64,000 bases of DNA from Pararhizobium sp. (GTDB lineage: Bacteria; Pseudomonadota; Alphaproteobacteria; Rhizobiales; Rhizobiaceae): contig CP051237.1 of the NCBI GenBank assembly GCA_017794825.1, positions 5,567,342 through 5,631,341 on the forward strand, written 5' to 3'. Each line of letters begins with the position of its first letter. The first letter of the stretch is position 1. Made by a program: the position numbers and the translations under genes. Below, one piece after another: positions 1 through 64,000 of the stretch. The notes beneath the pieces were generated by a model that saw nothing but the letters and a program-made list of their open reading frames with translations, made no database searches and was not told where the DNA came from.

Positions 1-317
1 TTTTCGGTCAATCTGACGCCAACCCCTTCGACCGTTGGCGTTACGGCGTCGCCGAGCGCCGCCTGCATGAATTGCTGAATCCTGTCCGTGAGCAACCTGT
101 CGCCGGCGCCCAGATTGATCAGCACCACGAGGACAGAAGGCAGTCCGATGACGATAATGAGGGCAGCAAGCAAAAAACGGCGGGTGCGACCAATCCGCGG
201 CCAATGTCTCGGCGTATGAACCACAATGGCGTCGCCGTGCAGCGCGGATGGCATGGAGTCCAGAGACAAGGGTCTCTCATGACTTCCACGGTCCGTACGA
301 CGTTTACGGTCTAACAT
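1..317 (-). CDS. AsmA-like / DUF3971-type envelope protein, N-terminal fragment
   Basis: Partial reverse-strand gene running off the left edge; only about the first 105 residues are visible. They show an Arg- and His-rich cytoplasmic start, one hydrophobic segment at about residues 48-69, then a periplasmic-looking stretch (GAGDRLLTDRIQQFMQAALG). In Hyphomicrobiales a large AsmA/DUF3971-like gene commonly sits divergent from a bcp-type peroxiredoxin, and that context is the main basis for the family call. The ATG at 315-317 lies 146 bp from the divergent peroxiredoxin gene. The catalogued part of the family, its C-terminal domain, is outside the window, so the assignment is tentative; what is seen is a type II single-pass membrane anchor. 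Confidence 0.5.
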   Translation of the reverse strand, partial: MLDRKRRTDRGSHERPLSLDSMPSALHGDAIVVHTPRHWPRIGRTRRFLLAALIIVIGLPSVLVVLINLGAGDRLLTDRIQQFMQAALGDAVTPTVEGVGVRLTE

Positions 318-463
318 GAGACCTCGTTTTGCCGAAGTGATTGCGCCATTGGGGATACGTCTGGAGATGCGAATCGGCTTCGCCAGCGAATATTCCCTAA
401 CGGACTATATATCGTCGCCGATTGATTGTAACAGACCCCGACCGACAGAAAAGGAACTTAACA

Positions 464-931
464 ATGACCGATATTGCCGAAGGAAACGAGGCGCCTGATT
501 TCGCATTGCCCCGAGATGGTGGCGGAACCGTGACGCTTTCCGGGTTGCGCGGCAAAAAAGTCGTGCTCTTTTTCTACCCGAAAGACGATACAAGCGGATG
601 CACAGCCGAAGCCATTGCCTTCACCGGGCTGAAGCGTGATTTCGAAAAGGCCGGAGCGGTCTTGCTGGGCATGTCGCCGGACAAGCCGGCGAAACACGAC
701 AAATTCATCGCCAAACACGATCTGGATGTCATGCTCGCTTCGGACGAGGAGAAGGCGACGCTGGAGAAATACGGCGTATGGGTCGAAAAGAGCATGTATG
801 GCCGAAAATATATGGGCGTAGAACGCACAACGGTCCTGATCGATGAAAGTGGCGTGATCTCCAGGATCTGGCGAAAGGTGAAGGTGCCCGGCCACGCCGA
901 AGAGGTGCTGGATGCCGCAAAGGCGGGCTGA
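464..931 (+). CDS. bcp: Thioredoxin-dependent peroxiredoxin, Bcp/PrxQ type with a single cysteine
   Basis: 155-residue AhpC/TSA-fold protein that reduces H2O2 and organic hydroperoxides in the cytoplasm. The strand before the active site (VVLFFYPKDDTSGCT) carries the peroxidatic Cys in the usual family position. The E. coli-type resolving Cys five residues later is replaced (CTAEAIAF), and no other Cys occurs in the protein, so it must act as a 1-Cys enzyme resolved by an external thiol. The ATG at 464 is chosen over an in-frame start at 422 because AAGGAA at 451-456 is well spaced and the protein then begins in the conserved MTDIAEGNEAPDF region. Its last 20 bp overlap the next gene, suggesting co-transcription. 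Confidence 0.9.
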   Translation: MTDIAEGNEAPDFALPRDGGGTVTLSGLRGKKVVLFFYPKDDTSGCTAEAIAFTGLKRDFEKAGAVLLGMSPDKPAKHDKFIAKHDLDVMLASDEEKATLEKYGVWVEKSMYGRKYMGVERTTVLIDESGVISRIWRKVKVPGHAEEVLDAAKAG

Positions 932-1748
932 GACGTCCTTCACGTCATTGCGCGGCGGCGCCGTGCAGGCGGTCTCATGCGCGGATCCGGAGCAGAAGGC
1001 GCGGATAACCCACGCGCTTTCGCAATCCTGGTTCGCGCGCCGCCTGTCGCTGCGCTCTCCGCTCGATGCTCCGGTTCCGGATCGGCCGGGCCGACCGGAA
1101 AAGCCTGAATTGCTGCCGCCGAAGCTGGTCAGGAAGCGCAACCTGAACAATCCGGCCGGTCGCATAGCTCTGCTCCACGCAATTGCTCACATCGAGCTCA
1201 ACGCCATTGATCTTGCGCTGGATATCATTGCGCGTTTCGCCTCGGAGAAAATGCCGCAATCCTTTTTCGACGGCTGGATGGGCGTTGCTCGCGACGAAGC
1301 GAAACATTTCCTGCTGGTTCGCGAACGCTTGCAGGCGCTCGGATCAGACTATGGCGCCCTGCCCGCCCATGACGGCCTCTGGCAAGCGGCGCATGACACC
1401 CGCAATGACTTGATGGCCAGGCTCGCCGTAGTGCCGCTCATCCTGGAAGCCCGCGGTCTCGACGTTACGCCTTCGCTGCAACAGAAGATGCGTGAGGTGG
1501 GAGACGCGGAATCCGCCGCCGTTCTGGATATCATCTATACCGACGAAATCACTCATGTGGCTGTCGGCGCCAAGTGGTTCCGGTTTCTGTGTCATCGCCA
1601 TCACAAGGAGCCGGCGTCACTCTTCCAGTCGCTGGTTCGCGCCATTTTCCATGGCCGGCTCAAGGCGCCATTCAACGACGTGGCGCGCGCCAGCGCCGGC
1701 TTGACGCCTTCATTCTATCGCAGCCTTTCGTCCACAAATACGTCCTAG
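912..1748 (+). CDS. DUF455 ferritin-like domain protein
   Basis: 278 residues. The core has helices with spaced acidic/His pairs typical of ferritin-like di-iron folds: HAIAHIELNAIDLA (about residues 93-106), RDEAKHF (about 130-136), ILEARGLDV (about 177-185) and DEITHVAVG (about 211-219). These four E/H-containing helices are the expected DUF455 metal-ligand pattern. The reaction is not established for the family; a tRNA-hydroxylase (MiaE-like) relation is only structural. It overlaps bcp by 20 bp, so it is probably translated from the same mRNA; that pairing suggests a link to oxidative stress but does not prove it. Confidence 0.85.
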   Translation: MPQRRAETSFTSLRGGAVQAVSCADPEQKARITHALSQSWFARRLSLRSPLDAPVPDRPGRPEKPELLPPKLVRKRNLNNPAGRIALLHAIAHIELNAIDLALDIIARFASEKMPQSFFDGWMGVARDEAKHFLLVRERLQALGSDYGALPAHDGLWQAAHDTRNDLMARLAVVPLILEARGLDVTPSLQQKMREVGDAESAAVLDIIYTDEITHVAVGAKWFRFLCHRHHKEPASLFQSLVRAIFHGRLKAPFNDVARASAGLTPSFYRSLSSTNTS

Positions 1749-1814
1749 GCAAAGAATTATTAACCTTAACAGTGTTTTATCGCCCCTGCAGCTCAGATGT
1801 TCACGGGGGTTTAC

Positions 1815-3065
1815 GTGTCTCAAGTTTCGGTTGGCAAGATTTTCGGAAGAAAACCACCCCATACCCTGATCATTGCAAGCGGAGATTCCATCCGTCACTG
1901 GAATATTCATCCCTGGATGCTTGGCCTCGCGATAAGCGTGGTTTCGGTCATAGCAATCGGTTATCTGCTGGCGACAACCTATCTCGTGCTTCGCGACGAT
2001 CTGATTGGCGCTTCGATGGCGCAGCAGGCGCGCGTGCAATACGCCTATGAGGACCGTATCGCCTCGTTGAGAGTACAGGTCGACCGCATCACCAGCCGAC
2101 AGTTGCTCGATCAGCAGGCCATGGAAGACAAGATGGCGCGCCTGATCGAACAGCAACAGGTGCTGAGTTCCCGGCACGGACGCCTCGACGATCTGCTGCA
2201 GAGGGCTTCCCTCAGCTTCGCCGAGCCGGATACCATCCCGGTTCCGCGTCCGAGACCGGAGCCGGCTCAATCCGATGGGAGTCGACGCGCCAGCGCGGAT
2301 GAACAGACCGAGGGGCAGTCTCCCGAACTTCTCCTTGCCTATCGGAACGACAACGCGGCGGCCCGTCCCGGAGCGCGCGCTTCCGAAAACATCTTTGCGA
2401 AAGTCGACAACGACCTGCACGCCATGGAGCGGGAGCAATTCGATCGGATCGAACTGCTGATCGCCAACGCGTACCGAAAGGCGGAAGCCATAGACACGAT
2501 CGTCGAGAGGACAGGCCTGCCCTCCGATTTGATGGATGATGGTGTCGGCGGCCCTTTCATCCCTGCGGCGGACAGCAATTTCGACACGAGCCTGTCCGGA
2601 TTGGAGATCGCTCTCGATCATCTCAATACCGTCAGCAGTCAGGTGCGCGCCTTGCCCCTGGCCAATCCTGTGCCTGATCAACCCGTCTCCAGCAACTTTG
2701 GAAACCGCCGCGATCCGTTTCTCAAACGCGTCGCCTTCCACTCCGGGATGGATTTCAAGACTCCTTACGGTTTTCCGGTCAAGGCAACGGCAAGCGGAAC
2801 CGTCACCAGCACCGGCCGTCGCGGCGGTTACGGTAAAATGATCGAGGTCGATCATGGCAACGGCATCGTGACACGCTACGCCCACCTGTCGCGCATCCAC
2901 GTCAATGTCGGACAGAAAGTCGAAGCTGGATCCATCATCGGTTCAGCCGGAAGCACCGGCAGATCGACTGGAACTCACCTCCACTACGAGGTTCGCGTAA
3001 ACGATAAACCACTCAATCCGAAACCGCTTCTCAAGGCTGGCGAGCAGCTTGAATCGCTGCTGTGA
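1815..3065 (+). CDS. M23 family metallopeptidase (membrane-anchored, catalytic residues intact)
   Basis: 416 residues. A short cytoplasmic start is followed by one transmembrane helix (about residues 34-56), a periplasmic coiled-coil region, and a C-terminal LytM/M23 domain. Zinc ligands are present: HSGMD (H309, D313) and HLHYE (H388, H390), so it is predicted to be an active peptidoglycan endopeptidase. A GTG at 1815 with GGGGG at 1804-1808 is preferred to the ATG at 1797, which has no Shine-Dalgarno; the latter would add six residues. It stands alone between the DUF455 gene and the helicase. Compare the second M23 protein at 47457, whose zinc ligands are lost. Confidence 0.85.
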   Translation: MSQVSVGKIFGRKPPHTLIIASGDSIRHWNIHPWMLGLAISVVSVIAIGYLLATTYLVLRDDLIGASMAQQARVQYAYEDRIASLRVQVDRITSRQLLDQQAMEDKMARLIEQQQVLSSRHGRLDDLLQRASLSFAEPDTIPVPRPRPEPAQSDGSRRASADEQTEGQSPELLLAYRNDNAAARPGARASENIFAKVDNDLHAMEREQFDRIELLIANAYRKAEAIDTIVERTGLPSDLMDDGVGGPFIPAADSNFDTSLSGLEIALDHLNTVSSQVRALPLANPVPDQPVSSNFGNRRDPFLKRVAFHSGMDFKTPYGFPVKATASGTVTSTGRRGGYGKMIEVDHGNGIVTRYAHLSRIHVNVGQKVEAGSIIGSAGSTGRSTGTHLHYEVRVNDKPLNPKPLLKAGEQLESLL

Positions 3066-3252
3066 CATAACGATACAGTGACGCAATATCGTGCAAAACG
3101 TGCTGTTTCGCATTAAATCTTTGTAAGATTTACCCTTATATCAAGTAATTGCGCTGCTTTCCTTGACACTACCGGACGTTCGGACTAACCGGACCACAAG
3201 ATTCGCGGAACAAATCAGTTCCGCCGGATGTTTGACCGATCTATGAACGGAT

Positions 3253-4662
3253 TTGAAATCTCCATTGACCAGTTTTTCTGACCTGGGCCTGAGCCAGAAA
3301 GTTTTGTCGGCCGTCGAGGACGCCGGCTACACAACTCCGACACCAATACAGGAAAGCGCAATACCGCTTGCGCTGGCGCATCGCGACCTGCTCGGGATAG
3401 CGCAGACGGGGACCGGCAAGACGGCGTCCTTCGTGTTGCCCATGCTGACGATACTGGAGAAGGGTCGCGCGCGGGCGAGGATGCCGCGCACGCTGATCCT
3501 GGAGCCGACGCGGGAACTCGCCGCACAGGTGGAAGAAAACTTCACGAAGTACGGCAAATATCACAAGCTCAACATCGCGCTCCTCATTGGCGGCGTTTCC
3601 TTTGACGATCAGGACCGCAAACTGGAGCGCGGCGCCGACGTGCTGATCGCCACGCCCGGCCGGTTGCTTGATCATTTCGAACGTGGCAAGCTCCTGTTGA
3701 CCGGCGTTGAGATCCTTGTGATCGACGAAGCCGACCGCATGCTCGACATGGGATTTATTCCCGATATCGAACGTATTGCAAAGCTGATCCGGTTCACGCG
3801 CCAGACGCTGTTTTTCTCGGCCACCATGCCGAAGGAGATCCAGACGCTCGCCGACCGTTTCCTGCAGAATCCGGAAGAGATAAAAGTCGCTCCGCCCTCC
3901 ACTACCGCCAAGAACGTGACGCAGCGGCTGGTCAGCGCGCCTTCCAAGGATTACGAGAAACGCGCGGTCCTGCGCGATCTCATCCGGCAGCAGACCGATC
4001 TGACGAACGCCATCATCTTCTGCAACAGAAAACGCGACGTGTCCGAACTCTTCAGATCGCTGGAACGGCATGAGTTCTCGGTCGGCGCACTGCATGGCGA
4101 CATGGACCAGAGATCCCGGATGACCATGCTGCACAATTTCCGCAACGACAAGATCGACCTTCTTGTCGCATCGGACGTCGCCGCCCGCGGGCTCGATATC
4201 CCGGCGGTGAGCCATGTTTTCAATTTCGATGTCCCGATACACGCCGAAGACTATGTGCATCGTATCGGCCGCACAGGCAGGGCCGGCCGCAATGGCGCCT
4301 CCTTCACTCTTGTGACCCGCCGGGAGAAGAAGTACGTGGACGCGATTGAAAAGCTCATCGACATGAAGATCGAATGGCAGGGCGAGGAAGCCAGCGAATC
4401 CGAGGATGCGTCTTCCGGGGCGAAGGAACCTGCAAAGACTCGTTCAAGGAAGCCGAGACCGGAAAAACCGACGACGGAAAAGGCAGACGAAAGCAAGGCC
4501 GCAGCGCCTTCTCCGCAAAAGAATGGCGGTGGAGCCAAGGACACTGCCATCAACGACAATCGCCGCAACAATAACAGAAAAGACCGGCGTGACGACGGGC
4601 CGACTCCGGTTGGATTCGGCGACGATATACCGGCGTTCATGATGATCGGTTCAAAGCAGTAA
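3253..4662 (+). CDS. DEAD-box ATP-dependent RNA helicase, RhlE-like
   Basis: 469 residues with the full DEAD-box motif set: Q motif region TPTPIQ, Walker A AQTGTGKT, Ia PTRELAAQ, Ib TPGR, II DEAD, III SAT, V SDVAARGLDIP and VI HRIGRTGRAGR. After the RecA-like core (about 1-375) comes a charged, Lys/Glu/Ser-rich tail typical of RNA-binding low-complexity extensions in RhlE proteins. It unwinds structured RNA in ribosome assembly or mRNA turnover. The frame opens with TTG at 3253 or 3265; the nearby ATG at 3243 is in another frame, so the start is uncertain by a few codons. Monocistronic by spacing. Confidence 0.93.
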   Translation: MKSPLTSFSDLGLSQKVLSAVEDAGYTTPTPIQESAIPLALAHRDLLGIAQTGTGKTASFVLPMLTILEKGRARARMPRTLILEPTRELAAQVEENFTKYGKYHKLNIALLIGGVSFDDQDRKLERGADVLIATPGRLLDHFERGKLLLTGVEILVIDEADRMLDMGFIPDIERIAKLIRFTRQTLFFSATMPKEIQTLADRFLQNPEEIKVAPPSTTAKNVTQRLVSAPSKDYEKRAVLRDLIRQQTDLTNAIIFCNRKRDVSELFRSLERHEFSVGALHGDMDQRSRMTMLHNFRNDKIDLLVASDVAARGLDIPAVSHVFNFDVPIHAEDYVHRIGRTGRAGRNGASFTLVTRREKKYVDAIEKLIDMKIEWQGEEASESEDASSGAKEPAKTRSRKPRPEKPTTEKADESKAAAPSPQKNGGGAKDTAINDNRRNNNRKDRRDDGPTPVGFGDDIPAFMMIGSKQ

Positions 4663-4913
4663 GCGCTGGAACCGCTGTTTCACGCAGTGGCTCAATGATC
4701 CGTTTCGCACAGCGCGTGATCAGCGAGCGTCTGGATTACACCGCATTCGCCTACCCGGCCTGTATATGACAGACCCGCAATCCGGTCGAGTTCGCGCTCC
4801 AGCTTTTAAAGCCTTTTGGTTCCGGCAAAGTTACGGGTTGCATATTGCGACAAAACGCTCAATAAGCGGAAAAGCAATCAAGCCAACCCGAATGTACCGG
4901 AGGTCTGCAGACC

Positions 4914-5219
4914 GTGACCGCCAAGATTTACCGCCCGGCAAAAACCGCAATGCAGTCCGGCAAGGCCAAAACCCACAAATGGGTGCTGGAATTTGACCAG
5001 GAATCACCAAAATCAATTGATCCGATGATGGGGTACACCTCTTCGGGTGACATGAAACAGCAGGTGAGACTGAGCTTCGAAACGGTAGAGGAAGCAATCA
5101 CCTATGCGCAACGGCACAATATCGCCTATCGCCTGATCGAACCGCATGAGTTCAAACGGCGGCGCGTTGCCTACGCCGACAACTTCAGGTCGGACCGGCG
5201 CCAGCCCTGGACGCACTGA
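4914..5219 (+). CDS. NADH dehydrogenase accessory subunit, NDUFS4-like (ETC complex I subunit conserved region)
   Basis: 101 residues, the usual size of the alphaproteobacterial homologue of the 18-kDa mitochondrial complex I subunit NDUFS4. Recognisable conserved parts are IYRPAKTAMQSG at the start, KWVLEFD, DPMMGYTSSGDM and the basic C-terminal block YADNFRSDRRQPWTH. It binds the peripheral arm of NADH:quinone oxidoreductase on the cytoplasmic side. The start is GTG with GGAGG at 4899-4903. It lies just upstream of tRNA-Arg (12 bp gap), away from the nuo operon, as is common for this gene. Confidence 0.92.
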   Translation: MTAKIYRPAKTAMQSGKAKTHKWVLEFDQESPKSIDPMMGYTSSGDMKQQVRLSFETVEEAITYAQRHNIAYRLIEPHEFKRRRVAYADNFRSDRRQPWTH

Positions 5220-5230
5220 CATACGCGAAA

Positions 5231-5307
5231 GGCCCCGTAGCTCAGTTGGATAGAGCGTCGGTCTTCTAAACCGAATGTCGCAGGTTCGAATCCTGCCGGG
5301 GTCGCCA
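5231..5307 (+). tRNA. tRNA-Arg (anticodon UCU)
   Basis: A 77-nt cloverleaf with encoded CCA. The acceptor GGCCCCG pairs with CGGGGTC (one G-T), the anticodon arm TCGGT-CTTCTAA-ACCGA gives TCT, and the T-loop GGTTCGAATCC is intact. It decodes AGA. Only 11 bp separate it from the stop of the complex I subunit gene. Confidence 0.97.
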
Positions 5308-5394
5308 TTTTACTTTATTATTGAATGGCTTGTTGTCATTTCCTGATGCGTTACATGTGCGTCTGGACGTTAGATCCGACACCGTCCTTCAACG

Positions 5395-5745
5395 TCATTC
5401 CGTAGCACCGCCTTTAGAAAAATCTCTGTCCAGATCCCGCATTCCAAGCGCAATCAGAATAGACATGACATGAATCCTGGTTGCTGAACCCGGTTGAAAG
5501 CGTAAAGCCTGAGTATCAACAGGTATATCCGTCAATTCCTTGTCATCGTGACGCGTCAGGATGCTGATCTGATCGGCGACAATCTGCATTTTCAGATAGT
5601 GGTCGGCAAGAATTCGCCATACTTCCCTTGAACCATAATGCGGCGCCTGCAGTCCGGGGTATTCGTCCTCCAACATCTGCAAGACCTCCTCGTCGCTCAG
5701 TCCACAAATTTCCAGCGCTGTCGAGTAGAGCGTCTCCTGATCCAT
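5395..5745 (-). CDS. Conserved-looking hypothetical protein
   Basis: 116 residues, mildly acidic, predicted largely helical, with no signal peptide or membrane segment. I do not recognise the family. The N-terminus (ALEICGLSDEEVLQMLEDEYPG) looks like a small helical module and the C-terminus contains a hydrophobic stretch, HVMSILIALGM. It is a single gene facing tRNA-Arg, with independent intergenic regions on both sides. Coding is supported by length, codon usage like its neighbours and a clean ATG start; the function is unknown. Confidence 0.6.
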   Translation of the reverse strand: MDQETLYSTALEICGLSDEEVLQMLEDEYPGLQAPHYGSREVWRILADHYLKMQIVADQISILTRHDDKELTDIPVDTQALRFQPGSATRIHVMSILIALGMRDLDRDFSKGGATE

Positions 5746-5965
5746 GTCTTGAACCTAATTGGCATGACTGCGGCAGGAAACAGGCGAACCCGTTGACGAA
5801 TGGCGCATGACAATCATAATTTCCAACATGGTTAACAAGAGATTAAGCTATAGGTGGCAATTTACTTCAAATAGTACCTAATGATTGCAACAGTTTCAAA
5901 CAGACCAACCCTGGGCGTCTCTCGCTGATGCGGTCTGATTGCACTTTGGAGAACGATGCAGCCCG

Positions 5966-6370
5966 ATGTTCGATATCATGACACTTCCGGAAACACCGAC
6001 AGCGATCGCTCCCGATGGATCGGAAGTGCGTGCGCTCCTGGCGCTGAAAGGCGGCAGCATGGCGCATTTTTCGCTTCCGCCAGGGCAGACGTCAATTGCA
6101 GTCGCCCACCGAACTGTCGAGGAAATCTGGCTCTTCCTGACCGGCAGCGGCGAGATGTGGCTGAAACATCAGGACACCGAAAATGTGATCCCTGTTCACA
6201 AGGGCGTTTGCCTGACGATACCTCTGGATACGCATTTCCAGTTCAGATCCACCGGAGAGGTTCCTTTATCGGCAGTCGGCATGACAATGCCGCCATGGCC
6301 CGGTCCCGAAGAGGCTTTCGCTGTTGCCGGGAAATGGCCGCCAACAATCGGTGAAAACGAACAGTCATAA
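5966..6370 (+). CDS. Cupin-domain protein
   Basis: 134 residues matching a single small beta-barrel cupin. The two cupin motifs are recognisable: first about residues 50-70 (AHRTVEEIWLFLTGSGEMWL), containing the H-(x)n-E and G-x-G elements, second about 85-100 (VCLTIPLDTHFQFRS), with a terminal His. A metal site is likely, but the substrate cannot be inferred; such proteins include isomerases, dioxygenases and sugar-binding folds. Upstream in-frame codons reach a TTG at 5939, but the ATG at 5966 is better supported by GGAGA at 5948-5952. Solitary gene; no operon partners. Confidence 0.75.
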   Translation: MFDIMTLPETPTAIAPDGSEVRALLALKGGSMAHFSLPPGQTSIAVAHRTVEEIWLFLTGSGEMWLKHQDTENVIPVHKGVCLTIPLDTHFQFRSTGEVPLSAVGMTMPPWPGPEEAFAVAGKWPPTIGENEQS

Positions 6371-6746
6371 TAGGCGAAAAGCCGCACCTGATGATTCGTT
6401 TCGTCTCAACACCAGATTTATTGCCTGGACCTATAATTCTCGGTCCGGTTTCATTTGGATAATTGACGTCAATAGAGCGACTCGAAACAATTAACTGCAT
6501 GGATTAATAGGGATAAAAAATGCCGGAAATCAGGGCTTTTTGGACGTTCTTATATTGAAAAAGTCTCATGTTCGTCGGAGACTGCTTCCGCCTGCGACAG
6601 GCCGGGCGCGACAGGGTGACTCAGCCTGTCGGCGGTGTGACCCGACAACAGCGCACCGCGTCTGTGCACTCCCCAGTGTACAGACCGTCCGTAACAGGCT
6701 GTCATGTGCGGGTTTTTGCCTAATTCCGGAAATTTGTACGATTCAT
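6371..6746. other. Intergenic region upstream of the stress promoter
   Basis: No convincing gene. It holds a perfect 12-bp palindrome ATTGACGTCAAT at 6462-6473 and an 11-bp stem-loop at 6660-6685 (arms GTCTGTGCACT and AGTGTACAGAC, loop CCCC, one G-T pair). A T-run at 6713-6717 follows no strong stem. Short forward ORFs here lack a ribosome binding site and coding character. Confidence 0.5.
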
Positions 6747-6771
6747 GGAACGAACGACTTCGTTGCGCGTT
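6747..6771 (+). promoter_or_regulatory. EcfG-type (general stress response) promoter
   Basis: Exact match to the alphaproteobacterial EcfG consensus: GGAAC at 6747-6751, 16-nt spacer, CGTT at 6768-6771. Predicted transcription start is at about 6778-6780, leading into the small transcript that ends at the terminator at 7042-7076. Inference from the motif only. Confidence 0.6.
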
Positions 6772-6962
6772 ATCACGGGCCTCGACGTTCCAAAGAGATC
6801 CGATGACACTACGATCAGTTTACAAATTCGCCGCCGCGCCAATTGTTCCAATTCGACCTTGCAGATCTGCCGAAAATTTGCCGCAAATCAGGAGTGATCT
6901 CCGATTACCGCCGCGCGCCCGCTGCCAATCATGGATAGGGCCGCCACGGCGGTTCTATCGGG

Positions 6963-7028
6963 ATGCAAACAATGCCTTCCACTCAGAAGCCCCAGAAACC
7001 GGCTGCAAAGCCGAAACCGGGCAAATAG
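6963..7028 (+). CDS. Possible tiny ORF (Pro/Lys/Ala-rich peptide)
   Basis: A 21-codon ORF: MQTMPSTQKPQKPAAKPKPG followed by Lys and a stop; translation might begin at the second Met (6972). It lies inside the presumed EcfG-driven transcript and its stop is 13 bp before a strong intrinsic terminator, the layout expected for a small mRNA. The composition is low-complexity and basic, and the family is unknown. The Shine-Dalgarno is weak (CGGG at 6959-6962 just before the first ATG). The transcript may equally be a non-coding RNA. An overlapping 51-codon ORF in another frame reads through the terminator and is less likely. Confidence 0.35.
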   Translation: MQTMPSTQKPQKPAAKPKPGK

Positions 7029-7041
7029 CTTTAAAGCGGCG

Positions 7042-7076
7042 GGGGATGCGGATTTCCGCATCCCCTGGCCTTTTTT
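7042..7076 (+). terminator. Rho-independent terminator of the short stress transcript
   Basis: Near-perfect inverted repeat: GGGGATGCGGA at 7042-7052 and TCCGCATCCCC at 7055-7065, then TGGCC and six T at 7071-7076. It ends a transcript that begins upstream on the plus strand, about 85 bp before the kinase gene. Confidence 0.85.
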
Positions 7077-7161
7077 CTCCAGCTGAATCACCGGTTCCCG
7101 CACCTGCCCCGTCAATACAGCGGAAGCAATCGACTTCCAGGACAAAGGCTGATTGACCGTT

Positions 7162-9150
7162 ATGTTGCGCCACCAGCATTTGCCCTCCGATCCCATGAAC
7201 TTTCTTTCCGGCTCCAGCGAGATGGCGCGACGGATTAGGGAGTTCAATTGGGAAAACCACCCGTTCGGCCCTGCGGAAGAATGGCCGCAATCCCTTCGCT
7301 CGGCGCTCAGCATTTGTCTGCATTCCAAACTGCCCACCGCCATCTATTGGGGTTCGGAACTAAGACTGCTCTACAATGATGCGTGGTCGCATATTCCCGG
7401 CCCCCGGCATCCTGCGGCGCTGGGCGCGCCCGCGCGAGAAGTCTGGAGCGATATCTGGCACATTATCGAACCGCAATTCACTGAACTGATCCGTAGCGGC
7501 GAAGGGCTTTATGTCGAGGATCAGCTGCTGCCGATGCAGCGCTACGGCAGTGTCGAAGAGACATACTGGAACTACAGCTTCACGGCCATTCGTGGCGAAG
7601 ACGGCCGTATCGTCGGCGTTTTCAATAGCGGCAGCGAGACCACCGACAAGGTGCTGGCGCAGCGCCAGACCAGCTTCCTTTTGCGGTTTGACGAAAAGCT
7701 GCGCGCGCGCAGTGATCCTGACCGCGCGCGTCGCTATGCAGCCGAATTTCTGGGCGAACATCTCGAAGTCGCGCAGGTAGGCTTTTGCGAATTCGATCCC
7801 AAAACCGGAGATTTCCCGGTTGTCGAGTCATGGTGTGAAAGCGGCGAAGGTTCTCCTGCGGATTTCTCCGCTCTCGATAAAATCTATCCGTCGGAGGCAA
7901 ACCTCCTCGCCAACGGAGTTCCGCTGCGCATCGAACGAATGGACGACGACGCGGCGCCGCCGCGACTAAGAGAGATTTTCGCATCAGCCGGGGTCAACGC
8001 CGCTATTGCCGCGCCCTGGATCGAACAGGGCCGACTGGTCTGCGTTCTGTTCGCATATTCGCGCGAACCGCGTTCGTGGACCCGCTACGAAATGGCCACC
8101 ATCTCCGAAGTGCTGAGACGAAGCTGGGTCTGGATGGAGCAGCGCCGGGCGCGCGAGCGCGAGAGGATCATGATACGGGAGATCGATCACCGCGCGCGCA
8201 ATGTGCTCGCGGTGACCAAATCCGTCATCCACCTCACCCAGGCGGATTCGATCGAACAACTCCGCGCCAAGATCGAAGACCGGATAGCGTCACTGGCGCG
8301 ATCCCATTCGCTTCTATCATCGGAAAGCTGGACAGATATCGACCTGGCCAAAGTACTAAGGGACGAACTGGAGCCATATGGGGAGAGTGATCTCGTGTCC
8401 ATCAACATGGACGGTCCGAAAGTGAACCTCTCCGCACAGATGACGCAAAGCCTGGCGCTGGTCTTGCATGAACTGACGACCAATGCGGCCAAATACGGCC
8501 CGCTTTCCGAGAATGGCGGGCAGCTGTCGATCCGGTGGCGGACGGATGATGCGAACCGGTTGGAGCTGGAGTGGCGCGAGCACGTCGTGGCCGGAAATAA
8601 GACGCCAAACGCACCCCAGGGCGGATTTGGTTCGAAACTCATGAACCAGATCATCCTGCAACAATTGAACGGAACCCTGGAACGCCACATGGAAAGCGAT
8701 GGCTTGTTTTGTCGCATAGCTTTGCCCCTGGAACATGACGTCAGTGAAGACCAATCCGTCGAGACGACTGAAGACATTCCAGAAACCGAGCCCTCGCGCG
8801 GCGTCCTGATAGTCGAAGACGAGGCCCTGATCGCGATGGATATCGAGATGATGATCGAGGATCTTGGCCATCGGGTCTCTGCGACTGCGAACAGCGTTTC
8901 GGCGGCGCTGGAAGCTATCAACAGTCACACGCCGTCTCTCGCAGTCGTCGACCTCAATCTTGGCGGTGAATCCTCGGAACCTGTCATTGCGGCGCTCGGG
9001 GCCAGAGGCGTGCCGATCATCGTCGCTTCCGGCTATTCGGATTTCGAGGCGCCCGACGGCATATCGGCGCCGATAACAAAGTTGATGAAGCCGGTATCTC
9101 GGGAACTGCTGGAACAGGCGATTGAAAAAGTCGCCATGCCTCTGAAATAA
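7162..9150 (+). CDS. HWE-family hybrid histidine kinase with C-terminal receiver domain
   Basis: 662 residues. Order of domains: PAS-like sensor (about 20-150, WENHPFGPAEEWP onward), GAF-like domain (about 165-310), HWE dimerization/phosphoacceptor box EIDHRARNVLAV with H343, then an ATPase with the N-box ELTTNAAKYG and the diagnostic Trp-x-Glu (ELEWREHV). A receiver domain (about 549-655) has an acidic pocket in VEDEALIAMD, a phosphoacceptor Asp (D597, in VVDLNLGG) and a conserved Lys near the end (KPVSRE). No membrane segments, so it is a cytoplasmic sensor. HWE kinases commonly feed the PhyR general stress pathway. The ATG at 7162 is preferred; a TTG at 7153 and an ATG at 7195 are alternatives. 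Confidence 0.93.
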   Translation: MLRHQHLPSDPMNFLSGSSEMARRIREFNWENHPFGPAEEWPQSLRSALSICLHSKLPTAIYWGSELRLLYNDAWSHIPGPRHPAALGAPAREVWSDIWHIIEPQFTELIRSGEGLYVEDQLLPMQRYGSVEETYWNYSFTAIRGEDGRIVGVFNSGSETTDKVLAQRQTSFLLRFDEKLRARSDPDRARRYAAEFLGEHLEVAQVGFCEFDPKTGDFPVVESWCESGEGSPADFSALDKIYPSEANLLANGVPLRIERMDDDAAPPRLREIFASAGVNAAIAAPWIEQGRLVCVLFAYSREPRSWTRYEMATISEVLRRSWVWMEQRRARERERIMIREIDHRARNVLAVTKSVIHLTQADSIEQLRAKIEDRIASLARSHSLLSSESWTDIDLAKVLRDELEPYGESDLVSINMDGPKVNLSAQMTQSLALVLHELTTNAAKYGPLSENGGQLSIRWRTDDANRLELEWREHVVAGNKTPNAPQGGFGSKLMNQIILQQLNGTLERHMESDGLFCRIALPLEHDVSEDQSVETTEDIPETEPSRGVLIVEDEALIAMDIEMMIEDLGHRVSATANSVSAALEAINSHTPSLAVVDLNLGGESSEPVIAALGARGVPIIVASGYSDFEAPDGISAPITKLMKPVSRELLEQAIEKVAMPLK

Positions 9151-9687
9151 CGCCGAAAATCTGTAATAGTTTCGTCCTGATCATGCGTGATCCGGGCCAA
9201 TCTATCGATCCGTGACATTGGCGTTGAGCGCAGTCAAACCAGAATAACGGGCGGTCTGTGCGTGGTGGGGGACGCACAGACTTGAGGGAGGATATTTAGG
9301 GGACACCCTACAGCACACGTCATGAAATGACGCTATCGCCCGGCCGGAGTGGCAATTTCACAATAGAGTGAAGTGGGAGGCGGATGCAATGGATAATTGG
9401 ATTTTTTCTGTCAAATTCGAGATTTTTTTACAATTATATCAATTACTTGATAGATACTATCGACAACGGAAATTAATGTATTGCTAAAGTTTTGGCCGGT
9501 CGAAGGGGCTGAACCGGAGTTACCATGACAGGATGCGACGCGGACGATACGCGTTGAAAGCCGGGATATACAGGTAGCCCGCCACTGGTGTTTCCGCTTT
9601 GGTCACGGGACACTTCATTACACTGTGGCTCAGGTAAATTCTGTTCCCTGTGTCTCCGGGCTGTACAGGGCTGTAAATTTTGGGAAA
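9151..9687. other. Gene-free interval between the kinase and tRNA-Pro
   Basis: No plausible protein gene. It contains a perfect 10-bp stem-loop at 9254-9281 (arms GTCTGTGCGT and ACGCACAGAC, loop GGTGGGGG) and a small 6-bp hairpin CGTCAT-GAA-ATGACG at 9319-9333. An AT-rich stretch with T-runs follows at about 9395-9480. It could host a small RNA; nothing decides this. Confidence 0.4.
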
Positions 9688-9764
<77 letters not shown>

Positions 9765-9865
9765 GACTGTTTTGACACAGCCACGCTTCCCTAAAGCTTC
9801 ACCCGGATTTTCACAAGCCCGAATTTGCCGATGTGAGCCACTTCTTCCACGGAATCCTGAAAGCT

Positions 9866-10336
9866 TTATTGCGGGATCAGCGGATGCGCTATTCTGTGGC
9901 CGGGCTTGACGCCAAGCTCCGCCGCCTTGCCACCATTTATCTCGAGCACATAGGCTACGGGTTCGCGAGAGCTGATTATGCTTTCATCCAGAGGACGCGC
10001 GTTCTGATGGATATGCGCGATTACGCCATCGCTTCGTACGAATATCATGTCGAGCGGAATGAGGGTGTTGCGCATCCACATGGTGACCATTCGAACCTGA
10101 TCAAAGCGAAAAAGCATTCCGGCCCTGTCGTCGAGATGCTGGCGGTTCATCAGGCCGACCTGACGTTCCGCAGGCGTAAGAGCCAGTTCCACGTCGAACT
10201 CGTAACATCCGCTATCCGTAATGATCTGAAGCGGCGAGCCTTCTACTTTATTCTGGGCGAACGCGCCGCCAAAGGCGACAAGCAGAATGAGTGACGCCAT
10301 CCACCAGTGTGCGACGCCACGGCCGAGAACCTGCAT
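9866..10336 (-). CDS. DUF192 family exported protein
   Basis: 156 residues. A signal peptide (hydrophobic core WWMASLILLVAFGGAFA) is followed by the DUF192 domain with its hallmarks: ELALTPAERQVGLMNR, MLFRFD, MWMRNTLIPLDMIFV and VLEINGG near the end. The family is periplasmic or secreted and its function is unknown. The ATG at 10336 has GGGAGA at a good distance; the open frame continues upstream only through a TTG. It lies 55 bp downstream of the double cold-shock gene on the same strand, so the two are probably one operon. Confidence 0.9.
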   Translation of the reverse strand: MQVLGRGVAHWWMASLILLVAFGGAFAQNKVEGSPLQIITDSGCYEFDVELALTPAERQVGLMNRQHLDDRAGMLFRFDQVRMVTMWMRNTLIPLDMIFVRSDGVIAHIHQNARPLDESIISSREPVAYVLEINGGKAAELGVKPGHRIAHPLIPQ

Positions 10337-10391
10337 GCCATTTCTCCCTTTGCGATACGCCAAGGTAGCACAAAAGCGCGCCTAGAAGGCC

Positions 10392-10970
10392 TTAATGCGA
10401 TTTTGGGAAATTATTGTCGATGTCCGGATGGATTTCAGCGGCCATAAGGCCTTTTTCGCCGTTGCCGTAGCGCACGAGCACAACCTGCCCGGGGCGCAAC
10501 TCGGTCAAACCGTAGCGGCGCAGCGTTTCCATATGCACGAAAATGTCTTCCGTGCCCTCTCCGCGGGTCAGGAAACCGAACCCTTTCGAGCGGTTGAACC
10601 ATTTGACCAGCGCACGTTCCATACCGCTGGTAGGCGTTACCTGGACATGTGTGCGTACTGGAGGCAACTGGCTGGGATGAACCGCCGTCGACTGATCCAT
10701 GGAAAGAATGCGAAACGCCTGATATCCGCGATCGCGCTTCTGGATTTCGCACACGACACGCGTGCCTTCAAGAGCGGTCTGATATCCGTCGCGGCGCAGG
10801 CATGTCACATGCAGGAGGACGTCCGGCAACCCGTTGTCGGGCACGATGAACCCAAAACCCTTGGCAACATCAAACCATTTTATGACGCCAGATATCTCGA
10901 TAAGATCCACAGATTCTCCGGACATCGAAGCCTCGGTGGATTCATTCTTGTGTGGAGACTTGTCCCCCAT
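10392..10970 (-). CDS. Cold-shock protein with two CSD domains
   Basis: 192 residues containing two cold-shock domains: the first about residues 27-92 (GVIKWFDVAKGFGFIVPD), the second about 118-185 (ALVKWFNRSKGFGFLTRG). Both carry the RNP1 core KGFGF; RNP2-like segments are VLLHV in the first and IFVHM in the second. Single-stranded RNA/DNA binding is expected, so it probably acts as an RNA chaperone. The N-terminal 25 residues are polar and probably disordered. The ATG at 10970 has GGGGTGA directly upstream. This two-CSD architecture followed by DUF192 recurs in the order. Confidence 0.93.
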   Translation of the reverse strand: MGDKSPHKNESTEASMSGESVDLIEISGVIKWFDVAKGFGFIVPDNGLPDVLLHVTCLRRDGYQTALEGTRVVCEIQKRDRGYQAFRILSMDQSTAVHPSQLPPVRTHVQVTPTSGMERALVKWFNRSKGFGFLTRGEGTEDIFVHMETLRRYGLTELRPGQVVLVRYGNGEKGLMAAEIHPDIDNNFPKSH

Positions 10971-11148
10971 TCACCCCGGCCTCTCGAAAACGCAAACCCC
11001 GATCACGCATGATTCTGGCGGATAGAATAACATCGGTTGCATAAGGTGATGCAAGCATAACTTTTTCGAAATGTCAGATTGGGTGGTTTTTTTGCCTTCG
11101 TATGGTATTCAAACCACAAACAGCACTCCTGAAACGAGGGTAAGATCA

Positions 11149-11589
11149 ATGCGTTATCTTCATACTATGGTCCGCGTAAGTAACGTCGAGCAAGCGCTGG
11201 ACTTTTATTGCAACAAGCTGGGCCTTGTGGAAATCCGCCGCACTGAAAGCGAAGCAGGACGTTTCACTCTGATTTTCCTGGCGGCGCCAGGCGATGTAGA
11301 ACATATCGAGACGACGCAGGCGCCGCTTCTCGAACTGACCTACAATTGGGATCCGGAGGCGTACTCGGGCGGCCGCAATTTCGGCCACCTTGCCTACCAG
11401 GTGGACGACATCCACGCCTACTGCCAGTCCCTGATGGACAAGGGTGTCACGATCAACCGTCCGCCACGTGACGGCCGCATGGCATTCGTTCGCTCCCCGG
11501 ATGGCATCTCGGTTGAAATCCTGCAGTCAGGAGCAGCGCTGGCGCCGCAGGAACCCTGGGCCAGCATGCCCAATACAGGGAGCTGGTAG
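11149..11589 (+). CDS. gloA: Lactoylglutathione lyase (glyoxalase I), VOC family
   Basis: 146 residues, the usual length of bacterial GloA, converting the methylglyoxal-glutathione hemithioacetal to S-lactoylglutathione. VOC metal ligands are visible: His in LHTMVRV, Glu in LELTYNWD, His in FGHLAYQVDD and Glu in VEILQ. YSGGRNFGHLA and the SPDGISVEI end are typical of GloA. An in-frame upstream extension to 11071 is rejected because GAGGGT at 11136-11141 fits the ATG at 11149. Single gene before tRNA-Glu. Confidence 0.93.
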   Translation: MRYLHTMVRVSNVEQALDFYCNKLGLVEIRRTESEAGRFTLIFLAAPGDVEHIETTQAPLLELTYNWDPEAYSGGRNFGHLAYQVDDIHAYCQSLMDKGVTINRPPRDGRMAFVRSPDGISVEILQSGAALAPQEPWASMPNTGSW

Positions 11590-11681
11590 TGGTCGCTCAC
11601 GCTCTTGCGAGCGGTTGCGCCGGTATTTGATCAGACCGCGAAATCGACTGTCACATTTTTTAAAAGAATCCAAAATTCGCG

Positions 11682-11710
11682 CTTGCGGGAATCCGGTGAG
11701 CTGACTATAT
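11682..11710 (+). promoter_or_regulatory. Housekeeping-type promoter of tRNA-Glu
   Basis: CTTGCG at 11682-11687, 17-bp spacer, CTATAT at 11705-11710, matching the alphaproteobacterial sigma-70 pattern, 12 bp before the tRNA 5' end. Confidence 0.7.
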
Positions 11711-11721
11711 AGCGACCCGAC

Positions 11722-11796
11722 GCGCCCTTCGTCTATCGGTTAGGACGCCAGATTTTCATTCTGGAAAGAGGGGTTCGATTCCCCTAGGGCGTGCCA
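11722..11796 (+). tRNA. tRNA-Glu (anticodon UUC)
   Basis: A 75-nt cloverleaf with CCA. The acceptor GCGCCCT pairs with AGGGCGT (one G-T), the anticodon arm CCAGA-TTTTCAT-TCTGG gives TTC, and the T-arm AGGGGTTCGATTCCCCT is intact. Confidence 0.97.
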
Positions 11797-11872
11797 TTTT
11801 CCACTCATATTCAATGTGATAAATCCGAACGCCGGCCTCAGCTCGGGTTTTGCTCGACTGCGCCCTTCCCGG

Positions 11873-12874
11873 CTACGATCCTGTTTTCTGCAAATTCTCG
11901 GCCGCGAAGCATTTGGCCTGACCAAACTGCGTGGTCACCATGACTGGCGCCTCGATACGGCAACGATCGAACGCCTTGACGCAGCGTGGATGAAAGACAC
12001 AGCCATCCGGGGGTGAGATGGGGTTCGGGATCTCGCCTATGACCTCCTCACGCTTGCGATTCGTCATGTCGACATCAGGAACGGCGTCGAGCAGCATCTG
12101 CGTATAGGGATGCTGGGGATCTTCGAACAGTCCCCTCGCCTGCGCATTCTCCACGAGAGCCCCGAGATAGAGCACGCCGATCCGGTTCGCCATATGCCTG
12201 ACCACGGAAAGGTCGTGGCTGATGAAAAGGTAGGTCAGGCCGAGTTCGTCCTGGAGGTCCCGCATCAGGTTCAGAATCTGCGCCTGCACCGAAACGTCCA
12301 GAGCGGATGTCGGTTCGTCGCATACAATGAATTCGGGATTGGAGGACAGCGCTCTTGCGATGGCGATACGCTGGCGCTGACCGCCGGAAAATTCGTGAGG
12401 ATATTTCGAACCGTCCGCTTCCGAGAGACCAACCAGTTCGAGCAACTCTGCGACCCGCGCGGCCCGGGCCTGGCGATTTTTGTACATGTCGAAGGCGATG
12501 ATCGGCTCCGCGACAATGTCGCGTACTTTCCAACGCGGATTGAGGCTGGCGAAGGGGCTCTGGAAGATCATCTGGAAACGCGAGCGCATCGAGCGCATGG
12601 CGCCGCCGGCGCCGGTTCCGACCGGCGCGCCGTCAAACAGGATTTCGCCGGAGCTCGAAGGCAGAAGACCGACCACCATTTTCGCGATCGTCGATTTTCC
12701 TGATCCGGATTCGCCGACGAGGGCGAATGTCTCGCCCTTGTTGATGGTGAAGGAAACACGGTCCACCGCCCTGAGATAGCGTTTCCCTTCCGCTTCCAGT
12801 ACGCGGTTCAGCAAGGGTTTTGACATATCAAAGGTTCGCGTCAGATTGCGGACTTCCAGCAGCGTTTCGCTCAT
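11873..12874 (-). CDS. dppF: Dipeptide/oligopeptide ABC transporter ATP-binding protein (DppF/OppF type)
   Basis: 333 residues. Walker A GESGSGKST, signature FSGGQRQRIAIARAL, Walker B EFIVCDEPTSALDVS and H-loop FISHDLSVV are all intact. The C-terminal oligopeptide-transporter extension carries the typical CVFHPRCVKAFDRC cysteine segment. It energises uptake with DppD. The start is the ATG at 12874; the longer frame is unsupported. ATGA overlap with dppD (4 bp) shows translational coupling. It is the last gene of the five-gene operon dppA-B-C-D-F. Confidence 0.95.
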   Translation of the reverse strand: MSETLLEVRNLTRTFDMSKPLLNRVLEAEGKRYLRAVDRVSFTINKGETFALVGESGSGKSTIAKMVVGLLPSSSGEILFDGAPVGTGAGGAMRSMRSRFQMIFQSPFASLNPRWKVRDIVAEPIIAFDMYKNRQARAARVAELLELVGLSEADGSKYPHEFSGGQRQRIAIARALSSNPEFIVCDEPTSALDVSVQAQILNLMRDLQDELGLTYLFISHDLSVVRHMANRIGVLYLGALVENAQARGLFEDPQHPYTQMLLDAVPDVDMTNRKREEVIGEIPNPISPPDGCVFHPRCVKAFDRCRIEAPVMVTTQFGQAKCFAAENLQKTGS

Positions 12875-13860
12875 GCCGACGCCTCCGACTTTGCATCGTC
12901 GTACAGCCAGCAGGAGACTTCGCGATTGCCGGAGTGGATCAGTTCCGGCCGCTCCTTCGTACAGCGCGAGAAGACCTGGTCGCAGCGCGGATTGAACGCG
13001 CACCCTTCCGGAATGTTGGTCAGGCGGGGCATCGATCCCGGAATCTGGACCAGCCGGGCGTCCGTGCTCGTCAACGAGGGAATCGATCCCATCAGGCCTT
13101 TCGTATAGGGATGCAACGCATCCTTGATGACCGACCGCACCGGTCCGATTTCCGCCAGACGACCGGCGTACATGACGGCGACGCGATCCGCCGTCTCGGC
13201 GATGACGCCCATATCATGCGTGATCAGGATCACCGACGCATTGCGCTCCGAGCACAGTTTTTTTAGAACATCGATGATTTGCGCCTGAACCGAAACGTCG
13301 AGCGCCGTCGTCGGTTCGTCGGCAATGACCAGTTCGGGTTCGGCGGCAAGCGCGAGCGCTATCACCACACGTTGACGCATGCCGCCGGAGAACTGGTGCG
13401 GATAATCGTCGATGCGCTGGCTCGCTGCCGGAATGCCGACTTCGTTCAACAGGCCGATCGCACGTTCGCGGGCTTCCTTCGCCGACACCAGCAAATGCAC
13501 CCTTATGGTCTCGACCAATTGCTCGGCAATGGTGAAAAGCGGATTGAGCGACGTCAGGGGATCCTGGAAGACCATGCCGATCCGCCGTCCCCTGACCTGA
13601 CGCATTTCGGCGGTGGACAGATTGTCTATGCGCCTGCCTTCCAATGAAATGGAACCGCCGGTAATCCTGCCGGGTGCCTCGATAAGTCCGATGATCGCTG
13701 CGCCGGTCATCGATTTGCCGGCGCCGGATTCGCCCACGAGACCGAGCACCTCGCCGCGCGCCAGATCGAACGAGACATTGTCGACCGCCGTCAGAAGCGC
13801 TCCACGGGCCGGGAACTGTACGGTGAGGTTCTTGATGGAAAGCAAGGGATGATCTGTCAC
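12871..13860 (-). CDS. dppD: Dipeptide/oligopeptide ABC transporter ATP-binding protein (DppD/OppD type)
   Basis: 329 residues with Walker A GESGAGKSM, signature FSGGMRQRVVIALAL, Walker B ELVIADEPTTALDVS and switch His in LITHDMGVI. The C-terminal peptide-transporter extension has CAFNPRCDQVFSRC. It pairs with DppF to hydrolyse ATP for peptide import. It overlaps dppF by 4 bp and starts 9 bp after the dppC stop. Substrate specificity cannot be read from the ATPase. Confidence 0.95.
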   Translation of the reverse strand: MTDHPLLSIKNLTVQFPARGALLTAVDNVSFDLARGEVLGLVGESGAGKSMTGAAIIGLIEAPGRITGGSISLEGRRIDNLSTAEMRQVRGRRIGMVFQDPLTSLNPLFTIAEQLVETIRVHLLVSAKEARERAIGLLNEVGIPAASQRIDDYPHQFSGGMRQRVVIALALAAEPELVIADEPTTALDVSVQAQIIDVLKKLCSERNASVILITHDMGVIAETADRVAVMYAGRLAEIGPVRSVIKDALHPYTKGLMGSIPSLTSTDARLVQIPGSMPRLTNIPEGCAFNPRCDQVFSRCTKERPELIHSGNREVSCWLYDDAKSEASA

Positions 13861-13869
13861 TGGTGTCCC

Positions 13870-14784
13870 TTACTTGAGTTTCGGATTGAGCGCGTCGCGC
13901 AACCAGTCGCCCAGCAGGTTGACCGAGAGCGCCAGCGCCAGAAGCGTGATTGCGGGAAAGAAGAGGATCCACCACTCGCCGGAAAACAGGAAGCCTTGGC
14001 CGATCCTGATCAGGGTGCCGAGCGACGGCTGTGTTGGCGGCGCCCCTACCCCGAGAAATGACAGCGTCGCCTCCGCGATGATGGCGAGCGCAAGAGAGAT
14101 CGTGGCGATCACCAGCACCGGCGACAAGGTATTGGGCAATATGTGCCGTATCATGATCACGACCGAGGATCGTCCGATCAGACGCGCCGCCTGAACGTAC
14201 TCCTTGCTCTTTTCCACAAGCGTGGCGCCTCGCACCACGCGCGCGAACTGAACCCAGTCGGACAGTCCTATGGCGATGATCAGCACCCAGATCGCTATCT
14301 CGTCCCGCATGGAAGGCGGCGTTATGCCTTTGGCGATGCCAAAGATCAAAAGCGCGACGAGAATGGCCGGAAACGTCAGCTGAATGTCGGCGATGCGCAT
14401 GATGATGATGTCCGTTCGACCGCCGATGAAGCCTGAGAGAAGTCCCAGCGACACCCCCAGCACCATAGCGAACAGCACGGCGGCGAAACCGACGAAGAGC
14501 GATATGCGCATGCCGTACAGGATCGTCGCATAGACGTCCCGACCCTGATCGTCGGCGCCAAAGATGAATGTGTCGCCGGTAAACTGGTTGGGCTCCATCG
14601 GCTTCGAAAATCCGTTCATCAGATTGAGCGACGCCGGGTCGAACGGATTCTGGCTCGTCACAAGGGGCGCCAGCACGGCCCCGCCAATGAGAAGAACGGT
14701 CACGGCCAATGCGATGATTGCGACCGGCGAGCGGTTGAACTTGTAGACGAGGTCGGATCCGACAAATCGTTTGATCATCTCCAT
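13870..14784 (-). CDS. dppC: Dipeptide/oligopeptide ABC transporter permease (DppC type)
   Basis: 304 residues with an N-terminal membrane helix (SPVAIIALAVTVLLIGGAVLA), a periplasmic loop (FIFGADDQGRDVYATILYG), then five more helices typical of OppC/DppC. The EAA-loop region (VEKSKEYVQAARLIG, then RHILPNTLSPV) contacts the ATPases. The ATG at 14784 is chosen because GGGGGAGG at 14795-14802 lies about 10 nt upstream; the longer ORF would overlap dppB. Confidence 0.93.
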   Translation of the reverse strand: MEMIKRFVGSDLVYKFNRSPVAIIALAVTVLLIGGAVLAPLVTSQNPFDPASLNLMNGFSKPMEPNQFTGDTFIFGADDQGRDVYATILYGMRISLFVGFAAVLFAMVLGVSLGLLSGFIGGRTDIIIMRIADIQLTFPAILVALLIFGIAKGITPPSMRDEIAIWVLIIAIGLSDWVQFARVVRGATLVEKSKEYVQAARLIGRSSVVIMIRHILPNTLSPVLVIATISLALAIIAEATLSFLGVGAPPTQPSLGTLIRIGQGFLFSGEWWILFFPAITLLALALSVNLLGDWLRDALNPKLK

Positions 14785-14788
14785 CTGG

Positions 14789-15778
14789 TCAATGTCCTCC
14801 CCCCGCGGAGCCATCGGCCTTGAGCCTCGGATCGATCGAGAAATAGAGCAGATCTACAATCAGGTTGATCGTGACGAACAGAACGGAAATGAGCATCAGA
14901 TACGTCGCCATGACCGGTATGTCGACAAACTGGATGGCGTTGATAAACAGGAGGCCAACGCCCGGCCACTGGAAAACCGTCTCGGTGATGATCGCAAAGG
15001 CGACGATCGATCCGAGTTGCAGGCCGGTAATGGTGATGACGGGCACAAGCGTGTTTTTCAGGGCGTGGCGAAAGTGAATCCTGCGCGACGGCAATCCGCG
15101 CGCGTCGGCGAATTTCACATAGTCGGAACGCAGGACCTCGAGCATTTCCGAACGCACCAGCCGCATGATCAGCGTCATCTGGTAGAGTCCCAGCGTGATG
15201 GCCGGCAGGATGAGCGCTTTCAGGCCGCTGGCCGTCAGAAAGCCGGTGGTCCATCCGCCTATCTTGACCGTTTCGCCGCGACCGAAACTCGGCAACCAAC
15301 CCAGTTCGACGGCGAACACGTAGATCAGCAGAATGCCGATAAGGAATGTGGGAAGCGAGACGCCGACAAGCGAGAGCGTCATGACGGCGTTGGACAGCCA
15401 TCCGTCCCGGCGGATCGCCGTATAAACGCCCAGCGATATGCCCAGCACGAGGGCGAACACAGCGGATACGAAGGCAAGTTCAAGCGTTGCGGGCGCGCGT
15501 TCGGCGATGATGTCGGCGACTGGTCGTCCCTGGCGATATGAAACGCCAAAATTGCCGTCGACCACGATGCCCTTCAGAAACTTGAAATACTGAACAGGAA
15601 ACGGTTGATCGAGGCCCAGTTGGGACCGAACCCGTTCGATGTCGGCGATCGTGCGTTCCTGTCCGAGCAGGTTTTCAACCGGGTCGCCGACGAAGCGGAA
15701 CAGCGAAAACGCAACCAGTCCGACCACGAGCAACACGACCACAGACTGCGCCACGCGCCTGATGATAAAGGCAAGCAT
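14789..15778 (-). CDS. dppB: Dipeptide/oligopeptide ABC transporter permease (DppB type)
   Basis: 329 residues. It starts with the DppB/OppB N-terminus MLAFIIRRVAQSVVVLLVVG and has six predicted membrane helices. The large periplasmic loop after TM1 contains the family's GLDQPFPVQYFKFLKG region, and the cytoplasmic EAA loop is YVKFADARGLPSRRIHFRHALKN. It forms the channel with DppC. It is separated from dppA by a 67-bp gap with a hairpin. Confidence 0.94.
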   Translation of the reverse strand: MLAFIIRRVAQSVVVLLVVGLVAFSLFRFVGDPVENLLGQERTIADIERVRSQLGLDQPFPVQYFKFLKGIVVDGNFGVSYRQGRPVADIIAERAPATLELAFVSAVFALVLGISLGVYTAIRRDGWLSNAVMTLSLVGVSLPTFLIGILLIYVFAVELGWLPSFGRGETVKIGGWTTGFLTASGLKALILPAITLGLYQMTLIMRLVRSEMLEVLRSDYVKFADARGLPSRRIHFRHALKNTLVPVITITGLQLGSIVAFAIITETVFQWPGVGLLFINAIQFVDIPVMATYLMLISVLFVTINLIVDLLYFSIDPRLKADGSAGGGH

Positions 15779-15803
15779 CTAGATGCGTCTGCTTGTTAAG
15801 GAA

Positions 15804-15829
15804 TCCGGAGCGCCAAAGCGCGCTCCGGA
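15804..15829 (-). terminator. Intercistronic hairpin between dppA and dppB
   Basis: A 9-bp perfect stem (TCCGGAGCG at 15804-15812, CGCTCCGGA at 15821-15829) with an 8-nt loop and no T-run. It lies just after the dppA stop, where solute-binding-protein genes often carry a stabilising or attenuating stem-loop. Confidence 0.6.
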
Positions 15830-15845
15830 AACCAATTTCACAGGA

Positions 15846-17435
15846 TCAGTTGTACTGCAGGAACTTGAAGTGCGGCTGGTCTTCCGGCTGCACGGGGAAG
15901 TTCACATTGTCCTTCATGCCCCAGTTCAGGACCTGGTTGTGGACCGGCAGGTAAACCTGTTCGTCCTGCACGATCTGCCAGATCTTGGAGATCGTGTCGT
16001 CGCGTTTTTCGATGTCTGTCTCAGAACCGAGCGACTTGATCATGTCGTCGACTTCCGGATTGCTGAAACGGGAGCCGTTCCAAGAACCGCGTTCGTCGGT
16101 CGTCGAATGGACGAGGAAGTTGAAGACATATTCGGAATCGAAGGTCGGCACGCCCCAACCCAGCAGGTAGAAGTCGGTTTCCTTGCCGGAAATCAGCGGG
16201 AAGTGGTTCGCCTTGGTCTGCGCGATCAGGTTCACCTTGATGCCGATCTGTCCCATCATGCCGACCATTGCCTGACAGATTGCTTCATCGTTGATGTAGC
16301 GGTCGTTCGGGCAATGCAGCGTGACTTCGAAACCGTCGCCATAGCCCGCTTCTTCCATCAGCGCCTTTGCTGCTGCGACGTCAGCCTTCGGGTATTTGTC
16401 CAGATCTTCCGTCCAGCCGTTGACGAAGGGCGGAATGATCACGCCTGTCGGCGCCGACTGGCCGCGCATGACCACCATCTTAATGGCGTCGCGATCGATC
16501 GCCATGTTCATGGCCTTGCGAACGCGAACATCCGAGAACGGATTCTTGCCGTCGACATTGTCGTTGGCGAGATCGTCGTCGCCGGAATTGATTCCGAAGA
16601 AGATCGTGCGGTTCTGTGGCGCGTTGTCGACCTTGAGCCCGTCGGCGTCCGAAACGCGCTGCAGGTCCTGCACCGGCACATCCTGGATCAGATCGACTTC
16701 TCCCGAAAGGAGAGCCGCGACGCGGGTCGCCGCATTCTGGATTGGCGTGTAGATGATCTCGGTGACTTCGAGCGGGAATTCTCCCTTGCCCCAGTAGTCG
16801 GGGTTAGCCTTCAGAACGGTTTTCGTGTCCGGCTCGCGGCTTTCCAGCATGAAGGCGCCGGTGCCGTTGGCGTTGCGCACCGCATAGGTTTCCTCACCCG
16901 TATCGAACTCCGCCGGAGCTTCCACGCCATGGGTTTCCGCCCAGCCCTTGTCCATGATGAACAGGTTTGTGAGATTGTTCGGCAGGATGGGATTCGGACC
17001 ATCCGTCTCCATTTCAACCGTGTAGTCGTCGACTGCGCGCACTTCCTTGATGGAAACCAGCAGCTCCTTCATGTCGGAGCTTTCCATTTTTGCGCGGTTG
17101 AAAGAAAACACGACGTCCTCGGCCGTAAAATCGGCGCCATCATGGAACTTCACGCCTTCGCGCAGCTTGAAAACCCAGACGTTCGGATCGCCGTCCTTGA
17201 CGCCCCACTCGGTGGCGAGAGCCGGTATCGGCTTGGCCTCCATGTCCGGCGATATCAGCGGCTCATAGATCTGTTGGGACAGCGCGTGCGTCGGTCCTTC
17301 GTTCTGGGAGTGCGGATCCAGCGTCAGTGAATCGCCGGCTCTCGCCCAGCGCAACGTTTCAGCGCCGGCTAACGCAGTTGATGCCATGAGTGCGGTTGCG
17401 GCAGCGACTGCCAACAATGGACGTTTCATAAGCAT
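15846..17435 (-). CDS. dppA: Peptide ABC transporter substrate-binding protein (SBP family 5)
   Basis: 529 residues, the size of DppA/OppA proteins. A signal peptide (RPLLAVAAATALMASTALAGA) precedes the mature protein ETLRWARAGDSLTLDPHSQN. Family 5 features include LTLDPHS, the VFKLREGVKFHDGADFTAEDVVFSF signature and PNDRYINDEAICQAMVGMM. It is periplasmic and delivers peptides, or possibly another family-5 ligand, to DppBCDF. Two starts are possible (17435 or 17429), both near GAGAGGAA. It is the first gene of the operon, so the promoter is probably in 17436-17571. Confidence 0.93.
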   Translation of the reverse strand: MLMKRPLLAVAAATALMASTALAGAETLRWARAGDSLTLDPHSQNEGPTHALSQQIYEPLISPDMEAKPIPALATEWGVKDGDPNVWVFKLREGVKFHDGADFTAEDVVFSFNRAKMESSDMKELLVSIKEVRAVDDYTVEMETDGPNPILPNNLTNLFIMDKGWAETHGVEAPAEFDTGEETYAVRNANGTGAFMLESREPDTKTVLKANPDYWGKGEFPLEVTEIIYTPIQNAATRVAALLSGEVDLIQDVPVQDLQRVSDADGLKVDNAPQNRTIFFGINSGDDDLANDNVDGKNPFSDVRVRKAMNMAIDRDAIKMVVMRGQSAPTGVIIPPFVNGWTEDLDKYPKADVAAAKALMEEAGYGDGFEVTLHCPNDRYINDEAICQAMVGMMGQIGIKVNLIAQTKANHFPLISGKETDFYLLGWGVPTFDSEYVFNFLVHSTTDERGSWNGSRFSNPEVDDMIKSLGSETDIEKRDDTISKIWQIVQDEQVYLPVHNQVLNWGMKDNVNFPVQPEDQPHFKFLQYN

Positions 17436-17571
17436 ACATTCCTCTCTGGTTTACGCATTTTCTTATTTGCACCTGAATTGCTAGCAACTATTGGGAGCAC
17501 GCGCCAGTGAATTTGATGGCCCGACACGTACGACTTCTGTCGCAAGACAGCCAGAAAAACGGGCCCTGGCG

Positions 17572-19374
17572 TTACCCTGCGCGGGGTATCGCCGCATCGA
17601 TAACGCGAAATTGAACCGTGCGCCGCCCTTGCCAGTGGTTCGTCGCAAGATTTCCGGCGAAATGGAACCGGGCGCCGCGCCCGCCCAGCATCGCCGCCCC
17701 CAGGTCGCTTTCGGCTGCGCGAAACGCTATGGCGTCGATCTTTTGCCCAGCAGCGTCGGCGAGCCGCAATTTGACATGGTCTGCGCCGACGATCCGGGCG
17801 TCCGTGACCTGATGCGCCGGCATTGCGAATACGGGCTGGGGATGGCCTGCGCCGTAGGGCCCCGCCTTGTCGAGTTGGTCGTAGAGTTGCAGCGTTGCGC
17901 CGGACGCCGCAAGAGCCGCGTCGATTTTCAATGTGCGGACCGCCGTCAACGCCGACACCTCCTCCCGCGCGTAATCTTCCGCCCATGCCCGCAAATCGCC
18001 AAGCCTTGACCGGTCGACTGTAATGCCCGCCGCCATGGCGTGCCCGCCGCCCTTGACCAGCAATCCCTTATCGACTGCGAGACGAACCATTCGCCCCATG
18101 TCGAAGCCGGCGATCGAGCGACCGGACCCGGTTCCCAGACCGGAGGCGTTGAACGCGATGGCGAATGTCGGTCGCTGCAGTTTCTCCTTGAGCCGGGCGG
18201 CGATGATCCCGACGATGCCTGCATGCCAGCCCGCGCCCGCTGTCATGACCACGACAGGGGGCTCTCCTGCGCCGATCTCGGCCAGCACCTCGGCTTCGGC
18301 CTCAGCAAGCGTGTCGCGTTCGATCGACTGACGTTCTGCATTGAGCCGATTGAGCGTGTCCGCGATCTCGCCGGCTTCTGCATCGCTTTCGAGCGTCAGC
18401 AACCGGCTGCCCAGGGCGGCGTCGCCTATCCTTCCACCGGCGTTGATGCGCGGGCCGATCATGAACCCCAAGTGATAGGGCGTCAGCGGACCGTCTATTC
18501 CGCTGACCCGCATCAGGGCGGCGAGTCCCGGATTGGTCATGCGACGCGCCACCTGCAACCCCTTGACGACGAAAGCCCGGTTCAATCCCTTCAGCGGCAC
18601 GACATCGCAAACGGTCGCCAGCGCCACGAGATCGAGCATTTCGAGCAAATCGATCGACGCCGCAGCCTTGTTTTGCCGGCGTCGCAATTCTCTCAGCAAC
18701 GCAACCAGCGCCATAAAGACGACGCCCGCCGCGCACAGATGCCCCTGCCCCGACAGATCGTCCTCCCGGTTTGGATTGATGAGCGCACACGCGACGGGCA
18801 TCTCGAGATTCATCTGATGGTGATCGAGAACAACGACGTCCACGCCGCGCTTGGCCGCATGCGCAAGCGCCTCCAGGCTGGTTGATCCGCAATCCACCGT
18901 GACAATGAGTTCGCAGCCCCGGTCAATCAGTGCGTCGATGGCCTTCACATTCGGGCCATACCCTTCGAAGATCCTGTCAGGAATGTAGATTTCAGCCGGT
19001 ACGCCGAACTTCACGAGAATTCGCTCGAGAAGCGCGGATGAGGCTGCGCCGTCAACATCGTAGTCGCCGAAGACAGCGACTCTCTCTCGACGTTCGATCG
19101 CATCTGCAAGACGCTCCGCCGCCTTGTCCATGTCCTGAAAGACCGATGGATCAGGCATCAGGGCGCGCAGGGTAGGATCAAGAAAACCCTCTGCTTCGCC
19201 CTGCTGAACGCCGCGGCCCGCAAGAACACGCGCCACAATATCGGGAATGCCGTCGGTCTGGGATATCGCCAGCGCGCGATTGACGCCGGCAGCGTCGAGG
19301 CGTGGCGTCCAGCGCTGCCCGAATAGCGAAGACTCCACTTCAAAGAATGGCGTCAATTCTCTGGATATGCTCAA
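17572..19374 (-). CDS. recJ: Single-stranded-DNA-specific 5'-3' exonuclease RecJ
   Basis: 600 residues. DHH phosphoesterase motifs are present: FGDYDVDGA (residues 102-110), VDCGSTS (160-166), LDHHQMN (183-189) and the DHHA1 motif GGGHAMAAG. A C-terminal OB-like region follows (about 470-600). It degrades single-stranded DNA in recombination and mismatch repair in the cytoplasm. It is downstream of glpX on the same strand with a 107-bp gap, an arrangement common in the order. Confidence 0.96.
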   Translation of the reverse strand: MSISRELTPFFEVESSLFGQRWTPRLDAAGVNRALAISQTDGIPDIVARVLAGRGVQQGEAEGFLDPTLRALMPDPSVFQDMDKAAERLADAIERRERVAVFGDYDVDGAASSALLERILVKFGVPAEIYIPDRIFEGYGPNVKAIDALIDRGCELIVTVDCGSTSLEALAHAAKRGVDVVVLDHHQMNLEMPVACALINPNREDDLSGQGHLCAAGVVFMALVALLRELRRRQNKAAASIDLLEMLDLVALATVCDVVPLKGLNRAFVVKGLQVARRMTNPGLAALMRVSGIDGPLTPYHLGFMIGPRINAGGRIGDAALGSRLLTLESDAEAGEIADTLNRLNAERQSIERDTLAEAEAEVLAEIGAGEPPVVVMTAGAGWHAGIVGIIAARLKEKLQRPTFAIAFNASGLGTGSGRSIAGFDMGRMVRLAVDKGLLVKGGGHAMAAGITVDRSRLGDLRAWAEDYAREEVSALTAVRTLKIDAALAASGATLQLYDQLDKAGPYGAGHPQPVFAMPAHQVTDARIVGADHVKLRLADAAGQKIDAIAFRAAESDLGAAMLGGRGARFHFAGNLATNHWQGRRTVQFRVIDAAIPRAG

Positions 19375-19481
19375 TTAAATATAATTCTCATACAGGATTC
19401 AATGATGCGCCTGCGCACGGAATCCAATCCGCGACGCAGGACATTATCGACGCCTGCTATGGCGAATGCAATTCCGTCTTT

Positions 19482-20465
19482 TCAGTCGAACTTGCCGAGA
19501 TCCTGGTGTCGGGCAATAATTTCGCGCACGGTGCGGGACGACGAACGCATAACGATCGTGTGCGTCACGATCGCGGTTTTCGAGAACCTGACGCCGTTGA
19601 GAAGATTGCCGTCCGTGACGCCGGTCGCCGAAAAGACGACGTCTCCGCTGGCCATCTCCTCCAGCTTGTAGATGCGATCCGGGTCGTCGATCCCCATCGT
19701 TTTCGCCCGGGCGATCTTTTCTTCCGTATTGAGCTGCAGGCGTCCCTGCATCTGACCGCCGATACAGCGCAACGCCGCCGCAGCCAGCACCCCTTCCGGC
19801 GCACCGCCAATTCCGAGATAAATGTCGATGCCGGTTTCTTCGGGGTTCGTCGTATGGATCACACCGGCAACGTCGCCATCGCCGATCAAACGTATCGCGG
19901 CGCCTGTGGAACGCACCTCCTCGATGAGGCGCGCATGGCGCGGCCGGTCGAGTATGCACGCAGTAACGTCTTTCGTTTCCACGCCCTTCGCTTCAGCGAC
20001 CGCCTTGATGTTTTCTACCGGCGTTTTTGACAGCGACACCGTGTCATCCGGATAGCCGGGACCGATGGCGATCTTTTCCATATAGACGTCCGGCGCGTAG
20101 AGCAGGCTGCCCTTTTCCGCCATCGCGATGACTGCAAGCGAATTTGGCAGGTTCTTGGCGCAGATGGTCGTTCCTTCCAGAGGATCGAGCGCAATGTCCA
20201 CTTTAGCGCCCTTGCCTGTGCCAACTTCCTCCCCGATGTAGAGCATGGGCGCTTCATCGCGTTCACCTTCGCCAATCACCACGGTTCCCGCGATCGGCAG
20301 GCGATTGAGTTCCTTGCGCATTGCGTCGACGGCCACCTGATCGGCCTCTTTCTCGTCGCCACGACCGCGAAGGCGCGCTGCAGCGACCGCAGCCCGTTCG
20401 GTGACGCGAACGATTTCGAGTGTCAGAATTCGATCGAGACCGCTATTGTCCGACGATTTCGCCAT
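19482..20465 (-). CDS. glpX: Class II fructose-1,6-bisphosphatase GlpX
   Basis: 327 residues, full length. GEGERDEAP (about 65-73) and DPLEGTT (94-100) are the metal- and phosphate-binding motifs of class II FBPases. The mid-protein KDVTACILDRPRHARLIEEVR and the later IGGAPEGVLAAAALRCIGGQMQGRL blocks are family-specific. It hydrolyses fructose 1,6-bisphosphate in gluconeogenesis. Same strand as hom and recJ, but an oppositely oriented SDR gene lies between hom and glpX. Confidence 0.96.
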   Translation of the reverse strand: MAKSSDNSGLDRILTLEIVRVTERAAVAAARLRGRGDEKEADQVAVDAMRKELNRLPIAGTVVIGEGERDEAPMLYIGEEVGTGKGAKVDIALDPLEGTTICAKNLPNSLAVIAMAEKGSLLYAPDVYMEKIAIGPGYPDDTVSLSKTPVENIKAVAEAKGVETKDVTACILDRPRHARLIEEVRSTGAAIRLIGDGDVAGVIHTTNPEETGIDIYLGIGGAPEGVLAAAALRCIGGQMQGRLQLNTEEKIARAKTMGIDDPDRIYKLEEMASGDVVFSATGVTDGNLLNGVRFSKTAIVTHTIVMRSSSRTVREIIARHQDLGKFD

Positions 20466-20724
20466 TGGCCGGTGTCCTGTTGCTTGTTATCGATGCGTTT
20501 CCAGCGCCAGATATCCCGTCGCAATCATCATTGGCAACGGTTCAATTTGAAAAAAGGGCCTTTGAAACACCTGCGGAAGCGATACGGACGGACTAAATCG
20601 ATTAAGGTTGCAGCGCGTTTAAAACTGTCCACAGGCGACCGCCGTCGACGAACGCCGGCGCAACGCTCACGATGATGATTTCGAGACTGTTCAACAAAAC
20701 AACATTGCGAAGAAAGGATTTGGA

Positions 20725-21429
20725 ATGACGGACATAAAGGTCGCCCTTGTCACGGCGGGAGGCAGCGGCATGGGTGCGGCAGCTGCGCGACGGCTTGCAA
20801 ATGACGGGTTCAAGGTGGCCATCCTGTCCTCTTCCGGCAAGGGAGAGGCTCTGGCCGAAGAACTCGGCGGCGTCGGCGTTACTGGCAGCAACCTGTCAAA
20901 CGACGATCTGCAGCGGCTTGTCGACAAGGCGACGCAGAAATGGGGCAGGATCGACGTTCTGGTCAACAGCGCCGGCCACGGCCCGAAAGGACCGGTGCTG
21001 GAGATATCGGACGACGACTGGCATCTGGGTCTCGACATCTACTTGCTGAACGTGATTCGCCCGACGCGCCTCGTCACGCCCGTCATGAGAGAGCAGAAGT
21101 CCGGTGTGATCATCAATATTTCCACCTTCGCGGTGTTCGAACCCGATCCGATGTTTCCGACGTCAGGGGTCTTCCGGGCGGGATTGGCGGCGTTTACGAA
21201 ACTCTTCTCCGACAAATACGCAGCCGACAATGTGCGGATGAACAACGTGCTTCCTGGCTATATCGACAGTCTGCCGGAAAAAGAGGAGCGCCGCGAGAAA
21301 ATCCCGATGCAGCGCTACGGCTCCACTGCCGAGATTGCCGCAACCGTGTCTTTCCTGGCGTCCGAGGGCGCCGGCTACATTACCGGGCAGAATTTGCGCG
21401 TGGATGGCGGGATTACGCGGTCCGTGTGA
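20725..21429 (+). CDS. SDR-fold protein with substituted catalytic Tyr and Lys
   Basis: 234 residues. A Rossmann nucleotide-binding start VALVTAGGSGMGAA (TAGGxGMG, a variant of TGxxxGxG), the NSAG motif and INIST Ser region are present. The YxxxK catalytic pair aligns with S-G-V-F-R (TSGVFRAGL), so Tyr becomes Ser and Lys becomes Arg. A subgroup of SDRs resembling beta-ketoacyl-ACP reductases shows this loss. It may bind a nucleotide without classic dehydrogenase chemistry. The C-terminal VSFLASEGAGYITGQNLRVDGG is typical of SDRs. It sits on the opposite strand between hom and glpX. Confidence 0.88.
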   Translation: MTDIKVALVTAGGSGMGAAAARRLANDGFKVAILSSSGKGEALAEELGGVGVTGSNLSNDDLQRLVDKATQKWGRIDVLVNSAGHGPKGPVLEISDDDWHLGLDIYLLNVIRPTRLVTPVMREQKSGVIINISTFAVFEPDPMFPTSGVFRAGLAAFTKLFSDKYAADNVRMNNVLPGYIDSLPEKEERREKIPMQRYGSTAEIAATVSFLASEGAGYITGQNLRVDGGITRSV

Positions 21430-21481
21430 TCAGCGCGCCTCCGTTATCAACCGCACCCCGAACACGGAAAGACCGTCGCCG

Positions 21482-22804
21482 TCAGGCGCCGGCGGCGGGT
21501 CGCTCGATGCGGATGACCTGAGGTTTGTCGGCAAGGTAGCCTTCCGAACCGATTGCCTTGACGGCCTTGCGCACGGAGGCTTCCATGGTCGCATGCGTAA
21601 CGAGGATCACGGTTTTCTTGTCGCCATTGCCCGCGCTTCCCGGGCGCTGAACGATGGATTCCAGCGAGATCGCGTTGTCCGACATATGCTTTGACAGGCT
21701 TGCAAAAACGCCCGTCCGGTCTTCAACCGTCAGGCGGATGAAATATCCGCCTTCATGGCTGCGCATGCGCGCTCGTTTATAGGTCTGCAGGCTTGCGGCC
21801 GGTCGACCGAGTACTGGGCCATACTGGTATCCGGGGCGGCTCTTGGCGATGTCGGCGATATCACCCATGACGGCGGACGCGGTGGCGTCACCGCCCGCGC
21901 CGGGCCCGGACATCAGCAGTTCGCCCAGGACATCTGCGTCAATCGCAACGGCGTTCGTCACCCCGTCGACACGGGCGATGACCGAATCCTTCGGAACCAT
22001 TGTCGGATGAACCCGCTGTTCGATCCCGGTCTCGGTTTTCTGCGCAACGCCCAGAAGCTTGATGCGGAAACCCAGTTCGTCGGCTGCCTTGATGTCTTCG
22101 ATGGAGATGTTCGATATGCCTTCGAGATAGATCTCGTCCGCGGCGATCTTGGTGCCGAAGGCAATGCTGGTGAGGATCGCCAGCTTGTGCGCCGTATCAT
22201 GGCCCTCGACATCGAAGGTCGGATCGGCTTCGGCATATCCAAGTCGCTGCGCTTCGGCGAGACATTCCTCGAAGGAGATGCCGTTCTTTTCCATCTGGGT
22301 CAGAATGTAGTTGCACGTGCCGTTCAGAATTCCGAACACGCGCTGAATCCTGTTTCCGGTCAGGGACTCGCGCATCGCCTTGATCACGGGGATGCCGCCT
22401 GCAACCGCGGCCTCGAAGTTCAGGAGAACGCCCTTTTCTTCCGCGAGCGCCGCCAGTTCCACGCCGTGGCGGGCGAGCAGAGCCTTGTTGGCCGTGACGG
22501 CGTGTTTTCCGTTGGACAGAGCTTCCCGCACCGATTGCAGGGCCGGATCGCCTTCCCCGCCCATGAGCTCGACGAATACGTCGATATCCGAGGATCGGGC
22601 CATCTCAACCGGGTCGGCGTAGAACTTGACGCCGGAGAGGTCGACGCCCCTGTCCTTCGAAGCATCCCTCGCGCTGACCGCAACGACTTCGATCGCCTTG
22701 CCGCAAATTCCGGCCAGAGCTTCGCGCCGCTCGGACAGAATGCGCGCCAGCGCGGCGCCAACAGTACCCAGACCCGCAATACCGATTTTGAGGGCTTCAG
22801 ACAT
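21482..22804 (-). CDS. hom: Homoserine dehydrogenase with ACT domain
   Basis: 440 residues. N-terminal NAD(P)-binding GIAGLGTVGAALARI, the catalytic-domain motif (VAGGIPVIKAMRESLTGNRI, GILNGTCNYIL) and the C-terminal ACT domain (about 355-430, YFIRLTVEDRTGVFASLS) that mediates threonine feedback. It reduces aspartate semialdehyde to homoserine for threonine and methionine synthesis. The ATG at 22804 is chosen over the in-frame upstream start at 22846 because the protein then begins MSEALKIGIAG. It is 60 bp downstream of the aminotransferase, so probably one operon. Confidence 0.96.
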   Translation of the reverse strand: MSEALKIGIAGLGTVGAALARILSERREALAGICGKAIEVVAVSARDASKDRGVDLSGVKFYADPVEMARSSDIDVFVELMGGEGDPALQSVREALSNGKHAVTANKALLARHGVELAALAEEKGVLLNFEAAVAGGIPVIKAMRESLTGNRIQRVFGILNGTCNYILTQMEKNGISFEECLAEAQRLGYAEADPTFDVEGHDTAHKLAILTSIAFGTKIAADEIYLEGISNISIEDIKAADELGFRIKLLGVAQKTETGIEQRVHPTMVPKDSVIARVDGVTNAVAIDADVLGELLMSGPGAGGDATASAVMGDIADIAKSRPGYQYGPVLGRPAASLQTYKRARMRSHEGGYFIRLTVEDRTGVFASLSKHMSDNAISLESIVQRPGSAGNGDKKTVILVTHATMEASVRKAVKAIGSEGYLADKPQVIRIERPAAGA

Positions 22805-22864
22805 AGAGCTTCCAGTAACAAGATGCGTTCGGTGGAAGGAAACCAACCGAACGATGCGTCCGCA

Positions 22865-24082
22865 TTAACGCCGGGAATCCAGCCGGACGACGTTTTGCAT
22901 ATTTTCGCCGTCGGATGCAAGGAACCGTTTGATGTTGCGGGCGGCCTGGCGGATCCGGTGTTCGTTTTCAACCAGCGCGATACGGACATGTGTATCGCCG
23001 TATTCTCCGAAACCGATGCCGGGCGATACGGCGACGTCCGCCTTTTCGATGAGCATCTTGGAGAAATCCAGCGATCCCATTTCGCGATAGCGCTCCGGCA
23101 ACGGCGCCCAGGCAAACATCGTCGCAGCCGGGGCCGGAACCGGCCAACCGGCTTTCGCGAAAGTGTCGACCATGACGTCGCGACGCCGCTTGTAGGTGTT
23201 TCGCACCTCTTCGATTTCTGAGCCGTCTCCGTTCAGAGCGGTTGTCGCCGCAACCTGGATCGGCGTGAATGCGCCGTAGTCGAGATAGGATTTTACCCGA
23301 GACAGCGCAGCGATAAGCCGTTCGTTGCCGACGGCGAATCCCATGCGCCAGCCCGGCATGGAGAAAGTCTTCGACATCGAGGTGAATTCGACGGTCACGT
23401 CGACAGCGCCAGGAACCTCCAGAACGGACGGCGGCGGCGTGTCGTCGTAGTAGATCTCCGCATAGGCGAGATCGGACAGGATGATGATCTCGTGCTTTTT
23501 GGCGAAACTCACCACGTCCTTGTAGAAATCCAGCGTTGCGACATGCGCCGTCGGATTAGATGGATAGTTGAGGATCAGAGCAATCGGACGCGGGATGGAA
23601 TGGCGCACCGCCCGCTCCAGGGAGTAGAAGAAGCTCTCATCCGGCTCGACCGACATGGAGCGGATGACCCCGCCCGACATGATGAAACCGAAAGCGTGGA
23701 TCGGATAGGTCGGGTTGGGACACATGATCACGTCGCCGGGAGCGGTGATCGCCTGCGCCATATTGGCGAAGCCCTCCTTCGAACCCAATGTCGCGACGAT
23801 CTGGGTGTCCGGATTGAGCTTCACGCCGAAGCGGTTCAAATAATAGCGCGCCTGCGCCTTGCGGAGGCCCGGTATGCCGCGTGACGTCGAATAGCGGTGT
23901 GTTCGCGGATCGCGCACAACCTCGCAAAGTTTGTCCACGATTGTCTGCGGCGTTGGCAAATCCGGATTTCCCATGCCGAGATCGATAATATCGGCTCCGG
24001 CCGCTCGCGCATCCGCCTTCAGCCGGTTGACCTGCTCGAAGACATAAGGCGGAAGGCGGCGAACTTTGTGAAACTCTTCCAT
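22865..24082 (-). CDS. PLP-dependent aminotransferase, class I/II (LL-DAP-aminotransferase/AlaC-like)
   Basis: 405 residues of fold-type I. The cofactor Lys is in SMSKTFSMPGWRMGFAVG; the Asp and Tyr contacts lie in IILSDLAYAEIYYD, and the substrate-carboxylate Arg is in THVRIALVEN. Homologues upstream of hom in this order are annotated as LL-diaminopimelate or alanine aminotransferases; the exact substrate is not decidable here. Its position with hom suggests an amino-acid role near the aspartate pathway. Confidence 0.88.
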   Translation of the reverse strand: MEEFHKVRRLPPYVFEQVNRLKADARAAGADIIDLGMGNPDLPTPQTIVDKLCEVVRDPRTHRYSTSRGIPGLRKAQARYYLNRFGVKLNPDTQIVATLGSKEGFANMAQAITAPGDVIMCPNPTYPIHAFGFIMSGGVIRSMSVEPDESFFYSLERAVRHSIPRPIALILNYPSNPTAHVATLDFYKDVVSFAKKHEIIILSDLAYAEIYYDDTPPPSVLEVPGAVDVTVEFTSMSKTFSMPGWRMGFAVGNERLIAALSRVKSYLDYGAFTPIQVAATTALNGDGSEIEEVRNTYKRRRDVMVDTFAKAGWPVPAPAATMFAWAPLPERYREMGSLDFSKMLIEKADVAVSPGIGFGEYGDTHVRIALVENEHRIRQAARNIKRFLASDGENMQNVVRLDSRR

Positions 24083-24221
24083 TTCGATTCCGGATGGTTG
24101 ACGATGTTTTGGGTATTGTCAGCCCGAACTTTGGCAGGATCGGGTTCGTTGTTCATCTATTATACGCCGAATTGGCGGGAAGCGGAAATTTTCAGGCGGG
24201 CCTTGTTCGAAAGTCCGGCAA

Positions 24222-24677
24222 TCAGTTTTCGATTTCCGACTTGGCCTCTTCGCCATGGCTGCGCGCGATCGCCTCGAATTCTTCGGACTGCTTTTTGTAA
24301 GTGTCGCTTGTCGTCTTGGCGGATGGCGGCTTGCGCTGCTTCAGGATGGCTTCCATCTCGTCCTGGATCTGCTTCTTGTCTTCGGCGCTGAGCTGCTCCA
24401 TCGCAGTCGCCGGCGTCGGGCCGAAGGCTGGGAACGTGTCGTTCTGCGTCGCGCCTTCCTGCACGAAGGACGTATCTCTGGGCGGAGACTTGCGCTCTGG
24501 GCTTGGGCGGCCCTGCGCTGCATTCTCCGCTCCGGTAGTCGGCGCCGGCTGGCCCGTCGCCGGGCCGTTCACGTCGCCGGTCGTTCTCGGCGCGGCGTCT
24601 TCAAGCGAGGCCGACATGCAGCCGCCGACCAGGATGGGCAGAATGAAAAGCGCAGTCAAATGAATATGCGGTTTCAA
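24222..24677 (-). CDS. Lipoprotein of unknown function
   Basis: 151 residues. A lipoprotein signal (hydrophobic LTALFILPILVGGC, lipobox LVGGC, Cys at about residue 20) precedes a Pro/Ala/Thr-rich, probably disordered linker (about 30-90). A charged helical tail rich in Lys, Glu and Gln follows (LSAEDKKQIQDEMEAILKQR). No family recognised with certainty; the layout suggests an outer- or inner-membrane-tethered protein. It is divergent from phaC with a 169-bp shared upstream region. Confidence 0.75.
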   Translation of the reverse strand: MKPHIHLTALFILPILVGGCMSASLEDAAPRTTGDVNGPATGQPAPTTGAENAAQGRPSPERKSPPRDTSFVQEGATQNDTFPAFGPTPATAMEQLSAEDKKQIQDEMEAILKQRKPPSAKTTSDTYKKQSEEFEAIARSHGEEAKSEIEN

Positions 24678-24846
24678 GACGTGGTCACCATGCCATTCAC
24701 ATTTCGTGCGAAACCCTTAGCGCAGATGCGGGTTCAATGCACAAATAAATTCTGCATTCTGTCAACATTTCTTGCATAATGGCCATCATAAAGGGGTACA
24801 GAATCGGCGGAAGCCGATCGATTGTCGCTACAAACGGGAGGTCCAC

Positions 24847-26775
24847 TTGGCCAGCAAGTCAGGCCAGAGCGCCGGGAAGAAACAGGTTACGAAGCGCGCG
24901 AGCAGGCAGACGAAGAAAGCGCCTGCGCCGGTCGAATCCGCGCCTCCTCCAAAGCCCGCTGCTGCGCCCAAAGTCGAATCGCAAATTCCCAACATGGACG
25001 CATTCGTGGTCAAGGATCCGGAAGCCATGGCGCGCAATATGGCGCACATGGTGGAGGAACTCGGCAAGGCCGCGTCCGCCTGGGTTCAGCCGCGCGAAAG
25101 CGGCGAAAGGTCCGATCACCTTGTCGGCCCTCTCACGGACATCATCAGGACCCTGACGAAGCTCTCCGAATACTGGATTTCCGATCCGCAACGCTCGCTG
25201 CAGGCGCAGACCCACCTGTTCGGAAGCTTCATGACGCTGTGGTCGAACTCCATCCGCAAGATGTCGGGAGAAGTCTCCGAGGACCTTGCCGAAAGCCACA
25301 AGACGGACAAGCGATTCAAGGACGAAGACTGGCGGGAGAACGCCTTTTTCAGTTTCCTGAGACAGGCCTACTGGGTCACGGCCGACTGGGCGGAAAAGCT
25401 CGCGAAGGAAGCTGAAGGCCTCGATCCGCACACGCGGCACAAGGCCGAATTCTATGTTCGCCAGCTGACGAGCGCGCTCTCGCCCAGCAATTTCATCCTG
25501 ACCAATCCGGAGATTTACAAGGAAACCGTCGCAGAAAGCGGACAGAATCTCGTTCGCGGGGCAAAGATGCTGGCGGAAGACATCCAGGCCGGACATGGCG
25601 ACCTCAGGCTTCGGCAGTCCGATTACTCGAAGTTCGAAGTCGGTAAAAACATGGCCATGACGCCCGGCAAGGTCATCGCCCAGGACGATGTCTGCCAGAT
25701 CATCCAATATGCGCCGACCACCGAAACCGTGCTGAAGCGCCCTCTCCTTGTCTGTCCGCCGTGGATCAACAAGTTTTACATTCTCGATCTTTCTCCTGAA
25801 AAATCCTTCATCCAGTGGGCCGTCGATCGCGGCCACTCCGTGTTCGTGATTTCCTGGGTCAATCCCGATGCGCGACATGCGGAGAAGAACTGGGAGGCCT
25901 ATGGACGGGAAGGAATCAGTTTCGCCCTCGATACGATCGAAAAAGCCACGGGTGAGAAAGCGGTCAACGCCGTTGGATATTGCGTCGGCGGCACGTTGCT
26001 GGCCGCGATGCTCGCCCTTTACGCGAAGGAAGGCGACGACAGGATCAAATCCGCGACGTTGCTGACCACGCAGGTGGACTTCGAAGGCGCCGGCGATCTG
26101 AAGGTTTTCGCCGACGCGGAGAATATCGACTACATAGAGGAGACAATGCGCGAGACCGGCTATCTTGAAGGCTCCAAGATGGCGACCGCTTTCAACATGC
26201 TGCGGTCTTCGGAACTGATCTGGCCGTTTGTGGTCAGCAACTATCTGAAGGGCAAGGAGCCGATGCCCTTCGACCTGCTCTACTGGAACTCGGACGCCAC
26301 CCGCCTGCCGGCGGCAAACCACTCCTTCTATCTGCGCAACTGCTATCTCGAAAACAATCTTTCCAACGACCGCATGGAAATGGGCGGAGGAAAAATATCG
26401 CTGCAGGACGTCACCATTCCGATCTACAATCTTGCGACCCGGGAAGATCACATCGCTCCGGCGCGGTCCGTGTTCAAGGGATGCCAGTATTTCGGCGGCG
26501 ACGTGACTTACGTCATGGCCGGATCCGGTCATATCGCCGGCGTCGTCAATCCTCCGGAAAAGAAGAAGTATCAGTACTGGAGCGGCGGCAAACCGGAAGG
26601 CGATTTCGACACATGGCTGGAAAACGCCTCCGAACATGAAGGGTCCTGGTGGCCTGACTGGGACAAGTGGATCAAGAAGCTGGACCGACAGAAGGTGGAG
26701 GCCCGCAAACCGGGCGGCAATGCGCTGAATTCCATCGAGGACGCACCGGGAAGCTATGTCAGGGAACGCGTATGA
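24847..26775 (+). CDS. phaC: Class I poly(3-hydroxyalkanoate) polymerase (PHA synthase)
   Basis: 642 residues. An N-terminal Lys/Ala/Pro-rich extension (about 1-45) precedes the PhaC N-domain and an alpha/beta-hydrolase catalytic domain. The lipase-like box GYCVGG gives nucleophile C379; D534 (in TREDHIAP) and H562 (in GSGHIAG) complete the triad. It polymerises hydroxyacyl-CoA to PHA at granule surfaces. The TTG at 24847 with GGGAGG upstream is preferred to ORF extensions from 24772 lacking a ribosome binding site. No phaA, phaB or phasin gene is in the window. sfsA follows 28 bp later. Confidence 0.95.
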
Positions 26776-26803
26776 ACGGCCCCTGCGACAACGCCGTCGA
26801 CGC

Positions 26804-27529
26804 ATGAAGTTTCCAAATCCATTGATACCCGCGACGCTGGTGCGTCGCTACAAGCGCTTTCTCTTCGACGCCATCCTGGACGACGGGACCGCAATCACCG
26901 GTTCCTGTCCCAACACCGGATCAATGCTCGGTCTGACTGATCCGGGATCGCGCATCTGGCTGTCGCTTCACGAAAACAACCCGAACCGCAAATACAAGCA
27001 TGCGCTGGAAATCGTGGAAGCCGACAATGTCCTGGTCGGCATCAATACGGGTCTTCCGAATCGCATCGTCGAGGAAGCCGTAACAGCGGGTCGTGTAGAC
27101 GCCCTCGCCGGTTACACGGAATTGCGACGCGAACAGAAATACGGCGCCAATTCACGCATCGACCTTTTGCTGACGCATCCAGAGCGCCCTGCGGCCTATG
27201 TCGAAATCAAGAATGTGCACTATCGCCGCCATCCGCTGCTCGCGGAATTTCCAGACAGTCCCACGGCGCGGGGCGCCAAACATCTTTCCGAGCTTGGCGA
27301 CATGGTCGAAGCCGGGCATCGCGCCGTCATGGTCTATCTCGTGCAGCGCCCGGACTGCGATCGTCTCAAAATCTGTCGCGATCTCGATCCTGTCTATGCA
27401 GCCGCTTTCGATCGAGCGATCGGGCGCGGCGTCGAGGCGATCGCGCTTCGATGCAGCATCACGCCGGAAGCGATCGAGTTCGAAAAGGCAATTTCAGTCG
27501 ATGAAGCGGGTGTCGGGATAGAGACCTGA
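26804..27529 (+). CDS. sfsA: SfsA family sugar fermentation stimulation protein
   Basis: 241 residues. SfsA hallmarks: [15 protein letters not shown], the [12 protein letters not shown] segment, [15 protein letters not shown] and [10 protein letters not shown] with its nuclease-like Glu-x-Lys. Proposed in E. coli as a DNA-binding regulator of maltose metabolism, but its fold resembles endonucleases; the role is unsettled. The ATG at 26804 starts the conserved [10 protein letters not shown]. It converges with the glycosyltransferase, their stop codons 4 bp apart. Confidence 0.94.
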
Positions 27530-27533
27530 GGCC

Positions 27534-28739
27534 CTATCGCTCCGCCCTTGCGAGTTGGACGGAGTGGTCTCTGCGGTCGTGCAGGATGGTTTCGACGGCG
27601 TCGCCGATGCGCTCCAGGCCATGCGCGTCGATGCCGGCGCCAACCGGCTCCTCATCGGCGATGAGCGCCCGGATCGCCGCCGCAAAGTCAAGCGGCCGCG
27701 AGGCGACGGCCTCCGGCGCCATCCGGCACCAGCCGAGTTCCGCCGCCCGGCTCGCCCGGATATACTGCTCAAGACGCGGCGTCTGGCGCGGCACGAACAG
27801 CGCCTTCTTGTTGCGCGACACGACCTCGCAGAACGTGTTGTAGCCGCACATGCCGACAACCGCAGAGGCCCGGCGGATCAGGCCTTCCGGCTCCGAATCG
27901 AAGTCGATCACATGCATCCGCCCCGTGCCCTGCGCCCGCGCGCGGATCGAATGCGCCTGCCGCGGGTCCGCATAAGGCCCCAGAAGCAGCACCGCCGGCG
28001 TCGCAATCCCCGCGTCCTGCTCGTAGGCGTCGACCACCGCGTTCATCACGAAGTCGCCGTCGCCGCCGCCGCCCGCCGTCACCAGCAGATAGTCTTCGGG
28101 CAGATCGGCGGGAAGCGCCGGCGCGCCCGCCTGTCCGAGCGAGCGGTACAGAAAGCCCATGAAGCTGCAGCTCGACAGAACGCTCGCCGGAAGGCCCATG
28201 TCGCGCAAGGGATGGTGGAAGCTCTCCGTGCCGTAGATCCAGATATGGTCGTACAGTCCCTCGATGCGCTCGTAGATGCCCTTGCGCTCCCATTCCGAGC
28301 GCAGCAGCGCCGTATCGTCCAGCACGTCGCGCAGACCGAGCACAAGCGTCGCGCCGCAGGCCTTCAGGTAGCCGAGCGCGGGCATCAGTTCGCCGCTCAG
28401 GCCCAGCGGCTCCTTGTCGGTGATGAAGATGTCGGCCGGGCGGCGCTTCAGCGCCTCCATGATGGCCTGACTGCGCGCCTCGATCACCTGCTCGTAGGTC
28501 AGCCGGCGATCGGCCGGCCGGTAGCTGCCGTCCGGCTGCTTCTCGATCTGCGGGATCGGCGCGAAGTGAATGCGGTCATGGGCGGGAAACCGCGACGAAA
28601 GGTCCGAGCCGGTGATGATCGTCGCATGCGCGTCGCAAAACCGGTCGACCAGCGTCATCGCAATCTTGCGGCTGCGCCGCAGATGACCGAGCCCAAACGT
28701 GTCGTGGCTGTAAAGTACGATGTGGGGCGCGTCGTTCAC
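27534..28739 (-). CDS. GT-B fold glycosyltransferase, MurG-like
   Basis: 401 residues. The N-terminus YSHDTFGLGHLRRSRKIA carries the Gly-rich loop of GT28-like enzymes, and the C-terminal half has AVVGMCGYNTFCEVVSRNKKALFVPRQ, the acceptor-side MurG/UGT signature. It probably transfers a nucleotide-activated sugar to a lipid or polysaccharide; the substrate is unknown. Base composition is distinctly more GC-rich than in the flanking sfsA and map genes, and it is transcribed against them. GTG start at 28739. The signals suggest acquisition from a higher-GC source. Confidence 0.82.
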   Translation of the reverse strand: MNDAPHIVLYSHDTFGLGHLRRSRKIAMTLVDRFCDAHATIITGSDLSSRFPAHDRIHFAPIPQIEKQPDGSYRPADRRLTYEQVIEARSQAIMEALKRRPADIFITDKEPLGLSGELMPALGYLKACGATLVLGLRDVLDDTALLRSEWERKGIYERIEGLYDHIWIYGTESFHHPLRDMGLPASVLSSCSFMGFLYRSLGQAGAPALPADLPEDYLLVTAGGGGDGDFVMNAVVDAYEQDAGIATPAVLLLGPYADPRQAHSIRARAQGTGRMHVIDFDSEPEGLIRRASAVVGMCGYNTFCEVVSRNKKALFVPRQTPRLEQYIRASRAAELGWCRMAPEAVASRPLDFAAAIRALIADEEPVGAGIDAHGLERIGDAVETILHDRRDHSVQLARAER

Positions 28740-29197
28740 AAAGGCCTACCTGTCACAACAATTGTCATTCTGGACCGGAAATCAATGTGGACGTCGCCAC
28801 GCCGACCAATGATCACACATGATGCCTCTGTTCAATCCCGCCGGTTTATACATCGATGCAGGCGTGTGTTACTTTAAACAACCGGTAACGATCACGAATG
28901 ATGACCGCATATCCCCAACTGCGCGCAGAGGATCACAGCTTGTCGGCTGATGCAAGACGCACGGATGCATGTTTTCAATTCACATTCCTTTTTGAGCACT
29001 TGCGTCAATCCCGATGATTTCTATCTTGTGTCTGTGATCAATGCGGCAATCGACGCATGGACGTAACTAATCCCGCACTGAAGCGATATCGGCTGTGAAA
29101 GCACTCCCGGAGGCAATGCTGCTCCCCGGGGTTGATGCCGGCGAAATAAGGTGCAAAGTGGATTACGGAAACCGGCGACCGGTTTGCTCGAGGTGGA
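28740..29197. other. Gene-free interval upstream of map
   Basis: No protein-coding gene is visible. A sigma-70-like promoter lies at 28999-29027, directed toward map (listed separately). The remainder is ordinary intergenic DNA with no strong hairpin. Confidence 0.45.
28999..29027 (+). promoter_or_regulatory. Candidate promoter for map-radC
   Basis: CTTGCG at 28999-29004, 17-bp spacer, TATCTT at 29022-29027, resembling the alphaproteobacterial sigma-70 pattern, about 170 bp upstream of map. The long leader leaves room for another promoter; computed by eye. Confidence 0.35.
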
Positions 29198-30028
29198 ATG
29201 ATGGTTGGATATGTAGACGCGATTGCAGCCCCGCTGCGCAATACGGGACAGGTCAAGCTGCACGGACGGGAAGGCTTCGACGGCATGCGGAAGGCCTGCC
29301 AATTGACGGCGCAGTGCCTCGACGAACTCGTCGATATGGTCAAGCCGGGCGTTTCCACCAATGCGATCGACAAATTCGTCTTCGAGTACGGAATGGACCA
29401 TGGCGCCTATCCGGCGACCCTCAATTACCGCGGATACACGAAATCGTCCTGCACCTCGATCAATCACGTCGTCTGTCACGGCATACCCAACGAAAAGCCG
29501 CTGCGTGAAGGCGATATCGTCAACATCGACGTGACGCTTGTGCTTGACGGATGGCACGGCGATTCCAGCCGCATGTATCCGGTCGGCCAAATCAAGCGGG
29601 CCGCGCAAAGACTGATGGAAGTCACCCATGAGGCGCTTCTGCTGGGCATCGCGGAGGTGCAACCCGGAGCCCGAACGGGCGCGATCGGGCAAGCCATACA
29701 AAGATACGCGGAAGCCGAACGCTGCTCTGTCGTGCGCGATTTCTGCGGCCACGGGCTCGGACAGTTGTTCCATGATGCGCCCAATATCCTTCATTACGGA
29801 CGGGCCCATGAGGGCATCGAAATGAAGGAAGGCATGATCTTCACGATCGAACCCATGATCAATCTTGGAAGGCCGCATGTCAAAGTCCTGTCCGATGGCT
29901 GGACGGCGGTCACACGCGACCGCTCCCTGACGGCGCAGTACGAGCATTCCGTTGGCGTTACGGCGGATGGCTGCGAAATCTTCACGCTTTCGCCGGCTGG
30001 GAAATTCGCTCCCGGCCTGAGCGACTGA
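29198..30028 (+). CDS. map: Type I methionine aminopeptidase
   Basis: 276 residues. All five metal ligands are present: Asp in [16 protein letters not shown] (two), His in [10 protein letters not shown], Glu in TIEPMI and Glu in YEHSVGV; the substrate His is in VCHGIP. It removes initiator Met in the cytoplasm. Two adjacent ATG codons (29198 and 29201) follow GAGGTGGA, either usable. The stop is 5 bp before radC, so co-transcription is likely. sfsA, map and radC are commonly clustered in this order; here a reversed glycosyltransferase gene intervenes. Confidence 0.96.
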
Positions 30029-30033
30029 CACGT

Positions 30034-30741
30034 GTGACGCAACAGTCCGGCCCGACCGCGAATCAGGCTGCGCCCGCTCATGGCGGTCATCGAGACAGGC
30101 TTCGCAAACGCTTCATCGACAATGGCCATCAGGCTCTTGCGGACTACGAACTGCTCGAACTGCTGCTCTTCCGGCTGATACCGAGACGCGACACCAAGCC
30201 GGTCGCCAAGGCCCTGTTGCAACGTTTTGGCAGTCTGTCCGAAGTCATGGGCGCGCCGGTGCACCTGCTGTGCGAAGTCGACGGAATCGGCGCCTCCGTG
30301 GCGCAGGACCTGAAGGTCATCGCCGCCGTCAACCAGCGGGCGCTGCGTGAAGCGGTGGTGAAGCGACCGGTCCTTGCGTCCTGGTCTTCCGTGATCGACT
30401 ATTGCCGCACAGCCATGTCCTACGAGAGCCGCGAACAGTTCCGGATTCTGTTTCTCGACAAGAAGAACGCGCTGATCGCCGATGAAATTCAGCAGAGCGG
30501 CACGGTCGACCATACGCCGGTCTACCCTCGAGAAGTCGTCAGACGGGCTCTGGAACTGTCATCGACCGCCGTCATTTTGGTGCACAATCACCCTTCAGGC
30601 GACCCGTCCCCTTCCCGCGCGGATATAGAAATGACAAAACGAATCGTCGAAGCGGCAAGTGCTATCGGCATTCTGGTCCACGACCATATCATCATCGGCA
30701 AGGGCGATCACACGAGCCTGAAAAGCCTGGGCCACATATGA
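30034..30741 (+). CDS. radC: DNA repair protein RadC (JAB/MPN-domain)
   Basis: 235 residues. N-terminal UPF0758 helix-hairpin-helix ([19 protein letters not shown]), then a JAMM-like metal site [14 protein letters not shown] near residue 187. The exact role is uncertain; RadC is not firmly established as a repair enzyme. GTG start at 30034, 5 bp after map. A bidirectional terminator follows directly, shared with tig. Confidence 0.95.
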
Positions 30742-30743
30742 AA

Positions 30744-30766
30744 AAGGCCGCTGAGCGCGGCCTTTC
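30744..30766. terminator. Bidirectional intrinsic terminator between radC and tig
   Basis: Stem AAGGCCGC at 30744-30751 and GCGGCCTT at 30757-30764, loop TGAGC. A run of A before it and T after it lets it end both the plus-strand radC and minus-strand tig transcripts. Confidence 0.85.
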
Positions 30767-30787
30767 GTATCGGTTGCTTGACAAAGC

Positions 30788-32215
30788 CTATTCGGCGTCG
30801 GCCTTTTTCTTCGGAGCCGCTTTCTTTTTCGGAGCGGCTTTCTTCTTGGCCGGCTTCTTCTCCTCGGCCGCAGGCTCGTCCTCGTCTTCGGCCATCAGCG
30901 CTTCCTTGGTTACGGTCTTGTCCGTAACGTCGGCCAGTCCGATGATGTGGTCGATGACCTTTTCCTCGAAGATCGGCGCACGCAACTGGGCGACAGCGTC
31001 CGGGGTCTTCTTCAGATAATCCATGACCTGCTGTTCCTGACCCGGGAACTGACGGATCTGGTCATACATGGCGCGCTGCAGTTCCTCGTCGGAAACCGTG
31101 ACGCCGGCCTTTTCACCAAGTTCGGAGAGAACAAGGCCAAGCCGCACGCGCCGCTCGGCGAGTTTCTCGTATTCAGCGCGCGCTTCCTCTTCCGTCGTCT
31201 CCTCGTCCTCGAAGGTCTTGTCGTTCTGCTGGAGATCGGCCATGACCTGGCCCCAGATGTTGTTGAACTCGACGTCGAGCAGGGATTTGGGCGTCTCGAT
31301 CTTGTAGTCTTCGTCGAGAGCATCGAGGATCTGACGCTTCAGTTTCTGACGCGTGATCTGGCCGTACTGGCTTTCGATCTGCCCGCGGACGATTTCCCGC
31401 AGTTTCTCGACCGAATCCAGTCCGAGATTCTTTGCAAGATTGTCGTCGATCACCAGTTCGCCGGGGCTGGCGACTTCCTTCACGGTTACGTCGAAGGTCG
31501 CTTCCTTGCCGGCAAGATCGGCTGCCTGGTAATTCTCCGGAAATGTCACGGTGATCGTCTTTGCGTCGCCGGCTTTCACGCCAACAAGCTGCTCTTCGAA
31601 ACCGGGAATGAAGGTGTTTGATCCGAGCACCAGATTGGCGTCGGTATCGGCGCCTCCGGCGAATTCCACTCCTTCCACCTTGCCGACATAGTCGATCGTG
31701 ACGCGATCTCCGTCGGCCGCCTTGCCTTTCTTGGTCTCGTAACTGCGCGCGTTTTCCGCAATCCGCTTGACCTGCTCCTCGACTTCATCGTCTTCAATTT
31801 CGACGACTTCGCGCACGAGCTTGAGATTGTCGACATTCTTGAGTTCAATGACGGGAATGACTTCGTAGCTCATGGAGAACTCGAAATCCTTGTTTGCGGA
31901 GAGGATGTCCTTCGCCTCGTCCTCGTCTTCCGTCATCGTGATTTCCGGACGGGTGGCCGATTTTTCGCCGCGCTCGGAAAGAATTTCGGTCGGCTTCTGG
32001 TTAATCAACTCGTTGACGAGTTCCGCCATGACCGATTTGCCGTAGATCTTGCGAAGATGCGCCATCGGCACCTTGCCGGGACGAAAACCGTTGATGCGCA
32101 CCTTTTGCTTTGCGTCCGTCAGCCGTTCCGTCATCTGTGATTCCATGTCCTTGGCCGGAATCACAACCTTGATTTCGCGTTTCAGTCCTTCGGACAGAGT
32201 TTCAGTAACCTGCAT
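30788..32215 (-). CDS. tig: Trigger factor, ribosome-associated chaperone and peptidyl-prolyl isomerase
   Basis: 475 residues. The ribosome-binding tail has the trigger-factor signature [17 protein letters not shown] (about 41-57); a PPIase FKBP domain follows (about 165-245) with [14 protein letters not shown] and TVTFPENY; then the long C-terminal arms. The C-terminus is a Lys/Ala-rich extension ([20 protein letters not shown]). It binds nascent chains at the ribosome exit. The ATG at 32215 begins [15 protein letters not shown]; the longer frame to 32281 is not conserved. Confidence 0.96.
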
Positions 32216-32499
32216 TTTGTAACCTTCGTTTTGCGGCCTGCCCCGAATGCCGGAACATTGCCGAAATGTTGGCTGCCGCAATGGCGTTGTTTTCGGTGCA
32301 ACTGTCGCGTCCCCGCCGGGATCGGCACCTGTCGAATTTGCTGGACTTTCCAGCCCGAAGCACGCTTGCTCCGGTTACGGGGCATTGTCTTCGAGGAAAC
32401 GGCCAGCAGGCGTTCGGCGCGCAATAGCAAATTGACACACGCGGTTCAATCATTATTGCCTGCAATCTGGTGTTTCCCTGCCAAATTGGTCGGTATTAT

Positions 32500-32521
32500 G
32501 GCTGGTGCGGGTGGGGAGACT
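32500..32521. repeat. Left copy of 22-bp direct repeat (tRNA-Leu 3' end remnant)
   Basis: This 22-bp string equals 37641-37662 exactly, where it forms the 3' end of tRNA-Leu plus three flanking bases. Beyond the repeat the match to the tRNA breaks down, so this copy is not a functional tRNA. It is compatible with an attL/attR pair left by an element integrated at the tRNA 3' end. Confidence 0.75.
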
Positions 32522-32669
32522 TCATTCGAACCGCTACTTCCACGTTTTTTCAATACCCTGGAGAATATGGGTCGCTAACATGGACCGCAAAATGTAGCTC
32601 AATACGTACGTGCAGAATGAGGCAGGTCGAGTATGCGATTGTTGGCGCAAGGCGAATTATCAAAAGAAT

Positions 32670-32704
32670 GACCCCCATGTCAGGGCGAACGACATGTGGG
32701 GGTC
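32670..32704 (-). terminator. Candidate terminator downstream of the 93-aa gene
   Basis: Stem GACCCCCA at 32670-32677 and TGGGGGTC at 32697-32704, extended by TGTC/GACA after a small bulge. On the minus strand it is followed by ATTCTTTTG. It lies about 45 bp after the stop of the reverse-strand gene at 32748. Confidence 0.55.
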
Positions 32705-32747
32705 TACGCATCGTTGCTCGCTGTAAGCGCGCTTCAGGCTAGAAGAA

Positions 32748-33029
32748 CTACTTTTTCATCGCTTTCATCACTGCGCCGACAATCGCGGTCAGTATTGCTC
32801 CGCCGCTGGCGCCGCCAACTGCATCGCTCAGCAATCCTCCTGCGGCGCTTGCCGTTTCCGGATCGGAAAGTATGCTGCCGAGTATGGTCCCGCCAGCAAT
32901 ACCTCCAATACCGCCGCTCAGTATTTTCGGAAGCTGGCTCATTGCCGCCTGTTTCAGTGCAGCGCCAACAGCCTGACCTCCCACAATGCCGGTAATTATC
33001 TGAACGATGATAGGAAGCAGTATTTCCAT
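32748..33029 (-). CDS. Small Gly-rich hydrophobic protein of unknown function
   Basis: 93 residues, mostly hydrophobic with a high content of Gly, Ala and Ile (IIVQIITGIVGGQAVG, GGIGGIAGGTILGSIL, GGASGGAILTAIVGAV) and a basic end (MKAMKK). The Gly-zipper-like spacing suggests membrane insertion or a pore-forming/bacteriocin-like peptide; no family can be named. GGGAG upstream of the ATG at 33029 supports it. It lies inside the tRNA-Leu-bounded segment. Confidence 0.6.
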   Translation of the reverse strand: MEILLPIIVQIITGIVGGQAVGAALKQAAMSQLPKILSGGIGGIAGGTILGSILSDPETASAAGGLLSDAVGGASGGAILTAIVGAVMKAMKK

Positions 33030-33191
33030 CTGGTGTATCTCCCGATTGATCTAGAATGCGTTCATCGACGATTGGTGCGCCGCAGGCCAGTCTTTAGCGA
33101 TCGTTAATACTGTTGCTGCCTTTTCCTCTCCCGCACATTCTTCATCCTGCTTCTTAAGCGAGTGATTGATCGTGGAGGGACTAATTAGCGA

Positions 33192-33650
33192 TCACGCTGC
33201 GTCGAGCGGCGGGATACGCAGGTTCTGGCCGGGATAGATCTTGTCAGGATCCGTCAGCATCGGTTTGTTGGCCTCGAAAATAACCGTATACTTCGATCCC
33301 TTGCCTTTGCCGTAGTGTTCTTCAGCGATCTTCCAGAGGTTCTCGCCCTTTTTGACCTCGTGGAAAACGGGGTCTGCAGCGGTCACATTGGCAACCTTCA
33401 GTTCAGAAGCCTCAACCTTTGAAATACCGAGGGTGTTGCCGACGGCGAGAATGGCTTTCTCGAAAGTCGACTGGTCCGCCACATCCCCCTTCAAGACGAC
33501 CTTGTCGTCTTCAACAGCAACATCAACCTTGTCTGTTCCAAGATTAAAGGAATCCAGCTCCTTCTTCAGGGATTCTGCTTCTGGCGGTTGCTCTTCATTT
33601 CCAAAGCCGAGCTTCTTGCCAACGCTTTTGGCAAAGTCAAAAATACCCAT
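33192..33650 (-). CDS. lysM: BON-LysM protein (YgaU/Kbp-like)
   Basis: 152 residues matching E. coli YgaU (Kbp), a K+-binding cytoplasmic protein. A BON domain (about 35-90, VDVAVEDDKVVLKGDV) precedes a C-terminal LysM domain (about 97-148, HEVKKGENLWKIAEEHYG to YPGQNLRIP). No signal peptide, as in Kbp. AGGACA upstream of the ATG supports the start. It lies within the tRNA-Leu-bounded segment. Confidence 0.88.
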   Translation of the reverse strand: MGIFDFAKSVGKKLGFGNEEQPPEAESLKKELDSFNLGTDKVDVAVEDDKVVLKGDVADQSTFEKAILAVGNTLGISKVEASELKVANVTAADPVFHEVKKGENLWKIAEEHYGKGKGSKYTVIFEANKPMLTDPDKIYPGQNLRIPPLDAA

Positions 33651-33729
33651 GATGATGTCCTGTTGTTGCGTTTAAATCTTGATCGCCCCAGGCCTCGGTC
33701 CTCGTACCAGGACCGGCAGCGTTGACAAA

Positions 33730-34041
33730 TCAACAGTCGCCGGAAGGCAGCATCGTCACGTCCGAATAGCGGCCGTTGGAAGTCGTTATCTGCGCGCAGG
33801 CTCCCGTCGACTGATTGAACCACCATGTTGTCAGCCCCTGGGTGCGAACCGCCTGATAGCCAAGGTTCTGGATACCCATTTCGGCCTGCCCGGCGCGGGC
33901 GCCCTCGAATGACGACAGGTCATTGCTGCTTCCGATCGCGGGAGTTCCGACACTGGGTCCGGAAGACGGACCGGTGTCATCCACGCAGCCCGCAAGCATG
34001 GCGAGTCCGATAAGGCCGCCGATGATTTTGAGTGATTTCAC
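33730..34041 (-). CDS. Small lipoprotein of a Hyphomicrobiales-type family
   Basis: 103 residues. Lipobox LAGC with Cys at about residue 19, a Gly/Ser/Pro linker, then a compact domain ending in paired cysteines (GACAQITTSNGRYSDVTML, then SGDC). The sequence IQNLGYQAVRTQGLTTWWFN looks like a recurring family of small exported proteins in this order; function unknown. It precedes another small secreted protein gene by 35 bp on the same strand, so both may be exported together. Confidence 0.7.
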   Translation of the reverse strand: MKSLKIIGGLIGLAMLAGCVDDTGPSSGPSVGTPAIGSSNDLSSFEGARAGQAEMGIQNLGYQAVRTQGLTTWWFNQSTGACAQITTSNGRYSDVTMLPSGDC

Positions 34042-34076
34042 GTCATTCTCCTATTCTGGTCTTCATAAGCCTGCAA

Positions 34077-34406
34077 TTAGTCACATCCGGGATAAAGATA
34101 TCGGTTTGCTTCGCTGATATCCGGAGGACAATGTTCCGGAGCGGAATTGGACCAACCTACGATGCGCGTTCCGGCCGGGTTGAAGGAGCACTGGAATGTA
34201 ATACCCGATCCTTCAACTTCCCCGTTGAGCGGTATCGTTCCGTCGACGCGCGCGGTCTGGACGCTGAGATTGATCACCCCGGGATCGGCGTTGAGATGCG
34301 ATGCGGCGTAGTTGCGGCAGGCGTCGATCATCGCGCCTTCGTCAGCTGCGGAAGCAAGCGGCGCGGTTAGAACTAGAGCTATGCCCACGATCAGAATCTG
34401 TTTCAA
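34077..34406 (-). CDS. Small secreted protein with two Cys, single-domain
   Basis: 109 residues. A signal peptide (ILIVGIALVLTAPLASA) precedes a domain with DACRNYAASHLNADPG and FQCSFNPAG, similar in layout to each repeat of the lipoprotein at 36269 (DAC at the start, C near the middle, and Val-rich strands). Function unknown. It is adjacent to the small lipoprotein gene and inside the tRNA-Leu-bounded segment. Confidence 0.65.
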   Translation of the reverse strand: MKQILIVGIALVLTAPLASAADEGAMIDACRNYAASHLNADPGVINLSVQTARVDGTIPLNGEVEGSGITFQCSFNPAGTRIVGWSNSAPEHCPPDISEANRYLYPGCD

Positions 34407-34465
34407 TGTAAATTCCTCCGTTTGTTAAAAGGGGGCAGCGTGTGTCCGCCCGCCGACCTTGGTTG

Positions 34466-34939
34466 TCAGAACTCCACAAGCAGTCTTGCGTTAAAGCCGT
34501 TGGCGATCGCGCCGTCGCCGTACTGTCCTTCGTACAGGGCGCCGATCGTGACACCGTCCGCTGCCTTGAAATCGAGGCCGGCTTCTATGACAGCTGCATC
34601 TTCGGCTATGGGTGTGCCAGTTACTGAGAAAGGACTGCTACCGGAAAAGCTCAAGCTGGAACCCGGTGCGACATCTCCGAAGGCATGCCGCCAGCCGACC
34701 ATGCCGCGCAACGTCGCCGTGGCGCCGACTTCCGCAGCCATGCGCAGCCCCAAGGTCGTGAAGGTCGTGCTCATGGTCTGTGACGGTGACGACAGCGACG
34801 CCGATCCACCAGTCTCCGAGTAAGCGTCCGACTGCAGGTTGATGTAGGAAACGCCGGCGAAGGGCTCGAGCATCACATTCTGCATCTGCGCTTTGTAGCC
34901 GGCCTCGGAGCTTGCAAGCTGCATCAGACTGCACCGCAC
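34466..34939 (-). pseudogene. Truncated autotransporter: C-terminal beta-barrel fragment
   Basis: About 157 codons encode the last part of a type V autotransporter barrel: MLEPFAGVSYINLQSDAY, alternating strands, and a terminal Phe (ARLLVEF) as required for outer-membrane assembly. A full barrel is about 270-300 residues and a passenger is always upstream; both the first strands and the passenger are missing. No signal peptide. The likely reading is a 5'-deleted gene left by rearrangement; it cannot work as an autotransporter. Confidence 0.75.
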
Positions 34940-35278
34940 TCACAATAATTCGCCCGGCGCCGACCTACGATGTATTGAAGGTCAGGTTTCTGGCTAGAAT
35001 TGTGAGTAGGATTGCAGTTCGTCTAAAACAACATTTCAATGGTTCTCGAACGAATAACGTTCGTTGGCAGGATTTTCGTTGACTGCATTGGTTGGTTGTA
35101 CTCGACCAAAACAGATGAATAGATAGTGGATCAGTAGAAGTAGTATAGTTCGACGGAGCATTGTATCCGCAAGACGAACCGACTATCCACTTTGCGAAAT
35201 GGCGTGATCGTTTCGCGTATTAAACTTTATGACAGTCTGTAATTGTAGGTGATCACCCGTTTTCGGGGCCACAAAACG
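34940..35278. other. Gene-free, AT-richer interval
   Basis: Between the truncated autotransporter and the AraC gene. No ORF with coding character, no tRNA, no strong terminator. Base composition is visibly more AT-rich than the core flanks. It may be the site of the deletion that removed the autotransporter passenger. Confidence 0.4.
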
Positions 35279-36223
35279 CTATCGTAATGTCTCCGACGGA
35301 AGTTCACCGAAGGCCTTTCGGTAAGCTGCGGAGAACCTTCCCAAATGTGTGAAGCCGCAATCGAAAGCTATGTCACTGACACTTGCGCCCTTGTTGGCCT
35401 TGAGCAATCTTGCCCTTGCCTCTCTCAGGCGAATCTCATTGAGCCTGTCCCGCGGCGCGCAATCGCGGTGTTGTCGAAAGGCAATTTGCAGGGAACGCAA
35501 ACTGATGTTCATCCTGTCGGCGAGATCCTTCATCGAAATTGCATCTCCAAAGTATTCTCGCATCAGCTCTTCAGCACGATTGACGTAAGCAACCCCTGAC
35601 GAAAGACGTCTCGTCACGGCATTTTCGTCCTCAAGCAATGCAATGAAGAGCTCCTCCAGAAGCGCCGCCGCCCCGGCGAGCATATGTTCGCGTGTCAGCG
35701 CCGACATTGGCCTGGCGATCTCGTTTCCCAGAAAGTGTGTGTAGGAGCGCAAACTGGCTCCTCTTTCGATATCGGCGGCAAGGGCCAGAGCAATATCCCG
35801 ATTTACCTGGTCGTTGCCGGGCATCATTCGCTCGATGCGATCTTCTGAAAGCAGAATAACCAGCGCCTCGTAATCTTCACCTGACGTTAGGGGAGTAACG
35901 CGTGTGGTTCGCTCGTTGGGTGAAAACAAAAGCGAACCGCCAGCCTCTGCTCTATATTCAGTTTGTCTGACCAGGACGTCGAGCCGTCCGACTGTCGGGA
36001 CGAGGTAGGTAAGCTTGTTTGATTCCTTCAGATGGATCTGGTGGCCACTGGAGAGAACCCTCCAAAGCTGCATGCTGCGACCAAGTTCAACAAATTCCGA
36101 TTTGAGATAAACTCTTTCAGTGTTGTTGAATGTGAAATCGAGCGTCTTCTCGAACATGGGAGAGTCCGAAGATCGACTGATCTTCGCCCCGGAGATATGC
36201 TCCACCGTTCGAAAATTACCCAT
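35279..36223 (-). CDS. AraC-family transcriptional regulator
   Basis: 314 residues. An N-terminal cupin-like ligand-binding region (about 1-200) precedes two helix-turn-helix motifs in the C-terminal 100 residues: MKDLADRMNISLRSLQIAF and SVSDIAFDCGFTHLGRFSAA, then YRKAFGELPSE. It is probably a single-target regulator acting with an effector or as a dimer. The ATG at 36223 is the only plausible start. Target unknown; the closest neighbours are small exported proteins. It lies within the tRNA-Leu-bounded segment. Confidence 0.9.
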   Translation of the reverse strand: MGNFRTVEHISGAKISRSSDSPMFEKTLDFTFNNTERVYLKSEFVELGRSMQLWRVLSSGHQIHLKESNKLTYLVPTVGRLDVLVRQTEYRAEAGGSLLFSPNERTTRVTPLTSGEDYEALVILLSEDRIERMMPGNDQVNRDIALALAADIERGASLRSYTHFLGNEIARPMSALTREHMLAGAAALLEELFIALLEDENAVTRRLSSGVAYVNRAEELMREYFGDAISMKDLADRMNISLRSLQIAFRQHRDCAPRDRLNEIRLREARARLLKANKGASVSDIAFDCGFTHLGRFSAAYRKAFGELPSETLR

Positions 36224-36268
36224 AAACAGCCCAATCTATGCTTGGGAACCGGCAGACGTGGCGTGTGA

Positions 36269-36919
36269 CTACAGTTTCCCCTCATCTCCGGTGAAGGAGA
36301 CTTCAGCAACGTCGCCGTCGTTTGATACGAGGCATTTCCACGGCGCGCGCTGCACTCCCACGCCGACCATTACAATGGAATTCGCCTCGGAGAATTCCGT
36401 GCTCATCGCAGAGACATTGGGTTCACTGGTTTCGGCGCTCACCGCCTTGAGACAGGCGTCTATTGCCGCATCCGAAACATCGGAGGAACTGTCTGTGGCC
36501 TCCGAAGACTCCGCTTGAGGTACGCCGGCGCTATCGTCACCTGTAAATGTTACTTCCTGGACCCCTCCGTCATTGGCGACCAGACATTTCCAGGGCGCGT
36601 TGTTGTTGCCAACTCCGATCATGACGATCGTATTGGCCTCGGAAAATTCGTTGCTTTGAACCGAGACGTTCGATTCCCCGGTTTCTTTTTTGACAGCAGC
36701 AACGCAGGCATCGTTTGTCACCGTCTCGGTATCCGGTTCGGTTTGCCGCGCTTGCTTTACGGCCGGTTCCTGCGCTGCAGGCTTTTCAGCCGTTTGCTCC
36801 GTTGCGGATGACTGGGTTGCGGTCGGCGCGGTAGTTTCCTTGTTGTCTTCACTGCTGTCAGAACAGGCAGAAAGACCAAACAGAACGCCCAATAGTGCTA
36901 TTGCCACGAAACTGCGCAT
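36269..36919 (-). CDS. Lipoprotein with two tandem repeats of a Cys-containing domain
   Basis: 216 residues. Lipobox LSAC near residue 20, then a low-complexity Thr/Ala/Glu linker. Two tandem domains of about 59 residues follow, each beginning DAC and carrying EFSEAN-IVM, APWKCLV and FTGD; about 41 of 59 positions are identical between them by my count. Each repeat has two cysteines (DAC and KCLV) that could form a disulfide. Family not named; the secreted protein at 34077 may be a single-domain relative. The ATG at 36919 with GGAGA is preferred to an upstream TTG. Envelope-located. Confidence 0.75.
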   Translation of the reverse strand: MRSFVAIALLGVLFGLSACSDSSEDNKETTAPTATQSSATEQTAEKPAAQEPAVKQARQTEPDTETVTNDACVAAVKKETGESNVSVQSNEFSEANTIVMIGVGNNNAPWKCLVANDGGVQEVTFTGDDSAGVPQAESSEATDSSSDVSDAAIDACLKAVSAETSEPNVSAMSTEFSEANSIVMVGVGVQRAPWKCLVSNDGDVAEVSFTGDEGKL

Positions 36920-37311
36920 TATAGTCTCCAATAGAATTCGGCATTCAATCCCTGATTTAACAGAACCGAATCAGAAACTATAGATATTTTAGTAATACTG
37001 GAGATTGCATGACGAAATTGGGCAATATATTACATTTATTTTTATTTCGTGATGTTCACTTTACTCTATATAAAATTCTATATATTAGATTGACACATCA
37101 ATTCTGTATCCTACGGTTGCGCCAGCATCTCGATCATTTCCCATCAAGTAAACGCGGTTCGTATATTCTCCGGTCGTTGGCAATTTGATTGTCTCTGAAA
37201 AATCGTCATCCCTCGATCCGTTGTAAATGGCCTCATCACTGCTTCCGGAATGCTACTGCCAATGCAGGGGTCACAGACATGCGCATCGAGCCATACCTTT
37301 CGGTTGTACAA
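36920..37311. other. AT-rich gene-free interval
   Basis: Very AT-rich (for example 37020-37090) compared with the rest of the window, with no ORF that looks coding and no recognised RNA gene. It lies inside the tRNA-Leu-bounded segment and is consistent with foreign or decayed DNA. Nothing more can be said. Confidence 0.45.
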
Positions 37312-37572
37312 TCAAGTCGTTCTATTTCGGAGAAATCTGCAGATCCCCATCAGAACGATCAGAGTTAACGCTGGTGAAAGAGCCGTTCCTGCGGGCCAGA
37401 GACTTTCCGGAAGAAAATCTACAAGACGCACCCACGGCTGTCCTATCAGAATCAGGAAAACGTTAGACAAAGGATCCTGCTCCGCGCCGAACCATTCAAA
37501 TGCGCCGGCAAACCAGATGAGCAACGCGAATACGTAGAGCACCAAAAAGATCGATATGATTATCCGACACAT
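37312..37572 (-). CDS. Small membrane protein
   Basis: 86 residues with two hydrophobic segments: about 4-24 (IIISIFLVLYVFALLIWFAG) and about 60-80 (ALSPALTLIVLMGICRF). No known family. GAGG upstream fits the ATG at 37572. It is the last gene before tRNA-Leu inside the bounded segment, about 70 bp from the tRNA. Confidence 0.55.
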   Translation of the reverse strand: MCRIIISIFLVLYVFALLIWFAGAFEWFGAEQDPLSNVFLILIGQPWVRLVDFLPESLWPAGTALSPALTLIVLMGICRFLRNRTT

Positions 37573-37640
37573 TTCACCCACCTCATCTGCAATTGTGAAC
37601 CCGCCAATACTTGGACCAAGTTACCTGATCCAGTCACATC

Positions 37641-37662
37641 GGCTGGTGCGGGTGGGGAGACT
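37641..37662. repeat. Right copy of 22-bp direct repeat, in tRNA-Leu 3' end
   Basis: Identical to 32500-32521. It covers the last 19 bases of the tRNA-Leu gene including CCA, plus 3 bases beyond it. Recombination at the 3' end of tRNA genes by integrases typically leaves such copies. Confidence 0.75.
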
Positions 37663-37728
37663 CGAACTCCCACACCTTGCGGCGCCAGAACCTAAATCTG
37701 GTGCGTCTACCAATTCCGCCACACCCGC
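37644..37728 (-). tRNA. tRNA-Leu (anticodon UAG)
   Basis: An 85-nt cloverleaf with a long variable arm and encoded CCA (TGG at 37644-37646). Acceptor GCGGGTG pairs with CACCCGC. The anticodon loop TTTAGGT gives TAG, decoding CUA. Its 3' end is duplicated at 32500-32521. Confidence 0.97.
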
Positions 37729-37833
37729 ATCGGGAAAGCGCCCCAATGCCACAGTCCTATGCTCAGGGTCAAGCGGACGTTTGACCCTGTTCCGCGAGCG
37801 GGCGGCGCGCCACAGGAAAGCAGACGTCGCACC

Positions 37834-38367
37834 CTACATGGCCTCATGCATGTAGGCGTAGCCTTCCGAAAATCCCGGCAAGGCGACGTCGATCGTGATT
37901 TCACGATTGTTGATCAGAACATAGCGGATCTTCGCCGTGGCGTTCTCAGCCAGCATCTTTTTCCAGATGTCCTGAAACTTGAACTCGGCAAAACACCCGA
38001 TATTGCTGCATACGGTGTAATCGATCGCCAGGGGATCGGCGCCGGGAAACTGCAGAACGACCCGCTCCGACAGCTTTACGCCAAGAGGCGTCCTCAGTTG
38101 AACCTTCTCTCCACCGGTTGGATCCGGAACGATCGACAGTGCAAACGCAAAAAAGCGCTGGTTTGTGGTCTTGTTCAGTCCTTCGAAATTCTGGGTCAGC
38201 GTACAGCGGTTGGCGCCCTCATTGGGCTTGACGCAGGCGACGATCCATCTTTCGAAATTTTTCTGCGCGCTTTCTTGCGCATGTGTGGTTTCTACGATCC
38301 CGCAAATCATGAGCGCTGCAGCGATGAGGAACAGCACTGTACGAATCTGCGATTTCAACGGGTGCAT
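37834..38367 (-). CDS. Invasion-associated locus B (IalB) family protein
   Basis: 177 residues. A signal peptide ends around THAQES (about residue 30). The mature protein has the IalB pattern FERWIVACV...RCTLTQNFEGLNKTTNQRF with Cys pairs, RTPLGVKLSERVVLQ, YTVCSNIGCFAEF and a strand-rich C-terminus. Known from Bartonella as an erythrocyte-invasion factor, but common in non-pathogenic members of the order as a periplasmic protein of unknown role. Stand-alone reverse gene beside tRNA-Leu. A 9-bp hairpin at 37764-37789 without a T-run lies between them. Confidence 0.9.
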   Translation of the reverse strand: MHPLKSQIRTVLFLIAAALMICGIVETTHAQESAQKNFERWIVACVKPNEGANRCTLTQNFEGLNKTTNQRFFAFALSIVPDPTGGEKVQLRTPLGVKLSERVVLQFPGADPLAIDYTVCSNIGCFAEFKFQDIWKKMLAENATAKIRYVLINNREITIDVALPGFSEGYAYMHEAM

Positions 38368-38690
38368 GGTCTCTCCTCCTGCCCAAGGGCATTTTTAATA
38401 TTATGCTTCAAGAGCAAACGCGATTCTGCAACTGACATGTGGCGTCTACGCCGATTTTCGCATCGCACAATCCCGTCATGGTTTCACCTTTCCTTCAGTT
38501 GCACGTTGGAATTATACCAATCCGGCTCTATACACTTACAAAATACCCATATCCGGAAAACCCGGAACAGGCCTTCACAACAACCAATTCTCGGCGTTTC
38601 TTGCAAGGCGCCAGGGCCTGTCCGCACTCCAAATTGTCCCCGATTTGTCTAGCCATGCGATTTGTGCATGGCACCTATGCGCATATTGCG
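38368..38690. other. Gene-free interval upstream of the RNA cluster
   Basis: No gene. Its right end contains several TGCA half-sites (ATGCGATTTGTGCATGGCA at about 38655-38673) leading into the promoter of the first RNA. Short ORFs lack a ribosome binding site and coding character. Confidence 0.4.
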
Positions 38691-38719
38691 CTGCACAAAA
38701 TTGAATCTCCTTCATATAT
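38691..38719 (+). promoter_or_regulatory. Promoter of stand-alone cuckoo-like RNA
   Basis: CTGCAC at 38691-38696, 17-bp spacer, ATATAT at 38714-38719. Homologous in sequence to the promoter of the DUF1127-RNA unit at 38990. The CTGCACAAAA block is common to both. Confidence 0.6.
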
Positions 38720-38725
38720 TGAGAC

Positions 38726-38910
38726 TCAACAAGGCGGCGCCAAACAGTAACGAATACCGGCGGCCACCGAGAGTAACATAGAGTTTCACAGAGGCATAAC
38801 TCCTCCTCCCAATGCCCTGTGATGTGATCGGCAATTATCCTCCTCCCAATTGCCGATCGACCTAAATGACGCCCGCTGGACCTCCTCCCCCAGCGGGCGT
38901 TATTGATTCC
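38726..38910 (+). ncRNA. Cuckoo/CcsR-like small RNA, stand-alone, with three anti-Shine-Dalgarno loops
   Basis: Three consecutive hairpins each present CCTCCTCCC-type sequence in the loop: stem GGCAT/ATGCC (about 38793-38815), perfect 10-bp GATCGGCAAT/ATTGCCGATC (about 38826-38857), and 11-bp ACGCCCGCTGG/CCAGCGGGCGT (38869-38900), which probably ends the RNA. The pattern matches the cuckoo RNA family of Alphaproteobacteria (CcsR of Rhodobacter). Unlike the family's usual arrangement, no DUF1127 gene precedes it; a promoter with a CTGCAC -35 lies at 38691. Start predicted from that promoter. Function inferred: titration of, or pairing with, SD-like sequences under stress. Confidence 0.72.
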
Positions 38911-38989
38911 GGCGCAGCCGAGATTTTGACCCGTCCAGCGATTTAATTCGACCCTTGCAATAATGCATAACGCGCTTGCATTTATTGCA

Positions 38990-39018
38990 CTGCACAAAAC
39001 TGCAGTGAGCGCCTATAT
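38990..39018 (+). promoter_or_regulatory. Promoter of DUF1127-cuckoo RNA unit
   Basis: CTGCAC at 38990-38995, 17-bp spacer, CTATAT at 39013-39018. Upstream (38955-38990) are several TGCA half-sites, matching the arrangement before the first RNA. Confidence 0.65.
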
Positions 39019-39061
39019 TGGGTTCAAGACAAACAGCAACGCAAATCAAGAGAATGTCACG

Positions 39062-39205
39062 ATGACTTTCAAACAGTCTTTCCGCAATTGGCGCCAGTAC
39101 CGCAACACCTGCAACGAACTTTACCGCATGTCGGATCGCGAACTTGGCGATATCGGCATCAGCCGTTCAGAAATTCCGTTCGTCGCCCGTCAGGCCGTAC
39201 GCTAA
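39062..39205 (+). CDS. DUF1127 microprotein
   Basis: 47 residues: MTFKQSFRNWRQYRNTCNEL then YRMSDRELGDIGISRSEIPF and a short tail. The DUF1127 core (YRMSDRELGDIGISRSEI) is complete. In Rhodobacter the homologue CcaF1 is an RNA-binding protein co-transcribed with CcsR RNAs, the arrangement seen here: the triple hairpin RNA follows within a few bases. Longer in-frame upstream start codons (to 38963) overlap the promoter and are rejected. Confidence 0.93.
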   Translation: MTFKQSFRNWRQYRNTCNELYRMSDRELGDIGISRSEIPFVARQAVR

Positions 39206-39207
39206 AG

Positions 39208-39335
39208 AATTTGCCGGGTTAACTCCTCCTCCCATAACCCGGTAATACGATCGGCTGTTACTCCTCCTCCCAAACAGTCGATCACACCTACGACGCCCGC
39301 TGGATCTCCTCCCCCAGCGGGCGTTGTTATTTTAA
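39208..39335 (+). ncRNA. Cuckoo/CcsR-like RNA downstream of DUF1127
   Basis: Three hairpins, each with a CTCCTCC loop: CCGGGTTA/TAACCCGG (39214-39242), GATCGGCTGTT/AACAGTCGATC (about 39249-39283, one G-T), and ACGCCCGCTGG/CCAGCGGGCGT (39292-39324) followed by a T-rich tail. The last stem has the same arms as in the first RNA. It is expected to be processed from the mRNA of the 47-aa DUF1127 gene that ends 3 bp upstream, as known for CcsR. Confidence 0.75.
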
Positions 39336-39481
39336 ATCCTGCTTTTCTCCCGAAACCGTCACGTATTCGCAAGGGACAATCCCTTCAACTGGCATTCCGG
39401 AGCCCGCCAAGGGCCCGGTGACGGCGGTTTGGCGCGTGTCGACTATTTAACCGGCATCCCGACCACATTTTATGCACGCCT

Positions 39482-39511
39482 CTGCACATAATATATGCAA
39501 TGGCTGCATAT
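39482..39511 (+). promoter_or_regulatory. Candidate promoter of second DUF1127 gene
   Basis: CTGCAC at 39482-39487, 18-bp spacer, GCATAT at 39506-39511. It shares CTGCACA with the two other promoters of the cluster; ATGCA/TGCAT half-sites also occur here (39494-39511). Confidence 0.5.
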
Positions 39512-39595
39512 CAGGGATGAAAAAATCACGCTGGAACTCCCGCCAAAAAAGAATAGATCAGCGCTGTCGTTCAACACCAAATACGGGAGAGACAT

Positions 39596-39742
39596 ATGAA
39601 CTTCTTGCGTGACTACCAGAACTGGCGCCGCTACTGGAGAACAGTCGATCAGCTCAGCAGCCTTACGGATGCGGAACTGCGCGACATCGGCCTCGAGCGC
39701 CACGCCATCAAAGACGCAGCACGCGGCTTCCACAGACACTGA
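39596..39742 (+). CDS. Second DUF1127 microprotein
   Basis: 48 residues: MNFLRDYQNWRRYWRTVDQL, then SSLTDAELRDIGLERHAI and a short basic His-rich tail (ARGFHRH). It retains the ELRDIGLxR DUF1127 core. GGGAGAG at 39585-39591 precedes the ATG. Unlike the 39062 gene, its 3' region has no CCTCCTCC hairpin but a long stem (39770-39813). It is too short for standard ORF cutoffs. Confidence 0.93.
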   Translation: MNFLRDYQNWRRYWRTVDQLSSLTDAELRDIGLERHAIKDAARGFHRH

Positions 39743-39769
39743 GGCCAGCACTGTGACAAAACGCGACGC

Positions 39770-39813
39770 CAGCGCCCGGATATCGTCCTGACTGGACAAT
39801 CAACCGGGCGCTG
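39770..39813 (+). terminator. Candidate terminator of second DUF1127 gene
   Basis: Perfect 10-bp stem CAGCGCCCGG (39770-39779) with CCGGGCGCTG (39804-39813), 24-nt loop, followed by CTCATTTTC. Confidence 0.55.
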
Positions 39814-39886
39814 CTCATTTTCAAAGCTGTCTGTTTCCTTATTACATTGATTGGACGCGCTCGGCGGAAGTGATTAAAAGCCTGCC

Positions 39887-41317
39887 ATGAGCGAACGCAC
39901 AAAACCAATTCACGTTATCGGCGGCGGCATGGCCGGATCAGAAGCCGCCTGGCAAATCGCGAGAGCAGGCGTACCTGTCGTTCTGCATGAAATGCGCCCT
40001 GTGCGCGGCACCGAAGCCCACCAGACCGATGGTCTCGCCGAACTGGTCTGTTCCAATTCCTTTCGATCGGATGACGCGACGGCAAACGCCGTGGGCGTTC
40101 TTCACCAGGAGATGCGTATGGCCGGCTCGCTGTTCATGCGCGCCGCCGACGACAACAAGGTGCCTGCAGGCAGCGCGCTCGCCGTAGACCGCGACGCTTT
40201 CTCCGCCGACGTGACACAGGCGATCGAGGCGCATCCCCTGATCGACATCACCCGTGAAGAAATCGACGCATTGCCGCCTGCGGATTGGAAAGGCGCCATC
40301 ATTGCCACCGGCCCCTTGACCTCCCCGGCCCTGGCCGAGGCGATCCGGGCCGAGACAGGCACCGATTCGCTGGCCTTTTTCGACGCAATCGCGCCAATCG
40401 TTCATTTCGACAGCATCAACATGACGACAGCCTGGTTCCAGTCGCGCTACGACAAGACCGGACCGGGCGGAACCGGCAAGGATTACATCAACTGTCCCAT
40501 GGATGAATCGCAATACAATGCGTTCATCGAAGCGTTGCTCGCCGGCGACAAGACGCAGTTCAAGGAATGGGAAGGCACACCCTATTTCGATGGCTGTCTG
40601 CCGATTGAAATAATGGCCGAGCGCGGCCGCGAAACTTTGCGGCATGGCCCTATGAAACCCATGGGCCTCACAAACGCGCATGCCCCGGACGTCAAACCCT
40701 ACGCCGTTGTTCAACTGCGGCAGGACAATGCGCTGGGCACGCTCTACAATATCGTCGGTTTCCAGACCAAGCTGAAATACGGCGCGCAAAAGGACATCTT
40801 CCAGATGATCCCCGGTCTGGAGAACGCCGAGTTCGCGCGATTGGGCGGGCTTCACCGCAACACCTATATCGATTCGCCGGTTCTTCTGGACGAAACCCTG
40901 CGCCTGCATTCGCGGCCGGATATCCGTTTCGCCGGCCAGATCACCGGTTGCGAAGGCTATGTCGAATCGGCGGCGATCGGCCTTCTGGCTGGCCGTTTCG
41001 CTGCAGCCGATAGACTTGGCCAGACAATCCCCAAGCCGCCACAAACAACGGCTATGGGCGCAATCCTCGCCCACATAACTGGCGGCCACCTGACAAGCAA
41101 TGAGGAACCCGGCAAACGGTCGTTTCAGCCGATGAATGTCAATTTCGGCCTTTTCCCGCCAATTACGGTCGTCAAACCGGAAGGCGTCAAACGCTTCAGG
41201 GGCAAGGACAAGGCCCGCGCCAAGAAAAGCCAGCTTGGAGAACGCGCGCTTTCGGATTGCAGGCAATGGCTCAAAACATGCGAAATGAACCGACAGTCGG
41301 AGGAAACCCTGGCATGA
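39887..41317 (+). CDS. trmFO: Methylenetetrahydrofolate-tRNA-(uracil-5-)-methyltransferase TrmFO
   Basis: 476 residues. FAD-binding [14 protein letters not shown] at the start, [41 protein letters not shown] with an active-site-region Cys, and [20 protein letters not shown] are all TrmFO signatures. It makes ribothymidine-54 in the T-loop of tRNA using folate. The stop overlaps the start of the following crotonase gene (ATGA), so the two are co-translated. Confidence 0.96.
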
Positions 41318-42153
41318 ACGCTTTGCAGTCCACCTTCTTCCTCGCGGAAAGACACGGCTCCGTAGTGCAGTTGTCGATGAACCGACCGGACAAGGCCAAC
41401 GGCATGACACCGGATTTCTGGAGTGATCTGCCGCGTCTCATAGAGCAGTTGAATGCTGATGAAACGGTCCGCTGCGTGGTGCTGACCGGCGAAGGCAAGC
41501 ATTTTACCGGCGGCATGGATCTAGCCGCCTTTACCTCCATCGCCGCGTTGTTTTCGAACGAGCCCGGCCGTGCGGCCTATGCAATGCGGGAATTGATCCT
41601 GAAACTGCAAAACAGCCTCACCGCGCTTGAGCAGGCCCGCTTTCCGATCATCGCCGCAATCCACGGCGCCTGTCTTGGCGGCGGCATGGATCTGATTTCC
41701 GCCTGCGACATCAGGCTCGCCTCACGTGACGCCTATTTCTCGATCGAGGAAATCAATATCGGCATGACAGCCGACGTCGGCACGTTGCAAAGGCTTCCGA
41801 AACTTGTCGCGCCTTCTGTTGTCGCTGAACTCGCCTACAGCGGCCGTCGGTTCGCCGCCGACGAAGCCCTGCGGATCGGACTTGTCAGTCATCTTGCCGA
41901 AAATCGCGACAAACTCGTCGACCATGCGCTGCAAACAGCGCAGGACATCGCCAACCGTTCGCCGCTTGCAATCGCCGGCATCAAGCGCAACCTCGCCTAC
42001 AGCCGCGACCACAGCGTCGCTGACGGACTGGACTATATCGCCACCTGGAACGCAGGCATGCTGCGGCCGGACGACCTTACCAGGGCGGTCAAGGCGGCGA
42101 TGACCAAAGCCGAGACCTCGTTTGACAACCTGTTGAAGCAATCGGACCTGTAG
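41314..42153 (+). CDS. Crotonase-fold dienoyl-CoA isomerase-like enzyme
   Basis: 279 residues. Oxyanion-hole motifs [11 protein letters not shown] and [20 protein letters not shown]. The catalytic acids lie in [20 protein letters not shown], and the Asp in [11 protein letters not shown] is characteristic of delta(3,5)-delta(2,4)-dienoyl-CoA isomerases rather than ordinary enoyl-CoA hydratases. It acts in beta-oxidation of unsaturated fatty acyl-CoAs in the cytoplasm. GGAGGAAA before the ATG at 41314; the stop is 4 bp before the convergent next gene. Confidence 0.88.
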
Positions 42154-42157
42154 CCTG

Positions 42158-43003
42158 TCAGAAGGCTCCGCGTCTTGCCGCCTGCCAGAGCCACCACTGT
42201 CGCCGCCATTGCGGCGTTGCAAGCGGTCTGACCGCTACTGACTGGCTACGCCTGGCCGCAATATCCAGGATATGCGCGGCGATGCCAAGCGGCAGAAACG
42301 CCGCGAAACATTCAGGCTCCATTTTCGCCGCCCTCTTCCTCGCTTCCTGCAAATGGCTCTTCCCATACGCGGAGAACGCAACGACAAGTCGCTGCAGCGC
42401 GCGTTCGTCCTCGCCGGCGAGAAACCCTTCTGCGTCGAGACCCGAGGCGGAGAGAATATCCGCAGGGACATACACCTGACCTTTCGCCCTGTGCCGGGGC
42501 ATCAGCAAAAGACATCCGGATACAAGCAGCGCCACGCCAGCATGACCGGCGGCGTCGCTGCTTTTTTCCGATCCTTTCCTGTCGAGCGCCATCGAAGCCA
42601 GCTGGATCAGAGCGGAGGCTGTTTCGCCCGCGTGACCTTCGAAGGTGTTCCGGTCAGGCATCGGGTCATTGTACAGGTCGAATTGGCGCGCCTCGATCAT
42701 GTTCAGAAGCAAGGGCCTTGGAAGCTCGAATTCATCGATGGCGGCCAATAGTCCCGCTGCAACGGGATTGGCGGACGCCTCGCCATGCGCCAAGCCATTG
42801 ATCAGATCCGTCCACCATTGAAGGCGCATTTCGCCGATCATCGGTTCGCTGGTGACGTCCCGAACACGGGCCAGTTCCAGATTGAACGCATAGAGAGCCG
42901 CGATCGGCGCTCGTCTGTCTTCAGGCGTCAGAAGCGCGCACAGATATCGATCCCTGTCGCCCTCGCGAAGTAGCGCAAGGCAGTGTTCTGTATGATCGAA
43001 CAT
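42158..43003 (-). CDS. Phytoene/squalene synthase-fold protein, NDUFAF6-like
   Basis: 281 residues of trans-isoprenyl-diphosphate-synthase class I fold. The first Asp-rich motif expected (DxxxD) is altered: YAFNLELARVRD has Asn for the first Asp. The second (EARQFDLYNDPMP) is partly kept. Mitochondrial NDUFAF6, a complex I assembly factor, belongs to this family and has lost catalysis. In this order the gene sits beside secDF and an NDUFAF3-like (Mth938) gene, supporting an assembly role. A terpenoid-synthase function is the alternative. Confidence 0.8.
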   Translation of the reverse strand: MFDHTEHCLALLREGDRDRYLCALLTPEDRRAPIAALYAFNLELARVRDVTSEPMIGEMRLQWWTDLINGLAHGEASANPVAAGLLAAIDEFELPRPLLLNMIEARQFDLYNDPMPDRNTFEGHAGETASALIQLASMALDRKGSEKSSDAAGHAGVALLVSGCLLLMPRHRAKGQVYVPADILSASGLDAEGFLAGEDERALQRLVVAFSAYGKSHLQEARKRAAKMEPECFAAFLPLGIAAHILDIAARRSQSVAVRPLATPQWRRQWWLWQAARRGAF

Positions 43004-43010
43004 GATCCAC

Positions 43011-43400
43011 CTATACCGCTATGAGAGCGGCGGCCACGGCGCGCGATTCGGCAAGCATGACATTGTAGGTGCGCACCGCAGCGCCGGTGTTCATCGGATC
43101 GGAAATTATCGAAAGTTCGCGCAGTCGAGATTTCAGCGGTTTCGGCAGGGGACGAATTTCATGACCGGTCCCGACAAGCAGCACGTCTATGTCGCCGGCC
43201 TCCGCAAGAACCTTGGCGAAGAGATCGACGTCGAGTTCGCTGGCTTCGTGTGCATTCCAGCCATGGATGCCGGAAGGCAGACAAAGCAGCGAACCGCGGT
43301 GCGACATGTCAGCGAACCGGAATCCGCCGGCGCCGTAGGCGTCTATCGGCGCGCGACCCGGAAAATGCGCATCGCGGATTTCGATGCCGCTGCCCCTCAT
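43011..43400 (-). CDS. Mth938-domain protein, NDUFAF3-like
   Basis: 129 residues of the Mth938 fold: GGFRFADMSHRGSLLCLPSG, DVLLVGTGHEIRPLPKPLKS, then MNTGAAVRTYNVMLAESRAV, typical of the family. Human NDUFAF3 carries the same domain and helps assemble complex I. In Alphaproteobacteria this gene is known to sit with secDF/yajC. Tightly packed between the NDUFAF6-like gene and secDF, all on one strand. Confidence 0.85.
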   Translation of the reverse strand: MRGSGIEIRDAHFPGRAPIDAYGAGGFRFADMSHRGSLLCLPSGIHGWNAHEASELDVDLFAKVLAEAGDIDVLLVGTGHEIRPLPKPLKSRLRELSIISDPMNTGAAVRTYNVMLAESRAVAAALIAV

Positions 43401-43412
43401 GCGATGACGCGT

Positions 43413-45983
43413 CTACGCGATCCCTGGCGCAGATCCCTTGCTCTCGGTTTCCGTTTCCTCCGCGCCGATGTCCTGCTGGAAGTTCTCAGGCCGCAGCTTG
43501 AACAGGATGAGGATCGGCGCGGCGATGAAGATCGACGAGTAGGTTCCAACTATGACACCGAAAATCATGGCGAATGTGAAGGAACGGATGACCTCTCCGC
43601 CGAATATGTACAACGCCAGCAACGCCATCAAAGTCGTGACCGATGTCAGCGTCGTGCGCGACAGCATCTGGTTGACAGACAGATCGAGCAAGTCCGGCAA
43701 CGGCATCTTCTTGTATCGCCTGAGATTCTCTCGGACACGGTCGTAGACCACAACCGTATCGTTGAGTGAATAACCGACGATCGTCAGCAACGCCGCGATA
43801 CTGCTCAGATTGAAGTCGATGCCCGCGAGCACGAGCACGCCGATCGTCAATATCACGTCGTTGACCGTCGCCACGATTGCGCCGATCGCGAATTGCCATT
43901 CGAAGCGGAACCAGATGTATATCAGGATCGCAAAGAGTGAGGCGATCACGGCGATTGTGCCCGCCCACGCCAGTTCGCCAGAGACGGTCGGACTGATCAC
44001 CTCGACGAATTCTATCGAGTAATCGGATTCCAGATCGGCGCGGACTTTGGCCACGGCGCTTTGTTCGGCGTTCGCGCCCGCGTCCTGGGACTGAACGCGG
44101 ATCATCGCCTGATCGTTTCCGCCGCCATATTCCTGGACCTGGATATTGCCGAGATTCAGTTCCGAAAGCCTTGCGCGAATGTCTCCGACGTCGACCTGGC
44201 CTGAATCGGCCTTTACCTGAACGATAGAGCCGCCGGTAAAGTCGATGCCGTAATTCAGGCCTGGCTTGATGAAAAGCACCATCGAGGCGATCAACGCCAG
44301 CGCTGTGAATATGAAGGTGATCTTGCGCAGCCACATGAAGCCGATCCGGCTCTCGCCAAACATGTCGGAGATCCAGGCCTTGGGCAGCACTTTCGGCTTT
44401 TTGCGGCGAACCCATTCCGCGATCATCCAGCGCGTCACCGTGAATGCTGTAAACACCGTCGTGACGATACCGATGGCCAGTGTGACCGCGAAGCCGCGCA
44501 CCGGTCCGGAGCCGAGATAGAACAGAATGACGGCCGCTATCAGCGTGGTGATGTTGGCGTCCAGAATGGTGTTGAACGCGCGGCTGAAACCGGCGTCGAT
44601 CGCCTGAATGAGCGACCGACCTCCGCGTCGCTCCTCTCGAATGCGCTCGTAGATCAGCACGTTGGAGTCCACCGCCATGCCGACCGTCAGCACGATGCCG
44701 GCAATGCCGGGCAAAGTAAGGGTGGCGCCGATCACCGTCAGCAACGCTATGATCAGAACGACGTTGAAGATAAGCGCGAGGTTGGCGATGATTCCGAGGA
44801 ACCCGTAGGCCAGGAACATGAAGGCGATCACCAGGATCGCGCCGATCAGGCCAGCCGTTTCGCCGGCTGCGATGGAGTCTGCGCCAAGGCTGGGTCCGAC
44901 AGAACTCTCCTGCAGGATCGTCAGCTTGGCTGGCAGGGCGCCCGCGCGAAGCAGAACGGCCAGATCATTTGCAGACTGAACGGTGAAATTGCCGGATATC
45001 TGGCCCGAGCCGCCAAGAATCGGTTCGTTGATTCGCGGCGCGGTGATAACAGCGCTATCGAGCACGACGGCAAACAGCCGTCCGACATTCTGCTGCGTGA
45101 CCTGACCGAAGCGCTGGGCGCCCTTCGTGTCGAAACGGAACGTCACGATTGGCTCGTTGGTGCGCTGGTCGAAACCGGCCTGGGCATCCACAAGATTTTC
45201 ACCCGAGACGAGAATGCGTCGCTCGAGCAGATAAGGAATTGGAGGATCGTCGTTCGAATAGACGATTTCAGCAGTTGCAGGCGGACGACCGTTGACGGCC
45301 TCTTCCGCGGACATGGAGGAATCAACGAGGTGGAAGGTCAGCTTGGCCACCTGGTTGAGCAGATCTTTCAACCGCTCCGGATCGTCAAAGCCCGGCACCT
45401 GAACGAGGATGCGGTCCGCGCCCTGGCGCTGGATGATCGGCTCGGTCGTGCCGAGTTCGTCGATGCGTCGCCGAATGACCTCGATCGATTGTGAGGCGGC
45501 GGAAGCGACACGGTTGTTGAGCCCCTCTTCCGTCAGCGTCAGCGCGATGCGGCCCGGTTCCGGCTCACTCATCACGGCTTCCTGGATGGAGCCGCCGCTC
45601 ATCAGCCCCGCATTGATGAGTTGCGTCAGTTCGGAAAGGGCGTCCCGCGCCGCCGCAACGTCCTCGGGATTCCTAATCGTAACCTGGGCGACCCGTCCGT
45701 TTCCGGAAAGACCCGTATAGCCGATGCCGTCTTCCCTCAGCAGTCGACGCATGTCGTCGACGGTGGTTTCCAGCCGCTCTTTCTCGATATCCTCCCTGTC
45801 GACCTCCAGCAGGATATGGGATCCGCCCTGCAGGTCGAGACCGAGGGTCAGTTGCCGCTTCGGAAACCAGTCCGGCAATTGCGAAAGTTGTTGCTGGGTA
45901 AGGAGGTTTGGAAACGCAAACAACACGCCGGCAAGGATGACCAGCCAGATCAGGGTCGTTTTCCAACGGGAGAAATAAAGCAT
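43413..45983 (-). CDS. secDF: SecD-SecF fusion, protein translocase accessory
   Basis: 856 residues. SecD part: TM1 (about 9-26), DLQGGSHILLEV, a long periplasmic P1 domain, then TM helices with IAGIVLTVGMAVDSNVLIYERIREE. SecF part begins near 548 with WISDMFGESRIGFMWLRKI and has GIDFTGGS and NDTVVVYDRVRENLR. It uses the proton gradient to pull proteins through SecYEG. It is followed by the Mth938 gene and preceded by yajC on the same strand. Confidence 0.97.
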   Translation of the reverse strand: MLYFSRWKTTLIWLVILAGVLFAFPNLLTQQQLSQLPDWFPKRQLTLGLDLQGGSHILLEVDREDIEKERLETTVDDMRRLLREDGIGYTGLSGNGRVAQVTIRNPEDVAAARDALSELTQLINAGLMSGGSIQEAVMSEPEPGRIALTLTEEGLNNRVASAASQSIEVIRRRIDELGTTEPIIQRQGADRILVQVPGFDDPERLKDLLNQVAKLTFHLVDSSMSAEEAVNGRPPATAEIVYSNDDPPIPYLLERRILVSGENLVDAQAGFDQRTNEPIVTFRFDTKGAQRFGQVTQQNVGRLFAVVLDSAVITAPRINEPILGGSGQISGNFTVQSANDLAVLLRAGALPAKLTILQESSVGPSLGADSIAAGETAGLIGAILVIAFMFLAYGFLGIIANLALIFNVVLIIALLTVIGATLTLPGIAGIVLTVGMAVDSNVLIYERIREERRGGRSLIQAIDAGFSRAFNTILDANITTLIAAVILFYLGSGPVRGFAVTLAIGIVTTVFTAFTVTRWMIAEWVRRKKPKVLPKAWISDMFGESRIGFMWLRKITFIFTALALIASMVLFIKPGLNYGIDFTGGSIVQVKADSGQVDVGDIRARLSELNLGNIQVQEYGGGNDQAMIRVQSQDAGANAEQSAVAKVRADLESDYSIEFVEVISPTVSGELAWAGTIAVIASLFAILIYIWFRFEWQFAIGAIVATVNDVILTIGVLVLAGIDFNLSSIAALLTIVGYSLNDTVVVYDRVRENLRRYKKMPLPDLLDLSVNQMLSRTTLTSVTTLMALLALYIFGGEVIRSFTFAMIFGVIVGTYSSIFIAAPILILFKLRPENFQQDIGAEETETESKGSAPGIA

Positions 45984-46064
45984 ATCGGTCTCAGATTATA
46001 GGGCGGCTGTTCGCCGCCTCCGGTTGCTGATCCATGCGCCCCGTGGATCAGACCTCGGTCTATT

Positions 46065-46403
46065 TTACTTTTTTGCCGTTTCTTTGACGGGCTCGCCCTT
46101 GACCTTGACATCCGCCAACAGCGAACGCGCGACACGGACTTTTACGCCTTCGGCGATTTCGACTTCGAGTTCATTGTCGTCGACGACCTTGATCACCTTA
46201 CCGGAGATGCCTCCCCCGGTGACGACCTGATCGCCGCGCCTGACATTGTTGAGCATTTCCTGCCGTTTCTTCATCTGCTGCCGCTGCGGACGGATGATGA
46301 GGAAATACATGATCACGAAAATGAGGATGAATGGCAGAATGAAGCCGAACGTATCGCCCATGCCGCCTCCAGCGGCCTGTGCGTATGCCGGTGTTACAAA
46401 CAT
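46065..46403 (-). CDS. yajC: Preprotein translocase subunit YajC
   Basis: 112 residues. One membrane helix (GFILPFILIFVIMYFLIIRPQ, about 20-40), then the YajC domain MLNNVRRGDQVVTGGGISGKV and a charged tail. Accessory of the SecDF complex. 81 bp upstream of secDF; one operon. Confidence 0.97.
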   Translation of the reverse strand: MFVTPAYAQAAGGGMGDTFGFILPFILIFVIMYFLIIRPQRQQMKKRQEMLNNVRRGDQVVTGGGISGKVIKVVDDNELEVEIAEGVKVRVARSLLADVKVKGEPVKETAKK

Positions 46404-46570
46404 ATGGAACTCCTTCAGGGCGTTTAGCGGATACCCGCTTTCCCGGACTTTTGGTGAGCGGAATATAGTCGCAATGCAGGCTATTGCAACTGCGGAAGTC
46501 TCAAGGGCGGACTTTTCGCCGCGCCGCCTTCGTGCTAGGCGACAGTCAAAGCGCGATGAAGGATGAATAC

Positions 46571-47446
46571 GTGAAAGACGAATTGCTGACCGGTCTGATT
46601 GATCAGGTAAGGAAACTGACCCAAGCCGTTGAAACTCTTTCCGGACCTGGTTACGCCAAGAATGATCTCAGCGCAGCGGACTGCTTTGTCTGGGTTCCGG
46701 AATCACGATTTCTTCAACCGGTCGCGACGCCAAACCGCATAGACATAGGCCTGATCAGGGGCGTTGACCGCGTGCGCGACATTCTCTTCGACAACACGCG
46801 GCGCTTTGCTGAAGGATTGCCGGCCAACAACGTTCTGCTATGGGGCGCGCGCGGAATGGGCAAGTCCTCGCTGGTGAAATCGACGCACGCCGCGCTCCAG
46901 AAGCAAACAAAGAAAACCGGCCCCGCCCTGAAACTGGTTGAAATACATCGGGAGGATATCGAGAGCCTGCCGGTGCTCATGGCCTTGCTGCGCGACATGG
47001 AGGACCGTTTCATCCTGTTTTGCGACGACTTGTCCTTCGATCATGACGACACATCCTATAAATCGCTCAAGGCGGCGCTTGAAGGCGGATTGGAGGGACG
47101 CGCGGAAAACGTCGTGTTCTATGCGACATCAAATCGCCGCCACCTGCTGCCCCGCGACATGATGGAAAACGAACGCTCGACAGCGATCAATCCGTCGGAA
47201 GCCGTTGAGGAAAAGGTTTCACTCTCGGACAGGTTCGGTCTTTGGCTGGGATTTCACAAATGCAGCCAGGATGAATACCTGGAAATGATCGAGGCCTACG
47301 CCAAACACTACAATCTGCCGATGGATCCGGAACAGATGCGGTCGGAAGCCCTGGAGTGGGCGACGACCCGTGGCGCCCGCTCAGGCCGAGTGGCCTGGCA
47401 ATTCATTCAGGACGCTGCTGGACGACTGGGTAAACGGTTGAAATAG
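46571..47446 (+). CDS. DUF815 family ATPase
   Basis: 291 residues of AAA+ type. Walker A GARGMGKSS; Walker B FILFCDDLSF; sensor-like YATSNRRHLLPRDMME. The DUF815 signature DDTSYKSLKAALEGGLEGRAENV is present. Function unknown; the family resembles helicase-loader ATPases. Start chosen as GTG at 46571 with AAGGA at 46560-46564; an ATG at 46556 is also possible. Divergent from yajC. Confidence 0.88.
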   Translation: MKDELLTGLIDQVRKLTQAVETLSGPGYAKNDLSAADCFVWVPESRFLQPVATPNRIDIGLIRGVDRVRDILFDNTRRFAEGLPANNVLLWGARGMGKSSLVKSTHAALQKQTKKTGPALKLVEIHREDIESLPVLMALLRDMEDRFILFCDDLSFDHDDTSYKSLKAALEGGLEGRAENVVFYATSNRRHLLPRDMMENERSTAINPSEAVEEKVSLSDRFGLWLGFHKCSQDEYLEMIEAYAKHYNLPMDPEQMRSEALEWATTRGARSGRVAWQFIQDAAGRLGKRLK

Positions 47447-47456
47447 CCCCCTCGGC

Positions 47457-48851
47457 CTATTCCAGATAGGTCATGGGATCGACAGGCTTGGCGTCCTTGC
47501 GGATCTCGAAATGAACCTTCGGGCGATTTGCGTCACCGCTCATGCCTGACAATGCCACCACTTCGCCGCGCGTAACGGTGTCGCCACGTTCGACCTTAAG
47601 CTCTCGCGCGTGACCGTAGACACTGACCAGTCCGTTGTCGTGGCGGACCAGAACCGTGTTGCCGTATTCCTTCAAACCATCGCCGGCATAAATGACGACG
47701 CCATTCTCCGCTGCCTTGATCGGCGTGCCTTCCGGCACCGAAATGTCGATGCCGTCGCTCTTGCGGCCATTGGTGGAGCCGCCGAATTGGGTCATTACCT
47801 GACCTGTCGCAGGCCAGCGCAATTTGTCTATGCCCGTTGTTTTCGGGGCGTCAGCCTGCAAACTGGCCGTCTGGGCCATCGTAGCGCTTTTCGGCGCAGT
47901 GTCAGTCTTGGCCGGTTCGGTCTTCACGGCGGCTGTCTTTACCGGTTCGATTGCCGCGCCGGCCCCTGGAATCTTCAGCGTCTGGCCGATCCTGATGCTT
48001 GTGCCGGTCAGCCCGTTCGCCTTCTGCAGATCGGCGACGCTTACCCCTGTATTGGCGGAGATGCGGTTGAGACTGTCTCCCGACTGCACGACATAGGAAC
48101 TTCCAGCAGCGCTTGCGGCGCCTGTCTGCTGGCGAGACTCATCCGGCGCCTGCAGAACCTGACGCGGCTCCGGCGATGAAGAGTTGGCGGCGTCAAGCCG
48201 TGTGTTCGTTGCAGCGCTCGCCATCTGTGTCTTCGGATCGTTATCCGGGGCGGACACCGGCACGCCATTTCCATAATTGTAGGTTGGAATGACGAGCGAT
48301 TGTCCGACCTGAATGGAAGAGGCGTTGGCGAGGCCGTTCGCCTTCAATATGTCATCAGCCGGAACTCCGTACCGGCGCGACAGACCATAGACGGTATCGC
48401 CCTGCCCGATTGTCACACGGGTTCCGCCAGCCGTCGTCCACCCTTTGCCGGCTGAGGAACCCGTGACCCCCGCTCCTCCGGCGGTCGCCCTTGCCGCCGA
48501 ACTGAACTGCTGATCCGCCGCCTGGGCGCCCGGGATAGCCACCGGCGCCAGGCTGGAGGAATTGACTGCATTGTGAACAGGAGCCGGCGGATATACGCCC
48601 TGCGACACCGACCCCGTTTGTGTCTGGTCAAGCGACTGGGATCCGGTTCCCGGATATGGCTGCGCGTAGACTGGCTGCTGTGACGCGGTTTGCGTCTGCT
48701 CGCCGACATTGCCGGGAACAGTGCCCGTAAACAGGCCATCGCTGAAGCGGCTGGTCTGGTTGCACCCTGCTGCGAGAACCGAGAGGCAGACTGCCCCCAT
48801 CAATTTCGAGACAAGACGAGGAGACGGGGCAAGACAACTGTTACGCATCAA
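47457..48851 (-). CDS. NlpD/DipM-like lipoprotein: two LysM and a degenerate M23 domain
   Basis: 464 residues. Lipobox LAAGC (about residue 30), a Gln/Thr-rich linker, LysM 1 (about 145-190), LysM 2 (about 252-297), and a LytM/M23 domain at the end. The zinc site is lost: SDGIDI lacks the first His and KVHFEI lacks one His of the HxH pair, as in E. coli NlpD, an amidase activator rather than an enzyme. It probably binds peptidoglycan at the septum. Downstream of pcm with a 128-bp gap, so it may have its own promoter. Confidence 0.9.
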   Translation of the reverse strand: MMRNSCLAPSPRLVSKLMGAVCLSVLAAGCNQTSRFSDGLFTGTVPGNVGEQTQTASQQPVYAQPYPGTGSQSLDQTQTGSVSQGVYPPAPVHNAVNSSSLAPVAIPGAQAADQQFSSAARATAGGAGVTGSSAGKGWTTAGGTRVTIGQGDTVYGLSRRYGVPADDILKANGLANASSIQVGQSLVIPTYNYGNGVPVSAPDNDPKTQMASAATNTRLDAANSSSPEPRQVLQAPDESRQQTGAASAAGSSYVVQSGDSLNRISANTGVSVADLQKANGLTGTSIRIGQTLKIPGAGAAIEPVKTAAVKTEPAKTDTAPKSATMAQTASLQADAPKTTGIDKLRWPATGQVMTQFGGSTNGRKSDGIDISVPEGTPIKAAENGVVIYAGDGLKEYGNTVLVRHDNGLVSVYGHARELKVERGDTVTRGEVVALSGMSGDANRPKVHFEIRKDAKPVDPMTYLE

Positions 48852-48979
48852 ACTAGCTCACATACTACCGGAACATGGTGAGCATTATTAGACCGCATCA
48901 GGGTTACCGGCAGGTTAAGGCGGAGGCCCCGTTTACATAAATAAATCTGCGGTTAAGCGTATTTCTTAAGTTCTGAGCC

Positions 48980-49633
48980 TCACAGGATGGCCGCCGCGCC
49001 GCTCAATAGCGGTTGAAACCTGACCGGAAAAAGGTCTTCCCGCTCGAACCGGCTGCCTGTTTTCGTTAGACGAACCAGCATCTGCTGCTCGTCGGCAGGG
49101 CCGATGGCCGTTATCATGACGCCGCGCGAAACGAGCTTTTCCACGTAGACGCGCGGCATGGAATCAAATGCGGCCGTCACCAGTATCCGGTCGAATGTTC
49201 CATCGACGGCGTCCTTGTCCAGACCGTTGCCAACCTGGACGACGATGTTCTTCAGTCCGAGATGGTCGAACTTCTGTCCGGCCAGTTGGGAAAGGGTCCG
49301 ATACCTGTCTATGGTCACCACCCGGTCGACGATCCTCGACATGACGGCGGCCGTAAACCCCGACCCGGTGCCTATCTCCAGAACGCGCTGTCCGGCGCCA
49401 ATCCCCAGAAGGTGCAACATCCGCAGACTGAGATCCGCGCCTTCCATGTACTCACCGCAATCCAGCGGCAGGGTCCGACCCGAATAGGCCAGATCGGAAT
49501 AGGCCGGCGGCGCGAACAGACTACGCGGCGTTTGTTCGGCGGCCAGGATGAGAGTCCTGTCGGATATCCCCTCCCCGCGAAGCCGCAGCATCAAAGAGGC
49601 GAGGCCTTCCTTCTCGGACAATCGGGAGTTCAA
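48980..49633 (-). CDS. pcm: Protein-L-isoaspartate O-methyltransferase
   Basis: 217 residues. SAM-binding motif [17 protein letters not shown] and VTIDRY; the central [18 protein letters not shown] region is present. It repairs isoaspartyl residues in aged proteins. Its ATG overlaps the surE stop by 4 bp; the surE-pcm-nlpD order is classic across Proteobacteria. Confidence 0.95.
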
Positions 49634-50385
49634 CCGATCGACTCCCTCACGCGGTCGACAAGATCAACATCCGTGAGGTCAAGCTTGAGAGGCGTTACGG
49701 AGATTCTCTTCTCATTTACGGCATTGAGATCCGTGCCGTCATGGAATTCATGCTGGCGACGCGAGAACCGAAGCCAGTAATACGGAAAGCCGCGACCATC
49801 CTCGCGCTGCTCCACCTGGAGGCCATGCGTCAGCTTGCCCTGTGTCGTGACCTCGGTTCCCTGCACGTCCGCCGCCTCGCAGCGCGGGAAATTGATGTTG
49901 AACAGCGTGCCCGCAGGAAGCTCGACATTGACCAGCTTCTTCAAAAGATCCGGAGCCAGGCTTTCCGCCGTATTCCAGGGCAGAACACGGCCCTGCTGCG
50001 AATCATAGGCCTGGCTCAGCGCGATCGAGCGGATCCCGAGGAGAGTTCCCTCTATCGCGCCCGCCACCGTGCCGGAATAGGTCACGTCGTCGGCGAGATT
50101 CTGCCCGGCGTTCACGCCGGAGAGGATCAGATCCGGCGGATCCTTCATCAGTTTGCGAACGCCCATGATGACGCAATCCGTCGGCGTTCCTGAAACCGCG
50201 TAATGCCGTTCGGAAACCTTCCGCAAGCGCAGCGGATGGGACAGCGTCAGCGAATGCGCCAGACCGCTCTGATCGGTTTCCGGCGCGACAATCCAGATAT
50301 CATCGGACAGATGGCGGGCGATACGCTCCAGAACGGCCAGGCCTTCGGCGTGAATTCCGTCGTCATTCGTCAGCAGTATCCGCAT
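49630..50385 (-). CDS. surE: 5'-nucleotidase SurE
   Basis: 251 residues. Metal-binding start [15 protein letters not shown] (Asp-Asp), [22 protein letters not shown] and NINFPRCE are diagnostic. It hydrolyses nucleoside monophosphates and polyphosphates as a stress-survival protein. It follows serS by 14 bp and overlaps pcm by 4 bp. Confidence 0.96.
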
Positions 50386-50399
50386 GCGTCTCCCCGAGT

Positions 50400-51680
50400 T
50401 CAGTTTCGTTCGATTCGTGTCATGCCGCCAGTGTAGGGCAGCAGCGCGGAAGGCACGGTGATGCTTCCGTCTTCGTTCAGATAGTTTTCCATGACCGCTA
50501 TAAGCGCGCGGCCGACCGCCACGCCGGAGCCGTTCAGCGTATGGACGAAACTCGCGCCTTTTTCGCCGCTCTTGCGGTACCGCGCCTGCATCCGCCGGGC
50601 CTGGAAATCGCCGCAGATCGAACAGGACGAGATTTCACGAAAAGTGTCCTGCCCCGGCAGCCAAACCTCCAGATCGTAGGTCTTTCGCGCCCCGAAACCC
50701 ATATCGCCGGTGCTGAGCACCATGACCTTGTAGTGAAGGTCAAGACGCTTCAGCACTTCCTCGGCGCAGGACGTCATGCGCTCAAGTTCGTCGATCGAGT
50801 TTTCCTCGTCCGTCACGGAGACCAGCTCCACCTTGTTGAACTGGTGCTGACGGAGCATGCCGCGCGTGTCCCGACCGGCCGAACCGGCCTCGGAACGGAA
50901 GCACGGCGTCAGGGCCGTGAAACGCAGTGGCAACCGGTCGTGTTCCAGAATCTGTTCGCGCACGAGGTTTGTCAGAGGAACCTCCGCAGTGGGGATCATC
51001 CAGCGGTCGTCGGTCGTTCGAAACAGGTCCTCGGAGAATTTCGGGAGCTGTCCAGTGCCTACCAGGGCGGCGCCGCGCACAAGCAGCGGGGGAATGACCT
51101 CTGTGTAACCGTGTTCGCCGGTGTGCAGATCCAGCATGAACTGGCCGAGCGCCCGCTCCAGACGCGCCAGCTGGCTCGATACGATCGTAAAGCGGCTCCC
51201 GGCGATTCGGGCGGCTGTCTCGAAATCCATTTGGCCCAGAGCTTCGCCGATCTCGAAATGCTCTTTAGCCGGATGGTTCCAGCCGGGTTTCCTGCCGACC
51301 GTGCGGACCTCGATATTCGACGATTCGTCTTCGCCTTCGGGGACACCGTCAAGCGGTATGTTGGGCGCCGACAGCAGGCTCTCTTCCATCTTGCCGTCGA
51401 GCTTGCGAACGTCGTCTTCAGCCTGCTGGAGATCGCCTTTCAGCTGGGCCACTTCGGCTTTGAGTTTTTCCGCAAGGTCGGTCTCCTTGCGCCCCATGGC
51501 GGCGCCGATTTCCTTGGACGCCGAGTTGCGGCGCGCCTGCATTTCCTGCATGCGCTGGACATGGGATCGGCGCTCTTCATCAAGTGCAATCAAGGCGTCG
51601 GAACGTGTCTCGTTGCCCCGTTTAATCATCGCCTTGTCAAAGGCTTCCGGGTTGTCCCTGATCCATTTTATGTCAAGCAT
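50400..51680 (-). CDS. serS: Seryl-tRNA synthetase
   Basis: 426 residues, class II. N-terminal coiled coil (about 30-110), motif 2 [21 protein letters not shown] and motif 3 [18 protein letters not shown]. It charges tRNA-Ser and selenocysteine tRNA. 72 bp downstream of tatC. Confidence 0.97.
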
Positions 51681-51752
51681 GCCTCAAATCCGTACCTGTC
51701 GCAGTCGGTCACAATCCGGCTGACGACGTCACCTGTCTATCTATTTCCGCAG

Positions 51753-52592
51753 TCAGGAGCTGGACGTTTCCGCAGATGGTTCGGGAGTATCTGAACCTGT
51801 ATCGTCGGATTGTTTCTGTCTCGCACGGGATCGCTCCACCCGCCTGGCGGCATAGATGGCAATCTCGTAGAGAAGGATCGTTGGAATCGCAAGACCGATC
51901 TGGCTCGCCGGGTCGGGCGGGGTGAGAATCGCCGCCGCGATAAACGCGCCGACGATGGCGTATTTTCGCTTGTTTGCGAGGCCTTCGGCCGTCACCAGCC
52001 CGGCGCGGGCCATAAGCGTCGTGACCACCGGGAGCTGAAACACCAGTCCGAAGGCGAAGATCAGCGTCATGATCAGGCCGAGATATTCGGAGACCTTCGG
52101 CAGCAGTTCGATGGCCACCTGTCCGCCTTCGCCCGTCTGCTCCATGGACAGGAAGAACCACAGAACCATAGGAATGAAGAAGAAATAGACCAGAGCGGCG
52201 CCGATAAGAAAAAGTATCGGAGACGCAATCAGAAACGGCAGGAATGCCGAGCGCTCGTTCTTGTAGAGGCCAGGCGCGACGAACTTGTAGATTTGTGAGG
52301 CGATCACCGGAAACGCGATGAGCAGTCCGCCGAACATGGCGATCTTGATCTGCGTGAAAAAGAACTCCTGGGGCGCGGTATAGATCAGCTCGATCTGCCG
52401 GCCTTCGAGTCCCGCCCAATTGACGGCCCATTTGAAGGGAATGACCAGCAGATTGAAGATCTGCTTGGCGAAGAAGAAGCAGAAGAGAAAGGCGACGAAA
52501 AACGCCCCTACCGCCCAAAGAAGCCTTTGGCGAAGTTCAATCAAATGCGAGAGAAGCGGCTGTGGCGTGTCGTCGATTTCGTCGTTGCTCAC
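51753..52592 (-). CDS. tatC: Sec-independent translocase subunit TatC
   Basis: 279 residues with six predicted membrane helices. Conserved HLIELRQRLLWAV near the start, FKWAVNWAG, TAPQEFFFTQIK, and PVVTTLMARAGLV. It recognises twin-arginine signal peptides. GTG start at 52592, with a 4-bp overlap with tatB. The C-terminal tail is hydrophilic and Ser/Gln-rich. Confidence 0.96.
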   Translation of the reverse strand: MSNDEIDDTPQPLLSHLIELRQRLLWAVGAFFVAFLFCFFFAKQIFNLLVIPFKWAVNWAGLEGRQIELIYTAPQEFFFTQIKIAMFGGLLIAFPVIASQIYKFVAPGLYKNERSAFLPFLIASPILFLIGAALVYFFFIPMVLWFFLSMEQTGEGGQVAIELLPKVSEYLGLIMTLIFAFGLVFQLPVVTTLMARAGLVTAEGLANKRKYAIVGAFIAAAILTPPDPASQIGLAIPTILLYEIAIYAARRVERSRARQKQSDDTGSDTPEPSAETSSS

Positions 52593-53323
52593 GCTTTATC
52601 TCCGCTGGCGCCGGGCGCCGCCTTCCTGGTGGCCGGGCTGTCAGCAGACGCCGCAGTCCGCGATTTCGACGCAGTGCTTTTCGTTCGCGTAGATGTCTTG
52701 CGAGCCTTGCTTGCCGCCGGCTTTTCGGAAGAGCCGGCTTTTGCAGCTGCAGCGCTCGCCTTGGCTCCGGACTTTGCTGAGCCGACGGCGGTCTTGGACT
52801 TTGAGGATGCGGATTTTGAAGACGCCGACTTTGTCGTCGCCGATCCCGCTTTCCCGGTCGTCTTGCTCGCTGCAGACTTGCGAGTCGACGGCTTTTTCGC
52901 TGCTGGACCATCCGCCGGCTTTTTCGACGAATTGGCCGTCTTCGAAGCAGTAGGGTCCACCTTTTCGCTGACCTTTTCCGTGTCCGCGCTCTTTGCGACC
53001 GACGGCGCCGGTCCCGTTGATTTCGCGGCTTCGTTCAAACCGGCCTTGATATCGCGACCGGCGCTCTCGATCGGATCGATGACGTCCTTCAAAGCATTGC
53101 GCGGATTGAACTTTCGCGCATCCGATATCATCGAACTGACATCGTCCAGTTCGGCTTCTTTCAGGGCTTCATCAAATTGCTTGCGAAAATCACCGGCCAT
53201 GCCTCTCAGCTTCTTCGTGGTCTTTCCGAACGTCCGGAGCATCTCCGGCAAGTCCTTGGGACCGACGATGAGGACAAGCACCAGGGCGATGACGATGAAT
53301 TCTTGCCAGCCCAGATCAAGCAT
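52589..53323 (-). CDS. tatB: Sec-independent translocase subunit TatB
   Basis: 244 residues, long for TatB. The membrane helix MLDLGWQEFIVIALVLVLIV and the amphipathic helix with the hinge GPKDLPEMLRTFGK are typical; a long Lys/Ala/Ser-rich tail (about 130-244) is low-complexity. It works with TatC in substrate binding. Overlaps tatC by 4 bp. Confidence 0.95.
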   Translation of the reverse strand: MLDLGWQEFIVIALVLVLIVGPKDLPEMLRTFGKTTKKLRGMAGDFRKQFDEALKEAELDDVSSMISDARKFNPRNALKDVIDPIESAGRDIKAGLNEAAKSTGPAPSVAKSADTEKVSEKVDPTASKTANSSKKPADGPAAKKPSTRKSAASKTTGKAGSATTKSASSKSASSKSKTAVGSAKSGAKASAAAAKAGSSEKPAASKARKTSTRTKSTASKSRTAASADSPATRKAAPGASGDKA

Positions 53324-53396
53324 GGACTATCATCTCCGAAGCGGGGTCATCGGCAAACAGGTGTGACATACGTGTTGTTCAGGCTGTCCCTTGCAG

Positions 53397-53600
53397 TCAG
53401 CTTTTTCCGGCAGATTCGTCAGCCTTGTGTTCTACAGTCTTGGCTTTGTCTGCCTCGGCTTCCTCGTCGGACATTCCCTTGCGGAAACTTTTGATACCCT
53501 TGGCGACATCGCCCATCAGTTCCGGAATCTTGCCGCGGCCAAACAGCAGCAGCACGACCACCAGAACGATCAGCCAGTGCCAGATGCTAAAACTACCCAT
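53397..53600 (-). CDS. tatA: Sec-independent translocase subunit TatA
   Basis: 67 residues. Single helix [20 protein letters not shown], hinge [19 protein letters not shown], charged tail. It forms the Tat pore. 73 bp upstream of tatB in the same direction. Confidence 0.97.
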
Positions 53601-53648
53601 ACTCGTCTCCTTTGAGGCGTCTCATCATGATTTAGGATGTTTCTGCGC

Positions 53649-54734
53649 TCATTTAAACAGCAAAATGTCCCGCTCGTTAACGCAAACAGAAACATCCTGC
53701 AAATCAGACTTAAGTGTACCAACCGGCATACGCGCCTGGATGAGTTTGTCAACGCCGGGCAGAGATAGCGCAAACTGCTCGTAATCACCGAGAAATGTGC
53801 GATATACGATGCGCGCCGGCACTGCGGCGCCGTTTTCCGAGACTCCGACCGCGGAAAATCGGACTGCGGCCGTCAAACTTTCGCCTTCGCCCCATTTGCC
53901 GGCTGCAAAACACCCCAGCGGCGTATCGACGCTGCCACGGGTTACACGCACGTCGAAGACGTTCATTTCTGCAAAAAAACAGGCCACGAACAAATTGGAC
54001 GGCGCATTGTAGAGTTCTTCCGCGGTTCCAGTTTGCGCAAGTTCACCGTCCTTCAGCAGCGCAATCGTATCGGCCATGCGCATTGCTTCCTCGGCGTCGT
54101 GGGTAACCACCACAGCGGTGGCGCCGGTTTCCCGAAGGATCGCCAACGTCTCGCTGCGCACGTTTTCTCTCAGGCGGGTGTCGAGTCCGGAAAATGGTTC
54201 GTCCATCAGCAGAATTGCAGGCCTCGGCGCGAGCGCCCGCGCCAGGGCGACGCGCTGCTGCTCTCCTCCCGAAAGCGCGTGCGGGTACTGGTCGGCATAG
54301 TGTGTCATGCCCACGCGCTCCAGCGCCTCCACGCCTACAAGACGCGCTTGCTGTTTTGGCAACGCGGAAAGACCGAAGCAGACATTGTCCAGTACGCTCA
54401 TGTGCGGAAACAGCGCAAAATCCTGGAAAACAAGGCCGACGCCTCTTTTTTCGGGCGGTACGAACCGCGAAGGGCCGCTGACTTCCTTGCCGTCGATCAG
54501 AATCCGGCCGCTTGCCGGCGTTTCAACGCCCGCCGCAAGGCGAAGGAGCGTTGTTTTCCCTGATCCTGAGGGGCCCAGCAGGCACAGTATCCGACCCGCC
54601 TTTGCAGTCAGCGACAAATTGCGAATTACTGCCTGACCGTCATAGCTGTGGTTGACTTCATCGAAAGTCAGCGTTGCGGCGAATGCCACTCCGGACCGGC
54701 GTTCTGATTGGCTTTCTTGCGTATGCGAATCCAC
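53649..54734 (-). CDS. ABC transporter ATP-binding protein (FbpC/PotA-like, with C-terminal TOBE-like region)
   Basis: 361 residues. Walker A GPSGSGKTT, signature LSGGEQQRVALARAL, Walker B AILLMDEPFSGLD, H-loop VVTHDAEEAM; the C-terminal 110 residues have a TOBE-like beta-region. The sequence resembles ferric-iron or spermidine importer ATPases. No permease or binding-protein gene is near, so the partner is unknown. It lies between tatA and scpB. GTG start at 54734. Confidence 0.88.
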   Translation of the reverse strand: MDSHTQESQSERRSGVAFAATLTFDEVNHSYDGQAVIRNLSLTAKAGRILCLLGPSGSGKTTLLRLAAGVETPASGRILIDGKEVSGPSRFVPPEKRGVGLVFQDFALFPHMSVLDNVCFGLSALPKQQARLVGVEALERVGMTHYADQYPHALSGGEQQRVALARALAPRPAILLMDEPFSGLDTRLRENVRSETLAILRETGATAVVVTHDAEEAMRMADTIALLKDGELAQTGTAEELYNAPSNLFVACFFAEMNVFDVRVTRGSVDTPLGCFAAGKWGEGESLTAAVRFSAVGVSENGAAVPARIVYRTFLGDYEQFALSLPGVDKLIQARMPVGTLKSDLQDVSVCVNERDILLFK

Positions 54735-54771
54735 AAAGGGCCTTTCAATTCCCCTTATAAAGTTTCGCTCA

Positions 54772-55515
54772 CTAGTCCTCTTTTTCGACAGCCGGTGTCA
54801 AGAGGCCGAGTTCTTCGAGATCCATTTGCGTAATGGGGTCTTCGTCCTCTTCCAGTTCATCGTCGGCCGGCGGAAGCGGCACCTGGAAATCCGAGGGCAC
54901 GCGCGACGAGAGCAGACCGGCGCCCTTGAGTTCCTCCAGTCCGGGAAGGTCGCGCAACTCTTCCAGACCGAAATGATCGAGGAATTCTAGCGTGGTGCCG
55001 TAGGTGACCGGACGGCCTGGCGTTCTTCGCCGGCCTCTCATCTTGACCCAGCCGGATTCCAGCAAGACGTCCAGGGTGCCGCGGGACGTCGCAACGCCGC
55101 GAATCTCTTCAACTTCAGCCCGCGTCACAGGCTGATGGTAGGAAATGATCGCCAGTACTTCCAGAGCCGCGCGGGACAATTTGCGCACATCCGTCTGATC
55201 ACGATGAATGAGAAAGGACAGATCGGCTGCAGTCCGGAACGCCCAGCAATCGCCGACGCGAACGAGATTGACGCCGCGCATCGTGTAAAGTCCGGCGAGA
55301 CGCTTCATCACCTCGCCAACTTCGACGCCATCCGGCAACTTTTCTGCGATCAGTTTCTCCGAAACAGGACCCGAGGAAGCGAAGATCAGCGCCTCCGCGA
55401 TCCGTTCAGCCTCTCGCTCAAGGCGGGCGTCGCGCTCCGGAGCGTCTCGTATATCGTCCGCATCATCCTTGGTCGGCTCGAAGGGCACGATGCGGGCCTG
55501 TGATCCTTCAGTCAT
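54772..55515 (-). CDS. scpB: Segregation and condensation protein B
   Basis: 247 residues. Two winged-helix repeats with EALIFASSGPVSEKLIAEKL, LSRAALEVLAIISYHQPVTRAEVEEIRG and GRPVTYGTTLEFLDHFGLEEL. It pairs with ScpA and SMC. Overlaps scpA by 8 bp. An acidic tail follows. Confidence 0.95.
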   Translation of the reverse strand: MTEGSQARIVPFEPTKDDADDIRDAPERDARLEREAERIAEALIFASSGPVSEKLIAEKLPDGVEVGEVMKRLAGLYTMRGVNLVRVGDCWAFRTAADLSFLIHRDQTDVRKLSRAALEVLAIISYHQPVTRAEVEEIRGVATSRGTLDVLLESGWVKMRGRRRTPGRPVTYGTTLEFLDHFGLEELRDLPGLEELKGAGLLSSRVPSDFQVPLPPADDELEEDEDPITQMDLEELGLLTPAVEKED

Positions 55516-56377
55516 GGGAGGCGTTTTCCTGTGTTGTCGACGGCGCGGCCGGATCGGCGGCGCTCTTCAGATAGATCGGCGCAAAAGCCTGTTCCTGGCG
55601 GATCTGCAGTTTTCCTTCGCGCACCATCTCAAGCGACGCCGCAAACGAACTGGCGATCGCGGTCGCCCTCTCCTCCGGGTCACTGAGATAACGGACGAGG
55701 AAATGATCCAGCGCAGTCCACTCATGCAGGTCGCCGATGACGGATTTCAGAATGACACGCGCTTCGCTCAACGACCAGACACGCCGGCGCATGATCGTCA
55801 CCTGCCGCACGGAACCTCTTTGACGAAGTTGCGCATAGGAATTCAGCAGATCATACAGGGTGGCGGAGAATTCTGATTTGCGTTCGACCACCACCGGCTC
55901 GGGAGCGCCACGGGCAAACACGTCGCGGCCAAGACGATTTCTGTTTATCAGTCGCGTCGCCGCATCCCGCATGGCTTCCAGACGTTTGAGCCTGAAGGCG
56001 AGTTGCGTCGCCATCTCTTCGCCCGTCGGTCCATCGTCGTTATTCTGCTGGGGAATGAGCAAACGCGATTTCAGATAGGCGAGCCAGGCCGCCATGACCA
56101 GATAATCGGCTGCGAGTTCGAGACGCAATTGCCGCGCTCTTTCGACGAAAGCCAGATACTGTTCGGCGAGCGCCAGAACAGAGATCCGCGAAAGGTCTAC
56201 CTTCTGCGTCCTTGCAAGGTGAAGCAGCAGATCCAGCGGCCCTTCAAATCCTTCAGTATCCACGACCAGCGCCGGCTCGCTGACGCCGCGCTCTTCCCGG
56301 TCGTCGGACCAGATCCGGTCCATCGGAGCCGCTGGCGGCTTCCTCGCATCTCTATGTTGTCTGACAGCGCCGCTCAT
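55508..56377 (-). CDS. scpA: Segregation and condensation protein A
   Basis: 289 residues. FEGPLDLLLHLARTQKVDLSRI is the ScpA N-terminal SMC-binding signature, followed by AADYLVMAAWLAYLKSRLLIP and the C-terminal winged helix (FAASLEMVREGKLQIRQEQAFAPI). It is the kleisin of the bacterial condensin. The start could be at 56377 or an internal ATG at 56323. Downstream of nagZ by 9 bp. Confidence 0.95.
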   Translation of the reverse strand: MSGAVRQHRDARKPPAAPMDRIWSDDREERGVSEPALVVDTEGFEGPLDLLLHLARTQKVDLSRISVLALAEQYLAFVERARQLRLELAADYLVMAAWLAYLKSRLLIPQQNNDDGPTGEEMATQLAFRLKRLEAMRDAATRLINRNRLGRDVFARGAPEPVVVERKSEFSATLYDLLNSYAQLRQRGSVRQVTIMRRRVWSLSEARVILKSVIGDLHEWTALDHFLVRYLSDPEERATAIASSFAASLEMVREGKLQIRQEQAFAPIYLKSAADPAAPSTTQENASHD

Positions 56378-56386
56378 CTAACCTGC

Positions 56387-57418
56387 TCAAACCATGACGG
56401 TGTTCGCCGAAAGGAGATCATCGAATTCCGCTCTCAGCGCAGCCTCGTCTGCAGCCTGGGGCGCTTTGAGCATCGACATGACCTTGTCGGCGCGCTGCAG
56501 CGGCTTGCCATGGAGCACCGGAGTGTGTTCAGCCACGTCCGGCATTTCTTCCATGGAACCGTTGCAATGCAGAATTACATCGCACCCGGCTGCGAAAATT
56601 GCACTGGTCTTCGATGCGAAATCCCCAGAAAGCGCCTTCATGGAGATATCGTCCGACATCAGAAGGCTGTCGAAACCCAGCTTCGCGCGGATGATGTCCT
56701 CGATCACTTTGCGCGACGTCGTCGCCGGACGGTCAGCATCTATTCCGGTGTAAACCACGTGCGCCGTCATCGCCATAGGAGCCGACGCGGCAAGCGCCTT
56801 GAAGGGAATGAAATCGCTTGCTTCGAGTTCGACAAGAGCGGCGTCGACCTGTGGCAGATCATGATGCGAATCCACATTCGCGCGCCCGTGGCCCGGCATG
56901 TGCTTGATCACCGGAAGCACGCCTCCAGCCATCAAGCCTTCCATTGCCGCAGCGCCCATGGCGCTGACCATTTGCGGATCATGACCATAGGCGCGATTGC
57001 CGATGACGTCGTGGCTTCCCGAAACCGGCACGTCGAGCACCGGAAGGCAATCCACGGAGATGCCGAGATTTGCGAGATCGATCGCATGAAGGCGGGATAG
57101 AAGCCAGGCCGCCCGCAATCCCCTGCCCTTGTCCAGAGTATAAAGATCGCCGAGCATCGACGCCGCCGGATATTGCGGGGCCAGAGGTGGACGTAGTCGC
57201 TGAACCCGGCCGCCTTCCTGATCGACAAGCACTGGCGCATCGCCGCGGTCGACGCATTCGCGAAGGTCGCTTACGAGAGTGCGAACCTGATCCGCGTCTG
57301 CGATATTTCGCGCAAAGAGTATAAAACCCCACGGCCGCTCCTTCGCAAAGAAGGCGCGCTCGTCATCCGTCAGCGCCAATCCGCCGCATCCAAGGATCAT
57401 CGCTTTTGATTCGCTCAT
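56387..57418 (-). CDS. nagZ: Beta-N-acetylhexosaminidase NagZ
   Basis: 343 residues of GH3. KHMPGHG (172-178), DSHHD (183-187, catalytic acid His) and MSDDISM (about 254-260, nucleophile Asp) match NagZ. It removes GlcNAc from anhydromuropeptides in the cytoplasm for wall recycling. The ATG at 57418 starts MSESKAMILGCGGLALTDDE; a longer frame to 57472 is not supported. The SPOR gene is 149 bp upstream. Confidence 0.95.
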   Translation of the reverse strand: MSESKAMILGCGGLALTDDERAFFAKERPWGFILFARNIADADQVRTLVSDLRECVDRGDAPVLVDQEGGRVQRLRPPLAPQYPAASMLGDLYTLDKGRGLRAAWLLSRLHAIDLANLGISVDCLPVLDVPVSGSHDVIGNRAYGHDPQMVSAMGAAAMEGLMAGGVLPVIKHMPGHGRANVDSHHDLPQVDAALVELEASDFIPFKALAASAPMAMTAHVVYTGIDADRPATTSRKVIEDIIRAKLGFDSLLMSDDISMKALSGDFASKTSAIFAAGCDVILHCNGSMEEMPDVAEHTPVLHGKPLQRADKVMSMLKAPQAADEAALRAEFDDLLSANTVMV

Positions 57419-57567
57419 GGTCGAATCATACAGACAAACAGTGAAATGACCAGCATTAGCGAAGCCGGACATCGCGCCAAAACGCCGGTTTCCGGGCGTT
57501 CCAGGGCGCCTGGATCACTCTGTCAATTTACAGCCAGGTGTACTTCGCGACCCAAGTCGAATTTGGC

Positions 57568-60500
57568 TCATTGGGCGACGAAACAGTTGCCGCCCACATT
57601 TTTCAGGCTATCGCAAAGCCGTGTGGCTTCTTCCTTGGTGCCGGCAGGTATGCGGACACGGTAGAACACGCCGCGGCCCTCGATATCCGCACGCACTATC
57701 TGGGCGTTGCGTCCGCCGAGAACAGAAGCGTACTGTTGAGCCTGACGGTTGTAATCCGCACGGGCTGCGTCTTCGGACACCTGTGACGATATCTGGACTG
57801 AATATCCGCCTGCGCCGGCAGTCTGGCTGGCGCCGGCGAGATTGCCTCGATCCGTTACCGCCTCAACGATATCAACCGGCTGTTCCGCAGGACGCGACGT
57901 TGGAACCGGCGCCTGAATGGAACTGCGCAAATTGGTTCCGCCGCTATCGGCAGCCGCTGCCTCGGTGGCGTCGGTGGATGCAAGCTGCGTCTGCGCCTGG
58001 GTCTGGGTTTGCGTCTGGCTCGACGAAACTGTCGAAGCCGCGGAGGTCGGTCGATCGGCGGGAAGCGGTATTTCTCCGCTGTTGCGGATGTTGTCGTCGA
58101 TCGGAGGAAGCGCTTCGGCGGCGGATTGCTGACCGGATGCTGCGTCACTTCCGGGAAGCGGCGCCTGCGCGGAAGCCACGGCAGCCGTATCCTCGACCGA
58201 CAGACGAGCCGAGCTGCTCACCGGCAGGTCTTCTCCGCTCGTCGATGCATCGTTCGCGAAGGCGCTTCTTTCAGCGTCCGGTTCCTGCTCACGGGAAACG
58301 ATCGTGCCGTCCGGTTTGACAATCAGCGTTCGCACACGCTTCGGCGCGACTCCGTAAATATCCTCCGCCGCGGCCGCGGGGTCCGGATTGATCGCATTCG
58401 CAGTCAGTCGATCTTCTGACTTCGCAGCAGAACCCAACGGCTCGGCCACGCCGTCGCGACCTTCAAGCGGAAGAGACTCCGGATTGAGCGTTCTTTGCAC
58501 AACGTCGATCGGCTCTTCTTCCGTGCTCACGAGGTTTTCCTGAGTCGGCGTTTCCGCGCCATCGCCGGCAACCCTGTCGTAGACGGCGAGATCCTGATTT
58601 GGAACAGTCTTGCCGCCCGGATCCTCAGGCTTGATCTTGACCGGCTCGCTGCTTGCAGCAATCAGGGGCGGCTCGCCCTGCGCGCTGCTGCCGAGGCTGG
58701 AATCCCACCAGTAGAAACCTGCGCCGCCGAGAAGCAACAGCACAACGACGGCGACGCCGCCATAAACCAGTTTGCTCCTGCCGGATTCATCGCGAATTTC
58801 ATCCAGTTCGGGAAACTCGTCCATCGCGAATTCCGAATCGATCTCGTCTTCCTGGTATCTCGAGGAAGCCGTGTAGTCCTGTCTCGGGTAATCCTCGTCC
58901 TCGAAGTCGCCCTCTTCCAAGAATTCCTCTATGGGGTCGTCCGACCAGTCCGGCGCTTCCTGTTCGTAGCGCGTCGACTGATCACTGAATTCGTGCGACA
59001 GGGCGTTTGCATGCGCTGCGACTTCGGCGGCGACTGCCGGATCGGTATATTCGGACAGGTAGTCAGCCTCGTCATAGGCGTCCTCGGAGCGATCTTCGCT
59101 TTCGCCATACGAACTTCCGTCGCCTTCCACGGACATGGCGGCAAGTTCATCTTCAAGAGACATATTGAGGTCTTCGTCGAGGGGGACAGTCGCAGCTGTT
59201 TCCTCCTCCTCGTAACGGGGCACATCGATGACGCCAATATCGTCGGGGGCCATGTCGTCCTCGACAATGTCGCCTGCGTCGAACGGCGCGTCGCCGTAAT
59301 CGGTCGCATCACTGCCCACGCTCGTTTCGACTTCGCCAATTTCCGCGGCCAGCAGGTCGCCAAGATCTAGTCCCTGCTCGTCTGCGGCTTCTTCTTCATT
59401 CAGGCTGTCGTCTTCAGGGTATCCAGCTGCAGCTGGCATCACCGGCGGTTTCGGGGTCGCATAACTCTGGAAGGGTCGAATCTGCTCGTCTTCCAGCGAA
59501 TCCGCTGGCGTCTCCTCGGAGCCGGAAATCGCGGCGTCATTGTAATCGGCATCTTCAGAACGGCTTGCGCTGTCAAGTTCCGCAAGCGTCGCCGTGAACG
59601 CGGCGTCATCCTCATCGTCGCCATAGGGCTCCGAACCCGGATACATCGCAGGCTCTGACCTGAACGGTTCCGCCATACCCTGCTGGGTTCCTGACTTGCC
59701 CTCGAGCGCATCGAAAGCAGCCTGGAGTTCTGCTTCCAGACTCAGCGCCTTCTCGTCGGTTTCCTGCCTTGCATTCGGCCACTGTTCGTTTTTGGGCTCC
59801 TGGCCGGGGCCGTCACTGCTTGGTGGTCGATTCATATCGTCTTTCGCGCCTTGTGAGCCTGTATCGTGCTCCTGGAATGCCTCGGATTCCGCAGTTCCGG
59901 AATGTTGAGCATCTCCCTCCGGATCGGAGAAATCGATATCTTCAAGATCCAACTCCGATTCCGGCTCAAGATCTTTCTGCGTTATATCACCATCGAATAG
60001 AGCATCAAAATCAAGCGGAGGCAAATCGGATGAGTCGTCAAACGGGTGCATCGCGGCGCTCTGGTTTGACGGGGTTTTGTCTTCGATCGCAATCTCGTCT
60101 TCTTCGAGCAAAAGGCCTTCGCTCGGCGCGTCGTCCGACGTTGATTCTTCGTCGGGATTTTCCTCGAAATCCAGGTGAAAATCGCCGGACAACAGGGACT
60201 GGAAGTCGTCATCCTGCTCCGCCGCCTGTTCCGTGTTCGAACGCGGCTCCTCCGCCGGGTCTGCATTCTCCATGCTCTGTGCGAATAGCGTGTCCAGGTC
60301 AAAGGGATCGGGCTCGCTCAATTCGGGCCCATTCTCATCCTCGGAAACGACCGCATCGGAAGTGAGCGCCTCATCCGAGACCGCCTTTTCGACGTCTTCG
60401 CCGCCTTCGAGCGAAAATGTCGAATAGAACGCATCGAAATCGATGACAGGCGCATCCAACCCGTCTTCATTGTCTGCTCGCTCGGCGTCCGCCGCCTCGT

Positions 60501-60900
60501 CCAGGTTCGCTACAGACTCGTCTTCGTCGTTCGAAGACGCATCAATCGAGCGCCCATCATCGTCCTGATCGTCGGAGCGGTTCTCATCCGTGACGTAGTC
60601 GAGTTCACCCGACAGGTCGCCGAAATCAAAGTCGTCCGAAATCTCGTCATCGTCATCGGAGGCGATGGTTGCGGCGGGCTCACCCCGGGTATCAACGGGC
60701 GCCAAGTCATTGCCGCCGTCCAGTTCGCGCATCAGCTCCGCTTCGAGATCGACTTCAAGTTCCGCATCGTTGTCCTGATCCGGGCCTTCGTCGGAGTCGA
60801 CGTCGTAACCCACAATCCTCGCGAGTTCGGCGAGAGGATCTTCGTCCCTGCCGTCGCTGTCGCCGTTCTTGTAATTTCGTGAATACTGGTTGTCGGCCAT
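57568..60900 (-). CDS. SPOR-domain membrane protein with large acidic cytoplasmic region
   Basis: 1110 residues. N-terminal about 700 residues are Asp/Glu/Ser-rich and probably disordered, including many DED-type acidic clusters. A single membrane helix (VYGGVAVVVLLLLGGAGFYW, about 705-730) follows, then a periplasmic linker and a C-terminal SPOR domain (about 1035-1110, YSVQISSQVSEDAARADYNR and VFYRVRIPAGTKEEA). SPOR binds denuded septal glycan. The ATG at 60900 is spaced from GGGG upstream; the 60984 frame is longer. It lies between argS and nagZ, as usual in this order. Confidence 0.88.
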   Translation of the reverse strand: MADNQYSRNYKNGDSDGRDEDPLAELARIVGYDVDSDEGPDQDNDAELEVDLEAELMRELDGGNDLAPVDTRGEPAATIASDDDDEISDDFDFGDLSGELDYVTDENRSDDQDDDGRSIDASSNDEDESVANLDEAADAERADNEDGLDAPVIDFDAFYSTFSLEGGEDVEKAVSDEALTSDAVVSEDENGPELSEPDPFDLDTLFAQSMENADPAEEPRSNTEQAAEQDDDFQSLLSGDFHLDFEENPDEESTSDDAPSEGLLLEEDEIAIEDKTPSNQSAAMHPFDDSSDLPPLDFDALFDGDITQKDLEPESELDLEDIDFSDPEGDAQHSGTAESEAFQEHDTGSQGAKDDMNRPPSSDGPGQEPKNEQWPNARQETDEKALSLEAELQAAFDALEGKSGTQQGMAEPFRSEPAMYPGSEPYGDDEDDAAFTATLAELDSASRSEDADYNDAAISGSEETPADSLEDEQIRPFQSYATPKPPVMPAAAGYPEDDSLNEEEAADEQGLDLGDLLAAEIGEVETSVGSDATDYGDAPFDAGDIVEDDMAPDDIGVIDVPRYEEEETAATVPLDEDLNMSLEDELAAMSVEGDGSSYGESEDRSEDAYDEADYLSEYTDPAVAAEVAAHANALSHEFSDQSTRYEQEAPDWSDDPIEEFLEEGDFEDEDYPRQDYTASSRYQEDEIDSEFAMDEFPELDEIRDESGRSKLVYGGVAVVVLLLLGGAGFYWWDSSLGSSAQGEPPLIAASSEPVKIKPEDPGGKTVPNQDLAVYDRVAGDGAETPTQENLVSTEEEPIDVVQRTLNPESLPLEGRDGVAEPLGSAAKSEDRLTANAINPDPAAAAEDIYGVAPKRVRTLIVKPDGTIVSREQEPDAERSAFANDASTSGEDLPVSSSARLSVEDTAAVASAQAPLPGSDAASGQQSAAEALPPIDDNIRNSGEIPLPADRPTSAASTVSSSQTQTQTQAQTQLASTDATEAAAADSGGTNLRSSIQAPVPTSRPAEQPVDIVEAVTDRGNLAGASQTAGAGGYSVQISSQVSEDAARADYNRQAQQYASVLGGRNAQIVRADIEGRGVFYRVRIPAGTKEEATRLCDSLKNVGGNCFVAQ

Positions 60901-61052
60901 ACTCATGCCCCAAGTCCAAAATCTGCGCCGGTCGTCGGCATCCAGCGCACGTAGTTTTTCTTGATTGGGTGCGCCCTGGTCCACGCCGCGACTGTCTGCG
61001 CTATTTCGTGGAGACGGATCAATGCCAGTACATTGTGGGCAAAAGGTGACAA

Positions 61053-62813
61053 CTATCGCATCTCCAACGGGGCCTGTGTGCCGGTAATTCCAAGACCTGA
61101 CTTGAGCGTCGCAGCAACGGCGCTGACAAGTGCGAGTCTCGCCATGCTCAATTCTGGGTTTTCATGGTTAACAAATCGTAACTCCGGATTTTCCTTGCCT
61201 TTATTCCAGTGCTGATGGAACGCGCTCGCCAGATCGTAGAGATAAAACGCCACCCGGTGAGGCTCATGAGCGAGCGCTGCGCTCTCAATGACGCGCGGGT
61301 ATTCCGCAAGTTTTGCTACAAGCTGCAACTCGGTTTGATCCATTTCGAATGCGCGAATGGCGCCAACGGCGTCGAAATTGTCAGGATCGAATTCCGGAAA
61401 GGCTTCCTTCGCCTGCCGAAGCACGGAGTGACACCTTGCATGCGCGTACTGCACGTAGAAGACAGGATTGTCTTTCGACTGCTCCGTCACTTTCGCGAAA
61501 TCGAAATCCAGAGGCTCCGTATTCTTCCGGTAGAGCATCATGAAGCGAACAGGGTCGCGTCCCACCTCGTCCACCACATCGCGCAAGGTGACGAACTCTC
61601 CCGACCGCTTCGACATTCGCACGGGCTCGCCGTCCCTGAACAGCTTGACGAGCTGGCACAGGAGCACAGTCAGTTTCGACTTGCCGCCGGAGACCGCCTT
61701 TGCGACGGCTTCGAGACGTTTGACATAGCCTCCGTGATCGGCGCCGAGCACGTAGATCATCTCCGAGAAACCGCGCTCGTACTTGTCGCGGAAATAGGCG
61801 ACATCGGCAGCGAAATAAGTGTAGCTCCCGTCTGATTTGATCAGCGGCCTGTCGATATCGTCGCCAACGTCGGTCGACTTGAACAATGTCTGTTCTCTGT
61901 CTTCCCAGTCCTCCGGCAGCTGTCCCTTGGGCGGTGGCAATTTGCCTTCGTAGACGTGACCCTTGAAGGTCAGGTCGTTGATTGCCGCCCGGATCGCCTT
62001 CTCGCCATTGTCGTGAAGGGTTCGTTCGGAGAAGAAGACGTCGTGATGGATGTTGAGTGCGTCGAGGTCGTCACGGATCATGTCCATCATCGCGTCTATT
62101 GCGCGATCCTTGACCACGGGAAGCCATTTGGATTCCGGAAGCGCCATCAGATCCCGGCCAAACTCGGCGGCGAGCTTCTCGCCGACCGGCGCGAGATACG
62201 AACCCGGGTACAAGCCTGCGGGGATCTCGCCGATGTCTTCGCCCAGCGCCTCCCGGTAACGGAGATACAGCGACCTGGCCAGCGTATCGATCTGCGAGCC
62301 TGCGTCATTGATGTAGTATTCCCGCACGACCTCATAGCCCGCGAATTCAAGCAGATTGGCGAACGAATCCCCGACAACCGCGCCGCGGCAGTGGCCGACA
62401 TGCATCGGACCGGTCGGGTTGGCCGACACATATTCCACATTGATCTTTTCGCTGGCGCCGATGTTGATACGGCCGTAGTTTTCGGGTTCTTCGACGATGC
62501 CTTGCAAAACGCCGCGCCAGTACGCCGAGGAAAGCTTCATGTTGATGAAGCCAGGTCCGGCGATCGACAGGGACTCGATATCCGGGTCGCCCTTCAGTTG
62601 CTCACAGATCTGCTCCGCGAGGGTTCGCGGATTGGTCTCAAGAGGCTTCGCCAGCACCATGGCGGCGTTTGTCGCCACGTCGCCATGGCTGGGATCGCGA
62701 GGCGGCTCGGCCTTTACGCGCGCAAAGCTGACGTCGCCAGCCTTCTCGCGAATATTGTCGAGTTTGTTAAGCGCATTGATGACGCGCTCTTCGAAGTCTC
62801 GGAAAAGGTTCAT
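61053..62813 (-). CDS. argS: Arginyl-tRNA synthetase
   Basis: 586 residues, class [15 protein letters not shown] is the HIGH motif; [18 protein letters not shown] and the [12 protein letters not shown] segment near residue 350-390 act as the KMSKS equivalent; a C-terminal anticodon domain follows. It charges tRNA-Arg. The ATG at 62813 ([11 protein letters not shown]) is preferred to the frame opening at 62849. Located between dgt and the SPOR gene. Confidence 0.97.
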
Positions 62814-62932
62814 TTCAGTTCGTCCGGGAAACCGATGCAAATGCCGCAATCTTTCCGGTCGATGCAGGCGTTACGCCTTTCGATGGAAGGGAAACCGGCA
62901 ATTGTGATGCTGTGCAAAATTGCGGGGCCGCT

Positions 62933-64000
62933 CTAGCGCAATTGCGGCGTATGGTCAAACAAGGCCCTGTGCTGTTCGACGGCGTAGGTGTCGGTCATCC
63001 CCGCGAGATAATCGCCAACGCGACGCGCAAGCGCGTCCGTGCCGAGCAATTCAAGACCTTCGACCCAGTGTCCTCCCATCAATCCCGGATTGTCCAGATA
63101 GGCGTGAAAGAGGTCCTGCACGATCGTCGCGGCGCTGCGGCGGACACGCATGACGTCCGGATGACGGTACATGTTGGAATAGAGAAATGATTTTATATCG
63201 CGATCAGTTTGCTGCATCTCGTCGGAGAAGCGCACGACGGCGCGCCCGGCGCGGCGGATGTCGTCGGGCGAATTGGGACGCAATTCCTTCAAGGCTTCCT
63301 GCGCCATCGCTATGGCGTCCTCCACCATCAGCGTGATCTGGCGACGCATTATTTCATGCGAAACGCGGCTTTCTTCGAGACCCGGATAACGATCGCGCGT
63401 CGCTCTGAGTAGCCCGCCCAGAAATGGCACCTCCTGCAGCATTTCCAGCGTTAAGAGACCGCTGCGCAAGCCGTCGTCAATGTCATGGGTGTTGTAGGCG
63501 ATATCGTCGGAAATCGCGGCCGCTTGAGCCTCGATGCTGGCATGGCTCGAAAGCTGGAGATCGTTCTGCGCATTGTAGTCGAGGACCGGTTTCGGCACAG
63601 GAGCGCACAGACTGTTTCCCCCATCGTCGACCAGCGGACCGTTGTGCTTGACAAGACCCTCCAGGGTCTCCCACGTCAGGTTCAGGCCGTCGAACTCGGC
63701 GTAGCGTCTTTCAAGCGCCGTGACGATGCGCAAAGACTGAGCATTGTGATCAAAGCCCCCCTGCTCTTTCAGCAACTCGTCCAGAACATCCTCGCCGGTG
63801 TGTCCAAACGGGGTGTGCCCGAAGTCGTGGACCAGAGCCACGCCTTCCGCGAGGTCTTCGTCTGCGCGCAGCGCACGGGCAAGCGCCCGCGCGATCTGCG
63901 CCACCTCGATCGTATGCGTAAGGCGCGTTCGATAGTGATCGCCTTCATGGGCGACGAAGACCTGTGTCTTGTGCTTGAGCCGACGAAAAGCCGTCGAATG
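62933..64000 (-). CDS. dgt: Deoxyguanosinetriphosphate triphosphohydrolase-like protein, N-terminally cut by window edge
   Basis: The last 355 residues are visible; the start is beyond the right edge. HD-domain motifs: [15 protein letters not shown] at the edge, [15 protein letters not shown], then [18 protein letters not shown] with its HD pair. It resembles dGTPases that hydrolyse dNTPs to nucleosides. Precedes argS by 119 bp on the same strand, as in other members of the order. Confidence 0.92.

Follow-up and report, generated by a model that had tools for sequence, protein, structure and literature searches.

Two small RNA genes of the alpha-r14 family lie close together upstream of trmFO in this Pararhizobium genome, the right one directly behind a DUF1127 gene and the left one without such a gene. 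The reading that we favour, with a probability of roughly 0.7, is that both encode trans-acting small RNAs (sRNAs), which would be separately transcribed, co-regulated by a LysR-type protein of the LsrB/VtlR kind, and would silence mRNAs at Shine-Dalgarno (SD) sequences. Family membership, covariation of the stems, promoter homology, enrichment of the regulator box and a trxB–LysR–ar15 (AbcR) locus are established here. Both the three loops and the link to DUF1127 are already known from print, so that the locus illustrates a familiar kind of RNA well and is not a new kind. The part worth following is the co-regulated, permuted trmFO locus.

Identity and fold of the two RNAs

The window, meaning the whole 64-kb stretch of DNA analysed, contains the features listed below. 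DUF1127b and trmFO, absent from an earlier first-pass annotation, complete the arrangement, which in this genus reads alpha-r14, DUF1127, alpha-r14, DUF1127, trmFO.

38652..38672, unstranded: dyad GCCATGC-N7-GCATGGC with LysR-type T-N11-A box TGCGATTTGTGCA (38656-38668), read from the sequence, at about -70 of the left unit
38691..38720, plus strand: left promoter-like sequence CTGCAC-N17-ATATAT (in the scan, TGCACA-17-TATATT), from promoter scan and homology to the right promoter
38727..38780, plus strand: putative left RNA leader without a DUF1127 ORF, from conservation in congeners, its start placed from the -10 element
38781..38905, plus strand: left alpha-r14 RNA, hairpins 38786-38822, 38825-38859 and 38865-38904, from RF02344 and fold
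38956..38968, unstranded: right-unit box TGCAATAATGCAT, TGC-N6-GCA, at about -70 of the right unit
38977..38989, unstranded: second right-unit box TGCATTTATTGCA, LysR-type TGC-N7-GCA, adjoining the -35 element
38990..39019, plus strand: right promoter-like sequence CTGCAC-N17-CTATAT, from promoter scan, with exact TTGCRCTGCACAA
39062..39205, plus strand: DUF1127a, 47 aa, Pfam PF06568 at 59.2 bits
39206..39329, plus strand: right alpha-r14 RNA, hairpins 39211-39245, 39249-39283 and 39290-39327, from RF02344 and fold
39496..39508, unstranded: LysR-type box TGCAATGGCTGCA before DUF1127b, by sequence match
39596..39742, plus strand: DUF1127b, 48 aa, Pfam PF06568 at 50.2 bits
39887..41317, plus strand: trmFO, the syntenic anchor, NCBIfam TIGR00137 at 539 bits (cut-off 428.65) and NF003739 above cut-off, with synteny

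Both units are members of the alpha-r14 family. Each covers the Rfam model RF02344 (ar14, alpha-r14) from end to end (positions 1-123 of 123), the left with 107.1 bits (E 8.4e-19) and the right with 101.5 bits (E 1.4e-17), where the gathering score is 58.8 bits. In the source genome, one contig of 6,060,643 bases, no other such match was found. In the accessible text of PMC10746234 and PMC7143759, alpha-r14 RNAs consist of three hairpins with an identical CCUCCUCCC motif in each, and the Sinorhizobium meliloti member is NfeR1. Three hairpins with CCUCCUCCC in each loop and variable stems are found in both units here: CTCCTCC starts at 38800, 38840 and 38882 on the left and at 39223, 39261 and 39306 on the right, one per hairpin loop, and the third loop of the right unit, TCTCCTCCC, is the sole departure from CCUCCUCCC among the six. 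The last stem, ACGCCCGCTGG / CCAGCGGGCGT, recurs exactly at 38869/38890 and 39293/39314. The first-pass annotation had proposed three anti-SD hairpins per unit, a shared last stem and RNAs of the cuckoo/CcsR kind; the located loops, the exact stem copies and the full-length family matches bear this out. Its remark that three such loops exceed the usual number is wrong, because published alpha-r14 RNAs, as described in the available portions of the same two papers, have three. On the plus strand of the window CTCCTCC starts 19 times, nine of them inside the two units, and the complement GGAGGAG is absent; the ten occurrences outside the RNAs are unexplained.

Folding z-scores are -9.75 for the left unit and -9.02 for the right, with -6.41 and -4.43 on the opposite strands, and for each of the four strands tested all 200 shuffles fold less well. 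Long perfect stems fold on both strands, so that the strand is not given by the fold alone; it was assigned because of the loops, the Rfam match and the neighbouring genes.

The first-pass annotation would have been refuted by stems lacking covariation in relatives, and all three hairpins have such support. Hairpins 2 and 3 were aligned in 64 of the 65 matches of at least 81 bits, drawn from 98 above gathering (one of 83.1 bits, at locus L104, is absent from the alignment). In these, 92.8% of cells are paired versus 71.7% in shuffles, 341 cells are altered on both sides versus 104, and 20 of 22 pairs have two-sided changes versus 15.9; sliding the pairing partners abolishes the signal. The MAFFT alignment left helix 1 unresolved, and hairpin 1 was tested by arm exchange instead, in the 72 of 98 above-gathering matches with exactly three CTCCTCC clusters (of the others, 23 have two, two have one and one has four). 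Own arms as against arms from a foreign genome give -17.2/-7.6 kcal/mol for hairpin 1, -16.8/-7.8 for hairpin 2 and -25.6/-14.8 for hairpin 3. That the repeats are DNA elements or plain terminators, and not RNA genes, is hardly credible. The third hairpin could terminate transcription, and the perfect stems fold on the opposite strand too, but the loop motif is strand-specific, the covariation tolerates G-U pairs, the Rfam matches are full-length and promoter-like sequences lie on the same strand. The terminator pattern of the scan called neither third hairpin.

Promoters, regulator boxes and known relatives

The left unit has its own promoter-like sequence, as the first-pass annotation had stated, and on alignment the two promoter regions are homologous: they score 57, the maximum among shuffles is 38, and none of 500 reaches the observed score. 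Their common form is CTGCAC-N17-(A/C)TATAT, with a -35 element that matches CTTGAC at 4 of 6 positions, counted by eye. TTGCRCTGCACAA occurs exactly at two sites in the genome, the left and right promoters; with up to one mismatch it has 16 sites genome-wide versus 13 for the control, which is no better. The promoter scan found two sites, not above shuffles (mean 1.2). When promoters of neighbouring units were compared genome by genome, against shuffles that preserve single-base composition only, the score was reached by 0 of 500 shuffles in G000, G002 and G025, by 1 of 500 in G001 (G001 and G002 belong to the genus of the window), but by 333, 110 and 72 of 500 in G013, G005 and G030. The region upstream of DUF1127b weakly resembles the right one (9/500) and less so the left (30/500); between its box (39496-39508) and DUF1127b the scan found no promoter-like site.

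The boxes are arranged much as at NfeR1, which, in the available text of PMC10746234 and PMC7143759, is activated by LsrB via a TGCA-N6-GCAT box at -72 to -60 and repressed by NtrC; its three motifs are redundant, with ntrB among the targets. The left unit has TGC-N7-GCA at -70, the position of the published LsrB box if its start is placed correctly, and the right unit has an N6 form at -70 plus an N7 form closer to -35. The strict printed LsrB consensus GCAT-N3-TG-N3-T is absent, by eye, from the three upstream regions of the window. Judged from sequence alone, both units carry an RpoD signature preceded by a conserved motif, and the promoters look like RpoD promoters with a LysR-type box, as at NfeR1. 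The left unit thus shares with NfeR1 an RpoD-like promoter of its own and a T-N11-A box near -70, and both units share its three CCUCCUCCC-loop hairpins and full-length RF02344 match. They differ from NfeR1 in the conserved leader of about 54 nt on the left, in the DUF1127 gene before the right unit and perhaps in the position of both before trmFO.

The stop codon of DUF1127a directly abuts the right RNA, and no DUF1127 ORF lies ahead of the left unit. The CcsR/CIN1 order, an anti-SD RNA co-oriented downstream of DUF1127, is therefore found at the right unit and not at the left; the first-pass annotation had this correctly. The parallel is with Rhodobacter sphaeroides, where a DUF1127 gene, ccaF1, is directly followed on the same strand by the anti-SD RNAs CcsR1-4, whose maturation CcaF1 aids. 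According to the parts of PMC10253847 available, the ccaF1-CcsR operon has an RpoHI/RpoHII promoter, and in alphaproteobacteria CcsR-like RNAs and short DUF1127 proteins frequently occur together (the CIN1 locus). Here one RNA follows the gene instead of four, and the promoter appears RpoD/LysR-like instead of RpoH-dependent.

The right unit might nevertheless be a CcsR-like RpoH operon of heat and oxidative stress, its RNA matured by RNase E with the aid of the DUF1127 protein, while the left unit is controlled differently. The order of elements matches ccaF1-CcsR as given in the accessible text of PMC10253847, and at the right -10 stands CCTATAT, the same as in CTTGAA-N16-CCTATAT, which the accessible text of PMC8844928 gives as the RpoH1 consensus. 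We consider this unlikely: the right promoter is, by eye, nearer to CTTGAC-N17-CTATAT (4 and 6 of 6) than to CTTGAA (3/6), and homologous left and right promoters with the same spacing speak against different control. Maturation with the aid of the DUF1127 protein may hold all the same.

The cuckoo RNA family and its CIN1 locus, reportedly a subject of Reinkensmeier and Giegerich in 2015, are said to be linked to short DUF1127 proteins. Compared through the available text of citing papers, cuckoo RNAs share adjacent hairpins, one loop motif, variable stems and the short DUF1127 association with the units described here; nothing essential differs, and the trmFO setting and regulator box may be additions.

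Co-regulation of both alpha-r14 copies, the reading preferred here, draws on upstream regions in relatives. From 125 regions, removal of identical or short ones left 109, comprising 44 of alpha-r14-linked DUF1127 genes and 65 of unlinked alpha-r14. TGC-N7-GCA lies upstream of 37 of the 44 (expected 5.5), ranking first in an unrestricted search for spaced three-base dyads, and of 29 of the 65 (expected 7.1), where it ranks sixth, with CAT-N8-TGC and GCA-N9-TGC among the higher ranks; the exact box is missing from the other 36 unlinked copies. Allowing at most three mismatches, the printed VtlR site occurs in 23/44 and 19/65 (expected 0.6 each), and the LsrB consensus GCAT-N3-TG-N3-T in 21/44 and 25/65 (expected 2.5 and 2.8). 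Among DUF1127 genes near anti-SD motifs (two or more CTCCTCC on either side, no farther than about 1.2 kb), 10/10 have the box versus 4/24 others, in 11 of 13 searched genomes; this control used 34 of 42 matches, several of them from congeners and non-independent. The six other DUF1127 genes of the source genome are without the box.

In the source genome a LysR-type gene lies between trxB and ar15/AbcR, the known LsrB/VtlR setting; its product, identified from Pfam domains and neighbours, is a candidate LsrB/VtlR orthologue. A perfect dyad, AGCTATGC-N6-GCATAGCT, lies about 70 nt before ar15/AbcR (L148, near 2640) and is probably the LsrB/VtlR site of AbcR. In the accessible text of PMC12595884 and PMC7486931, VtlR activates AbcR RNAs and DUF1127 genes or homologues. 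The LsrB/VtlR regulons of Brucella, Agrobacterium and Sinorhizobium similarly have one LysR protein activating sRNAs and DUF1127 proteins (available parts of PMC12595884, PMC7486931, PMC8844928 and PMC10746234); the RNAs beside DUF1127 genes here are alpha-r14, which may be a difference.

An old locus upstream of trmFO

RF02344 matches are found in 45 of 61 genomes, above gathering in 37. They number 135, and 125 copies in 40 genomes were examined; ten of the weakest class (31-38 bits) were left out (G021 C12:170655, G022 C76, G026 C45, G033 C2:1408100, G040, G041, G045, G048, G052 and G053 C3). A same-strand DUF1127 ORF lies upstream of 59/125 copies within 700 nt and of 42/125 within 100 nt, or, among above-gathering copies, of 46/98 and 30/98. 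A DUF1127-linked copy is present in 30 of 37 genomes, and linked and unlinked copies occur together in 21 of 37.

In 33 of the 40 genomes examined, trmFO is immediately preceded by alpha-r14 matches on its own strand, and 32 of these genomes have DUF1127 genes at the site; in G024 the site has RNA matches only, in a stretch interrupted by a contig end. All matches at the site are below gathering in five of the 33 (G003, G012, G024, G043 and G046). The orders include DUF-RNA (eight), DUF-RNA-RNA (five), RNA-DUF-RNA-DUF (three, all this genus), RNA-RNA-DUF-DUF (two) and DUF followed by four RNAs. Judged from these orders, the old locus before trmFO comes in many permutations, and the window's arrangement is one of them. 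At L092, L098 and L104 (G021, G024 and G028), four or five consecutive alpha-r14 matches precede trmFO, an array resembling CcsR1-4 of Rhodobacter; several of the matches score below gathering. A literature search, with the 2015 cuckoo study and the bulk of subscription papers outside its scope, found no paper that joins NfeR1 with DUF1127 or trmFO with DUF1127, which is weak evidence of absence.

The left and right RNAs are 76% identical. Orthologues in two congeners are 99.2% and 98.4% identical to the left RNA and 98.4% and 97.6% to the right, so that the duplication predates the split of the three genomes. The first-pass annotation had taken the left unit for an autonomous duplicate; its own promoter-like sequence agrees with this, and the comparison adds that the duplicate is not recent (76% against the right copy, 98-99% against orthologues). 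The idea that the unit was duplicated recently and its last stem copied was rejected, since the two copies are as distant as copies from other genera. G013 holds a hairpin-3 region 97% identical to that of the left unit.

The left copy might be a silent spare, with only the DUF1127-linked copy active. In S. meliloti one of six NfeR1 copies was reliably detected, as stated in the available text of PMC7143759, so that one of two here might be silent. This is decidedly unlikely: the left RNA (99.2%/98.4%), leader (98.2%/94.5%) and promoter (90.8%/88.2%) are conserved in the two congeners, as against 55-76% in three nearby spacers (a fourth, before trmFO, reaches 88%). Both promoters fall within 82-91%. 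By this measure of sequence, both RNA copies are maintained, as the preferred reading of two active sRNAs would have it.

Tentatively, the region upstream of trmFO may be an old assembly site of repeatedly duplicated and re-ordered DUF1127/alpha-r14 units, and the left unit an sRNA freed from a DUF1127 3' UTR when the reading frame was lost and promoter and box were kept. The left leader is not proven as a remnant of a DUF1127 5' UTR: in a leader-only similarity test 22 of 500 shuffles reach the score, and by eye its three forward frames hold no DUF1127-like reading frame.

Proposed working and wider meaning

What we infer for both RNAs covers their transcription, the binding of LsrB, their processing and their targets, as follows. 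(i) The left RNA would be transcribed from its own RpoD-type promoter. (ii) The right RNA would be co-transcribed with DUF1127a; as it starts directly after the stop codon, release from the mRNA would be needed, probably from the 3' UTR by cleavage near that codon, and DUF1127a might assist in this, as CcaF1 does for CcsR. (iii) An LsrB/VtlR-type LysR protein would act at the box on both promoters, and probably also at that of DUF1127b, so that the copies would be separately expressed but co-regulated. (iv) The three equivalent anti-SD loops of each RNA would base-pair at ribosome-binding sites in many mRNAs and so halt translation, a mode of action tested for NfeR1.

Targets of NfeR1 include ABC transporter mRNAs and ntrBC. 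In the source genome the gene before ntrC has NR(II)/NtrB as best family, at 188.7 bits and below the 240-bit cut-off, and begins with GGGAGGCGGCATG, which offers six contiguous pairs with the loop motif; such pairing is compatible with targeting, not specific. The neighbouring IalB-family gene (37834-38367, minus strand; Pfam PF06776, 79.7 bits) has AGGAGGAG before its start codon, in the start region near 38373; by eye this is a good complement of the loops, which makes the gene a candidate target. The target pattern GGGAGGAGG-N(2-12)-ATG gave nine exact matches versus four for a reversed control, one of the nine being the complement of the left RNA gene, and is uninformative. For autoregulation through the DUF1127 start regions, inspection by eye found short complementarity only.

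Anti-SD sRNAs and DUF1127 proteins have mostly been studied separately in rhizobia, Brucella and Agrobacterium. The comparison of loci and upstream regions suggests that in this family a single conserved locus and a single regulator box are common to both. If the tentative origin of the left unit is true, one could trace how an RNA derived from a 3' UTR came to stand alone in the manner of NfeR1, and a small protein and an anti-SD RNA would have been kept within one LysR regulon. The shared locus and box make two matters testable: the joint action of the RNA and the protein, and how a 3'-UTR RNA becomes a gene of its own.
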